This document shows, one piece after another, positions 1 through 45,301 of a stretch of 45,301 nucleotides of DNA. Position numbers and translations under genes: made by a program. The stretch is from positions 1 through 45,301 of the forward strand of contig JAILNQ010000121.1 in the NCBI GenBank assembly GCA_024691425.1, in the 5' to 3' direction. How positions within the stretch are numbered: position 1 is the first letter of the stretch; the number at the start of each line of letters is the position of its first letter. The notes beneath the pieces were generated by a model that saw only the letters and a list, made by a program, of their open reading frames with translations, was not told the DNA's origin and searched no databases. Source of the stretch: Lachnospiraceae bacterium (GTDB lineage Bacteria > Bacillota > Clostridia > Lachnospirales > Lachnospiraceae).

Positions 1-183
1 GGCAAATGCAAATGTCTTATCCTTATCTGCCGACAGCATTGCTCTTATAAAATCCTCTGCATCATCTTCTGTATACGGATAAGGTAGCCCGTCCCTAAGG
101 TTATTCATAACCTTTAGATTATTTAGATTTATTGCGAGATCTGTTTTGTCATCGATGCTCCATTTTCTTATAGTCAGATTCAT
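1..183 (-). CDS. GNAT family N-acetyltransferase (N-terminal fragment)
   Basis: This is the first 61 codons of a gene that runs off the left edge of the window. The start ATG at 183 follows a strong GGAGG ribosome binding site seven bases upstream. The residues NLRDGLPYPYTEDDAEDFI (about 28-46) are the classic beginning of RimJ/RimL-like GNAT acetyltransferases, where a short acceptor-side helix precedes the acetyl-CoA fold. Family knowledge says such proteins transfer acetyl groups from acetyl-CoA to small amines or protein N-termini in the cytoplasm. The acetyl-CoA binding loop lies outside the window, so the substrate cannot be guessed. The upstream region carries a tandem repeat. Confidence 0.8.
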   Translation of the reverse strand, partial: MNLTIRKWSIDDKTDLAINLNNLKVMNNLRDGLPYPYTEDDAEDFIRAMLSADKDKTFAFA

Positions 184-219
184 TTTTCCTCCATAGCTTA
201 TATTATTGTCTGCCGTCTA

Positions 220-307
220 TAACCATTCTGTATTCCCAACCCCGAATTTTTAACTATCCTATATTCTCAACGAGGTTTTTTAACCATCTTGTATTCCCGA
301 CCTTTTT
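220..307. repeat. Three imperfect 30-bp tandem repeats
   Basis: Three head-to-tail copies begin at 220, 251 and 281. Each starts with TAACYATYYTRTATTCYCRAC and ends in a T-rich stretch. The array lies between the divergent-facing GNAT start and the end of the rlmD-like gene, just upstream of the probable GNAT promoter. No spacer-like unique sequence separates the units, so it is not a CRISPR. It could be an operator array or the decayed remnant of a repetitive small ORF. Confidence 0.75.
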
Positions 308-378
308 TACACTCTTTTAAGTGGACTAATTCTGTAAAACTCTTCATGCGCCATTGTGTCATTTCATGCCTTTAACTC

Positions 379-422
379 AAAGTGCCGAAACCCTTTGATT
401 TCAAGCCTTTTCGAGGCACTTT
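379..422 (-). terminator. Imperfect palindrome after the rlmD-like gene, possible terminator
   Basis: AAAGTGCC at 379-386 is matched by GGCACTTT at 415-422, with further partial pairing of GAAA to TTTTC inside. It begins five bases beyond the stop codon of the minus-strand methyltransferase gene, the right place for a transcription terminator. There is no clean T-run, so the call is tentative. Confidence 0.4.
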
Positions 423-426
423 ATCT

Positions 427-1815
427 TTAAACCCGTGAAAGCGAAATGACCGTCTCCACATGCACGGTATGCGGGAACATATCAACGCATCTTATCCTTG
501 ATACTTCATATCCCCTGTCTCTTAAGTATTTCACGTCCCTTGCAAGAGTTGCGCTATCGCAGCTGACGTATACTATGCGTTTGGGAGATGCACTAGCTAT
601 TGCTTCAAGTGACGCCTCATCCATTCCCTTCCTAGGAGGATCGAGTACTATCATATCCGCATCTATCTCGTCTTTATGCGCAGGCAGATATTCTTCTGCG
701 GCCGCACATATGAAATCCGCATTAGTTATGCCGTTTGATACTGCGTTCTTTTTCGCGTCCTCTATCGCTTCAGGAACTATCTCGAGGCCGTGTACCCGAC
801 CGGCCTTATCGGACATGCATATCGCTATCGTTCCGATGCCGCAGCATATGTCATAAACCTCCTCAACACCGGTAAGTCCGGCATATTCTATCGCAGTACC
901 GTACAGTTTTTCGACCTGAATCGGGTTTACCTGATAGAAGGACAGAGGCGATATCTCGAAAGTCATCCCGAGCAGCACATCTTCTATCTTGTCTTTTCCC
1001 CAGATAGTATGGATTTCGTTTCCCATTATGACATTCGTATTTTCATTGTTTATTGAAACACAGACAGAAGTCATGCCGCTTATAGCAGAAAGTTTTTCTG
1101 TCAGGGCTTCCTGTCCGCGGATGTACTGTTTCTCATGCCTTTTTCCGCCAAGCCTTATCACGAGGCAGACCATGATCTGTCCTGTGGCGAATCCCTTCCT
1201 GATAAGTACGTGCCTTATCGTACCGCTGCCTGTCGTTTCGTCATATGGCTCTATATGATTTTCGCGCATGTGCGCGATCACTGTCTCAAGTATCTTCCTG
1301 TTCTCTTCGGGGGAAATCCTGCAGTCCGTGCAGGGGATGATGCTGTGAGTCCTGCCCGCATAAAATCCGGCAACGATATTGCCTTTGCGGTCGTATCCTA
1401 TGGGATACTGGGCTTTGTTACGGTATCTTTCCGGACGGGTCATGCCGATTATCGGCTCGAATGCTCCATCAACAATTTCTTCGGGAACACCTCCTATCCG
1501 GGTAAGGTTGTTCCTGACCTTGTTCTGCTTAAAATCAAGCTGCGCGGCGTATGACATAGCCTGAATCTGGCAACCTCCGCAGCTCCTGTTTTTTTCGCAG
1601 AAGGGCTCGACGCGTTCGGACGAGGGCGTTATGAGCTCCTCGCACCTCGCAAACGCATAATTCTTCTTCACCCTGGTAAGCCTAGCTTTAACAACGTCAC
1701 CCGGAATCGCATCCTTAACAAAAAGGGTATAGCCCTCATACTTGCCTATACCCTCGCCGTTGCTGCTTATATCATTTATCGTAACAGTAACTATCTGATT
1801 TTTCTGATGATCCAT
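427..1815 (-). CDS. rlmD: 23S rRNA (uracil-C5)-methyltransferase, RlmD/RumA family
   Basis: The protein (462 aa) should methylate C5 of a uracil in 23S rRNA using S-adenosylmethionine. Residues 1-60 look like a TRAM RNA-binding domain. Cysteines 73, 79, 82 and 162 fit the [4Fe-4S] ligands of RumA. The SAM loop is around 321-330 (YDICCGIGTI), followed by the LDPPRKGM motif at 391-398. The nucleophile is C419 in YVSCD, and E454 is the expected general base. Firmicute members may modify two positions (RlmCD), so the exact target is uncertain. It is the last gene of a minus-strand operon, 16 bp after the YhaM-like gene. Length and motifs are complete. Confidence 0.93.
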   Translation of the reverse strand: MDHQKNQIVTVTINDISSNGEGIGKYEGYTLFVKDAIPGDVVKARLTRVKKNYAFARCEELITPSSERVEPFCEKNRSCGGCQIQAMSYAAQLDFKQNKVRNNLTRIGGVPEEIVDGAFEPIIGMTRPERYRNKAQYPIGYDRKGNIVAGFYAGRTHSIIPCTDCRISPEENRKILETVIAHMRENHIEPYDETTGSGTIRHVLIRKGFATGQIMVCLVIRLGGKRHEKQYIRGQEALTEKLSAISGMTSVCVSINNENTNVIMGNEIHTIWGKDKIEDVLLGMTFEISPLSFYQVNPIQVEKLYGTAIEYAGLTGVEEVYDICCGIGTIAICMSDKAGRVHGLEIVPEAIEDAKKNAVSNGITNADFICAAAEEYLPAHKDEIDADMIVLDPPRKGMDEASLEAIASASPKRIVYVSCDSATLARDVKYLRDRGYEVSRIRCVDMFPHTVHVETVISLSRV

Positions 1816-1831
1816 GTCATTCCGTGCCGCC

Positions 1832-2770
1832 TCAGTCTGATGTCTTTCGTATGTTCGAATCGATAAGTCTGTTGAATCCGAGCCATCCGTCTTCCGTCGT
1901 GGAGCTGAATATCTCTTTCATCGTTTCCATTTTCGCATCCGTATTGTCCGCAAAATGCAGAGCGACTGCTTCCATGAGCGCCGGCTTTTTGGGCGATCCG
2001 AACTCGTATTCTCCGTGATGCGCCAGGATGCAGTGCGTCAGTTCGGAATAGAGTTTTTTCGGAAATCCCTCGATCGCTTCCATCTTTTCCATCGCCATAT
2101 GGGCTCCCATCACGATATGCCCGAGAAGCTGGCCGTCATCCGTATAATCATTCTGCGGAAAATCAGAAAGCTCGCGTATCTTTCCTATATCATGAAGCAT
2201 TGCCGCCGTAAGCAGAAGATCCCTGTGGAGCATCGGATAAGTCTTTGCATAGTGATCGCACAGTCCGGTAACTGAAAGGGTATGTTCAAGAAGGCCGCCG
2301 ACAAATCCGTGATGGACTGCTTTTGCCGCAGAACTTTTTTTGAATTTCGCCGCAAAAGCCTCGTTACCGAAAAATGCTTCCAGAAGCTGTTTCAGATATG
2401 GATTCTTGATGCTCTCGATATAAGATAAGAACTCGCTCCACATCTCGTCTATGTTGCGGTCTGATACCGGAAGGTAATCCGCCGGATCATATTCGCCCTC
2501 GCTGCACTTCCTTACGCGTTTGATGTTCAGCTGATTAGCTCCCTGATAATTGTTCACGACTGCATTTACGCATATATAGTCGAGTACATCAAAATCATCT
2601 ATTCCGGCTGAATTCGGATCCCAGATCATCGCATCAACGCTTCCGGTCTTGTCCGTTACAACAAGTTTTTCATACGGTTTGCCGGTCTTTGTTACATCCG
2701 ATTTCTTAGCCCTGACGAGATAGATGTCGTTGATCGTCTCGCCTTCCCTGAAGCTTTCTATGTATTTCAT
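1832..2770 (-). CDS. yhaM: 3'-5' exoribonuclease YhaM family (OB fold plus HD domain)
   Basis: The 312-aa protein has an N-terminal OB-fold nucleic-acid-binding region (about 10-90, with the typical VTDKTGSVDAMIWD stretch) and a C-terminal HD phosphohydrolase domain. The metal ligands visible are H163 in LLEHTLSV and H193-D194 in MLHDIGK. YhaM enzymes trim RNA and DNA 3' ends by a few nucleotides in the cytoplasm. The start ATG overlaps the stop of the upstream HtrA-like gene (ATGA), so the two are probably translationally coupled. The fit to the family in length and domain order is good. Confidence 0.9.
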   Translation of the reverse strand: MKYIESFREGETINDIYLVRAKKSDVTKTGKPYEKLVVTDKTGSVDAMIWDPNSAGIDDFDVLDYICVNAVVNNYQGANQLNIKRVRKCSEGEYDPADYLPVSDRNIDEMWSEFLSYIESIKNPYLKQLLEAFFGNEAFAAKFKKSSAAKAVHHGFVGGLLEHTLSVTGLCDHYAKTYPMLHRDLLLTAAMLHDIGKIRELSDFPQNDYTDDGQLLGHIVMGAHMAMEKMEAIEGFPKKLYSELTHCILAHHGEYEFGSPKKPALMEAVALHFADNTDAKMETMKEIFSSTTEDGWLGFNRLIDSNIRKTSD

Positions 2771-4266
2771 TTAAGTTCCTCCAAAGTAACCTCATATGTC
2801 ATTTCCGTATAGCCGTCACGCCCCGGTCTCTCAAGCGTTACCGTGACGACATCCTGGGGCTGATAGTTCAGGATTGCCTGCATGTAATCCGTGAACGAGC
2901 CGATCTCTAGCGTTCCCATCTTAACGATCACATCACCGTTCCTGATGCCGACATTCATAGCAGGCGAATCGGCGACAACTTCCTTTACGTATGCACCGAA
3001 CGGGACTTCCCTTTCGGTGTTCGCCTCGGGAGTGACGTCGGTACCGACGATGCCGAGCGTTGCAAGCATCTGACCGTTCGATATCTTCTCAACGCTGTCC
3101 GAGATATCGGAAATGGAATATGCCCGAAGGAGATTAGGCATGTTTCCTGACATTTCTTCATGGCAGATTATTCCGACAACACGTCCGTTGTAGTTCACAA
3201 GAACCCCGCTGGCATCGCTGCTCGCGTAAATGTCAGTGGAAATGATATGAACGTTTGAATCCATCTTATCTATGACGACCGAATTGGATGTGATCTGTCC
3301 CATTCCGACTGAACCGCTCGCTCCGTAAGGTGCGCCGACCGCAACTACCGGAACGCCGACTGCAGAAGTTGCAAGGCTTCCAAACTGGACCATCTCTATC
3401 TGCTCCATCGTCTTTTCCTCGATCCTCTCAAGATCTATCGAAACGATACACAGTGATGTGTTGACATCCGAGTTCTTGACGCGCGCTGCATATGTTTCAC
3501 CGTCAGCGAACGTAACGCGGACATTCTTCGCATTGTTCAGTATATCGGACGGTGAAAGGATGAGCAGCTCCTTGCCGTTGTCTGCAATTATGAGTCCCGT
3601 AGTGGAATTGTTGTTTTCATACGAGTTGTTGAACCAGTCCGTGTTCGAGCTGATCCCTGATACGGTAACAAGGCTTTTTTCAGTAGTGTCCGCTATCGCG
3701 GAAATCTTGCGCAGAAGCGATCTGTAATCATCGAGCTCTAAATCCTTCTCTATCGTTTCCACTATGTTGTTCACAACGATCTCTTTGCCTTCGTCCTGCT
3801 TGACCTCGCCGTCTTCATCCGTTTCTTCGGACTTCTCATCCGGCTTTTCCTCCGGCTTCTCTTCAGGCTTTTCCTCGCCTTTATCCTCAGGCTTGTCTTC
3901 AGATGCAGGTTCTGCTGCATCCTCCGGTTTTTCGACCTCGGGATCAGGCATGTTGTCGTGCTCCGGCATAACGAACGGCTCTATCGGCTCTTCTTCCTGA
4001 ACTACTTTCTCAACAGGAAGAGAGACGGGTTTCGTTTCATCAGGGGGATACAGATATGCCTGAACATACGGCATGCAGACAACAAAGGCCGCGCACGCGC
4101 ATACCCCGAAAAGAATCCCGAGAAAGATCGTGAAAAAGATCTTCCTGATAACCTTCCGCTTGTTTATCGGAGGCCTTTTGATCGTTTCAGTAATGAACTC
4201 GTATTTGTCCTGGCTTTCGCCGGATTCTCTGTTTTCTTCAGCTACGCTGTATTCATTGTCATCCAT
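2767..4266 (-). CDS. Membrane-anchored HtrA/DegP-like protein with degenerate catalytic triad and PDZ domain
   Basis: The protein (499 aa) has a cytoplasmic N-terminus, one membrane segment (about 43-65), a long acidic Glu/Pro/Lys linker (about 90-165, with repeated EEKPEEKP), a trypsin-like fold (about 190-390) and a C-terminal PDZ domain (about 400-495). This is the S1C HtrA layout. The catalytic positions appear lost: the usual His position in LTNNHVI reads D241, the Asp in DLAVL reads S271, and GNSGG is SDASG with A352 at the serine position. It is therefore probably a non-catalytic binding or scaffold protein at the cell surface. It heads an operon with yhaM and rlmD. There is no Shine-Dalgarno sequence, and a TATAAT lies only 8 bp before the ATG. 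Confidence 0.82.
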   Translation of the reverse strand: MDDNEYSVAEENRESGESQDKYEFITETIKRPPINKRKVIRKIFFTIFLGILFGVCACAAFVVCMPYVQAYLYPPDETKPVSLPVEKVVQEEEPIEPFVMPEHDNMPDPEVEKPEDAAEPASEDKPEDKGEEKPEEKPEEKPDEKSEETDEDGEVKQDEGKEIVVNNIVETIEKDLELDDYRSLLRKISAIADTTEKSLVTVSGISSNTDWFNNSYENNNSTTGLIIADNGKELLILSPSDILNNAKNVRVTFADGETYAARVKNSDVNTSLCIVSIDLERIEEKTMEQIEMVQFGSLATSAVGVPVVAVGAPYGASGSVGMGQITSNSVVIDKMDSNVHIISTDIYASSDASGVLVNYNGRVVGIICHEEMSGNMPNLLRAYSISDISDSVEKISNGQMLATLGIVGTDVTPEANTEREVPFGAYVKEVVADSPAMNVGIRNGDVIVKMGTLEIGSFTDYMQAILNYQPQDVVTVTLERPGRDGYTEMTYEVTLEELK

Positions 4267-4274
4267 AGGTATTC

Positions 4275-4303
4275 ATTATACAGAAAAGAGACGGAAACCT
4301 CAA
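4275..4303 (-). promoter_or_regulatory. Promoter of the HtrA-like operon (probable leaderless mRNA)
   Basis: On the minus strand TTGAGG (4298-4303) and a perfect TATAAT (4275-4280) are separated by 17 bp. The TATAAT ends 8 bp from the start ATG at 4266, which predicts transcription starting at or within about two bases of the first codon. The bases between show no ribosome binding site, and no alternative Met occurs nearby. Confidence 0.7.
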
Positions 4304-4322
4304 CTAAAAACAGGTGCTTTCA

Positions 4323-4351
4323 TTGCCTGTTATGGCATTTTCTGATATCAT
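4323..4351 (+). promoter_or_regulatory. Promoter of mutS2 (probable leaderless mRNA)
   Basis: TTGCCT (4323-4328) and TATCAT (4346-4351) are spaced 17 bp apart, and the mutS2 ATG begins at 4361, nine bases after the -10 box. No Shine-Dalgarno-like sequence lies between. The start codon itself is well supported because MNKKSLRTLEY is a typical MutS2 beginning. Confidence 0.6.
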
Positions 4352-4360
4352 AATTGCATT

Positions 4361-6724
4361 ATGAACAAAAAGAGCCTGCGTACGCTGGAATACAACAGAA
4401 TCATTGAAATTCTCGCGGGTCATGCCCACACGGAACTCGGAAAGAAGAAGGCATTATCGCTCCTTCCCGGGACCGGTTTATTTGATATACAGCTCTGGCA
4501 ACAGAACACTGAAGATGCGCTGAAGCGTATACTCAGGGAAGGTTCCGTATCATTCTCAGCGCGCCAGGAGATGCGCGAAATTGCTGCAAGGCTTAAGAAG
4601 GGAAGCAGCCTTACCGCTCACGAGCTTCTCGTAACGGCGCTTCTGCTTGAGAACGTTCTTCGGGTGAAATCATACGGCACGACTGATGAAGAAAACGAGG
4701 ATTCCCTTTCCGGATACTTTGCTTCTCTTGTGCCCCTATCCCCTCTTTGCAAAGAGATAAGGCGCTGCATACTGTCCGATGACGAGATAGCGGATGACGC
4801 GAGCTCAGAGCTTCGCAGCATCAGGAAAAAGCAGAAGACGGTCAATGACCGGATACATTCTCAGCTTGTCAAAATGGTGAACGATACTTACCGGAGCTAT
4901 CTTCAGGACGCAGTGATAACGCAGCGTGACGGCAGATACTGCATTCCGGTCAGGGCAGAATACCGCAGCAGCGTACCGGGAATGATCCACGATCAGTCTT
5001 CGAGCGCCTCGACATTTTTCATAGAGCCTGCCGCGATCGTTTCTCTCAACAACGATCTGCGCCAGCTTGAGATCGAGGAAGAACGTGAGATAGAAGCAAT
5101 ACTTGCAGGTCTGTCAGACACCTGCCGCGAGCATGCAGATGAGCTGCTTGCAGATCTTGAAATAATCTCGGAGCTTGATTTTATTTTCGCCAAAGGCTCC
5201 TATGCGCTGAGCATTAATGCTTCAAGGCCTGTATATAACGAAAAAGGCGTCATAAGGCTCAGAAAAGCAAGACATCCTCTTCTCAAAATGGATACCGCCG
5301 TTCCGATAAATGTCGAGCTCGGCGATGCTTATAACCTTCTTGTGATAACAGGACCTAACACCGGCGGAAAAACCGTATCTCTTAAAACTGTCGGTATCCT
5401 GTCGCTCATGGGGCAGGCAGGGCTTCACATACCGGCAGGGGATACAAGCGAGCTTACGGTCTTTGATGAAATATTCGCGGACATAGGAGATGAGCAGAGC
5501 ATAGAGCAGAGTCTTTCAACCTTCTCCTCGCATATGAAGAATATCGTTGAGATACTGAAAAAAGCCGACAGACGCAGTCTCTGTCTTTTCGACGAGCTCG
5601 GTGCAGGAACGGATCCTGTAGAGGGAGCGGCGCTTGCGATATCGATCCTTGACAGGCTCCATTCCGAAAACATCCGGACAATGGCAACAACCCATTACAG
5701 CGAGCTCAAGATATACGCTCTGAACACCCCCGGTGTAGAAAACGCCGGCTGCGAGTTCGATGTTGAATCGCTGAAACCGACCTACAGGCTGCTGACCGGC
5801 ATTCCCGGAAAAAGCAATGCCTTCGCTATATCTTCGAAGCTCGGTCTTCCTGACGAGATCATTGATCGTGCAAAAGAACAGATCTCTGCAAACGACTCTT
5901 CATTTGAGGATGTCATAGCACGTCTTGAAAAAGACCGCGTGACCATGGAAGAAAACCGGCGTGAGATCGAGAGATACCGGCACGACATCGAGGTCCTGAA
6001 GAAAACTTACGAGGAGCGGCGCGAAAAACTCGGCGAGACAAAAGAGAGGATACTCAACGAGGCTAAGGAAGAAGCCCGTCAGATACTAAAAGATGCAAAA
6101 GACATCGCAGATTCCGTCATCCGCGACATAAACCGAAACGGCGGCGGAAACATAAGAGAGCTTGAGGAAGGCAGAACTCTTCTGAGAGAGGCCATGAACA
6201 GCAACACCCCCACGCCTGTAAAAAAGCCGCGTTCCGCCAAGGCGAACAAAGCTTCTGACTTTACGATAGGGGAAGATGTCAGGATAATTTCGATGGACCT
6301 TACAGGTCATGTTCATACAAAACCTGATTCAAAAGGAAATCTTTCCGTGCAATGTGGTATTATGAACATAAACACGAACATATCCGACCTTGAGCTCATA
6401 AAGCCTGAGGACAGACCGGAAAAGAAAAAATCATCCCGGAAAAGTTCAGTATCGTCCGCAGGCATATCAAAGGCAAAGAGTATCTCCTCAGAACTGAACC
6501 TGATCGGCATGAAGGTTGACGAGGCGATCCCGAAGCTTGATAAGTACCTTGACGATGCATATCTTGCGCACCTATCCAACGTTAGGATTGTCCATGGGAA
6601 AGGAACCGGTGCGCTGCGCTCTGCAGTTGCTCAGCATCTGAAAAGGGTCTCTTACGTTGCCGGATTCCGTGCAGGCGAATTCGGTGAGGGAGACGCAGGC
6701 GTGACAATCGTAGAATTCAAATAA
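4361..6724 (+). CDS. mutS2: MutS2 ATPase with Smr domain
   Basis: The full-length 787-aa protein carries the MutS core and clamp (about 1-300), Walker A GPNTGGKT at 331-338, Walker B in DELGAGTDP, the conserved TTHYSELK, a coiled-coil arm rich in Glu/Arg/Lys (about 510-590) and a C-terminal Smr domain with HGKGTGALR (residues about 740-748). MutS2 proteins act on branched DNA in recombination control and, in Bacillus, on collided ribosomes as RqcU; which role dominates here is unknown. The gene diverges from the HtrA-like operon across 94 bp and is followed after 27 bp by a two-component system, perhaps in one transcript. Confidence 0.95.
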   Translation: MNKKSLRTLEYNRIIEILAGHAHTELGKKKALSLLPGTGLFDIQLWQQNTEDALKRILREGSVSFSARQEMREIAARLKKGSSLTAHELLVTALLLENVLRVKSYGTTDEENEDSLSGYFASLVPLSPLCKEIRRCILSDDEIADDASSELRSIRKKQKTVNDRIHSQLVKMVNDTYRSYLQDAVITQRDGRYCIPVRAEYRSSVPGMIHDQSSSASTFFIEPAAIVSLNNDLRQLEIEEEREIEAILAGLSDTCREHADELLADLEIISELDFIFAKGSYALSINASRPVYNEKGVIRLRKARHPLLKMDTAVPINVELGDAYNLLVITGPNTGGKTVSLKTVGILSLMGQAGLHIPAGDTSELTVFDEIFADIGDEQSIEQSLSTFSSHMKNIVEILKKADRRSLCLFDELGAGTDPVEGAALAISILDRLHSENIRTMATTHYSELKIYALNTPGVENAGCEFDVESLKPTYRLLTGIPGKSNAFAISSKLGLPDEIIDRAKEQISANDSSFEDVIARLEKDRVTMEENRREIERYRHDIEVLKKTYEERREKLGETKERILNEAKEEARQILKDAKDIADSVIRDINRNGGGNIRELEEGRTLLREAMNSNTPTPVKKPRSAKANKASDFTIGEDVRIISMDLTGHVHTKPDSKGNLSVQCGIMNINTNISDLELIKPEDRPEKKKSSRKSSVSSAGISKAKSISSELNLIGMKVDEAIPKLDKYLDDAYLAHLSNVRIVHGKGTGALRSAVAQHLKRVSYVAGFRAGEFGEGDAGVTIVEFK

Positions 6725-6751
6725 TGAAACAGGCAGAAAAGGAGTTTTATC

Positions 6752-7456
6752 ATGGCAGGTAAACAGAAAATCCTGATCGTAGACGATGATGAGAATATCG
6801 CAGAGCTCATAGAGCTCTATCTTACAAAGGAATGCTTTGATACGAAGATTGTAAATGACGGCGAATCCGCTCTTTCCGTTTTCGAAACGTATGAGCCGAA
6901 TCTTATACTTCTCGACCTCATGCTTCCCGGAATCGACGGATATCAGGTGTGCCGTGAGATACGATCCAAAAATCCCACGCCCATAATAATGCTTTCGGCA
7001 AAAGGCGAGGTTTTCGACAAAGTTCTCGGTCTCGAGCTCGGCGCGGATGATTACATGGAAAAACCGTTCGACTCCAAAGAGCTTGTCGCAAGAGTCAAAG
7101 CCGTCCTTAGAAGGTGCGTTCAGACCAAGACCGAGGCGCCAACATCAGATACAAAGGTCGTTGAATATCCCGATCTTGTAATAAGCCTCAATGACTATTC
7201 CGTTATGTACAACGGTCAGTATCTCGACATGCCTCCGAAGGAGATCGAGCTGCTTTTCTTCCTTGCATCACAGCCTAACCAGGTGTTCACAAGGGAGCAG
7301 CTTCTTGATCATATATGGGGATATGAATACGCAGGGGATACAAGGACCGTTGACGTTCATATCAAGCGTCTGCGTGAAAAGATCAACGACCATAAGGCAT
7401 GGCGTCTTCATACCGTATGGGGTGTAGGATACAAATTCGAGGCCCGTTCAGTATGA
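6752..7456 (+). CDS. OmpR/PhoB-type response regulator
   Basis: The 234-aa protein has a receiver domain (about 5-118) with the acidic pair at D11-D13, phosphoacceptor D55 in LILLDLMLPG and the conserved K in EKPFDSKEL. A winged-helix DNA-binding domain follows (about 135-230), ending in VDVHIKRLREK and WGVGYKF. It should bind DNA as a phosphorylated dimer and control transcription. The start has a good AAAGGAG ribosome binding site. The stop overlaps the following kinase start as ATGA, which makes the kinase its clear partner. The stimulus is unknown. Confidence 0.93.
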   Translation: MAGKQKILIVDDDENIAELIELYLTKECFDTKIVNDGESALSVFETYEPNLILLDLMLPGIDGYQVCREIRSKNPTPIIMLSAKGEVFDKVLGLELGADDYMEKPFDSKELVARVKAVLRRCVQTKTEAPTSDTKVVEYPDLVISLNDYSVMYNGQYLDMPPKEIELLFFLASQPNQVFTREQLLDHIWGYEYAGDTRTVDVHIKRLREKINDHKAWRLHTVWGVGYKFEARSV

Positions 7457-8886
7457 AAAAGAACCGCAAGTTATATGCCAAATTCATACTTGCGTACTTC
7501 TGTTTTGCCGCACTCAGCGTTGCCGTAGTGCTCATCATCACGGCACCCATCACTTACAGTTTTCTTGTCAGGCAGAAAGCCGCCGAGCTGTACAGGTCGG
7601 CAAATGAGATCTCGAATACATATGCCGGATATTTCTATGACAATTCCCTGTCAACCGAGGATGTAAGAAAGCAGCTGAAAGCCTCGGGTGACTTTTCATT
7701 TCTGACGATCTGGATTATGAATACCGACGGCGAAGTCATATATGATTCCGCAGCCGATGACCAGAACAGAGCGGGCTTTACGATCGAAGGTTTCGTTGAT
7801 GAGGATACGAGCAGGAGTTTTTACCGGGAAGGTAACTTTTACGGATACTTCAGCGAAGATATGCTCTCCGTTCTTTCCCCGATAACGAACAACTATAATC
7901 TCAAAGGTTATGTCGTCATACATTCGCCGCTGACGAAAATCCGTGAGCAGAGGAATGACCTGATCCTCATAGTTTTAGCGACGCTCGCCGTCGTCTTTGT
8001 CCTGTCCACGATCATTCTTGTCGTATTCACGGATATTGTTTACATCCCTCTTAAGAAGATCACGAAAGCTACCGAGGCTTATGCCGAAGGAGATTTCACA
8101 TATCCGATAGACATAGACAAGAATGATGAAATCGGTTATCTTGCCGCTTCCCTAACGTACATGGCGGATAAAGTCTCCCATCTCGAGGACGACCAGAAGA
8201 AATTCATCGCAAACGTATCCCATGATTTCCGCTCACCGCTGACTTCGATGAAAGGATATCTCGAAGCGATGGCGGATGGAACGATTCCTCCAGAGCAGCA
8301 CGAAAAATATCTGAAGATCGTCAAAAATGAGACTGAGCGCCTTACAAAGCTCACGAACAACCTGCTCACCCTCAATAATCTGAACATTACTGGAATGAAC
8401 CTTGACATCACGGATTTCGACATCAACAGAACAATAAGGAATACCGTAGCGACATTTGAAGGCATATGCAAAACAAAACATATCTCGTTCAACCTCGTCC
8501 TAACAGGCGAAACTCTTTTCGTGTCCGCAGACAAAGGCAGGATAGAGCAGGTACTCTACAACCTCATAGACAACGCGATAAAATTCAGCAAGCCTGACTC
8601 CCAGATAAAGCTTGAAACTAGCGAGAAGAACGAGACCATTTTCGTTTCCGTAAAAGACTCAGGAATAGGAATTCCCAAAGATGACCTGAAGCTGATCTTC
8701 GACAGGTTCTATAAAACCGACCAGTCAAGAGGAAGAGATAAAAAAGGAACAGGCCTTGGCCTGTCCATTGTAAAAGAAATAATAAATGCTCATCATGAGA
8801 ACATAAACGTCATATCAACTGTGGATGTCGGAACAGAGTTCATCTTTACGCTTCCGAAATCAAAGAACGTTGCGGATGACGACTGA
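7453..8886 (+). CDS. Sensor histidine kinase (HAMP, HisKA, HATPase)
   Basis: The start is taken as the ATG at 7453, overlapping the regulator stop, which gives 477 aa; an upstream in-frame Met would lie deep in the regulator. There are two membrane segments (about 12-32 and 168-192) around an extracytoplasmic domain of about 130 residues. Then come HAMP (about 193-245), HisKA with H257 in FIANVSHDFRSP, and HATPase with the N box NLIDNAIKF, DSGIGI and GTGLGL motifs. It should autophosphorylate H257 and pass phosphate to the regulator at 6752. The stop codon directly abuts the stop of the convergent aminotransferase. Confidence 0.93.
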   Translation: MKKNRKLYAKFILAYFCFAALSVAVVLIITAPITYSFLVRQKAAELYRSANEISNTYAGYFYDNSLSTEDVRKQLKASGDFSFLTIWIMNTDGEVIYDSAADDQNRAGFTIEGFVDEDTSRSFYREGNFYGYFSEDMLSVLSPITNNYNLKGYVVIHSPLTKIREQRNDLILIVLATLAVVFVLSTIILVVFTDIVYIPLKKITKATEAYAEGDFTYPIDIDKNDEIGYLAASLTYMADKVSHLEDDQKKFIANVSHDFRSPLTSMKGYLEAMADGTIPPEQHEKYLKIVKNETERLTKLTNNLLTLNNLNITGMNLDITDFDINRTIRNTVATFEGICKTKHISFNLVLTGETLFVSADKGRIEQVLYNLIDNAIKFSKPDSQIKLETSEKNETIFVSVKDSGIGIPKDDLKLIFDRFYKTDQSRGRDKKGTGLGLSIVKEIINAHHENINVISTVDVGTEFIFTLPKSKNVADDD

Positions 8887-10053
8887 TCATCCGCGGCGGA
8901 GCTCTTCTATGAACAGAGCTATACGTTCCATAGCAATCTTCAGCTTTTCAAGTGAATATGCATATGAAATTCTCAAGAATCCCTCTCCGCTGTCACCGAA
9001 TGCCGTTCCCGGCACTACTGCGAGATTCTGCGCATCAAGAAGCGCAAAAGCGAACTCCTCGCTCGTCATCTTGAACTCTCTTATGTCCGGGAAAACATAG
9101 AATGCCCCGAAAGGCTCAAAGCACGGCAGTCCCATTTCCTTGAACGCGTTCATGAGGAACTTCCTTCTCTGATCGTATGAAGTCCTCATTTTCTTCACGT
9201 CCTCATCCCCGTTGCGCAGCGCTTCAACTGCAGCATACTGGCTAGTGGTCGGAGCGCACATGATAGCGAACTGATGTATCTTCGTCATCTGCTCGATAAT
9301 CTTTGCAGGACCTAACGCATATCCGAGTCTCCATCCGGTCATCGCATATGCCTTTGAAAATCCGTTGATGACGATCGTCCTTTCCTTCATGCCGGGGATA
9401 GATGCTATCGAAACATGATCCCCTTTATAGGAAAGTTCCGCATATATTTCATCGGAAAGCACGAAGATGTCTTTTTCGATGCATATCTTCGCGATCTCTA
9501 AAAGGTCTTCCTTTTCCATGATGGCTCCCGTAGGATTGTTCGGGAAAGGAAGAACAAGTATCTTCGTTCTGTCGGTAATGGCTTCCTCAAGCTCCTTAGC
9601 CGTAAGCCTGAAATCATCCTCATTTTTCAGTTCTATTATGACCGGCTTCGCTCCGGCGAGAATCGCGCACGGCTCGTATGAAACATAGCTCGGCTGCGGT
9701 ATTATCACCTCATCCATAGGGTCCACCATCGCGCGCAGTGCAATGTCTATCGCCTCTGAGCCTCCGACCGTAATGATCGTCTCAGATTTACGATCATATG
9801 ATATATTGAATCTTCTGCGGTAATATTCACATATTTCAGTCCGCAGCTCAATAAGTCCTGAATTGGAAGTGTAGAATGTCCTTCCCTTTTCAAGCGAATA
9901 GATGCCCTCATCCCTTATATGCCAGGGAGTATCAAAATCAGGCTCTCCGACGCCGAGCGAAATCGTATCCTTCCTTTCGCTTGCGATGTCGAAGAATTTC
10001 CTTATTCCTGAAGGCTTGATATTGACTATGGTCTTCGATAACGGATCTCTCAT
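8887..10053 (-). CDS. PLP-dependent class I/II aminotransferase
   Basis: The 388-aa enzyme belongs to fold type I, aspartate aminotransferase superfamily. Visible markers are VGEPDFDTP near the start, NNPTGA at 172-177, SDEIY at 200-204 and the PLP lysine K234 in GFSKAYAMTGWR. Such cytoplasmic enzymes move amino groups between amino acids and keto acids; the substrate is not obvious. Its ATG overlaps the stop of the upstream Lrp-type regulator (ATGA), so the regulator may sense an amino acid that the enzyme handles. This is inference from context. Confidence 0.9.
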   Translation of the reverse strand: MRDPLSKTIVNIKPSGIRKFFDIASERKDTISLGVGEPDFDTPWHIRDEGIYSLEKGRTFYTSNSGLIELRTEICEYYRRRFNISYDRKSETIITVGGSEAIDIALRAMVDPMDEVIIPQPSYVSYEPCAILAGAKPVIIELKNEDDFRLTAKELEEAITDRTKILVLPFPNNPTGAIMEKEDLLEIAKICIEKDIFVLSDEIYAELSYKGDHVSIASIPGMKERTIVINGFSKAYAMTGWRLGYALGPAKIIEQMTKIHQFAIMCAPTTSQYAAVEALRNGDEDVKKMRTSYDQRRKFLMNAFKEMGLPCFEPFGAFYVFPDIREFKMTSEEFAFALLDAQNLAVVPGTAFGDSGEGFLRISYAYSLEKLKIAMERIALFIEELRRG

Positions 10054-10532
10054 GGCGTCATGATCATCCTTTCATCCTCGTTCCTGGCCCCGAGCACCGT
10101 TCCATGATCTTTGTACTTGCGGAGCACGAAATGTGTCGTCGTGCTGATAACAGACTCAAGCGTTGACAGTTTCTGCGAAACGAATGTTGAAATTTCCTTA
10201 AGCGTCTTGCCCTCCATGAAAACAAGAAGGTCATAGCCGCCGCTTATAAGATACGTTGACTGAACTTCCGGATATTTGTAAATACGCTCGGCGATCTCGT
10301 CGAACCCTTTTCCTCGCTGAGGAGTGACACGTACCTCGATGAGCGCATGTATTCTTTCCTCCGTGACTTTATCCCAGTCAATAAGAGTATGATATCCGCA
10401 AATAATGCCTTCACTCTCCATGGCGGCAAGCTCGTTCGCAACGTCTATCTCCGACATTCCGAGGCAGACGGCAACCTCCTTAAGATCCACCCTGCTGTTT
10501 TTTTCAATGAAGTTCAGTATCTCTTCTCTCAT
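10050..10532 (-). CDS. Lrp/AsnC family transcriptional regulator
   Basis: The 160-aa protein has an N-terminal helix-turn-helix (about 3-50, with SRVDLKEVAVCLGMSE) and a C-terminal RAM/AsnC ligand-binding domain (about 65-145). It should bind DNA as an oligomer whose activity changes with a bound amino acid. The start has a clear AAGGAAGGG ribosome binding site. It is coupled by a 4-bp overlap to the aminotransferase gene and follows the AIR-synthase-like gene after 23 bp, so all three are probably co-transcribed. Confidence 0.9.
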   Translation of the reverse strand: MREEILNFIEKNSRVDLKEVAVCLGMSEIDVANELAAMESEGIICGYHTLIDWDKVTEERIHALIEVRVTPQRGKGFDEIAERIYKYPEVQSTYLISGGYDLLVFMEGKTLKEISTFVSQKLSTLESVISTTTHFVLRKYKDHGTVLGARNEDERMIMTP

Positions 10533-10555
10533 TTTATGTCCCTTCCTTAATTAAT

Positions 10556-11551
10556 TCATCCCTTGTCATATATCCTGTATAATTCATCTGACTTCGGGGG
10601 CTCGAGAAATCTCTTCTCGTCTCCGCTCAGCACTACCCGGTCATTGCCCTCGGTGACTTTTCCGATGACGGCCGCATTTATACCGGCATTCTTGAGGTTC
10701 CTGACTACATCATATCCGTTCGGTGCGGTTATCAGCATCGAACCGCTCGATATGAGTCCGTAAGGATTAAGCCCGAACTCTTCGCATATTTCCACGGTTT
10801 CCTGTCGCACCGGAATGTCGAGAAGGTTTATCTCCAGTCCCGTCCTGCTGCTTTCCGCCACTTCCCAGAGCGCACCGAATATTCCGCCTTCGGTAATGTC
10901 ATGCATCGCCGATACTCCGGCCGATACGGCAGCTCTTGCATCCTCGACGACCGATAGATACTCCGAAAATCCCTCTGCTGTCTCTATGAATGCGGGCGGG
11001 AACCGCTTCATGAGCTGTTCCTTCTTTTCCTTTGCGATGATGCTCGTGCCTTCAAGCCCGATCCACTTCGTAACGACCACGTCATCCCCGGGACGTGCTC
11101 CCGATGTAGTGATGAGCCTGTCTTTTTTGACCTTGCCTATGCCTGTTGCAGTGATTATCGGCTGATTAACGGCAGCAGTAACTTCAGTATGGCCGCCGAC
11201 CGTCTGTATGTTGAGCTTCGAGCATACTTCCTCGGCCTGCTGCATCATCTGCTTGAGCTCTTCCTCTTCTGTTCCTTCAGGAAGAAGGACCGAAAGCATG
11301 ATGCCGATCACTTCGGCTCCTGATGATGCAATGTCGTTTGCCGTGACATGAACCGATAATGCACCGATGTCATGGCTTGTTCCGGTGATCGGATCAGTTG
11401 AGGTCACGAAAACCTCATCTTCCGCAAGCTCAATGGCGGCACAGTCCTCGCCGACTCCGGCTCCGATCAGTATCTCGTCACGTTTGGTCTTTATCTGTTT
11501 TATTATCGATCTTTTCAGTACACTTTCAGGTACTTTGCCTACTTTTAGCAT
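10556..11551 (-). CDS. AIR synthase/HypE-related protein
   Basis: The protein (331 aa) has the two-domain fold of the PurM/HypE/SelD superfamily: an N-terminal ATP-binding half with VGEDCAAIEL and SVHVTANDIASSGA, then TVGGHTEVT, and a C-terminal half with VVEDARAAV and MHDITEGGIFGALWE. It is closest to the stand-alone HypE-like group found in clostridia outside hydrogenase operons. No hyp or hydrogenase genes are nearby, so a role in hydrogenase maturation is not supported and the real reaction is unknown. It lies 22 bp after the VanW gene and 23 bp before the Lrp regulator gene. Confidence 0.82.
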   Translation of the reverse strand: MLKVGKVPESVLKRSIIKQIKTKRDEILIGAGVGEDCAAIELAEDEVFVTSTDPITGTSHDIGALSVHVTANDIASSGAEVIGIMLSVLLPEGTEEEELKQMMQQAEEVCSKLNIQTVGGHTEVTAAVNQPIITATGIGKVKKDRLITTSGARPGDDVVVTKWIGLEGTSIIAKEKKEQLMKRFPPAFIETAEGFSEYLSVVEDARAAVSAGVSAMHDITEGGIFGALWEVAESSRTGLEINLLDIPVRQETVEICEEFGLNPYGLISSGSMLITAPNGYDVVRNLKNAGINAAVIGKVTEGNDRVVLSGDEKRFLEPPKSDELYRIYDKG

Positions 11552-11573
11552 GACTGTCTCCGGTCAGTATCGG

Positions 11574-13262
11574 TCATTCATCGTCGTCGCTATCGTCGCT
11601 GTTATCGCTTTCGCTGTATTCTTCCACCGGCGTGAATGCGGCTGCCGCCGCTTCTGCCGCTGCTGCCGCTTCCGCCGCCGCAGTCAGTTCTCCTATCGTA
11701 GCTTTGACAGCATCTATGCTTCCAGTTGCCATAGCGGACCGGAGCATTTCAAGTGCGACCGGGTTATCCGTTGCCGTACCGACAGTCGCCGTTTTCGGCG
11801 TAGGCTGATAAGTGCTCTTGTTGACCTCTGTCCTTTCCGTTTCTTTTCCGTCAACCGTAACTACTTTCCAGAGTTTTCCGACGTATCCCGTATGCGCGGA
11901 CTGCGTCGAAATGGAACCGAAAGGAGCTCCTGGATCTGCAACGATCTTCTCGCCTTCGGGAACAGTTTCGGAAATCTTTTCGCTCACATATGACACCTTT
12001 CGGTTATCAGGTCTTGTTTCAACTCCGAATATGTTGAAAACGACCTCCTTGTCACTTGTCGTATATCCTTCAATATAAATAGGATAATCCGAACTGTTCG
12101 TGAATTTGAAGTCCTTGCTCGTTCCGGATATAGCGGCATCACTCGACAGATCAACGTATGAAACTATCATTGAATGGTTATGCCTCTCATCTACCTGGAG
12201 TTCCGCACGCAGAACCGCATTATACAATGTGGAGCTTACCTGGCATATACCGCCGCCGAGGCTCTCAACGACCATGCCATTGAGATAAGAACCGGCAAGA
12301 TAGTATCCGTTTTCTTCCGTGAACGGGCTTACTGTCTCATACATCGAGAATTTTTCACCGGGCATGAGAACCGTACCGTCAACCAGTCTCGTACCGTTCG
12401 CAACATTGCCGGATCTGTCCTTTCCTGAGCTGCTGAAGCTCGTTCTGAAGCTTCCGATCAGATCCTTGATCTTTTCGAGATCCTCAACCGTAGCTTTCGG
12501 GGCATCCTCAACAACTACCATGTCCACCGTCATGTCTGACCCGCTGAAATTATCAAGGCTCGACATTATACGTGAAACCGATGCGTTCACATCGATCTTT
12601 TCGCCCTTTTTACCTTCCGATATGATGAACGCCCCATCGGATCTTTTGATGGACGCATCTTTTCCTTCGACGTTGTAAAGACTTCCCTGTTCATTGATGA
12701 TGGACATCACCTTGTCCTTATCGAACTCGAGACGCAGAGGATAGACCTTCTTCTCATGCTGGATATCTTTGCGCTGCTTATATCTCTCAACAATGTTCCC
12801 GCTTCTACCGAGATACAGTGCATCCGCGATCATATTTGTGTCATCCCATGTCATTCCGAGCTCCTTTGCCGTAACCTTCACGCTGTTCTCACCTATCGAA
12901 TTCAGCGTGATTACTGCATCGGACATCGAGTTGGCCTTATCCTTTATCAGCTTTACAGCCTCATCATACGTCTTGCCTGACAGGTTTATGTCATCAACAT
13001 ATATCCCGTTCATGATCGTGCCGGAAAGATCGCGCTCGATGATAGGCTCTATTTCCATATTGAAAGAAGCCCCTGTAACTTCATCCGCCGAACTGCTGCG
13101 GATCGTTTCAATGGCCTCTCTTGTAAGTCCAGTAGCACCCGCAAGAACATCATCGCCTGAAAATGCCATGCAGGGACTTATCGCCGACATCGAAATAACT
13201 GCCGTCAACGCAAGAACTGATGCTTTTTTTGTGAAAAGACTGCGCTTCATCTTATTTGACAC
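11574..13262 (-). CDS. Secreted VanW family protein
   Basis: The 562-aa product begins with a signal peptide (hydrophobic KASVLALTAVISMSAIS, then an AxA-like site before FSGDD). A peptidoglycan-binding-4-like repeat region (about 60-270) precedes a VanW domain (about 275-420, with the typical GNVANGTRLVDGTVLMPGE and GGGICQVSSTLYNA stretches). The C-terminus is alanine-rich and then acidic (SDNSDDSDDDE). VanW proteins are cell-wall associated with unproven function. The open frame begins with GTG at 13262; an ATG four codons later at 13250 is an equally possible start. The gene follows the small membrane peptide gene by 15 bp. Confidence 0.87.
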   Translation of the reverse strand: MSNKMKRSLFTKKASVLALTAVISMSAISPCMAFSGDDVLAGATGLTREAIETIRSSSADEVTGASFNMEIEPIIERDLSGTIMNGIYVDDINLSGKTYDEAVKLIKDKANSMSDAVITLNSIGENSVKVTAKELGMTWDDTNMIADALYLGRSGNIVERYKQRKDIQHEKKVYPLRLEFDKDKVMSIINEQGSLYNVEGKDASIKRSDGAFIISEGKKGEKIDVNASVSRIMSSLDNFSGSDMTVDMVVVEDAPKATVEDLEKIKDLIGSFRTSFSSSGKDRSGNVANGTRLVDGTVLMPGEKFSMYETVSPFTEENGYYLAGSYLNGMVVESLGGGICQVSSTLYNAVLRAELQVDERHNHSMIVSYVDLSSDAAISGTSKDFKFTNSSDYPIYIEGYTTSDKEVVFNIFGVETRPDNRKVSYVSEKISETVPEGEKIVADPGAPFGSISTQSAHTGYVGKLWKVVTVDGKETERTEVNKSTYQPTPKTATVGTATDNPVALEMLRSAMATGSIDAVKATIGELTAAAEAAAAAEAAAAAFTPVEEYSESDNSDDSDDDE

Positions 13263-13277
13263 ACCCAGGTTATTTGT

Positions 13278-13385
13278 TTATGATACAATGTAAACGATCG
13301 ATGGTATGACCATGGCAAGGACAAGTATCACGATGATCACTGCGGATACTGCCCGTTTTGTTTTTTTGTTATGGAAATTCATCAT
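13278..13385 (-). CDS. Small single-pass membrane peptide, 35 aa
   Basis: An ORF from ATG at 13385 encodes a basic N-terminus (NFHNKKTKRA), one hydrophobic helix (VSAVIIVILVLAMVIPSIVYIV) and nothing more. A strong GAGGAAA ribosome binding site sits at the correct distance. It lies between a well-formed minus-strand promoter and the VanW gene, so it is the first gene of that operon. I do not know its function. A small membrane peptide ahead of a cell-wall protein suggests a role in envelope assembly or an mRNA leader role, but this is guesswork. Confidence 0.75.
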   Translation of the reverse strand: MMNFHNKKTKRAVSAVIIVILVLAMVIPSIVYIVS

Positions 13386-13432
13386 TTTTTATTTCCTCGC
13401 CAGAACATCATTCAAAAGATTATTAATAGGTA

Positions 13433-13461
13433 ATTATATATGATATCTCCACTGTTTACAA
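13433..13461 (-). promoter_or_regulatory. Promoter of the small peptide-VanW operon
   Basis: TTGTAA (13456-13461) and a perfect TATAAT (13433-13438) are separated by 17 bp on the minus strand. Transcription would start near 13426, leaving about 40 bases of leader before the ATG at 13385. The promoter overlaps the first codons of the divergent gene at 13440. Confidence 0.75.
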
Positions 13462-14174
13462 CTATTGTCATAGTTGCCGGATTCATATTCATTTTCATGA
13501 GATACACTTCTTCGAAGCCTGACAGCGGCATGAAGCAGTTCCTCGCTAGAGAACGCCGTGCAAACAACACTTTGAGGCAGCCGCTTGATGACCTTGCTTT
13601 CGTGAAGGTCCCCCTCGAGTCGGTTCCTGCTCCCGATCCAGCCGTAAACGAAAAGTGCGCTTCCCTTATCGGAGAGCTGAAACAGCTGTCTGACAAAAAG
13701 ATCGTCAATCTGACCGGCATCTCCAACACCGATCTGAAGCTTACTTACGGAGCACCTAATCTTCCGATACTCAGTGAGTATGACCAGAACTTCACGAACC
13801 TCTGCCAGATCCTGTACAACCTCGGAATGGAATATAAGAACGCCGGCTTTCCGGATGAAGCGATCGCTGCACTGAACGCCGGCATAAATGTCGGTACCGA
13901 TCTTTCAAGGAATTACATCGATCTTGCCGAAATGTATGCCGAAAAAGGTCTGTTCGTTGAAATACAACGCCTCATAAACTGCGCCGGCAACATCCGTTCC
14001 ATAACGAAGAATTCCACCATTCGCAAGCTTCAGGAAATTCTTGATTCGCACACGAGCACCGTGATCAATCTTTCCGACGGCGAGGAGGTTTCCGGTAATC
14101 CCGGCAATATTTTACCAGAGGACATTCTTGACATTTTGGAGACTGTGCCTTACACGTCTGACGGCCAAAACTGA
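13440..14174 (+). CDS. Membrane-anchored TPR-like hypothetical protein
   Basis: The 244-aa protein has an N-terminal anchor (ISPLFTTIVIVAGFIFIFM) and a soluble region whose middle (about 120-190) contains TPR-like helix pairs, for example LCQILYNLGMEYKNAGFPDEA followed by DLAEMYAEKGL. A role in protein-protein contact at the membrane is likely. No enzyme motif is seen. The start is weakly supported, with only a short AGG element upstream. The last 110 bp overlap the end of the nth gene on the other strand, and both reading frames look genuine there. Confidence 0.75.
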   Translation: MISPLFTTIVIVAGFIFIFMRYTSSKPDSGMKQFLARERRANNTLRQPLDDLAFVKVPLESVPAPDPAVNEKCASLIGELKQLSDKKIVNLTGISNTDLKLTYGAPNLPILSEYDQNFTNLCQILYNLGMEYKNAGFPDEAIAALNAGINVGTDLSRNYIDLAEMYAEKGLFVEIQRLINCAGNIRSITKNSTIRKLQEILDSHTSTVINLSDGEEVSGNPGNILPEDILDILETVPYTSDGQN

Positions 14175-14715
14175 TCAGCCATAGATTTATCAGTATCCAG
14201 TATTCCTTCGGCACTGCCGCCATAAGGTCATATTCTATCTTTTCGGGATCATCATTCTCGGTGAGCTTCAGCCTTTTCGAAATCCTCTTTACATGAGTAT
14301 CAACCACGATACTCTCGATCCCGTATATATTTCCCCTGATAACATTCGCGGTTTTGCGCCCCACTCCAGGAAGCCGCGTCAGCTCATCGATATCTGAGGG
14401 CACCTTGCCATCATAGTCGGACAGGATTTTCTGAGCGCATGCGATGATGTTCTTTGCTTTGTTATGATAGAATCCCGCCTGTCTTATGTCCTGTTCCATT
14501 TCTGAAAGATCGGCGGCGGCATAATCTTCTATCGACGTGTATTTCTTGAACAGGTCTGCAGTGATGATATTCACTCTTTCATCGGTGCACTGCGCGCTCA
14601 GTATAGTCGCGACAAGCAGCTCCCACGCATTCTGATGGTTCAGATAGCACTTTATGTCGTCAGGATACATCTTCTGGAAAATGCCGATGATCTCAAGAGT
14701 TCTTTTTGATGCCAT
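14065..14715 (-). CDS. nth: Endonuclease III (DNA glycosylase/AP lyase)
   Basis: The complete 216-aa Nth removes oxidised pyrimidines and nicks abasic sites during base excision repair. The helix-hairpin-helix LPGVGRKTANV holds catalytic K121, and D139 lies in VVDTHVKR. The [4Fe-4S] cluster ligands are C188, C195, C198 and C204 with the family spacing C-x6-C-x2-C-x5-C. A basic tail (RKPPRRRKD) ends the protein. It follows the DUF5662 gene with a one-base gap. The segment encoding residues about 181-216, including the cluster, is antisense to the end of the gene at 13440. Confidence 0.95.
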   Translation of the reverse strand: MASKRTLEIIGIFQKMYPDDIKCYLNHQNAWELLVATILSAQCTDERVNIITADLFKKYTSIEDYAAADLSEMEQDIRQAGFYHNKAKNIIACAQKILSDYDGKVPSDIDELTRLPGVGRKTANVIRGNIYGIESIVVDTHVKRISKRLKLTENDDPEKIEYDLMAAVPKEYWILINLWLISFGRQTCKAQSPKCQECPLVKYCRDYRKPPRRRKD

Positions 14716-14716
14716 A

Positions 14717-15316
14717 TCATTTCTTTCTGCGGTTGTGCAGGTATTCCGCGATCCTTGCTCCGGGATGATGCTTTAAGATCACATTCCTTATATAGCTCTC
14801 TGTAACCTCAGGCCCGTTGCTCGCAAGCATTTTCAGGAGCTTTTCGAGCTCGGCTCTTGTATGCTCTTCAATGAGCTCCGTGTAATTCCCTTTTCTGTAA
14901 TACTTAAGAGGCATATCGCATGTATAATTCCCCTTATTGTATATGGCTGATGCCGAAACTCTGTCCACATACATCTCAACCAGATATTTCTTCGGCATTC
15001 TGGCAGGAACTATAACATGCTCTTCCCTGCCGTCTCTTCCGGCTTTGTAATCCGTCCAGTATTCGTAGTGGTGTTTGTTGCGTCCTTTGTGATGAATCCA
15101 GGCTTCAGAATAGCCTTTTGCTTCACGTTCCGCATTGTTCGGGCTTCTGTATCCCTGATAATACTTTGCGCCTACAAAAAATTCGGTGGGGCTGTACTTG
15201 CTGAGATCATGCGTCAGTCCCTGAAAATATAGCCCAACGCGGAAACATCCCTGTCTCACCATTCTCCTGTGTTCATTCACTGTCCTTAAATGTTTCAGAA
15301 GTTTAAGCATCTTCAC
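14717..15316 (-). CDS. DUF5662 family protein
   Basis: The 199-aa protein matches my memory of the DUF5662 family: an early LTHDLSKYSPTEF motif, FVGAKYYQGY, then AWIHHKGRNKHHYEYW, with conserved His and Asp residues that could bind a metal. Its function is unknown. The gene start overlaps the end of the Na/Pi symporter gene by 14 bp, and nth follows at once, so the three are probably one transcript. No signal peptide or membrane segment is seen, so it is likely cytoplasmic. Confidence 0.8.
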   Translation of the reverse strand: MKMLKLLKHLRTVNEHRRMVRQGCFRVGLYFQGLTHDLSKYSPTEFFVGAKYYQGYRSPNNAEREAKGYSEAWIHHKGRNKHHYEYWTDYKAGRDGREEHVIVPARMPKKYLVEMYVDRVSASAIYNKGNYTCDMPLKYYRKGNYTELIEEHTRAELEKLLKMLASNGPEVTESYIRNVILKHHPGARIAEYLHNRRKK

Positions 15317-17123
15317 TCTCCGTATCTTTGTCTATCTCGGACAGTCTGTCATAGTATTCCTTGTGAACCTTTTCGTACTCCCGGTTATATTCCTCGTTCG
15401 TTCCCTGATGTATCGAGGCAGTATATGAATGCCTGCGGTTGTCAACTTCTGAGCTGACTCTTGCTATCGTGGCGATACCGATATTAGAACAGGTCTTTCC
15501 TATCCTCTCCACATTTGCGAGAATATCCGAGAAAATAACGCCTGCCCTTACCGTGCACATTCCCTCACGAAGCCGGAGAAGATGATTGTCATGAAGCGTC
15601 GCCGCCAGATCCTGGAGTACGCTCACGCACGGTTCTATATGGTATGCCGCACTAACATCCCTTTTCTCAAAAGCCCTTGAAGAATACTCGAGTATCTCCT
15701 CGACAAGCTTTCTGGTCAGTTCCACCTCACCCATCGCCGTCGGCGAAAATACGATCCCCTCCTCATGAAGCGTAGTGGCCGCATCCGCCATCTTGTCAGC
15801 ATAGTCTCCGAGATGCTCGAATTCCGAAACAAGCTTATGGTACTGTTTAAGTATTCTTAAATGCATATCTTCGCTGACATACGGAGCGAGCTGAACAAGG
15901 TACTTATCCACCCGGTCGGTCAGATAGTCTATATTCTCTTCTTCATCATGTATTTCCGCTATCCCGTCATTATCATATGTACGGATCACCGAAAATGCTT
16001 TTTCTATGTTTTCCCTGGCAGCATTGAACATTATCGTCAGCACATCATAGCAGCCACCGAAAGCGATAGCCGGTGTTCTGAAGAACACAGGGTTGAGGGC
16101 CGTGACTTTATCAGCATATTTGCCGGCTGCGACAGGATCATCTTTAATGATCTTATCCGCGCAGTTTTTGATAAGCTTACTCACAGGAAGGAGCACGAGG
16201 GCACACGCAAGGTTGAATATACTGTTGGCATTGGCGATATCGCCGGATCGCATCATCTTGTTCCAGAGTCCGTCTATGATGCCGATGTGATAAAGAGCTG
16301 TCACGACCACAAGTACAAGGACCGTTTTGGCTATGTTATAAAGGATGTTTATCATACCGACCCTTTTCGACTCAGCCTTAGCCCCTATCGAGCAGACGAT
16401 ACCGGTCGTAACGCAGTCACCGAGATATACACCTACAATAACGACATATACAACCTTGAACGGAATGTTCCCGGCCTGTGAAAAAGCCTGCAGCATACCT
16501 ATAGTCGCCGACGAGCTCTGCAGTATGAATGCTATGGATGCACCGGTCAGATATCCGATGACGGGATTGTTGCCCATATTCTCAAACAGGCGGTCCACCA
16601 TTCCGCTTCCGGAAAATGCCGTTACTGCACTGGTCATGTTCATGAGTCCGGTAAAAAGTATTCCGAAGCCGATAGCAATATTGCCTATATTGTCGGCTCT
16701 TTTGAACTTGAATCCCATGATAAGGATTATTCCTATGATGAGTGCGAGAGGTGCGAGTGTGGACGGCTGAAAGAACTGCAGAAAAGATCCGCTTTCCGCA
16801 TTCAGATCGAGGAGCCTGATTATCTGACCCGTGATCGTGGTACCTACATTTGCACCGATTATGATGCCGAGCGATTGGTCAAGAGAAAGGATGCCTGCTG
16901 CCACAAGACCCGACGTTATGACTATCGTTGCAGTTGAAGACTGGATTATGGCGGTTATCACCATTCCGAGAAAGAACGCTTTTACAGGATTGTCCGTGAC
17001 CTTTCCGATCACGATCTTCAGTGTTCCGGACGAGCTTTCCTTAAGGTTGTTGCCCATGAGCTTCATTCCGTAAAGGAACAGTGCCAGTCCTCCGAGCAGA
17101 GAAATGATGCTGAAAATATACAT
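15303..17123 (-). CDS. Na+/phosphate cotransporter family protein with PhoU-like domain
   Basis: The 606-aa protein has the inverted repeat of NptA/PNaS symporters: QSSTATIVITSGLV with GANVGTTITGQ in the first half and LQSSSATIGMLQAF in the second, within about eight to nine membrane segments (residues 1-320). A cytoplasmic PhoU-like helical region follows (about 350-560), containing the EHLGDYADKM signature. It probably imports phosphate with sodium, though some relatives carry other anions. A GAGGG ribosome binding site precedes the ATG. It has its own extended -10 promoter. Confidence 0.9.
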   Translation of the reverse strand: MYIFSIISLLGGLALFLYGMKLMGNNLKESSSGTLKIVIGKVTDNPVKAFFLGMVITAIIQSSTATIVITSGLVAAGILSLDQSLGIIIGANVGTTITGQIIRLLDLNAESGSFLQFFQPSTLAPLALIIGIILIMGFKFKRADNIGNIAIGFGILFTGLMNMTSAVTAFSGSGMVDRLFENMGNNPVIGYLTGASIAFILQSSSATIGMLQAFSQAGNIPFKVVYVVIVGVYLGDCVTTGIVCSIGAKAESKRVGMINILYNIAKTVLVLVVVTALYHIGIIDGLWNKMMRSGDIANANSIFNLACALVLLPVSKLIKNCADKIIKDDPVAAGKYADKVTALNPVFFRTPAIAFGGCYDVLTIMFNAARENIEKAFSVIRTYDNDGIAEIHDEEENIDYLTDRVDKYLVQLAPYVSEDMHLRILKQYHKLVSEFEHLGDYADKMADAATTLHEEGIVFSPTAMGEVELTRKLVEEILEYSSRAFEKRDVSAAYHIEPCVSVLQDLAATLHDNHLLRLREGMCTVRAGVIFSDILANVERIGKTCSNIGIATIARVSSEVDNRRHSYTASIHQGTNEEYNREYEKVHKEYYDRLSEIDKDTESEDA

Positions 17124-17157
17124 TGTTTATACCCTCATAAACTGTCAGTTCGCTTTA

Positions 17158-17166
17158 AGTATAGCA
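17158..17166 (-). promoter_or_regulatory. Extended -10 promoter of the Na/Pi symporter gene
   Basis: TGCTATACT on the minus strand (TATACT at 17158-17163) forms an extended -10 element about 35 bp before the start codon at 17123. The -35 region is poor. The rest of the 129-bp gap after the YfhO gene holds T- and A-rich sequence and a short imperfect hairpin near 17227-17241 without a clear T-run. Confidence 0.5.
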
Positions 17167-17252
17167 AAATTGGCGGGATATAGAATGCTTTTTAATATTT
17201 TTGGCCTTTTCAACAATTTTCCCCCCGGAACACGCGTTTCCTTCGGCATTTT

Positions 17253-19835
17253 TCAGTATTTTTTTCTTCTCATATATATGATCCGGACTATAAAAAGAAT
17301 TATCCCGAGACCTGACAGGCAGATTCCGGCAAGCGTGCCTTCCGGAACATATTTCATGTCAATGACATGCTCACCGGCAGGAACGTTAAAACTCATCAGG
17401 GCACCTATCGCCTGTCCGCCTTCTATCCGCTCGCCGTCGCACTTTATCTTCCAGGCTTTTTCGTACGGGATGGACACGATAACTTTGCGTTCCCTGTCGG
17501 AAGACGTGGAAAATGTAAGATGCGAGCTCTTTATCTCATTTACTTCACCGATCGCTTCGTTGAGACTGCGTGCAGATTCTCCCCATTCGGCAATCGCTGC
17601 CGGATCCTCGTAATAGAAGCACGCCTCGGTAATATCGAGCTCATCACCTTTTATCTGCATTTTTATCTCTATGTTCTCACCCGGATTGAAGCTGCCGGCG
17701 CATAACGTGTTCCAGTGATTGACGGTAAAGTATACGTCCGCCGTCTGCCCGTTCACGTACACTTCTCCGTCCTGCCGCTTGGGTGCATAGAAGTAGAAAT
17801 AAAGCGGCATACCCGACTCGGCCTTGATGTTATATACAATATATCCCTCATCCTCTGTGCGGACATAGTGCCCGCTGCCGTCTGAAGATGCTCCGATGAG
17901 CTCCGTCTCAGGCTCCGCCTTGATATATATAGGTCTGCTGTTCCAGTACGAAGCCAGCGCATTCTGCTTCTCAAAAGTATTTTCCTTTGTGATGTCGTGT
18001 TCTGCCAGTCCGTCAGGGGCTATGAATGCGAGCGGCAGTGCGTCGTCATTCCTGTATGCATGATATTTCCCTTCATACGGGAGATTTTCATAAGGCTTTT
18101 CAACCGTATCGAATCTCGAGATGTAATACTTTACTCCGAACAGATCGTCAACAAAAGATGTGCTTCCCCCGTTATAGTAAGTAAAGTATACCGTCTTGCA
18201 GAATCCGAAGTTGACGAGCCAGTCGAGAATGGCGTCCTTATCGCACGAACTGTCATGCGAAATGCCGATATATCCGAACATTGACGGATCGTTTATCGCC
18301 CTGTCAAAGTCCTTCTCGATCCGATAAAAACCGTCGTCCGTGCTTTTTACATAGGATATGACGCTGTCTATATCACGATAGTCCTCTTTGAATTCCGAGA
18401 TCTGCGGGAATTGTCCTTCTTCAGAATTGAGGCATACATACGCCGTTTTTGAACTGTAGAGCATCTCGCAGACTGAAAGGAGCAGCATGGCGGAAAATGC
18501 AGCCGTCCTTTTCCAGCCGGTTTTTACGGCAAGAAGCGTAAGACCCGTGACAGCTGCAGTAATAACCGCATTGATCACCAGTCTTCTGCCGTCAAGATAA
18601 GCATTGCCCCTCACAACAAGCCATGCCATGTACAGATAAAGGATGCCGCCGGAAATGAGCACATTCTTTTTCCACGCGCCCGGCTCTTCATCTTCTGTCA
18701 GCGAAATAAAGCCCTTGTATCCTGTCACAATGACCGCAATGCTTATGTAATACGCATATCTCCAGTAAAATCCCTCAGGATTGTTGAATCCGTGCCAGAC
18801 CGCGTCGAAACTGTTGATCCACATGCTCACGGCAACAACCGCTATAACAAAAAGGTCTGCGAGTTTTTCCCTGATGCTGAATTTTTTTGATATGAAATAT
18901 GAAACGGCAAAGAAAAATACCGCAACCGAGCAGTATATGAGAGGGCGCAGATCATTTCTCGCACATCCGCTGAACATGCCGGCAAAAAGCTGATCGAGCG
19001 GAAACCGTCTGTAAAATCCGTAATCTGCACCTTCGGTAGTCTTCTCACCGATGAGCGACAGACCTATCCTGACAAGGAAAAATGCGTCGACAAGAAGAAC
19101 CGTAGCTGCCAAGATCACTAAAGAACCAAGTTTCTTAATATACGAGATGTCCTTTATGATCCTTGAAACATACAGTACCACAAGGAATATGACCAGCATG
19201 AATCCCATGTGATAGTTCAGATAGATGAAAAGACAGGCAGATATGATGAACCATATGGGGCTTTTTTTCTCATCGAGATATTCTAAGAAGAAGAAAATGA
19301 CGAGCGGAAGAATCGAAAGAGCGCCGAAATATATCGTCAGAACAAGGTATCCGAAGAAGAACGCCGAAAATGCATAACCTGTCGAAAACAGAAGCGACAT
19401 CCACGATCTTCTGTATCTGCCGTTAAGAAGAACAGATGCCGACAGACCTGCTATCGATATCTGAAGCGAAAAGATGAGCTCGATCCCGGCGACTATTTTA
19501 TCCCCGGAAAACAGAAGGAGCAGGAACAGAAGCGGATCATGAAGCTGAAATGCGGCAAGCCCCGGAAAATCACCTCCCAGGGTTTTTGTCAGCATGTACG
19601 ACCAGTCATTGTTCGTTTTCAGTGTGTTGATGAAATACGCATAGAAATTGACGAACTCAACATCCATATCCCCCGTCAGGATCGAGTTCTGCCCGAACGG
19701 GTACATATGGCATATCGCCCAGAATGCCTGTGTCATAAGAAACGGGATCAGAAAAGCGCAAATATATTTTGCAGCTTGGCTGTCCGTGAATCTGCTTCTG
19801 ATCATTTTAGAGCTGTTGTATGTCTGCTGCTTCAT
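17253..19835 (-). CDS. YfhO family membrane protein
   Basis: The 860-aa protein has about 12 hydrophobic segments in its first half, including the typical early GDMDVEFVNFYAYF and LGGDFPG motifs, then a large extracytoplasmic domain (about 470-825) and a last membrane helix near the C-terminus followed by RRKKY. YfhO proteins are GT-C-type membrane proteins linked in Bacillus and Listeria to glycosylation of wall polymers using lipid-linked sugars. The exact substrate here is unknown. Its ATG shares one base with the stop of the upstream queuosine-precursor transporter gene. Confidence 0.87.
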   Translation of the reverse strand: MKQQTYNSSKMIRSRFTDSQAAKYICAFLIPFLMTQAFWAICHMYPFGQNSILTGDMDVEFVNFYAYFINTLKTNNDWSYMLTKTLGGDFPGLAAFQLHDPLLFLLLLFSGDKIVAGIELIFSLQISIAGLSASVLLNGRYRRSWMSLLFSTGYAFSAFFFGYLVLTIYFGALSILPLVIFFFLEYLDEKKSPIWFIISACLFIYLNYHMGFMLVIFLVVLYVSRIIKDISYIKKLGSLVILAATVLLVDAFFLVRIGLSLIGEKTTEGADYGFYRRFPLDQLFAGMFSGCARNDLRPLIYCSVAVFFFAVSYFISKKFSIREKLADLFVIAVVAVSMWINSFDAVWHGFNNPEGFYWRYAYYISIAVIVTGYKGFISLTEDEEPGAWKKNVLISGGILYLYMAWLVVRGNAYLDGRRLVINAVITAAVTGLTLLAVKTGWKRTAAFSAMLLLSVCEMLYSSKTAYVCLNSEEGQFPQISEFKEDYRDIDSVISYVKSTDDGFYRIEKDFDRAINDPSMFGYIGISHDSSCDKDAILDWLVNFGFCKTVYFTYYNGGSTSFVDDLFGVKYYISRFDTVEKPYENLPYEGKYHAYRNDDALPLAFIAPDGLAEHDITKENTFEKQNALASYWNSRPIYIKAEPETELIGASSDGSGHYVRTEDEGYIVYNIKAESGMPLYFYFYAPKRQDGEVYVNGQTADVYFTVNHWNTLCAGSFNPGENIEIKMQIKGDELDITEACFYYEDPAAIAEWGESARSLNEAIGEVNEIKSSHLTFSTSSDRERKVIVSIPYEKAWKIKCDGERIEGGQAIGALMSFNVPAGEHVIDMKYVPEGTLAGICLSGLGIILFIVRIIYMRRKKY

Positions 19836-20518
19836 CAGAATAATCTGTACTTGAGTCCGTAGTCATATGTATCTATTCCCTCAATTTTCTTGACATAGGC
19901 AATGATCGCATATGTAACGGGAGTAAATACTGTCTCGATCACGAGCTTGAAAAGATACTGGAACAATATCATAGAAATGAGCTGGCGCCCTGATATCGTC
20001 CCTGCAAAGGCTATTGATACGAAAAGAAGGGAATCGAGTGCTTCCCCTACTACTGTTGAACCTATCGTGCGGAGCCAGAGCTTATTTCCTTTTGTAATTA
20101 TTTTGAGCTTAGACAGTATTACGGAATTGGAGAACTCTCCCACCAGGTACCCTACGAAAGAAGCAAGAAGAACGCGCGGTGTTATCCCGAGAACGACTGA
20201 GAACGCGTCCTGTCCGAGCCAGTATTTCGGATAGGGAAGGTCGATCGTGATGACATATGCGATAACTGCCACAAGGTTGCATGCGAACCCTGTCCAGATC
20301 ACGATCCTCGCACTTTTGAATCCATATACTTCCGTGAATATATCCGCAAGTATATAGGTTACCGGGAAAAGAATAACTGATGCGGGAACGGATATATGCT
20401 CCGTGACGCCCCAGACTTTTTCCGCGATCAGATTCGATACTATAAGACAGGTAACAAACAGCATCCCCATGCAGAGGAACGCGCCTGAATAAGATTTTCC
20501 TTTTTCACCGTTTTCCAT
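19835..20518 (-). CDS. yhhQ: Queuosine precursor transporter, YhhQ/VUT family
   Basis: The 227-aa protein has six predicted membrane segments and the family landmarks VSNLIAEKVWG, LADIFTEVYGFKSAR and GYLVGEFSNS. YhhQ proteins import preQ0 or preQ1 (or queuine) for tRNA queuosine synthesis. Other queuosine genes are not in the window, and I saw no preQ1 riboswitch in the 111-bp upstream gap. A GGCGGA-like ribosome binding site precedes the ATG. Its stop overlaps the YfhO start, but a functional link between the two is not evident. Confidence 0.9.
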   Translation of the reverse strand: MENGEKGKSYSGAFLCMGMLFVTCLIVSNLIAEKVWGVTEHISVPASVILFPVTYILADIFTEVYGFKSARIVIWTGFACNLVAVIAYVITIDLPYPKYWLGQDAFSVVLGITPRVLLASFVGYLVGEFSNSVILSKLKIITKGNKLWLRTIGSTVVGEALDSLLFVSIAFAGTISGRQLISMILFQYLFKLVIETVFTPVTYAIIAYVKKIEGIDTYDYGLKYRLF

Positions 20519-20614
20519 TTTTTGTTCCGCCGAAGTTCTAAACTCTTTTAAATAATGACAAATTCTGATATTGTAAAAATCAATTCCTAAAGAGAATACT
20601 AATTGAAATCCGAG

Positions 20615-20620
20615 TATAAT
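20615..20620 (+). promoter_or_regulatory. -10 box of the MATE gene, close to the start codon
   Basis: A perfect TATAAT ends nine bases before the ATG at 20630, the same spacing as in front of mutS2. There is no Shine-Dalgarno sequence between, and the -35 region is weak. The mRNA probably starts within a few bases of the ATG. Confidence 0.55.
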
Positions 20621-20629
20621 TCAAGCATT

Positions 20630-22030
20630 ATGAGTGATTTATCCGTTAACGGACGTAAAAAATCAAAAGATCATACAACTGATATGACTGCTGGCAGTCC
20701 GGTCAGGCATTTACTCCTGTTTGCGCTTCCGGCACTTATCGGCAACGTATTCCAGCAGATATATAACCTTGCAGATTCCGTCATAGTCGGCCGTTTCGTC
20801 GGACCGGATGCCTTAGCTGCCGTAGGTTCATCGGCTTCGATCACCTTCATGTTCTTCGCTCTGTGTATGGGTATCGGAGGCGGCGGCGGAATAGTCGTTT
20901 CTCAGTATTACGGGGCAAAGGATGATGATAATGTCAGGAAATGCATCGTAAACACCGGATTCATCATGGTGATCTTTCCCGTTCTGTTCGGATCCATAGG
21001 ATTCGCCAGCGCTCCGGCTCTTCTTAAGCTTCTTCAGACGCCTGCGGATATACTTCCTGATGCAGCTCTTTATATACGTTACATGTGCATAGGGCTCCTG
21101 TTCGTTTCGATGTACAATTATGCATCCTCTATGCTCCGTGCGCTCGGTGACTCAAGATCTCCCCTGTATTTTCTCATTCTGTCAACCGTTCTGAATGTCT
21201 TTTTAGACATAGCTTTTGTATATAATCTGAAAATGGGCGTAAAGGGAGTTGCACTCGCTACCGTGCTTGCGCAGCTGATCGCGGCCGTAAGCTGTCTTAT
21301 ATATGCCCATAAGATCAATCCGTATTTCAAGCTTAAACGCAGTGATTATGTCATCTCTGCGCAGATGTCCTATCGGATAGTCCGGCTCGGAGTTCCTATG
21401 TCACTGCAGTTCGCCCTGATCTCCATTTCGTCGATGGCCGTCCAGCGTGTCGTCAATACATACGGAACCGTTGTCATAGCCGCGTTTACCGCAACGAACA
21501 GGATAGAGCAGCTGATCCATCAGCCGTATACTACCCTCGGAGCGTCGCTTGCAACGTTTTCCGGACAGAATTACGGCGCCGAAAAATATGACAGGGTATA
21601 CGCGGGATATAAAAAGGGCCTGCTTATCATGGCCGTACTGACATCTGTCATGATGATCGTGATGCAGTTCTTCGGAGGTGCGATAACAAGCCTTTTCGTA
21701 ACCGATGAAAGCGTTGTTGCGCTCGGGGGGGAAGGCCTTCGCATAACGAGTCTTTTCTATCTGGCCCTCGGGCTCATATATGTTGTCCGCGGAGTGCTCA
21801 CGGGTGTCGGTGATGCATTCTTCGCTCTGTTCAACGGCATTGTTGAAGTGATAGGCCGCTTCACTCTTCCTATCCTCATGACAAAATACATGGGCATGGG
21901 CGAAACCGGAATCTGGGTATCGGCAGGAGTCGTATGGGTGCTCAGCGGCGTTACTGCCTGGTGGAGATACTATACTTTCCTTCACGGCCGGATCAAACCG
22001 TCAAAGCAGACTGAATATAATGTACAGTAA
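20630..22030 (+). CDS. MATE family efflux transporter
   Basis: The 466-aa protein has about 12 membrane segments and MATE landmarks: GSPVRHLLLFALPALIGNVFQQ-type start, VGRFVGPDALAAVGSS, GGGGGIVVSQYYGAK, and LGASLATFSGQNYGAE in the second half. Such proteins export organic cations or drugs against a Na+ or H+ gradient. I chose the ATG at 20630 over a TTG nine codons earlier, because the TTG would lie upstream of the likely promoter. The gene diverges from yhhQ. No terminator is visible directly after it; a decayed GGDEF gene follows. Confidence 0.92.
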   Translation: MSDLSVNGRKKSKDHTTDMTAGSPVRHLLLFALPALIGNVFQQIYNLADSVIVGRFVGPDALAAVGSSASITFMFFALCMGIGGGGGIVVSQYYGAKDDDNVRKCIVNTGFIMVIFPVLFGSIGFASAPALLKLLQTPADILPDAALYIRYMCIGLLFVSMYNYASSMLRALGDSRSPLYFLILSTVLNVFLDIAFVYNLKMGVKGVALATVLAQLIAAVSCLIYAHKINPYFKLKRSDYVISAQMSYRIVRLGVPMSLQFALISISSMAVQRVVNTYGTVVIAAFTATNRIEQLIHQPYTTLGASLATFSGQNYGAEKYDRVYAGYKKGLLIMAVLTSVMMIVMQFFGGAITSLFVTDESVVALGGEGLRITSLFYLALGLIYVVRGVLTGVGDAFFALFNGIVEVIGRFTLPILMTKYMGMGETGIWVSAGVVWVLSGVTAWWRYYTFLHGRIKPSKQTEYNVQ

Positions 22031-22067
22031 AAAAATGTGGTAAAATCACAATATAATGGAACACTAT

Positions 22068-22199
22068 ATGACGAATGATGACATAGAACAGAAAAATCTG
22101 TCCGACAGAAAAAGAGCGGTCATCCGCTAGGGCGGAGACGAGTTCATTGCCGTCTATTCGGCAAAAGACCAGGGAAGAAATACGTTCGTCATAGGTTAA
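22068..22199 (+). pseudogene. Remnant of a GGDEF (diguanylate cyclase) gene
   Basis: A 44-codon stretch reads, with one internal stop, IR*GGDEFIAVYSAKDQGRNTF. GGDEFIAV is the signature of diguanylate cyclases, and YSAKDQGRNTF is the typical last strand of the same domain, normally about 70-80 residues further on. The stop is TAG at 22128, where the family often has Trp (TGG) or Tyr. So the gene lost most of its length and kept its promoter-like TATAAT (22052-22057), its start and two key blocks. The end overlaps the convergent acyltransferase stop. Confidence 0.75.
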
Positions 22200-23446
22200 A
22201 GCCGATATATTTCTTCTGTCGCGATCCTTGTTTTAGCCACGACATCCTTCTTATCCGGAAAACAGTAATACAGTCTGTCTTTATCGCCTATGCAGATCAC
22301 ATCACCTATCTCATACCAGAAGTAATCGCTATAGCAGCTGTAACATTTCTTCGGTCCCTGCTTATACTCAAGTTTTCCGTCGCATCCCGTGAGAGTAAAT
22401 CCGTTCAGATCATGATGAAGTTTCCCGCTGCCGACCATATACAGCGCTTTATAATCAACGATCATTCCGATCTTCACATCTGTGTCAAGGCAGTATGTTC
22501 CATTCCTGAGCTCTTCCCTGACGCATTCCCTCTCCCATTCATACCAGCCGGGTATATGAGAAAAACCGCCGGTGCCTGTATTTTCCGAAGGGACAAGCTT
22601 TCCGTATTCATCCATTACATATTCTGCCCCGCAGCTTCTGCATCTGAAAGTGATGCCGGACCCCTCGGTATTTCCTTCCGAAAGACAGTGCGGGCACTTA
22701 TACAGTATGCGGTTAAGACCGTCCGCGCGGAAGTTTTCCGCGATCCTGACGTGATTTTCCTCCTGCCACTTGAAGTAGTCAAAAGAAAAAGCTTTATCCA
22801 ATATCGCATCGATATCGGCAACAGATGTGTTCTTTATTTCTTCAGGGGTCAGGAGGCATTCCATCTTTGCAGACACTCTGACTTTTCTTTTCTGAAGGTT
22901 ATTATACAGCGGATCTCTTGCAAATGATCCGTACGTAGTTATCATTACGACCGGAACCTTCAGCGCCTTGAAAAGAACACCCATTTTTCTGGGAAGGCGT
23001 GTTGCACGTCCGTCAAATGAATAGCTCGCCTCCGGATACATCAGAACGCTCGTCTTATTGACCGAAACAGCATATTTCAGATCCGAGATCAGCGAGACAT
23101 CCGTCACGAATTTCTGTGTCGGGATGCAGCCGAGCCTGCGCATGAGCATTTCCTTTCCGACCAGTCCGTCGGAAGTGCACACTATGTTATAAGGCATAGG
23201 GATCATCCTTGAGGCGATCTCAAGGTCGAGAAAACTCGAATGGTTCATCAGTATGAGCCATGGACCGTCACCTGCGCGTTCCATATGATCTGTTTCATAT
23301 GAAAACCCGACATCATTAAGATCAGGAACCGACAGAAGCTTAACCAGCATCCTGAGGGCGCGGCTCGGCTTCATCGGCTTTATGTGTTCAGGTTTTTTGA
23401 TGGCACATACTTCTTCATATGATCTGCTGAGTGTTTTTATCTTCAT
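22196..23446 (-). CDS. PlsC-like acyltransferase with C-terminal zinc ribbon
   Basis: The N-terminal half (about 30-220) is an LPLAT acyltransferase domain: the HX4D motif is H69 to D74 in MNHSSFLD, and MYPEAS (136-141) fits the acyl-acceptor-binding block. It probably acylates a glycerol-phosphate or related acceptor at the membrane surface. After residue 245 comes an extra region with a four-cysteine zinc ribbon (C251, C254, C269, C272), then about 130 residues of unrecognised fold. This extension is unusual for 1-acylglycerol-3-phosphate acyltransferases. The start overlaps the GH120 gene stop (ATGA). Confidence 0.8.
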   Translation of the reverse strand: MKIKTLSRSYEEVCAIKKPEHIKPMKPSRALRMLVKLLSVPDLNDVGFSYETDHMERAGDGPWLILMNHSSFLDLEIASRMIPMPYNIVCTSDGLVGKEMLMRRLGCIPTQKFVTDVSLISDLKYAVSVNKTSVLMYPEASYSFDGRATRLPRKMGVLFKALKVPVVMITTYGSFARDPLYNNLQKRKVRVSAKMECLLTPEEIKNTSVADIDAILDKAFSFDYFKWQEENHVRIAENFRADGLNRILYKCPHCLSEGNTEGSGITFRCRSCGAEYVMDEYGKLVPSENTGTGGFSHIPGWYEWERECVREELRNGTYCLDTDVKIGMIVDYKALYMVGSGKLHHDLNGFTLTGCDGKLEYKQGPKKCYSCYSDYFWYEIGDVICIGDKDRLYYCFPDKKDVVAKTRIATEEIYRL

Positions 23447-25434
23447 ACCTTCGCAAACGGACCGGCAATTATTCCGTTATTCCGCTTCCTCCCATAAATA
23501 TCTGTATCGAATTCTATGCTGTTCCCCTCAGGATCCTCATACTTCTGCTCAGGTTCGAATGCCTCCCCTAGAGTTTTGGTTGTGATCATTCTGCAGTCCG
23601 GAAGAAGTCCGTCTAGGTCTGTTGCAAGCTCCCATCTATCTCCGTCGCACGTAAGCTCAAGTTTGATCTCATGTTCCGAGTCCACATAGTGATCCTTTTC
23701 CTTATCGCATGGCTTTGCACCGTTGAAATACGCATTTCCGCCTGTCCATACAGGCAGCGCTATGTAATATCTGTCGCTCGCCTCGCTGCCCATCCCGCAG
23801 TAACCCTCAAATTCCTTCTTCCACTCTTCTTCCGTCATGTATCCGCTATAGGGAGCAGTTCCTACGGTAAAATTGCTGTCGTCCCATTCGTTATCTATAA
23901 ACACGTCACACAGTTTTTTGACTCCAGGCCTTACAGGTTTCTGGACGAATATATTGTTATAAAAGCGCATGTCGCCATGCAGGATCGTCATGAATCCGGC
24001 AATCTCTGTCCTATGCGGCACATGATAAGGTGTGTATCTCGCCGATTTTTTCGTTTTCGCTCCGTTATCCACGCCTCTTCCTACTGCCGCAAAAGACCCG
24101 GCAATGAGATTATGAACGCATGCCACGCCTTGAGTAGCAAGCTTCAGCGACCTGTCGGAAAGAAGAATGTTGTTATCCACCAGAGTCGGCCCGTGGCTCA
24201 CCTCGATGAATATATCCTCACCGAGTCCGAGGTTCGCAAGATATTTCTCATTGAACAGATAGTCGTAAGGAAGGCAGTTGTCATGGAAAAGATTTGATGT
24301 AACTCTCGTTCCCTGAGCCTGCCAGTCAAGCCACAGTCCTCTTGTGCAGTGGTGGATGTGATTTTTCCTTATGATGACATCTATCGCGGCATGCATTTTG
24401 ATGCCGCTGATCTCTGCTCCTGCAAGATTCTGTTTATTGTTAATGTTGTGGATATGATTGTTCTCAATGACTGAGAAAACACCGCCTAGATGACCCACGA
24501 TCCCGGTCTGGCCGCAATCGTGAATGTCGTTATTCCTTATGATGTGCGACCCGATGTTCTCTTTGCTCCACCCTTCATTTACCGCCTGACATATGCAGTC
24601 CCTTTCGGTCTGCGTTCCGTCCTTGTATTTCCAATGAAGCCATTTATTGTCATTTTGGGGTTGAAGATACTTACCGAGAGAAATGCCGCTGCACTTCGAC
24701 TCATATATTTCGCAGTTCTCAATGATCCACCCCTTTGACCAGTGAGGGCCTATCATTCCATCCTGAAAAGCCGTCGGCGGAGCCCACTGCGTCGCCGCTT
24801 TACACACGGTAAAACCGTCAAGGGTAATATAACCTATGCCTTCTTCAGACGGAAAGAAACAGTTTCTTCTCACCGAAATCTCAACGCATTCCTGCCTTGG
24901 GTCAAGTCCTCCGAAATTCGCACGGATCACGGTCCTGCCCTCTTCCTGGACGGTATGCCACGTATATATCGTAAAATCCTTATCCCATGAAGCCAGGTTT
25001 TCCTGAGGATGCAGCACCTGCTCATAATCCGTCACTTCATACATGGATTTTCCGTTCAGGAAAACATCACCGGTATGAGCAGTATAATTTGCGTCGAACC
25101 AGTCTCCCGAAACAAGTGTCGTATAAGGATTGCAGTCTTTGAAAATGCTGTTATCCACGCCGGTTTCCCAGACATTCTCATCAATTTCTTTCCAGTCTTT
25201 TATGATCTCAGCACCTGTTATTACCGCATTTAAACGGTTCTTGGCACGATAGGTTATGCGAGCATCCTCTTTGCCCGCATTTTTCGGATCCACGTATTCC
25301 CTGTATATGCCATCGGCAACTATCACCTCATCCCCTGCCGCTGCTATAGCCGCTGCTTCAGAAATCGTAACAAACGGAGCATTCTCCGAGCCGTTCCCGC
25401 CGGGGGCGAAGTTACAGTCCACATAGTATTTCAT
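23443..25434 (-). CDS. GH120-type beta-xylosidase (right-handed beta-helix), intracellular
   Basis: The 663-aa enzyme strongly resembles, from memory, the Thermoanaerobacterium XylC founder of family GH120, including SKGWIIENCEIYESKCS, GSHIIRNNDIHDCGQ, VGHLGGVFS and GLWLDWQAQGTR. The expected nucleophile Asp is in LDWQ (D370) and the acid/base Glu in FIEVSHGP (E411). It would release xylose from xylo-oligosaccharides. The chosen ATG at 25434 has a GGAGG site seven bases upstream; the longer open frame from GTG at 25470 has none. There is no signal peptide, so it acts in the cytoplasm on imported sugars. It sits between a muramidase and an acyltransferase rather than in a xylan operon. Confidence 0.88.
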   Translation of the reverse strand: MKYYVDCNFAPGGNGSENAPFVTISEAAAIAAAGDEVIVADGIYREYVDPKNAGKEDARITYRAKNRLNAVITGAEIIKDWKEIDENVWETGVDNSIFKDCNPYTTLVSGDWFDANYTAHTGDVFLNGKSMYEVTDYEQVLHPQENLASWDKDFTIYTWHTVQEEGRTVIRANFGGLDPRQECVEISVRRNCFFPSEEGIGYITLDGFTVCKAATQWAPPTAFQDGMIGPHWSKGWIIENCEIYESKCSGISLGKYLQPQNDNKWLHWKYKDGTQTERDCICQAVNEGWSKENIGSHIIRNNDIHDCGQTGIVGHLGGVFSVIENNHIHNINNKQNLAGAEISGIKMHAAIDVIIRKNHIHHCTRGLWLDWQAQGTRVTSNLFHDNCLPYDYLFNEKYLANLGLGEDIFIEVSHGPTLVDNNILLSDRSLKLATQGVACVHNLIAGSFAAVGRGVDNGAKTKKSARYTPYHVPHRTEIAGFMTILHGDMRFYNNIFVQKPVRPGVKKLCDVFIDNEWDDSNFTVGTAPYSGYMTEEEWKKEFEGYCGMGSEASDRYYIALPVWTGGNAYFNGAKPCDKEKDHYVDSEHEIKLELTCDGDRWELATDLDGLLPDCRMITTKTLGEAFEPEQKYEDPEGNSIEFDTDIYGRKRNNGIIAGPFAKV

Positions 25435-25466
25435 ACCCTGTCCTCCTTTGAAATAAATAGCATATC

Positions 25467-26201
25467 TCACTCGATCGTTATGTTTATTTCACGGTCAGCT
25501 TCCGTATCATCCTCATCAGAAAATCTGTTATAGTAATTCATCGCTTTATTGATCCGCTTTGCAAGTCCCTGGTAATGCTCACCGTAAAACTCCGGGTACA
25601 GCGAACCGGCATATATGTCTTCGGACTTACCGGATTCAGAAATACATCTCTCAAAACCTGCCGCAAACTCCGAAGCGGCAGCATATGAATTGTCTGTTTC
25701 CTTGAGAAAATCATCCAGGCGGCATGCTATCGGATCCGCACCGGAAAGTTCATAAACTGCAAACGCGAGCTGTGCCTCGATGGAATTCCAGTTCATTTTC
25801 TGTTCCCTGCAGAAATCCTTGAAATGCTGCTGTCTGTCGCCGACATCATTCCACTGAAAAAGTCCGAGTGCGCCGCTTGATTCATTGACCGCAGACGGAT
25901 CATAATCCGGTGACTCAACCGCAATGTTGCCCATGATACCGCACGCTCCCGCAGATGAATACCCGGCCTTCAGAAGGCTTTCATAAACGATCAGCTCCTT
26001 TTCTTCAAGCGGTATTTCATCCGGAGCATCTATCGTGATCGATATGATGCGGGGTGCCTTTTTTACTTCGGCCTTTTCCTTTTTTGATACAGCAAGAACG
26101 ATAACCACGGTTATGAGTGCGAGCGAGGCTACCGCTATTGATATGTATATGAGAAGAACTCGTCTTTCCTGAATGAATGATCTGATCCTGTCGAGATTCA
26201 T
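25467..26201 (-). CDS. Membrane-anchored phage-tail-lysozyme-type muramidase
   Basis: The 244-aa protein has a short basic N-terminus, one membrane helix (about 17-38) and an outward-facing lysozyme-like domain (about 65-230). The domain begins GYSSAGACGIMGNIAVES, with E96 the likely catalytic acid, followed by GALGLFQWND, which matches the phage_lysozyme2/tail lysozyme family. It may cut peptidoglycan for wall remodelling. No phage structural genes are nearby, so it is a domesticated or housekeeping version. The gene heads the operon with the GH120 and acyltransferase genes. Confidence 0.82.
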   Translation of the reverse strand: MNLDRIRSFIQERRVLLIYISIAVASLALITVVIVLAVSKKEKAEVKKAPRIISITIDAPDEIPLEEKELIVYESLLKAGYSSAGACGIMGNIAVESPDYDPSAVNESSGALGLFQWNDVGDRQQHFKDFCREQKMNWNSIEAQLAFAVYELSGADPIACRLDDFLKETDNSYAAASEFAAGFERCISESGKSEDIYAGSLYPEFYGEHYQGLAKRINKAMNYYNRFSDEDDTEADREINITIE

Positions 26202-26244
26202 GTTTCCTGACTGCCTGAAAGCTTTCTATGATTTTATGTATCGT

Positions 26245-26275
26245 ATTATATCATAACCGCTATGGTATCATTCAA
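26245..26275 (-). promoter_or_regulatory. Extended -10 promoter of the muramidase-GH120-acyltransferase operon
   Basis: TGATATAAT on the minus strand places a perfect TATAAT at 26245-26250 with the TG of an extended -10. A TTGAAT (26270-26275) lies 19 bp further up, longer than the ideal spacing. The start codon is at 26201. Confidence 0.55.
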
Positions 26276-26391
26276 CCGTGACCGTCCAAATGCAAGTCTG
26301 TTATTTTTCGTTATTATATGGTAATCTATTATCATCGAAGAGCGCGATTTCTTCGCTTTTTTTATCGGACAGAAATATCCTTTGGTGTTTT

Positions 26392-28740
26392 ATGAAAGAT
26401 ACTGACAGAAAAAACGAACCGGAAAAAATCGATTTTGTGATCAAAATCTGCATATGCGCCTGCATTCTGTTTACGATCATCATTTTCGTATACGGACAGT
26501 TCTTTGTTAAGAACGCATCATTATATGCCAATGAATGCGAACCTTATGATGCCGTATGGACATACACGGATCCTTCCGGCTTCACCGGGCAGTACAGAAC
26601 AGGTGAAGGGATCGACGTAAAAGATGTTGATGATGTCCGGGTATCGATGACGTTGCCTGATGAGCTCGGAGACGGAAACTGCTTATTCATTCTGACCGGC
26701 AAGGACCTTGACGCATATATCGATGGAGAACTGCGGAACAGCTACAGACTGAGCTATTCTGTTTTCGGCCGGAACGTCAAGGGAATGTGGGTTCCGATCA
26801 CCCTGCGCAGAAATGATGCAGGCAAGGAGCTTACGTTGATCCGCCCGAATTACTGGCTGGATGAATTTTACTTCGGTGAAGTCTACATCGGAAACCGCCT
26901 CGGCTTTGCCATGACACTCATAGACAATAACCTCTTTCTTCTTTTCCTGGGATTTGCGGTCATCACCTTAAGCACGGTTATTTCCTTCATATGCCTCGTA
27001 TACAGGATAATGAAAAGACGGGCTTTTCCGCTATGGTATCTTGGCATCGGGGTTCTCGGTTCCGCTATCTGGCTTCTGCTCGATAATCTTACGTATCCGC
27101 TTATTTTCCAGAATTATTTTGTTGACGGTATAGCGGAATACCTCGTCATCATGATCATTCCGTTCCCCTTTGCGGCATATATAAACAGTCTTCTTGAAGA
27201 CCGCTACCGGAAGTTCTATATCCCGTTATGCTTCCTTATCATCGCAAATTTCGTCATCCAGGCTGCGCTCCACTTTTTCGGGATTGCAGATTTTGTCGAT
27301 ACAATGCTGATAAATGATACCGTCATCGGCATTGTCGCCGTATTCTGTTTCGGAATTCTGCTATACGATACTTTCTTCCAAGGTCACAGAAAGAATATGT
27401 TCATAACGATAGGCTTCAGCCTTTTTTCCCTTCTATGCATAGCAGAGATCATTCATGTGAATGTCCCCGTCCATACTAATGACGGCGCCTTTGTTGCAGT
27501 AGGGCTGATGATCCTGCTTATCGTTGCCGTATCCCATGAAATAAAAAATATCAGCGACCTTCGGGCAATATCTCTCGAGGCTCAGAGCGCGAACCAGGCA
27601 AAAACAACTTTCCTCGCCAATATGAGCCACGAGATCCGTACTCCCATAAATGCGATACTTGGCATGGATGAACTGATACTGCGTGAAAACGCGGATCCCA
27701 AGGTCAAGGAATACGCTCAGAATATCAAAAGCGCAGGAACGGCTCTGCTCGAAATAATAAGTGACGTTCTCGATTTTTCCAAGATCGAGCAGGGCAAGAT
27801 GGATATCATTGATGCCGAATATGACAGCACCGTTCTCATCAGCAGCATCATCACGATGATAAGCGTTAAAGCAGATGAGAAAGGACTTGATTTTGAAAAG
27901 AATATTTCAGAATCACTTCCGTCAAAGCTCATCGGAGATGAGAAACGGCTCCGTGAAGTCATGATCAATCTGCTCAACAATGCAGTTAAATACACCCCGA
28001 AAGGAAAAGTCACCTTCACGGTCAGCCACACTATTATCGATGATGATCATATCGATATGTTCATATCCGTAAAGGATACCGGCATTGGAATAAAAGAAAG
28101 CGACAAAGACAGGCTCTTCAAGCAGTTTGAACGCCTTGATTACAACAAGACGAAATCCATTGAAGGCACGGGACTCGGACTTGCCATAACAGCTAATCTC
28201 GTCAGGCTCATGGGCGGTGAGATAGACTGTATGAGCACGTACGGGGAAGGCACTGAATTCTCTGTCCATATTCCTCAGGCAGTAACTGATTCCTCTCCTA
28301 TAGGCAGCATAAGCTCATATAGCAATACCGCAGCAGATTCCGGCGAAGAGCTTTCAGATCTGAGCGGTATAAGTGTTCTCGTTGTCGATGACAGCAAGAT
28401 GAATCTTAAGGTCGCAAAAGGCCTTCTCGGAGTATTAAAAGCCGATGTCACTATATGCGCAAGCGGTGCAGAAATGCTGGATCTTATCACAGAAAAGAAA
28501 TATGATGTTATACTTCTCGATCACATGATGCCCAATATGGACGGCATAGAAACGCTTGAAAAATCAAGGACTCTTGAGGGAAATCTGAACGAAGACACTG
28601 CATATATCGCACTGACTGCAAATGCAATAGCCGGCGCCCGGGAAATGTACTTAAGCCACGGATTCGCCGACTATCTGAGCAAGCCTATGAAATTAGAAGT
28701 CCTGTCAGCTGCTATAAAAGCGGTCCTCGACAAAAACTGA
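26392..28740 (+). CDS. 7TM hybrid sensor histidine kinase/response regulator
   Basis: From ATG at 26392 the protein is 782 aa; an upstream GTG-initiated extension is hydrophobic but lacks a ribosome binding site. One membrane helix (about 14-36) leads to an outer beta-rich domain (about 40-170), then seven membrane helices (about 180-380), resembling a 7TMR-DISM receptor. HisKA follows, with FLANMSHEIRTPINA, then HATPase (NLLNNAVKY, DTGIGI, GTGLGLA) and a receiver with DVILLDHMMPNMDG as phosphoacceptor site. It probably detects an extracellular carbohydrate-like ligand, by analogy with DISM domains. It is convergent with the BMP gene with 5 bp between stops. Confidence 0.87.
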   Translation: MKDTDRKNEPEKIDFVIKICICACILFTIIIFVYGQFFVKNASLYANECEPYDAVWTYTDPSGFTGQYRTGEGIDVKDVDDVRVSMTLPDELGDGNCLFILTGKDLDAYIDGELRNSYRLSYSVFGRNVKGMWVPITLRRNDAGKELTLIRPNYWLDEFYFGEVYIGNRLGFAMTLIDNNLFLLFLGFAVITLSTVISFICLVYRIMKRRAFPLWYLGIGVLGSAIWLLLDNLTYPLIFQNYFVDGIAEYLVIMIIPFPFAAYINSLLEDRYRKFYIPLCFLIIANFVIQAALHFFGIADFVDTMLINDTVIGIVAVFCFGILLYDTFFQGHRKNMFITIGFSLFSLLCIAEIIHVNVPVHTNDGAFVAVGLMILLIVAVSHEIKNISDLRAISLEAQSANQAKTTFLANMSHEIRTPINAILGMDELILRENADPKVKEYAQNIKSAGTALLEIISDVLDFSKIEQGKMDIIDAEYDSTVLISSIITMISVKADEKGLDFEKNISESLPSKLIGDEKRLREVMINLLNNAVKYTPKGKVTFTVSHTIIDDDHIDMFISVKDTGIGIKESDKDRLFKQFERLDYNKTKSIEGTGLGLAITANLVRLMGGEIDCMSTYGEGTEFSVHIPQAVTDSSPIGSISSYSNTAADSGEELSDLSGISVLVVDDSKMNLKVAKGLLGVLKADVTICASGAEMLDLITEKKYDVILLDHMMPNMDGIETLEKSRTLEGNLNEDTAYIALTANAIAGAREMYLSHGFADYLSKPMKLEVLSAAIKAVLDKN

Positions 28741-28745
28741 TCCAT

Positions 28746-29942
28746 TTACTGTTCTATTGTTATGATATCCGTAAGTATGTAATGGAACAGAGGATATGAC
28801 GTTTTTTCATTTTCTTTATATCCGTTCTTCAGATCGATCTTATCGGAAGGATCATCCGGATCAACCCCTGTATAGTTTCCCTTGAAAACAAAATCACCGT
28901 TTCCGCGTTTGAACTGATCTATCGCTTTTTTCATGGCGGCTTCTGTCCCGGGTGCCGCAGCCTGCTGGTTCAGGTCGAGCATCTCAACCCATCCTTTTTC
29001 AAATCCGGCAGACACGTCCGTCCCATGAATCCGCCCGGTAACTATTTTTTCAATCTTCCTGTTAGCCATCACCGCATCAACAGCCTCAGTAACATAAAGT
29101 TCCCAGCAGATTCTTGATGTTACAAGAGAGGAACTGGGAGCCACCTCCGACATGCTCTGATTGTAGCCGATGAAATATACTTCTTTTTTCTTTTCGAATG
29201 CCTCCTCGCATGCTATGGCCGGACCTATCGTATCGGTATGCTGGGAAATGACCACGCATCCCTTATCTATGAGCCTTTCAGCCGCGCTCTTTTCCTGGGC
29301 ATAGCTGCTCCAGGTATTCGTGTAGCACACATGCATCACTGCCTGCGGAACTATCGAGCGGACGCCCAGCAGAAACGCCGTATAACCTGAAATGACTTCC
29401 GGTGTCGGAAATGCAGCTACAAAACCGACTATAGCCTGATCTTCCGAAATGATCTCTTGAGTGATCATCTGTCTGATCTTCATTCCCGCTGCTATTCCGC
29501 TGACGTAACGTCCCTGATACGCTTCGCCTTTGAATGTATGGTAATTCTCCGGAACCGATTGATTGCTCATGTCCATAAAGGAAGTCTGGCAGAATTCAGT
29601 GTTGGGATATTCCGGAGCCAGCCTTCTTACAAACTCGCTGTATCCATTGAAGAATATGATGTCGCATCCCTGATCTGCAAGTTCCCTTAATGGTTCTTCC
29701 ATCTCATCATCTAAAACGTTGCTGCGTGTGAGTATTTCCGCCCGCTCTCCGTATTTCTTTTCAACTGCATCCTTTGCAATGGAAAAGTTGTACGTATAAG
29801 GCGTGCTTTCATCATTATCATATATGAATCCGACTTTAACGCTATCCTTTCCGCCGGAGAGATTCAGAACACGGAAAACGCCAAGAAGGATAGCCATGAT
29901 GACCAGACAGGTTGCAGTTGTGATCAAATATACCCGTTTCAT
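28746..29942 (-). CDS. TM-anchored BMP/PnrA-type ligand-binding protein
   Basis: The 398-aa protein has an N-terminal membrane helix (about 5-26) and a periplasmic-binding-protein fold of the BMP family, which in known members binds purine nucleosides. Landmarks are KVGFIYDNDES, GCDIIFFNG, the long YQGRYVSGIAAGM block and GFVAAFPTPEVISGY. It lacks the usual lipobox and keeps an uncleaved-looking anchor. No ABC permease or ATPase genes adjoin it. Its ATG overlaps the stop of the HD-GYP fusion gene (ATGA), so it is probably a co-receptor for that protein rather than part of a transporter. That role is inference. Confidence 0.8.
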   Translation of the reverse strand: MKRVYLITTATCLVIMAILLGVFRVLNLSGGKDSVKVGFIYDNDESTPYTYNFSIAKDAVEKKYGERAEILTRSNVLDDEMEEPLRELADQGCDIIFFNGYSEFVRRLAPEYPNTEFCQTSFMDMSNQSVPENYHTFKGEAYQGRYVSGIAAGMKIRQMITQEIISEDQAIVGFVAAFPTPEVISGYTAFLLGVRSIVPQAVMHVCYTNTWSSYAQEKSAAERLIDKGCVVISQHTDTIGPAIACEEAFEKKKEVYFIGYNQSMSEVAPSSSLVTSRICWELYVTEAVDAVMANRKIEKIVTGRIHGTDVSAGFEKGWVEMLDLNQQAAAPGTEAAMKKAIDQFKRGNGDFVFKGNYTGVDPDDPSDKIDLKNGYKENEKTSYPLFHYILTDIITIEQ

Positions 29943-32900
29943 GCCTTATCTCCCTTCTCATCAGTATTTACTTCCGGTTTATCTTCCGATCCGTCAGCTG
30001 CAGCCGCAGCTTCATCTCCTGTACCCTTTCCCTCATTCTGCATTTCGGCAGCCTGTATCTTCTTATCTTCCTGGACACGGCGCGCAAGCTCTTCCTGAGC
30101 CTCTTTGTCCGCATTATCGATTTCAGCTCTCTTCTGGGCATATATCTCATCCAAGTTGATCGCGCCTCTCTCGACCAGACGTAAAAATGCATCAAGCGCT
30201 TCGGGATCGAACTGTGTCCCGCGTCCGCGTTTCATCTCATTCATTACATAATCCGTATCCATATGGTGACGGTAAACTCTGTTAGACGTCATCGCATCAA
30301 AAGCATCCGCAACGCCGATGATCCTGCCGAACAGAGGAATCTCATCTCCTTTGAGTCCATCCGGATATCCGCGACCGTCATATCGTTCATGGTGATAACG
30401 TGTTCCATCCACGACATTCTCAACGAGCGTGAAATCCTTCAGTATTTCAGCACCGCTTATAACATGCGATTTCATTTTTGCATATTCATCATCAGTAAGA
30501 CGCCCGACCTTGTTAAGGACGCTGTCAGGAATGGCTATCTTTCCGATGTCATGCATCTGTGCGGCTTTACGCAGGTTGGAGATCATTTTTTTACGGTTCC
30601 ACCATTTGAAACAGTTCATCTCCTGGGCAATAAGCTCCGAATACTCCGCCACACGCAGAGAATGCTGATGCGTACGCACGTCCTTGGCATCGACTGCGTT
30701 TGCAATAGCCATGACTGTTTCATTAGCCATATTGATTTTTATCTGCTGCTGGTTGAGCTGTCTCTGGACAACCATCCAGGTAAACCAGATGATGATCGAA
30801 GAAAAAAGCAGAAGCAGGTAAGTAGTGAAACCGGGACGTTCGTAGAATTCTCCTTCCTTTATCAGTTCGAATTTCCGCTCCTCTAAAACCTTTTCTCCGG
30901 CGCTGTCAAATATTGCCAGACGGAAAGTGTAATCTCCGGCAGGAAGGTTAACACGGACGATACTGTTCAGGCTGTTCTGCGGGACCTTCGTCCACTGCGG
31001 ATCAATCCCCTCAAGCTTATAGCCGACATTAGGCTCCTGGATCGTATAGTTCAATATCTCAGGGTTGAGTTCCACACGGCTGACACCCTGTCCGACGATA
31101 ATGGCTCCCGTCCTGGAAATCGGCTGCTTCACGTCATCAAGCACTACTGATGCCAGCTGCATACGGTAGGAACGGACTTCGCTGTTGTATTTATCGACAT
31201 CTATGATATAGACTCCTGTATCGCACGGAAGAAACAGCTCTTTTCTGCCGTTGTAATAGTTCCACGAATTGGCGGTAAGAGAAGTACCTAAGCCTCTGCG
31301 GGCATCGAGAAGTTCCCATGCCATTTCTCCCCCCTCTACAAGTTCATCCCTTTCCACAACATATATTCCGGCACTGGACATAACGAACAGAGTATCCTCG
31401 TCCTTAACCCAGATATCATAGTTATTGAAGTACGGGAATTTATCCAGAACCCTTATGGTACCTTCAGGCTCAAGATAGCACAGGCTATTGCTGGTGACGA
31501 TGAAAACTCCATCAGACTTAGGATCTTGTACTGTACGCAATATGACGCCGCTGCTGAGACCGTCGTCTCTTGTCAGCATGTCAACTACCTTCCAGTCTTT
31601 AAGGATGGCGATTCCGTCACCATCAGTTCCCGCCAGGATCGTTCCGTCACTCATCTCCGTTATGGTCAGTATCATTGAGTTGATCAGGCCGTCCTCATTG
31701 CTGATCGTCTTCTCGATCTTATGATTCCGGATAAAGCTGATCCCGGTATCGCCTGCTGCCATGATCGTTCCGTCCGAAAGACCGACAACTACACGTGCGC
31801 GGTTTCCGAAACTGCCGCTGTCCGCATTGTATACCCACGATTCCCCATCAGGAGAGAATTCCATCAGTCCGTTGCCATATGTGCACACCCACAGATGATC
31901 ATCATCATCAACATACATGCAGCGGATACGTTTTTCATCAAGCTCATTGGTAAGTTCGTTTTCAATCTGAATGCGGCATGTTCTGTCCACCACATCAAGT
32001 CCCTTGTCAGTACCGATATAGTAGTTTCCCTGCCAGAAAACGATAGCGTTGACAACACGCCGCTCCATCCCGATCGATCCATATACATCAGTGAAGGGGG
32101 ATTTTGCCAGTCTCAGAAGACCGAGTCTTGATGATGTGAACCAGAGGTTGCCCTGATAGTCATAAAGCATATTATCTATGGAATTGTTGAAATCATTCGT
32201 GTTCACGCGATGATAACCTTCAGAATCGATATAGGATACACCGCTGTCGGTGGATATGAACAGCGTTCCATCGCTTAAGAAATTCAGGTTATTGATACAG
32301 GTGACATCTTCACAGGTTATTGTATCGACAAGTTCGAAGTCCTCATCGGATATGTCATAGCAGTAAATGTGATCGGTGGATGAGCCCACCATCAGTTTTC
32401 CATCGGGAGCAAAAGCGCAGCAGTTGAACAGTTCCTCTTCACCCGGCAGCTGAAGCCTGCTTATTATCTCACCCTTCTTCAGAAGGAAGAGTCTTCCATC
32501 GGAGGAGATCGTAGCAACATGTCCGTTCTCATCGGCCGTTATGCTATCGGCATAGTTTATCTCATCCAATGTATTTGCTGCTTTAAGGCCGTTGTTCATT
32601 ACCAGCATATGCATGCTTCCGGTAGTTCCGATATAATAAATCCCGTCCGTAGCACGTATGATGCATCGGACGGAGTTCGAAGGAAGACCGCTGGACTGAT
32701 CAATGACATTAACGACCTTTTCGCGGATAACAATAGACAGACCGTTATCATTCGTCCCGACCCAAAGACGGCCTTCTTCATCAACATAAAGGCAGTTGAC
32801 GTTTTTGACGGATTCATAATTGTCCACCCAGTGGAACTCCCGTCCGTTGTACCGGTAAAGCCCGGCATATGTTCCGATCCAGAGTACACCGTCGTTTGTC

Positions 32901-33643
32901 TGGGCAATGTCGTTTGCCTCACCGCACGGCAGACCGTTGTTGCTGCTGTATACGCTCTGAACATAGTCATTGTAGTCTATCGTTTCCGATGAAGCCGTTT
33001 CAGCCTTGGCAGTCAAAGGCATCGACAGAGAAAGCACAAGGCAGAGAATAACGGCACCCGCAGTTTCTCCAAGGTGCATCGCTTTTTCATTTTCATCTTT
33101 ATCTCGTCGCCAACGTCGTACAAGGAAAACAATGTAAATAGCTGCGATAGTAAGAACCTTGTCAGCAAACTCGATCGCGAGCTGTCCTGAAATGTAGCTT
33201 AAAATGACCGGCCAGTTCCTGCTCTGAAGATAAGCTATAACTCCATCACCCCATACGTTTCCCGTAAGGCCTTTATTGAAAATAATGTTCTGCGGAACAG
33301 ACACTGCAAGTGCCGTAAGCATTGTCAGAGTAGCGGCTTTCATGAATCCGAAAAACTGATCGAACCAGTTGCGTTTTGTTGCGATTCCCACGATGATGCC
33401 CAATGCGATATTGGTAATGGCATATACTGCCGAAAGATGATTGACCGCACTGTATGCCAGGTTTGCGGTCATGCCCACTATCGCACCGCAGATCGGACCG
33501 GCTATGAACGCGCATAGCGCCGTGCCGAAAGAGTCGGCCCATATCGGAAGCTCCAGCCAGTCGGCCAGAAGTTTTCCTCCTATGTTCAGGCATACGCATA
33601 TCGAAGTGAACAGAACTATCTGCCAGTTTTTCCAGTTTTTCAT
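29939..33643 (-). CDS. ECF-S-like membrane domain / beta-propeller / Y_Y_Y / HD-GYP fusion protein
   Basis: The 1234-aa protein begins with about five to six membrane helices (1-175) resembling an ECF-transporter substrate-binding S component. A further hydrophobic stretch at 195-214 ends in AKAET, like a signal peptide site. An outer two-component-type Reg_prop beta-propeller follows (about 225-800; repeats such as DGVLWIGTYAGLYRYNG and EGRLWVGTNDNGL), then a Y_Y_Y domain (about 825-930), a membrane helix (939-960) and an HD-GYP domain with H1031-D1032 in MHDIGK, HHERYDG and GYP at 1092-1094. The tail is charged and alanine-rich. It should break down c-di-GMP in response to an outer ligand. 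It is coupled to the BMP gene. Confidence 0.8.
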   Translation of the reverse strand: MKNWKNWQIVLFTSICVCLNIGGKLLADWLELPIWADSFGTALCAFIAGPICGAIVGMTANLAYSAVNHLSAVYAITNIALGIIVGIATKRNWFDQFFGFMKAATLTMLTALAVSVPQNIIFNKGLTGNVWGDGVIAYLQSRNWPVILSYISGQLAIEFADKVLTIAAIYIVFLVRRWRRDKDENEKAMHLGETAGAVILCLVLSLSMPLTAKAETASSETIDYNDYVQSVYSSNNGLPCGEANDIAQTNDGVLWIGTYAGLYRYNGREFHWVDNYESVKNVNCLYVDEEGRLWVGTNDNGLSIVIREKVVNVIDQSSGLPSNSVRCIIRATDGIYYIGTTGSMHMLVMNNGLKAANTLDEINYADSITADENGHVATISSDGRLFLLKKGEIISRLQLPGEEELFNCCAFAPDGKLMVGSSTDHIYCYDISDEDFELVDTITCEDVTCINNLNFLSDGTLFISTDSGVSYIDSEGYHRVNTNDFNNSIDNMLYDYQGNLWFTSSRLGLLRLAKSPFTDVYGSIGMERRVVNAIVFWQGNYYIGTDKGLDVVDRTCRIQIENELTNELDEKRIRCMYVDDDDHLWVCTYGNGLMEFSPDGESWVYNADSGSFGNRARVVVGLSDGTIMAAGDTGISFIRNHKIEKTISNEDGLINSMILTITEMSDGTILAGTDGDGIAILKDWKVVDMLTRDDGLSSGVILRTVQDPKSDGVFIVTSNSLCYLEPEGTIRVLDKFPYFNNYDIWVKDEDTLFVMSSAGIYVVERDELVEGGEMAWELLDARRGLGTSLTANSWNYYNGRKELFLPCDTGVYIIDVDKYNSEVRSYRMQLASVVLDDVKQPISRTGAIIVGQGVSRVELNPEILNYTIQEPNVGYKLEGIDPQWTKVPQNSLNSIVRVNLPAGDYTFRLAIFDSAGEKVLEERKFELIKEGEFYERPGFTTYLLLLFSSIIIWFTWMVVQRQLNQQQIKINMANETVMAIANAVDAKDVRTHQHSLRVAEYSELIAQEMNCFKWWNRKKMISNLRKAAQMHDIGKIAIPDSVLNKVGRLTDDEYAKMKSHVISGAEILKDFTLVENVVDGTRYHHERYDGRGYPDGLKGDEIPLFGRIIGVADAFDAMTSNRVYRHHMDTDYVMNEMKRGRGTQFDPEALDAFLRLVERGAINLDEIYAQKRAEIDNADKEAQEELARRVQEDKKIQAAEMQNEGKGTGDEAAAAADGSEDKPEVNTDEKGDKA

Positions 33644-33725
33644 TATTGAACTCCTCGCGTTTTTGATAGGCCAGCAGATATTATGTCACAAAATCACCTG
33701 TCCACACCCATCTTTCGGGCTTGAC

Positions 33726-35801
33726 TTACCATATAACAAGTCTCTCTTCGGGAGCCAGATACATGTTATCTCCCCCTTTGACATCATAAGTTGCATAGAA
33801 CTCTTCAAACTGCTGGACCGGAACGTTCGTCCTCGAATAATCAAGCGGATGCTCGTCCTGCGTCAGAGTCGACAGTTCATAACTGTATACGCTGAGACTT
33901 GCATTCATCTGCGCATACTTTCTGAAGAACCTGTCATAATCAAAGCCGTCGACTTTTGATGCCATGCGCAATGCGCACTGAAGCCCTGTCATATCTGCGA
34001 CCATCTCCGTATCAATATTCTTACCGATAAAGTGCTTATCGTCGAACGCCACTATCTTGTCAAGATAATCGTCCATTTTTGATACCCGTCTGTCAAACTC
34101 TGCTCTATCTTCTTCGGTCCACCAGTCTCTGAATTTTCCTTCGGCATCAAACTGCGCTCCATTGCTATCAAACGCATGCGAAATCTCATGACCGACCCAG
34201 AATGCTCCTATGGAAGCATACAGTTCTTCTGTGCCCATTTCGCTTGAGAAGAACGGCTCGCCCATCATCCCTATGATCATGTTGATAGTATTTTCCTGGA
34301 GATCATAAAATGCGTTGCAGGAAAGAATGTCAAATCCCTCAGCCCACATATCCTTATCTTTTGATGTTCCGATAAGGCTCTTCGAGTATTCCTCTTCGGT
34401 CCTGATAATCCTTTCCCTGGCCTCTAAAAGTGAACATCCTTTAATATCAATTCCTGACGTGTCCCTGAACTTATCGGGATATGCCGCATGTATTTTCATC
34501 TTATCAAGTTTCTCTATCGCATAATTCCTGACTTCATCAGATGCCCACTGATTTTCTGAGAGCATTTCCCTGTACGTATCAATTACTTCCTGGCACAGAT
34601 CGTACATTTTCTTTTTATCTTCCTCTGAACCGTATTCTGATATATAGACCTTCTGCATTGAAGCCGGGAGCATTGAACTGACCATATTATATGCCATTTC
34701 CTCGTCTGATAAGCTCCCGCTTGTTCCGAAATATTCATTCTTGGCCTCGATCGATCTCTCATATGTTTCTCTGTCCAGAACCTGCTGATACCCCAACAGA
34801 TATTTTACGAGCATAAGATTCTTGATCCCATCAAGATTCTCATCGGTATAAACCTCATCAAGAAGCTCAAAATAGTCAGGTCTCGTAACAAGATACATTC
34901 CAGGATATTCATAACCTGAAGAAGTCAGGATCTCCCCGAGCGGAAAAACTTCTGCAAGCTCTGTCACTTCCTCAAACGGCATTTCATTATTGATCCTGTC
35001 AAAATAGTCGTCTTCTTTCTGTTCTTTGGTAGTGTATATCTTTTCAGCAAGTTTCGTCTCAAGTTCTATAGCCGAATCAAATTTCTCTTCTGCCTGGCTT
35101 TTTTCCTCCCCGAGCTTTCCGGAAATATAAATGAACATATCCTTGTCATACCCATAGTACATATCACCGAGTTCGGTCCTTTCCGGATACTCAGCGGAAT
35201 CGCCGAGAAGAAGTGATGGCGTATCAACGCCCACGATATATTTTTCCGGATCATTGAATCCGATACATGCGCTATAATTGAAAAATGAGAAAAGCATATC
35301 ACTTGTAGCGCTATCAGTCAGAAATGCAGTAATATCTTCTATATCATCCGCTGCCGATACAGCGTCATAAAGATCCTGGATCTCAGACACTTGCGAAGCG
35401 TTCCTTGCATCCCAGTCAAGGATCAGGTCGTTATATGTCTGTATGAGTTCTGCATCATGTCCGGTCAGATCATCTTTCTTCAGAAGATCCATGCACTGCT
35501 TTTTGACCTCAAGTCCGCGCTCAGTATAGTGCGACCATGCCTTATAGCCTGAAGGTATCTCGCTATCAAGAAGCCATTCCTTATTTGCATAAAGGTGAAA
35601 ATCATCCTTCGGATCAACAGGCATATCTTCAGAGAGGTTCTCCTTAAGTTCAGAATCGATCCACGGAATTCCCTTGGATAATACTGACTCTTTCTCTGAT
35701 TCTGCTTTGTCCGGTTTTGTTATAGTGATATTTACGCTTGCACATCCTGTCATGAAAAGGGATATTGCAAGCACTGCCAAAATCAGTTTTTTCTTCATCA
35801 T
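33726..35801 (-). CDS. M13 (neprilysin-like) zinc metallopeptidase, lipoprotein
   Basis: The protein (691 aa from ATG 35801) starts with a lipoprotein signal ending in FMTGCAS, so it is anchored outside the membrane. The M13 fold is shown by the zinc motif HEISH within WVGHEISHAFDSNGAQFD and the downstream E and D of TEMVADMTG. Such peptidases cut short peptides. The usual GE.IAD motif reads DTEMVAD, keeping the key acidic residues. The chosen ATG overlaps the patB stop (ATGA) and follows an AGGAG site. It is thus the second gene of a patB-pepM13 operon. Confidence 0.92.
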   Translation of the reverse strand: MMKKKLILAVLAISLFMTGCASVNITITKPDKAESEKESVLSKGIPWIDSELKENLSEDMPVDPKDDFHLYANKEWLLDSEIPSGYKAWSHYTERGLEVKKQCMDLLKKDDLTGHDAELIQTYNDLILDWDARNASQVSEIQDLYDAVSAADDIEDITAFLTDSATSDMLFSFFNYSACIGFNDPEKYIVGVDTPSLLLGDSAEYPERTELGDMYYGYDKDMFIYISGKLGEEKSQAEEKFDSAIELETKLAEKIYTTKEQKEDDYFDRINNEMPFEEVTELAEVFPLGEILTSSGYEYPGMYLVTRPDYFELLDEVYTDENLDGIKNLMLVKYLLGYQQVLDRETYERSIEAKNEYFGTSGSLSDEEMAYNMVSSMLPASMQKVYISEYGSEEDKKKMYDLCQEVIDTYREMLSENQWASDEVRNYAIEKLDKMKIHAAYPDKFRDTSGIDIKGCSLLEARERIIRTEEEYSKSLIGTSKDKDMWAEGFDILSCNAFYDLQENTINMIIGMMGEPFFSSEMGTEELYASIGAFWVGHEISHAFDSNGAQFDAEGKFRDWWTEEDRAEFDRRVSKMDDYLDKIVAFDDKHFIGKNIDTEMVADMTGLQCALRMASKVDGFDYDRFFRKYAQMNASLSVYSYELSTLTQDEHPLDYSRTNVPVQQFEEFYATYDVKGGDNMYLAPEERLVIW

Positions 35802-36973
35802 TTCTCTCCTTTTTTCATCCATTCATCCGCACCTGCTTTTAAGCGGGACAGTCCATCCATAAGAACACTCTTCGGACAGGCGATGTTCATTCTTAAGAAA
35901 TCCATGCCCTGCTGTCCGAATATGACGCCGGGGGACAGAAATAGTCCGGTCTGTTTTCTTAAAAAAGCAGCAAATTTATCAGTATCTTTCTTAAGTCCGG
36001 AAATATCGAGCCACATAAGATAAGTTGCAAAGCCCTTTACAGCATGGATCTGCGGCAGCTCATCATGCAGAAAATCATAAACCGTTTTTCTGTTTTCAGA
36101 AATGTATTCACGCAGTCCGTCAAGCCACGGTCCGCCCTTTTCAAAAGCCGCTATCGCTGCAGTGCTTGCAAAAGCATTAGGCTCGGACAGTTCATCCGTA
36201 TCTAGTGCCTTTTTCACTTTTTCTCTTGTTTCTTCGTTGCATACATATACTGCAGCTGTTTTAAGCCCTGCCAGGTTAAAAGCCTTTGTAGGTGCGATAA
36301 AGGATATTCCTATATCGGCACAGACGGGGGATGCAGCTGCAAAAGGAACATACCCCATTCCGGGCTCGGTCAGATCACAGTGTATCTCGTCCGATATGAT
36401 CTTTACACCGTGTTTCTCAGCAAGCTCACCGATCTTTGCGAGTTCCTCTTTTTTCCATATGTTGCCGGTAGGGTTCTGCGGATTGCAAAGTATCATTAGC
36501 TCCGTTTCCGGATCTGACATCTGCTTCTCCAGCTCCTCGAAATCTCTTTCGTAAGCGCCGTTTTTGTAGATCAGAGGGCTCTCCTGAACCTTTCGGCCAT
36601 TTCCTTTGATTATATTGAAGAAGCAGTTGTAAACAGGAGGCTCGATAAGAACATTAGATCCGGGAAGGGAAAAAGCCCTTATCATCGCAGAGACAGCAGG
36701 AATGACTCCCGAACAGAAAACAAGGGATTCTCTTTTCATGGCAAGATCATGACGGTCTTTCCACCAGTTGATATATGCGTCATACCACCTTCCCGGTATG
36801 ACCGGATAGCCGAGTATTCCGTGATCCAGTCTTTCTTTCAGCGCATCGAGTATTTCCGGGGCTGTGATGTAATCCATATCCGCCACCCACATCGGAAGCT
36901 CATTTACTTCGACATCCCATTTCATGGAGTCTGTATCTCTCCGGTTTATTACAGAATCAAAATCGTATTTCAT
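35798..36973 (-). CDS. patB: MalY/PatB family PLP-dependent cystathionine beta-lyase/aminotransferase
   Basis: The 391-aa enzyme shows MalY/PatB hallmarks: DFDSVINRRDTDSMKWD and PMWVADMDY at the start, CNPQNPTGN, SDEIHCDL and the PLP lysine in APTKAFNLAGLK. Enzymes of this group cleave C-S bonds in cystathionine or cysteine conjugates in the cytoplasm. A GAGGG ribosome binding site and an extended -10 promoter precede it. It is coupled to the M13 peptidase gene. Confidence 0.92.
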   Translation of the reverse strand: MKYDFDSVINRRDTDSMKWDVEVNELPMWVADMDYITAPEILDALKERLDHGILGYPVIPGRWYDAYINWWKDRHDLAMKRESLVFCSGVIPAVSAMIRAFSLPGSNVLIEPPVYNCFFNIIKGNGRKVQESPLIYKNGAYERDFEELEKQMSDPETELMILCNPQNPTGNIWKKEELAKIGELAEKHGVKIISDEIHCDLTEPGMGYVPFAAASPVCADIGISFIAPTKAFNLAGLKTAAVYVCNEETREKVKKALDTDELSEPNAFASTAAIAAFEKGGPWLDGLREYISENRKTVYDFLHDELPQIHAVKGFATYLMWLDISGLKKDTDKFAAFLRKQTGLFLSPGVIFGQQGMDFLRMNIACPKSVLMDGLSRLKAGADEWMKKGEK

Positions 36974-37015
36974 GTTGTTTCCCTCGCTTTTTGGAACATC
37001 GGTTCATCAGGCAAC

Positions 37016-37024
37016 ATTATAACA
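37016..37024 (-). promoter_or_regulatory. Extended -10 promoter of patB-M13 peptidase operon
   Basis: TGTTATAAT on the minus strand, with TATAAT at 37016-37021, lies 43 bp before the patB start. The -35 region is not recognisable, which fits an extended -10 promoter. Confidence 0.6.
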
Positions 37025-37045
37025 CACGCTATGCCTTTTCCATAT

Positions 37046-38344
37046 TCAAAAGAACCATGCCATGCACTCGGTAACGATCACTCCGATAAATACGGCAAGG
37101 TAAAAAACCTTGACAGCCGTCATAACTATCCGCTTCCTTCGGATCTTCCGTGCAGCCTCATCAGGAACATCTTCCGGGATAATGGGACGCTTCATGGAAA
37201 AGAAAGGTACGGAACCGTCACCGAAATACCCGACGAGATATTTATCTGCAATTGACAGGATCCATCCGGATAATACACCCAGCACCATTGTCAGGCCGAT
37301 ATATTCCATGTCAGGCATAGTACCTTCAAGGCCTCCGGGAAGCAGTTCAACAAACGCATCATGTATAAGGAATATCTCAAAACTGATCCCACCGAGAAAT
37401 ACCAGCGCACGGTTATTAAAGCGGATCTTCATATTTATCAGGAGCAGAACGCACATAAAAACTGCGCAGGTCAATGTCTGTGATACCATCGTAAGAAGTT
37501 TATCGCCGTATCCGGGATTGTTTACGGTCTCTGAATAAAATCCGAAAGTCAGGCGGATGATCTCCTCTGCAATGAACGTGATGATAAGAAGAACAGTCAT
37601 GACCGACAGCAGTATCTTATAGTGTTTTTCGGCAAACGCCTTTATGCTTTTTTCATATTTTGAGAAGTACAGGCCCATGACGAAGATCAGTGTCGTATTG
37701 TACCACCATTCCCCCATGAACCAATGGCCGTTTATCTCGCTGCCATCATGTCCTAAAAGAAGCGAAAAGATCACGAGCGCCATCGTGAACAGAAATATCT
37801 TCCGAAGTGCTGCCGATTCCGCAGCGGATTTTCTGAAAGCTATATAAAACGCAATATATAAAATGACAAGTTCTACTATGAACCATGTGTTGGTATTAAG
37901 AAGCGTCAGCCCCAGGATCGATGTAAAAACATGACGGATTTTGGTGATCCTCCCCGCAGGGACAATAAAAAGGAAGATCAGGTTGATGAGCATGAACGGT
38001 ATTACTATCCTCGGCAACCTTCTGGAAAAGAATCCGTCAAGATAGTTCTCTTTCTGCGTAATGCTTTTATATAGTCCGAACCCTGAAAAGAAAAAGAAGA
38101 TCGACGTGAAGTATATCCCGAACGAGCTCCATACAGTTATCGGTCCTTTATATGTATTTCCATAAAAAGTTATCGCCTGAACTGTATGATGGATGATGAT
38201 CATGAGAGCGGCGGCAGCCTGCATGTCCCTTGACTGCGAGATGGACCATGCCAGTTCCTCGAACTCTCCCTTTTTCTTCACTTTGCATCCCGCAAGCAAT
38301 ATCACCAGAACTATCAAGGGATATATCAGCATTAAATAATCCAT
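37046..38344 (-). CDS. Acyltransferase-3 family membrane protein
   Basis: From ATG 38344 (GAGGAG site seven bases upstream) the protein is 432 aa. It has about ten hydrophobic helices and the family landmarks RDMQAAAALMIIIHH near residue 41 and FFFFSGFGLYKS. Acyltransferase-3 (OafA/YrhL-like) proteins move acetyl or other acyl groups onto cell-surface polysaccharide or lipids at the membrane. The substrate is not evident and no polysaccharide cluster lies nearby. The C-terminus ends in another hydrophobic helix. It is likely a single-gene transcript with a long leader. Confidence 0.85.
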   Translation of the reverse strand: MDYLMLIYPLIVLVILLAGCKVKKKGEFEELAWSISQSRDMQAAAALMIIIHHTVQAITFYGNTYKGPITVWSSFGIYFTSIFFFFSGFGLYKSITQKENYLDGFFSRRLPRIVIPFMLINLIFLFIVPAGRITKIRHVFTSILGLTLLNTNTWFIVELVILYIAFYIAFRKSAAESAALRKIFLFTMALVIFSLLLGHDGSEINGHWFMGEWWYNTTLIFVMGLYFSKYEKSIKAFAEKHYKILLSVMTVLLIITFIAEEIIRLTFGFYSETVNNPGYGDKLLTMVSQTLTCAVFMCVLLLINMKIRFNNRALVFLGGISFEIFLIHDAFVELLPGGLEGTMPDMEYIGLTMVLGVLSGWILSIADKYLVGYFGDGSVPFFSMKRPIIPEDVPDEAARKIRRKRIVMTAVKVFYLAVFIGVIVTECMAWFF

Positions 38345-38419
38345 GATCCTTCTCCTCTTGTTTTGCACTTGTCGGTCACTTTAAAGCTCGACAGGCTTAT
38401 TCCTGCCGATTCCTTCAGA

Positions 38420-38443
38420 ACAGGAATGAGCTCAAATTCCTGT
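38420..38443. other. Hairpin ACAGGAAT/ATTCCTGT in the acyltransferase leader region
   Basis: An 8-bp perfect stem with an 8-base loop lies about 76 bp before the acyltransferase start. On the plus strand it is followed after five bases by a T-run, but no plus-strand gene ends here. On the minus strand it would form in the leader RNA. A second related hairpin (GACAGG..CCTGCC, about 38389-38407) is next to it. Confidence 0.45.
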
Positions 38444-38503
38444 CCGGCTTTTTTTCTTCATCTCATTCTCCGGTATCATGAATAAACATATGTCCATTAT
38501 ATG

Positions 38504-38538
38504 AAAAAACCCGATGAGAATCTCCCATCAGGTTTTTT
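38504..38538. terminator. Bidirectional rho-independent terminator
   Basis: AAAAAACCCGATG and CATCAGGTTTTTT form a stem of about seven to nine pairs with T-runs on both strands. It begins about 25 bp beyond the stop of the 64-aa gene on the minus strand. Confidence 0.85.
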
Positions 38539-38562
38539 GCGGTACTTCTTCTGTTTCTCCGT

Positions 38563-38757
38563 TCAGACTGCCTGTACGGGAGCCTGCACCATCCACTCTC
38601 TGTCGATGCTGTCCCATCCGTTTATTTCCTTTCTGGTCCGTTGATAGATAACTTCAATATCTTCATACGGAAACTGGATAAGCGCATCACACAGATCATC
38701 AAAGCATATACCCGTACGCGTCATCGTTTCGATCACCCTAACATCTCTTTCCGACAT
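38563..38757 (-). CDS. Small hypothetical protein, 64 aa
   Basis: The ORF encodes a soluble, helical, acidic protein (SERDVRVIETMTRTGICFDD at its start, INGWDSIDREW near the end). I do not recognise the family. It is credible because a strong GGGGGAGA ribosome binding site precedes the ATG, a good promoter lies about 50 bp upstream and a clear terminator follows. It therefore appears to be a self-contained, well-expressed single gene. There is no signal peptide or membrane segment. Confidence 0.75.
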   Translation of the reverse strand: MSERDVRVIETMTRTGICFDDLCDALIQFPYEDIEVIYQRTRKEINGWDSIDREWMVQAPVQAV

Positions 38758-38805
38758 TTATCTCTCCCCCTCTTCATATCGGTTTCGATATTATTCACAG
38801 TCTAT

Positions 38806-38834
38806 ATAATAGATGAAATGAAAATATTTTTCAA
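38806..38834 (-). promoter_or_regulatory. Promoter of the 64-aa gene
   Basis: TTGAAA (38829-38834) and TATTAT (38806-38811) are exactly 17 bp apart on the minus strand. Transcription would begin near 38799, giving about 40 bases of leader. Confidence 0.7.
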
Positions 38835-38889
38835 TATGCTGTGTATTTTTTATACCCCGATATGTGACCGGGGCCGTATCCCGTATATC

Positions 38890-40077
38890 TTAATTCTTGT
38901 CTGACGATGCGGCCGACTTTCCTATTATAGCCAGCATTATGATAAGCACTGCCGGAAAAACAAGTCCGACTCGCATTCCTGCGCGGATGTCATCGCCGGC
39001 ATACTGAGTTACCTTGCCGACGACTGCCGGTCCCACGCTTCCTCCAAGGTCACCGGCCATTGCCAGAAGCGCAAACATAGCCGTTCCTCCCATGGGAAAC
39101 TTAAGGGATGAAATGCTTATAGTACCCGGCCACATGATTCCGACCGAGAATCCGCATAATACGCACCCGATGAGCCCGATCACCGGATCCAAGGATAGCG
39201 AAGCCAGAAGGTAACATACAACACACAGAATTCCCGATCCTGTCATGAACTTCGTAAGGTCCATTCTATCCCCGTATTTTCCGAATATCATACGGCTTAT
39301 CCCCATCGTGACCGCAAACAGGCACGGGCCCAGAAGATCTCCGAGCGACTTTGTCAGCCCGAGAGCTGCCTCTGCATATGCCGATGCCCACTGAGCCATT
39401 GCAAGTTCTGACGCACCAGCGCATACCATAAGTAGTATGGCCACCCAGAAAAGCGGCTTTTTACCGAGCTGTCTTATTCCCATGCCCTGACCTTCTTCAA
39501 CGATCGGGACGATGGGGCAGGTCGAAAAGTTGTATATGTTATATGCCGGGATAAGTGCAAAGAGCACTGCAAGCCACTTCCATCTGTCCATTCCGAACAC
39601 TGTAAAGAACAGTGTAGAGATAAGTATCGTTCCCACTGCTCCCCAGCTGTAAAAAGAATGCAGAAGACTCATGGTCGCTTCCTTGTTCTCGAACGGACAG
39701 GCCTCAATGATCGGGCTGACCAGTACCTCGATAAGCCCGCATCCCATCGCATATACGGTTACACTGATAAGTATCCCTGCAAAAGCATTCGGTAAGATGT
39801 CCGGTAAAAAAGCAAGACCGACAAGGCCTGCTGCCGAACATACTTCTGAAACAACGATCGAAACCCTGTACCCGATCCGGTCAACAAACTTTGCGCAGAA
39901 TACATCTACAAGAAGCTGCGTAAAAAAGAAAACCGTAGAAATAAGCGCTATGTTTCCGAGAGAAATCCCATAGTCATTATGAAACCTCAGAAAAAGCAGC
40001 GGTGCGAAGTTCGCTGCTATAGCCTGTGTCACGAATCCCAGGTAACATGCTGTTTTGGTTTTATTGTAGTTCGGCAT
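38890..40077 (-). CDS. MFS transporter
   Basis: The 395-aa protein has about 12 membrane segments and the major-facilitator motif between helices 2 and 3 (CAKFVDRIGYR). Other landmarks are GCGLIEVLVSPIIEACP and the SFYSWGAVG stretch, which recall the fucose/glucose-permease-like branch of the family. Substrate and direction are unknown. I start it at ATG 40077 because GAGGGA lies seven bases upstream; the longer open frame adds 33 charged residues without a good site. Confidence 0.87.
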   Translation of the reverse strand: MPNYNKTKTACYLGFVTQAIAANFAPLLFLRFHNDYGISLGNIALISTVFFFTQLLVDVFCAKFVDRIGYRVSIVVSEVCSAAGLVGLAFLPDILPNAFAGILISVTVYAMGCGLIEVLVSPIIEACPFENKEATMSLLHSFYSWGAVGTILISTLFFTVFGMDRWKWLAVLFALIPAYNIYNFSTCPIVPIVEEGQGMGIRQLGKKPLFWVAILLMVCAGASELAMAQWASAYAEAALGLTKSLGDLLGPCLFAVTMGISRMIFGKYGDRMDLTKFMTGSGILCVVCYLLASLSLDPVIGLIGCVLCGFSVGIMWPGTISISSLKFPMGGTAMFALLAMAGDLGGSVGPAVVGKVTQYAGDDIRAGMRVGLVFPAVLIIMLAIIGKSAASSDKN

Positions 40078-40180
40078 TGCCCATCCCTCTTTTTTCTGCA
40101 TTTTGCGCCATATTCTGCGTGTGTTTTTTATATAATAAGCGATTTTATCACATAATTCCTTATTTTTTTTCATCATATCA

Positions 40181-40209
40181 TTGCATGATAGAAAAAACTG
40201 CTATAAAAT
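40181..40209 (+). promoter_or_regulatory. Promoter of the Tyr-rich secreted protein gene
   Basis: TTGCAT (40181-40186) and TAAAAT (40204-40209) are separated by 17 bp, about 45 bp ahead of the ATG at 40255. Confidence 0.55.
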
Positions 40210-40254
40210 ATAGTGTGTTATTTATTCTTGTATTATGAGAGGTACGGTGATTTT

Positions 40255-40635
40255 ATGAAAAAGAAACTTCTTATATCCGGTTTATTGGCCGTTGCGCTGT
40301 TCGTACTCAATGCCGCTCCGATATTGGCAGATACGTTGCCTGCAGCACAGATGACTGATGAGCAGATAAAGCTTGCTCAGATCAACTATAATGCAACTCT
40401 TGACATATTGAAGTCGAATCAGCCTGAGCTTGCAACCGCTCTTGCACTTCCGATAACTACGATCAATCCGGATTCCGTGATCGGCAAGGCCGCTATCATT
40501 CATCACTATGCACCTGCATACACACCGCCTGTAGTTTATTACCCCTATTATCCTTATTACGGCTGCTGCATGCCTTTTGTCAGCAACCCGTATATTTTCT
40601 ATCCGAATTATTACTACACATATCAGTATCGATAA
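40255..40635 (+). CDS. Secreted small protein with tyrosine/proline-rich tail
   Basis: The 126-aa product has a clear signal peptide (KKKLLISGLLAVALFVLNA, cleavage probably after ILA at 25) and a short helical stretch (about 33-65). Its tail from residue 91 contains 13 tyrosines in 36 positions, with YYPYYPYYGCC and NYYYTYQY. I do not recognise a family. Tyrosine-rich tails occur in surface and coat proteins that cross-link or stick. I chose ATG 40255 over the earlier in-frame ATG at 40213 because the signal peptide begins there. It is monocistronic, with a strong terminator. Confidence 0.8.
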   Translation: MKKKLLISGLLAVALFVLNAAPILADTLPAAQMTDEQIKLAQINYNATLDILKSNQPELATALALPITTINPDSVIGKAAIIHHYAPAYTPPVVYYPYYPYYGCCMPFVSNPYIFYPNYYYTYQYR

Positions 40636-40662
40636 TTCCAGGTGATGTGATCATTGTGTAAT

Positions 40663-40690
40663 AAAAAGGACATCCGCGGATGTCCTTTTT
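40663..40690. terminator. Perfect palindromic terminator
   Basis: AAAAAGGACATCCG and CGGATGTCCTTTTT form an uninterrupted 28-base palindrome with A/T runs at both ends, 28 bp after the stop of the Tyr-rich gene. It can serve both strands, ending also the operon coming from the right. Confidence 0.92.
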
Positions 40691-40741
40691 ATTTCATATC
40701 TTACCCATTATCTGTTTTCATTTTGCCTGCGAGAGATACTC

Positions 40742-40863
40742 TTACATTTTTTCTCTGTACTTCTGAGGAGATGCTCCGACAATAGGATCGCCGACTATAG
40801 CGCCGCCCTTCTACTTGCGCGCATCGCAAGAATCAATACACTTACTATTATTGTCTTTTTCAT
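40742..40863 (-). pseudogene. Frameshifted small exported peptide gene
   Basis: An ATG at 40863 with an excellent GGAGGA site opens a signal-peptide-like sequence (KKTIIVSVLILA) that ends after 22 codons. In the next frame a sensible tail continues: KGGAIVGDPIVGASPQKYR, ending at 40742. One indel near 40807-40814 would join the two into a protein of about 40 aa. It follows the 4Fe-4S gene directly. I do not recognise the family. Confidence 0.55.
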
Positions 40864-41762
40864 GATTTTTCCTCCATAACTCCTGATATATCCTTTTCGC
40901 CCAAAGCTCCTTTTTCCCGTATTCCCATGGAAAGAGCATGCTTCGGGCAAGCATTTATGCACTCTCTGCAACGGATGCACTCACCGCTGTTCGGGTTCTT
41001 GCAGGGATTTACATTCATTTTACATGTTTTAGCACAAAGCCCGCAGTTCACGCATGCACTCTCATCAACATGCATTTTCACCAGACTGACCTTTTGGAAC
41101 AGTGCATAAAACGCCCCCAGCGGGCATATGTATTTACAGAACGGCCGGTAGATGAAAACCGATGATAGAATGCAGATGATCAGCAGCAGAAACTTCCATC
41201 TGAAAAGCCATCCGAGCGCAGGCCTCATCGCATCATTAAGGAGTACTAAGGGAATACCGCCTTCAAGCGTTCCCACGGGGCATACGAACTTACAGAAAAA
41301 CGGTGCTCCCATTCCGAACTCTGAGCGAACGAAAAACGGCAGTGCGAAAACCATCACGAAAAGCACCGCATACTTCAGATAGCGCAATGGCCGGTCGATT
41401 TTCTCCGGAACTTTCAGTTTCGGTGTCGGGATCTTATAAAGCAGCTCCTGGATCAGCCCAAAAAGGCAGAGCCATCCGCAGACGAACCGGCCTACGATCA
41501 ATCCTATGAGAGCCAGATAGCCCACAACGTAGAATGCAAATTTCCTCTGCCTGCCGTCAAAAACCGCCTGCATCGATCCGATGGGGCAGGAGCCCAGCGC
41601 ACCGGGACAGGAATAGCAGTTCATGCCGGGAACGCAGATCCTTTTCAATTCTCCTTTGTAGATCGGTGATCCGCCGGGCAGAAATCCCTTTACATAAGCG
41701 TTCGAAAGGATTCCCCATCCGGCCTGGATACATTTTCTCAGAACGTGCGGATTTTTAGCCAA
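40860..41762 (-). CDS. 4Fe-4S polyferredoxin membrane protein (NapH/CcoG-like)
   Basis: The 300-aa protein has about four to five membrane helices. Cysteine motifs lie between them (CVPGMNCYSCPGALGSCP near residue 38, CKFVCPVG, CKYICPLGAF). Two ferredoxin-type clusters sit at the C-terminus (CVNCGLCAKTC and CIRCRECINACP). It should carry electrons across or along the membrane. The start codon is TTG at 41762, inside the end of the CXXC peptide gene (8-bp overlap), so its translation is probably coupled. The partner redox enzyme is not in the window. Confidence 0.87.
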   Translation of the reverse strand: MAKNPHVLRKCIQAGWGILSNAYVKGFLPGGSPIYKGELKRICVPGMNCYSCPGALGSCPIGSMQAVFDGRQRKFAFYVVGYLALIGLIVGRFVCGWLCLFGLIQELLYKIPTPKLKVPEKIDRPLRYLKYAVLFVMVFALPFFVRSEFGMGAPFFCKFVCPVGTLEGGIPLVLLNDAMRPALGWLFRWKFLLLIICILSSVFIYRPFCKYICPLGAFYALFQKVSLVKMHVDESACVNCGLCAKTCKMNVNPCKNPNSGECIRCRECINACPKHALSMGIREKGALGEKDISGVMEEKS

Positions 41763-41901
41763 GACCGATACACTCCATGCAGATATTGACGGCCTTTGTC
41801 AGGACCGTATCCACCTCTCCGCGATAGATGCCGAACGCCATGCATGCTATCGACGCAAAGATCAGGACAATTGTTACCCATGTTGGAATTTTCTTTTTCA
41901 C
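41755..41901 (-). CDS. CD1871A family CXXC motif-containing peptide
   Basis: From GTG at 41901 (AAGGGATGG site just upstream) the peptide has 48 residues: a basic start, one membrane helix (about 6-22) followed by GIYRGEV, and the ending AVNICMECIGLG with a CMEC redox or metal motif. It matches the small CD1871A family that usually precedes a 4Fe-4S polyferredoxin gene, as here. The longer ATG-started frame is not supported. Function is unproven, but redox partnership with the neighbour is likely. Confidence 0.87.
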   Translation of the reverse strand: MKKKIPTWVTIVLIFASIACMAFGIYRGEVDTVLTKAVNICMECIGLG

Positions 41902-41954
41902 TGATCCATCCCTTTCATAATCTTTTCTGAAACTGTTCCATATAAAGTTAAAAT

Positions 41955-41974
41955 ATGTGGCAACTATATCACAT
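41955..41974. promoter_or_regulatory. Inverted repeat ATGTG-N10-CACAT
   Basis: A 20-bp palindrome with 5-bp arms lies about 54 bp before the CXXC peptide gene, in its promoter region. It resembles, but does not match in spacing, CRP/Rex-type sites. An operator role is only possible. Confidence 0.3.
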
Positions 41975-42020
41975 GTTGTGGGCAATGTCGCTCTATTTCT
42001 TCGTAAATCAATGATCCGGA

Positions 42021-42060
42021 AAAGATAATGAAAGATAACGAAAGATAATGAAAAATAATG
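42021..42060. repeat. Four 10-bp direct repeats AAAGATAATG
   Basis: The units AAAGATAATG, AAAGATAACG, AAAGATAATG and AAAAATAATG follow each other without gaps. The array ends 12 bp before a likely -35 box (TTAAGG at 42073) of the downstream kinase gene. The 10-bp period puts each A-tract on the same face of the helix, so it could bend DNA, serve as an UP element or bind an activator. Confidence 0.75.
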
Positions 42061-42072
42061 CTGATACAGAGT

Positions 42073-42101
42073 TTAAGGACATTTTTCGCATATTGTAATA
42101 T
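42073..42101 (+). promoter_or_regulatory. Possible promoter of the 42153 kinase operon
   Basis: TTAAGG (42073-42078) and TAATAT (42096-42101) are separated by 17 bp. Both boxes match the consensus only partly. The phased 10-bp repeats lie directly upstream. Confidence 0.4.
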
Positions 42102-42152
42102 ATGTATATTTTCTGTCCGGACATTGAATATCGGAAACAAGGATTTTATTTT

Positions 42153-44700
42153 ATGGAAAATCAGAACACGAAAAAGATTCCTATAATAATTGTCAATGTT
42201 GTCATTATTGCGGCCATATTGATATTCGTTGTTATCTACTCCAGAATCGCCAGCCGGGATTCTTACCAGAGGCAGATAGAGAACTTTGTAAACACAACGG
42301 TCACTATGGAGCAGGTGACAGAGAATTATCTCGAAGGCGAGCAGAAGGTCTGCGATGTATGGGCACGCTATATCAAAAGCAGTGCCATGACCATGGAAGA
42401 AGCAGCCGAGTATATACGTGCCTCGCATGTGCTTGCTGACACTTCGGCACATCTGGTTTCTCTTGACACGCTCACTGGCCTTTCTACCCGTCCTAAACAG
42501 GGTACGAGCGATGACTATGCCGTTTCCTATGAACGGATCAATGTACTTGACTGCATGAATCTGACTGATGACATCGGAAAGTCGATCAATATAACCCGTG
42601 CTTACACTAATCCGATGAACGGCGAACAGTCACTTGCTTTCTGCAATACGGTTACGTTATATGACACTGAAAAAAATTCTTCTGAAACTGCGGTCCTGCT
42701 AAGAGTAATACCCATCTCGGAGCTTGAAAAGAAATGGGTTTTTCCGCAGACAGAGCTTGTCAATGCCGCGCTTTCCATGATCGATGCAGACGGCGATTAC
42801 ATTCTTAAGGGATACAGTTTTAAAAACTCCAGCTTTTTTGAGTTCTACAAATCATATAATAAATCGGATCCCGGATCTGTGGATCAGCTGTTTAAAAAAA
42901 ATCACTTCTATAACCGGATCTGCCACAATGCTTAACTCGCACGGGGAGGAGTGCATACTTGCCTTTACCCCTGTTGACGCCACCTCCGGATGGACACTGC
43001 TGGGCCTCGTACCGGCTAAGGATCTGAATGTGGATAAAGAAAACTGGCTGTTGTTCGGAGTCGTTTCTGCCGGTCTGCTGATTCTGTTCATATGCGACCT
43101 CTGCCATATGCTTTTCCTTAACAAGCGGCTTCAGGTTGCGGCAAGAGAAGCTGAATCCGCAAATAAAGCAAAGACAGATTTCCTCTCCACCATGTCTCAT
43201 GACATCCGGACTCCGATGAATGCCATCATCGGCCTTACATCTATCGCTGAGAAAAATCTCGAGGATACAAAATCAACAGGGGAAAGCCTTCGGAAAATCA
43301 GCCTTGCCGGAAATCATCTGATGACACTGATCAATGACATTCTGGATATATCTAAAGTGGAAAGCGGAAAACTGAAGCTGAGTCCCTTGACTTTTTCTAT
43401 TGTTGAAACGGTTGAAAACCTTGTGAACATCTCGCAGCCTATGATCAAGGAAAAAAATCTTGAATTCTGTTTCCATATCAATCAGATCGAAAAAGAATAC
43501 CTTTATACAGACCAGCTGCGTCTGAACCAGATCTATATCAATCTTCTATCAAACGCTATCAAATACACCGAACCAGGCGGAAAAGTCAGCGTGGAAATGC
43601 GCGAGGAAACGAGCCCGCTGCCTGACTGTGTGCGTCTTGTCTATGTTGTAGCGGATACGGGCATCGGAATGAGCGAGGAATTCATGGAGACCATGTATCA
43701 GCCTTTCTCCCGGCAGATAGACAGCCGTGTCAACAGCATTCAGGGAACCGGTCTTGGCCTGGCCATTACAAAGCAGATGGTTGAGCTGATGGGCGGAACG
43801 ATCGAATGTCAGAGCGAGCCGGGCAAGGGAACAACTTTTACAGTCGTGCTGGATATCCCTGCAGCCGACAGGCAGAGGGAAGATATGAAGCTCGATCCCG
43901 TTGACGTCCTTATCGTGGATGTCATGCTCCGGACGGCGGCAGATACGCTTGAGTCTCTCGGTGCCTCAACAGAACTGGCACGAAGCGGACCGGAAGCACT
44001 AGGAATGATCGAGCACAGACACCTTTCCGGACGTGATTATGATGTCGTGATCGTTGATTGGAAAATGCCTGAAATTGATGGTATTGAGACCATCAATCGG
44101 ATACGTTCAGAGATAGATGCGAATATTCCGATCCTGCTCATTTCCGCATATGACTGGTCAGACATTGAGGATAGGGCAAAAGAAGCGGGAGCAATAGGCT
44201 TTGTCAGCAAGCCTCTTTTCCGTTCTACTCTCTATGATAAGATCAACGATCTTATGGGAAAAGAGTCGAAATCCTTAGAGCCTGAGGACGATTATTCCGA
44301 TCTGCACGGGCTTCGCATTCTTATGGCCGAAGATAACGATATCAACTGGGAGATCATTTCCGCCATGCTTGCCATGTTCGGAATTACCGCCGACCGCGCA
44401 GAAAACGGCCGCATCTGTGTGGATATGATAAGCGCGGCTGAACCCAGCCGTTATGAACTTATCTTCATGGATGTTCAGATGCCGGAGATGAACGGTCTCG
44501 AAGCAACAAAGACGATCCGGAAATTACCGGATCCCGGGATTGCGTCCATTCCGATCGTTGCCATGACAGCGGACGCATTTTCAGAAAATGTCACTGAATG
44601 CCTGAATGCAGGAAAGAACGGGCATATTGCAAAGCCTGTCGATATCAAACTTGTCATCAAAGAAATCCGGAGAATCCGGGAAGGAAGGGAACAATCATGA
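42153..44700 (+). pseudogene. Hybrid sensor histidine kinase with two receivers, interrupted by a frameshift
   Basis: The reading frame from ATG 42153 (AAGGA site) stops at 42935, and the rest continues in another frame. The switch is explained by a run of eight A at 42894-42901: with seven A the text reads QLFKKITSITG and gives one 848-aa protein. That protein has membrane helices at about 10-30 and 299-322, an outer sensor between them, HisKA with H349 in FLSTMSHDIRTP, HATPase, and two receivers (DVVIVDWKMPEIDG, then LIFMDVQMPEMNG). The first receiver lacks one acidic residue (IVDVML). Everything else is intact, so the lesion is recent, a sequencing error, or a slippage switch. Its stop overlaps the binding-protein gene as ATGA. 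Confidence 0.82.
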
Positions 44701-45301
44701 AAAAGACAATCTGTATGTTTTTATCAGTACTTATGGTCCTCGGACTGACTGCATGCATCTCGGTAAATCAGGTTGTGCAGGAAGCTCCTGAAGAAGGTTT
44801 CAAGCCTTCTATGGATACTTCCAAAAGCTGCCGCATCAATGTTGTCGGCGGATATGACAACTTCGAGGCGCTTGAGGCTGAGTTTGACCGTTTCAACGAA
44901 TAATATCCGAACGTGGAGCTGACGTTCACTAAGGTCGATGACTATAACAACATGATCGGTACGGTCCTTGATGGAAATGATGCCCCTGACATCTATGTCA
45001 ATTATTCCTGGATGTACGGCAGAGAGCAGTATGCATCTTCCATAGATCACGCCGAGAACCTGGCAGATCCTGCATTGGGGCTCGATCTTGACTGCATCCG
45101 CAGCAATATTATCCTGAATACGAAAGACGGAAGTCTCCCTATGGTCCCGGTTTTCTCAAACACCTACGGCATGCTCGTAAACAGCAGTCTGTTCGAAAAG
45201 GAAGGGCTGAGTGTTCCGTCGACTTATAAGGAACTGGTGGAAGTGTGTGATGCGTTCCGCAAAAAAGGCTATGAAAATCCGATGATGGGTTTCTCCAAAG
45301 A
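44697..45301 (+). pseudogene. Sugar-type extracellular solute-binding lipoprotein with in-frame stop (right-truncated)
   Basis: ATG 44697 opens a lipoprotein signal (MFLSVLMVLGLTAC) and a family 1 ABC substrate-binding fold: EALEAEFDRFNE, then a TAA at 44901-44903, then in the same frame YPNVELTFTKVDDYNN, APDIYVNYSW and later GMLVNSSLFEKEGL. The frame stays open to the window edge. A single change, such as AAA (Lys) to TAA, explains the stop because FNEKYPNVE is a common form. The gene is coupled to the broken kinase gene; such kinase-binding protein pairs suggest ligand sensing. Confidence 0.82.

Follow-up and report, generated by a model that had tools for sequence, protein, structure and literature searches.

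An S-component-fold, propeller and HD-GYP protein encoded with a BMP-type binding protein: a candidate receptor unit for extracellular nucleosides or purines in a Lachnospiraceae bacterium

What could a bacterium sense with a protein that begins with a transporter-like membrane domain and ends in an HD-GYP domain? The question is raised by a gene (29939..33643, minus strand; ATG start, 1234 amino acids) in a 45,301-nucleotide stretch of Lachnospiraceae DNA, the whole of which is referred to here as the window. The encoded protein consists of an S-component-fold membrane domain, a propeller, a Y_Y_Y domain, one membrane helix and an HD-GYP domain, in that order. This is the make-up given in a preliminary description of the open reading frame, and it is confirmed by Pfam, NCBIfam and AlphaFold combined with Foldseek; the description left out a signal-peptide-like segment (residues 194-214) and an overlapping gene for a BMP protein. 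Close copies (at least 63% identical) are present in 22 of 36 genomes of the same genus, contig-end pieces counted, and the genome contigs contain 360 relatives of residues 1-300, the best 80 of which are used below as named loci.

Domains of the receptor

The N-terminal domain (residues 1-186; 33086..33643, minus strand) is assigned by NCBIfam, AlphaFold and Foldseek to the six-helix S-component fold (ECF-S, CD3073-like). The NCBIfam profile NF045596 (ECF_S_CD3073) matches residues 11-172 with an E-value of 1.3e-16 and a score of 60.8 bits, which is under the model's own cut-off of 180 bits; the Pfam profile ECF_trnsprt (PF12822) gives no significant match to the receptor (E 0.59). A Foldseek search of the PDB started with the AlphaFold model of residues 1-223 (mean pLDDT 88.8, pTM 0.80) retrieves chains titled as S components (TmRibU, RibU, ThiT, BioY) at ranks 1-9, a chain of the ECF PanT transporter at rank 10 and, at rank 11, 4huq_S, titled only 'a transporter', which we take to be a chain of an ECF transporter; from rank 12 on, the probabilities are 0.26 or lower, except for FolT at rank 30. 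E-values in this search go no lower than 5.6e-3, none being at or below 0.001, and a profile of the domain run against the PDB sequences finds only RibU (E 0.8), i.e., no sequence-level support from that side. The profile match and the top fold matches bear out the ECF-S-like N-terminus of the preliminary description, and the competing assignment of residues 1-180 to a generic sensor was examined in Pfam and NCBIfam, where neither a 5TMR nor a MASE match was found.

The same description draws an analogy with vitamin transporters; the evidence allows a more specific reading and favours nucleosides or purines. In a tree of S domains, a single group (97/73) unites 20 propeller fusions, and its sister (node 95/87) comprises two free S components, both adjoining a gene of the uridine/purine phosphorylase family, EcfT and EcfA. 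A nucleoside hydrolase or phosphorylase is encoded in 13 of the 34 free-standing S-component loci, within the stretch fetched, and the other 21 have no nucleoside enzyme near by; a TudS-related gene is found in 9 of the 34 loci and an ion-channel gene in 6. A literature search (titles and abstract openings, few subscription journals covered) found neither a substrate for the CD3073 family nor a description of any protein that combines an S component, a propeller and an HD-GYP domain.

The S domain is followed on the minus strand by a two-component regulator propeller of Reg_prop repeats (residues 222-860; 31064..32980; Pfam, PDB matches and secondary structure) and a Y_Y_Y domain (residues 874-925; 30869..31024; Pfam). 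Both parts of this module score above the Pfam gathering cut-offs (80.1 bits versus 20.4 for Reg_prop and 29.8 versus 26.6 for Y_Y_Y), as the earlier assignment had it. The accompanying statement, which gives histidine kinases as the normal output of such modules, is too restrictive, as published Reg_prop/Y_Y_Y sensors are also attached to GGDEF proteins (PMC6637768, available text). Next comes a membrane helix that runs into a long signalling helix (residues 937-960; 30764..30835, minus strand), recognised from the sequence and from the secondary structure of the full-length AlphaFold model (pLDDT 67.5, pTM 0.38), from which nothing else was taken.

The C-terminal domain (residues 981-1148; 30200..30703, minus strand; Pfam and motif alignment) matches the Pfam profiles HD_5 (127.1 bits, cut-off 27.2) and HD (80.3 bits, cut-off 22), so that by sequence the output family is HD-GYP. 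Residues H994, H1031, D1032, K1035, H1060, H1084, H1085, D1089, G1092-Y1093-P1094 and D1113 are invariant in 24 rows. In the alignment of the motif residues with 4mcw, the 4mcw Glu located four residues before the first His, which we take to be a metal ligand, is replaced by Arg in the receptor. All the motif residues being present, the domain looks intact, and the inactivity that would speak against the preliminary description is not borne out; the domain is accordingly predicted, as in that description, to break down c-di-GMP. A scan of the window against Rfam yielded no match at the gathering threshold.

The adjoining BMP gene and its predicted ligand

The partner gene (28746..29942, minus strand) has a 4-base overlap with the receptor stop codon and encodes a BMP/PnrA-type binding protein (Pfam Bmp, PF02608, 93.7 bits, cut-off 24.1). 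The BMP gene is stably coupled to the receptor gene: all 74 testable loci among the best 80 of 360 have it downstream of the receptor gene and in the same orientation, the contigs of the other 6 ending inside the receptor gene. Relatives (more than 45% identical) of the M13 gene of the window are present in 0 of these 80 loci and those of its HK gene in 4. Among the further genera examined, the BMP gene follows the receptor in 12 of 13; the exception is genome G045, which has the receptor and in which no BMP was detected at E<=1e-20. When 120 genomes of the family (one per genus) are searched for a BMP protein at least 45% identical, 12 contain one; of the 11 besides the genome of the window, 10 include upstream DNA, and a propeller and an HD-GYP domain are encoded there in all 10, with the S domain present in 8 of the 8 further-genus loci that were fetched further. 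A binding-protein gene next to a receptor gene is not necessarily its partner, according to the available part of PMC11113362.

The BMP gene of the window has no ABC transporter genes beside it, its neighbours being the receptor and a hybrid kinase, in contrast to the weaker BMP relatives (36-43%) with loci, 17 of 18 of which adjoin an ABC ATPase. The protein carries an N-terminal anchor helix without a lipobox. A lax lipobox-like motif is found in 15 of 73 receptor-type BMP rows, so that the lack of a lipobox is not true of the whole group, compared with 15 of the 17 transporter-type open reading frames drawn.

The nearest PDB sequences are AtzT (6pi5), which binds guanine with a KD of 110 nM (PMC6834077, available text), and 3s99, with adenine modelled as ligand. 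The residues that sandwich the purine are conserved in the BMP protein: Y49, E182, W211 and D237 are kept in all 73 receptor-type rows and H235 in 71 of the 73 (the window's protein counted twice and two transporter-type rows left out). By a numbering shift worked out by hand, Asn218 and Asn220 of AtzT correspond to His and Asp, as in 3s99, and Asn169 to Gly, with Ser97-Phe98 of AtzT falling in an alignment gap. A paralogue in the same genome (35%) is the first gene of an ABC operon, and a xanthine phosphoribosyltransferase gene comes after it. Of 18 transporter-type relatives, that of the same genome not counted, only 4 have the latter gene near by. NCBIfam, by contrast, labels BMP and ABC proteins related to these as 'putative B6', with scores below the cut-off. 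On the strength of its conserved residues, the partner BMP protein looks built for purine binding, which suggests that the cell may sense nucleic-acid building blocks outside.

We lean, by a modest degree, towards the view that the two genes together encode a receptor unit which detects a nucleoside or purine base outside the cell and has c-di-GMP breakdown as its output; its ligand, the cleavage considered below and the direction of signalling are what we infer. In such a unit, the BMP protein, tethered on the outer face of the membrane, would bind a purine-type ligand and, once loaded, would dock on the outer propeller/Y_Y_Y module. Docking would alter the geometry of the membrane helix and thereby switch the HD-GYP dimer and change c-di-GMP, activation being assumed. 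The S domain is made in the receptor's chain and has relatives among subunits of ECF transporters that probably carry nucleosides; in the membrane, it might provide a second part for ligand binding or for assembly.

Alternatively, the propeller itself might sense a glycan, as in the hybrid two-component systems of gut Bacteroides, with the BMP protein and the S domain being auxiliary or scavenging. The propeller has four distinct matches among solved sequences at E<=1e-4 (4a2l, 3v9f, 3ott, 3va6), all of them two-component sensor kinases, and such propeller kinases are linked to polysaccharides in gut Bacteroides; furthermore, a rumen source is named in the records of many relatives, and rumen bacteria of this kind live on plant fibre. 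Nevertheless, the coupling of the BMP gene in every testable locus and in other genera makes this reading unlikely; the flanking genes vary among the loci compared, which counts weakly against it.

The signal-peptide-like linker and the role of the S domain

The segment between the S domain and the propeller (residues 195-214; 33002..33061, minus strand) resembles a signal peptide by its sequence and its pattern across the family, and a signal peptidase I site is predicted after A214 (P-L-T-A-K-A followed by E-T), at which the chain may be split into two. Hence, 'fused', the term used in the preliminary description, holds for the gene and perhaps not for the mature protein. A first, lax cleavage-motif test was passed by 83 of 86 linkers (2 of the 88 supplied could not be located) and, in a larger set, by 91 of 96 versus 70.7 expected from the same residues shuffled; this test is too permissive because the linkers are Ala-rich. 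A stricter pattern, [AVS]-polar-A, is found in 76 of 96 linkers versus 21.5 expected; the rows are mostly near relatives, hence not independent, and both 96-linker tests leave out receptor L130, the linker of which was not located. In controls with the lax test, the motif occurs in 6 of 74 BMP anchors (75 given; 7.3 expected), in 7 of 14 helices that follow the S domain in other fusions (5.9 expected) and in 7 of 7 N-termini of receptors that lack an S domain.

Two proteins could also arise without cleavage if translation started internally, ahead of the segment. This explanation was not adopted because such a start is not conserved: an in-frame ATG is present in only 36 of 80 genes, with a Shine-Dalgarno-like stretch in 12 (background in 2446 windows, 39% and 6%, respectively). 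The internal Shine-Dalgarno-like starts represent a small excess, 15% versus 6%.

Within the two-gene receptor unit, signal peptidase I would probably cut the linker, yielding an S subunit and a receptor in a 1:1 ratio. It is conceivable, if somewhat doubtful, that the gene encodes a polyprotein receptor (ECF-type nucleoside S component, internal signal peptide, propeller/HD-GYP) that signal peptidase cuts 1:1 and whose fragments then re-assemble with the BMP protein, which would be translationally coupled, tethered to the membrane and able to bind purines, into a three-part surface sensor that sets c-di-GMP. If so, the ligand-binding parts of ECF and ABC nucleoside uptake would have been recruited into one receptor.

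The S domain could also be a passive membrane anchor left over from a gene fusion, in agreement with its lower conservation (54-65% identity over residues 1-223 in 46 sequences versus 73-79% over residues 1-1170 in 24 sequences). This is rendered improbable by the confident fold model of residues 1-223, by the presence of the domain in all the further genera fetched, and by the conservation of N20, P33, D37, G40, D161 and K162: almost every row has these residues in the fused groups and in the free groups linked to EcfT, nucleosides or TudS, and the other free S-component groups keep them less well.

In helix 1 of S components, an AXXXA motif serves for docking on EcfT (PMC11109136, available text); the receptor of the window has S14-x-x-x-C18 instead. 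We give little credence to an S domain that has retained docking on EcfT and nucleoside import, with uptake coupled to signalling: the genome does have one EcfT-family gene, located elsewhere, the sister S components adjoin EcfT and EcfA, and positions 14 and 18 (picked by hand from the alignment) are both small in 64 of 84 rows of the window's own group, but strict [AGS]xxx[AGS] is found in only 9 of these 84 rows, and both positions are small in just 1 of 14 propeller fusions outside the group. In the free EcfT-linked relatives, the strict pair is found in 0 of 6 and small residues including Pro in 6 of 6.

Under the two-gene reading, a rumen bacterium may translate nucleic-acid building blocks outside the cell into a change of lifestyle. 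The input signals of HD-GYP enzymes are, to our knowledge, seldom known, and the unit offers candidate ligands (purines, nucleosides) for one of them. The linker is a candidate case of an internal signal peptide that splits a bacterial receptor, and free-standing transporter-type relatives are available for comparison with the fused S domain.

Comparison with known systems

Receptors with the S-component fold and propeller proteins of c-di-GMP signalling are known already; what is new is this assembly, as a variant. In the 5TMR-LYT receptors (BtsS, YpdA), as described in the available text of PMC11109136, the S-component fold is joined to outputs that include GGDEF and EAL, and here, too, the fold serves as a receptor part, which extends the link between transporter and receptor to a second sequence family. 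Unlike 5TMR-LYT, the receptor of the window has no PF07694 match at E<=1, no NXR motif in the loop between helices 1 and 2 (residues 30-39) and, in the model, no extra helix H0, the six-helix set starting with the first helix (residues 6-30); its S domain belongs to the CD3073-type ECF-S family, and its receptor part, mostly extracellular, comes after the signal-peptide-like segment.

GdpX2 and GdpX3 of Xanthomonas oryzae are Reg_prop/Y_Y_Y GGDEF proteins (PMC6637768, available text) and share the outer propeller and Y_Y_Y with the present receptor and with the solved sensor kinases (4a2l); the receptor differs from both in its HD-GYP output, the S domain ahead and the BMP gene after. Purine sensors of the dCache_1PU type control c-di-GMP, the case tested being a cyclase (PMC11245519, available text). 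If our reading holds, the common theme is an extracellular purine derivative that governs c-di-GMP turnover, except that dCache_1PU is an unrelated sensor domain that binds its ligand directly; different parts would do this job in Lachnospiraceae, many of them of rumen origin.

With AtzT (6pi5) and 3s99, the BMP protein shares the BMP/PnrA family and the purine-sandwiching residues, whereas its N-terminal anchor without a lipobox, the absence of an adjoining ABC transporter and the overlap with the receptor gene set it apart. Finally, in LuxP-LuxQ and TorT-TorS the receptor relies on a separate binding protein, the gene for which adjoins that of the receptor. The arrangement of the two genes is the same here, and the membrane-tethered BMP protein, the propeller sensor and the HD-GYP output are different.

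The receptor gene and its binding-protein partner

The receptor gene (29939-33643, minus strand) is a single open reading frame of 1234 amino acids, in which Pfam identifies Reg_prop, Y_Y_Y and HD-GYP-type HD domains, all above the gathering score. NCBIfam matches residues 11-172 to the CD3073-family ECF S component with an E-value of 1.3e-16, below the model's own cut-off. The HD-GYP motif residues are unchanged across 24 aligned receptor sequences and line up with those of the solved enzyme 4mcw. The parts of the receptor, their order and the conserved HD-GYP residues are established by sequence or model, as is the coupling to a gene for a BMP/PnrA-type binding protein (PF02608, 93.7 bits). 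This gene (28746-29942, minus strand) directly follows the receptor gene and overlaps its stop codon by 4 bases; its product has an N-terminal anchor helix and lacks a lipobox.

In 74 of 80 named loci the BMP gene is found downstream of the receptor gene in the same orientation, and the remaining 6 contigs stop within the receptor gene. The other neighbours in the window do not travel with this unit: a relative more than 45% identical to the M13 peptidase occurs in none of the 80 loci, and one of the hybrid histidine kinase near the unit in 4. This kinase (26278-28740, plus strand) is encoded on the opposite strand immediately beyond the BMP gene. The receptor-BMP pair is retained in 12 of 13 cases (genomes G038, G044, G184 and G234, and eight further genera), the exception being G045, which has the receptor and no BMP. 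A BMP search of 120 family genomes, one per genus, yields two sorts of match. Twelve genomes encode a BMP at least 45% identical; outside the window's own genome, the receptor is upstream in all 10 with upstream DNA, and the 11th starts at a contig end. Weaker matches (36-43%) adjoin an ABC ATPase in 17 of the 18 loci fetched from a larger number of such matches. No BMP neighbour was found at five propeller/HD-GYP receptors without the S domain (L033-L037, 1.5-kb flanks) or at L041-L044, where the S domain is fused to four proteins of different output.

A lax lipobox pattern matches 15 of 17 transporter-type ORFs versus 15 of 73 receptor-type BMP rows, so some receptor-type relatives do have a lipobox-like motif. 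The motif sits in the anchor helix (in L087, L075, L064, L093 and other BMPs) and, accordingly, anchoring may differ between relatives.

Among the best 80 of 360 named relatives, which are 64-72% identical across receptor residues 1-300, titles are mostly Lachnospiraceae or Butyrivibrio, many from ruminants, with a minority from Clostridia, Oscillospiraceae, Ruminococcaceae, Christensenellaceae and Eubacterium. The window's genome is a 2.56 Mb draft; 22 of 36 same-genus genomes contain a close receptor copy, counting contig-end pieces.

The S domain, its linker and its relatives

Based on 46 sequences, the structure model of receptor residues 1-223 has high confidence (pLDDT 88.8, pTM 0.80). 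In a Foldseek comparison with PDB folds, ranks 1-9 are titled as S components, rank 10 is an ECF transporter chain, and we take rank 11 to be one as well. The top match is TmRibU, 5kc4, with a probability of 1.00 and a TM-score of 0.69 (target length), the E-value being only 5.6e-3.

Past the sixth helix, the linker passes from basic residues into a brief hydrophobic segment, after which the window's receptor reads P-L-T-A-K-A|E-T. Across 96 linkers, the residues most often seen near the first polar one are P (47), A (37) or V (20), K (29) or R (26), A (56) and E (27), and [AVS]-polar-A is present in 76, versus 21.5 expected from shuffling; at the corresponding place BMP anchors mostly have F-R-L. 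The pattern resembles an internal signal peptide, and cleavage of the linker would be predicted from it. By a laxer test, all seven related receptors without the S domain (two hybrid kinases and five HD-GYP proteins) start with a peptide of this kind, which suggests that an S-component gene has been fused to an entire receptor gene of the secreted type. A conserved internal start codon before the signal-peptide-like segment is unsupported.

Searching 291 class genomes with a profile of the S domain built from 14 rows gives 59 matches (E<=1e-6), spread over 47 genomes. The 40 stretches fetched cover 41 of these and contain free-standing S components in 34 and fusions in 6; the matches outside these wide stretches comprise four in the own genome, five free forms from a single genus, seven fusions about 700 aa long and two short hits. 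Neighbouring genes were identified by BLAST against seeds, the families of which were verified by profile; at L180 and L203 the S component itself is missing from the gene calls. Of the 34 free loci, 13 encode a nucleoside hydrolase or phosphorylase within the stretch and 6 encode EcfT, 5 of these being among the 13; 5 loci contain no nucleoside enzyme, EcfT, TudS-related or ion-channel gene. TudS-related genes, of the CD3072 family in one case, occur at 9 (L177, L180, L185-L187, L189-L191, L194), and their adjacency hints that this CD3073 subgroup takes a thio-base or thionucleoside as substrate. An ion-channel gene adjoins another subgroup at 6 loci (L184, L188, L196, L199, L202, L203); the family seen in L164 is PF00520.

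In a tree of 67 S domains, all 20 propeller fusions form one group (97/73), the sister of which (95/87) comprises two free S components (L172, L173) that lie between a uridine/purine phosphorylase-family gene and the genes for EcfT and EcfA; 14 other fusions, mostly of the S domain with HD-GYP, form a separate group (100/98). The inner order is unsure because of long branches on some fusion rows. The polar core (N20, D37, D161, K162) is largely common to fused and free forms. Small residues occupy both EcfT-docking positions in helix 1, which we chose as presumed sites, in all 6 free forms linked to EcfT, in 64 of the 84 fusions belonging to the window's own group and in 1 of the 14 propeller fusions outside it. 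The S domain thus resembles an S component of nucleoside type that has given up, or is giving up, its transport role.

Other architectures were also seen. In L043:4439-8425 (G038), the S domain, propeller and Y_Y_Y lead into a segment where a GGDEF motif is seen by eye, so that the sensor stays the same and the output is the reverse, c-di-GMP synthesis. In L041:3858-7646 and L042:4489-8277, the same three modules precede a kinase-like stretch, in which the phospho-accepting His is seemingly missing (by eye), and a receiver-like end. L044:4982-8851 (G040) encodes a single chain that carries the S domain, the propeller, HD-GYP and, at the C-terminus, a receiver-like stretch. In two gene pairs of the own genome (L039:5159-11556, C88; L040:3046-9382, C85), an S domain-HD-GYP protein (about 700 aa) is encoded beside a hybrid kinase with propeller and Y_Y_Y (about 1400 aa).

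Candidate ligands

The solved sequences nearest to the BMP are AtzT (6pi5, E-value 2e-26) and 3s99. In the AtzT report (PMC6834077), guanine is found bound in the purified protein, sandwiched between Tyr45 and Trp194, with Glu165, Ser97, Asn218 and Asn220 holding it, and adenine is modelled in 3s99. Tyr45, Trp194 and Glu165 align with BMP Y49, W211 and E182, and Asn218 and Asn220 with H235 and D237, the same His/Asp as in 3s99. This purine-type site is conserved: of the 73 receptor-type rows, among which the window's protein appears twice, all have Y49, W211, E182 and D237, and 71 have H235. The nearest BMP paralogue in the own genome (35%) is the first gene of an ABC operon, with xanthine phosphoribosyltransferase encoded after it; the latter also occurs within 4 of the 18 wider transporter-type loci. 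A second BMP gene there has cytidine deaminase on one side and purine nucleoside phosphorylase on the other. The S domain and the BMP need not recognise the same compound, because the phosphorylases encoded beside the sister S components have uridine phosphorylase as their best match, below the cut-off.

Proposed mechanism and known systems

We propose that the BMP would take up a purine or nucleoside and, once loaded, dock onto the propeller, with the S domain binding a ligand or steadying the assembly; the HD-GYP dimer would then be switched by the helix after Y_Y_Y, and the outcome would be a changed c-di-GMP level. Among the titles and abstract openings listed by full-text literature searches, none describes an S domain/propeller/HD-GYP receptor assembled with a BMP. 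Published work covers Reg_prop/Y_Y_Y c-di-GMP proteins (PMC6637768), control of c-di-GMP by extracellular purines through dCache sensors (PMC11245519) and S-fold receptors, the 5TMR family being already known to have this fold (PMC11109136). Compared with the 5TMR receptors described there, the S domain shares the fold, but the receptor has no Pfam 5TMR match, the model no extra helix H0 and the domain sequence no NXR motif, which places the S domain outside the known members. The BMP shares the Tyr/Trp/Glu purine sites of AtzT; His/Asp replace Asn218/Asn220, and Asn169 and Ser97-Phe98 are not conserved in the alignment.
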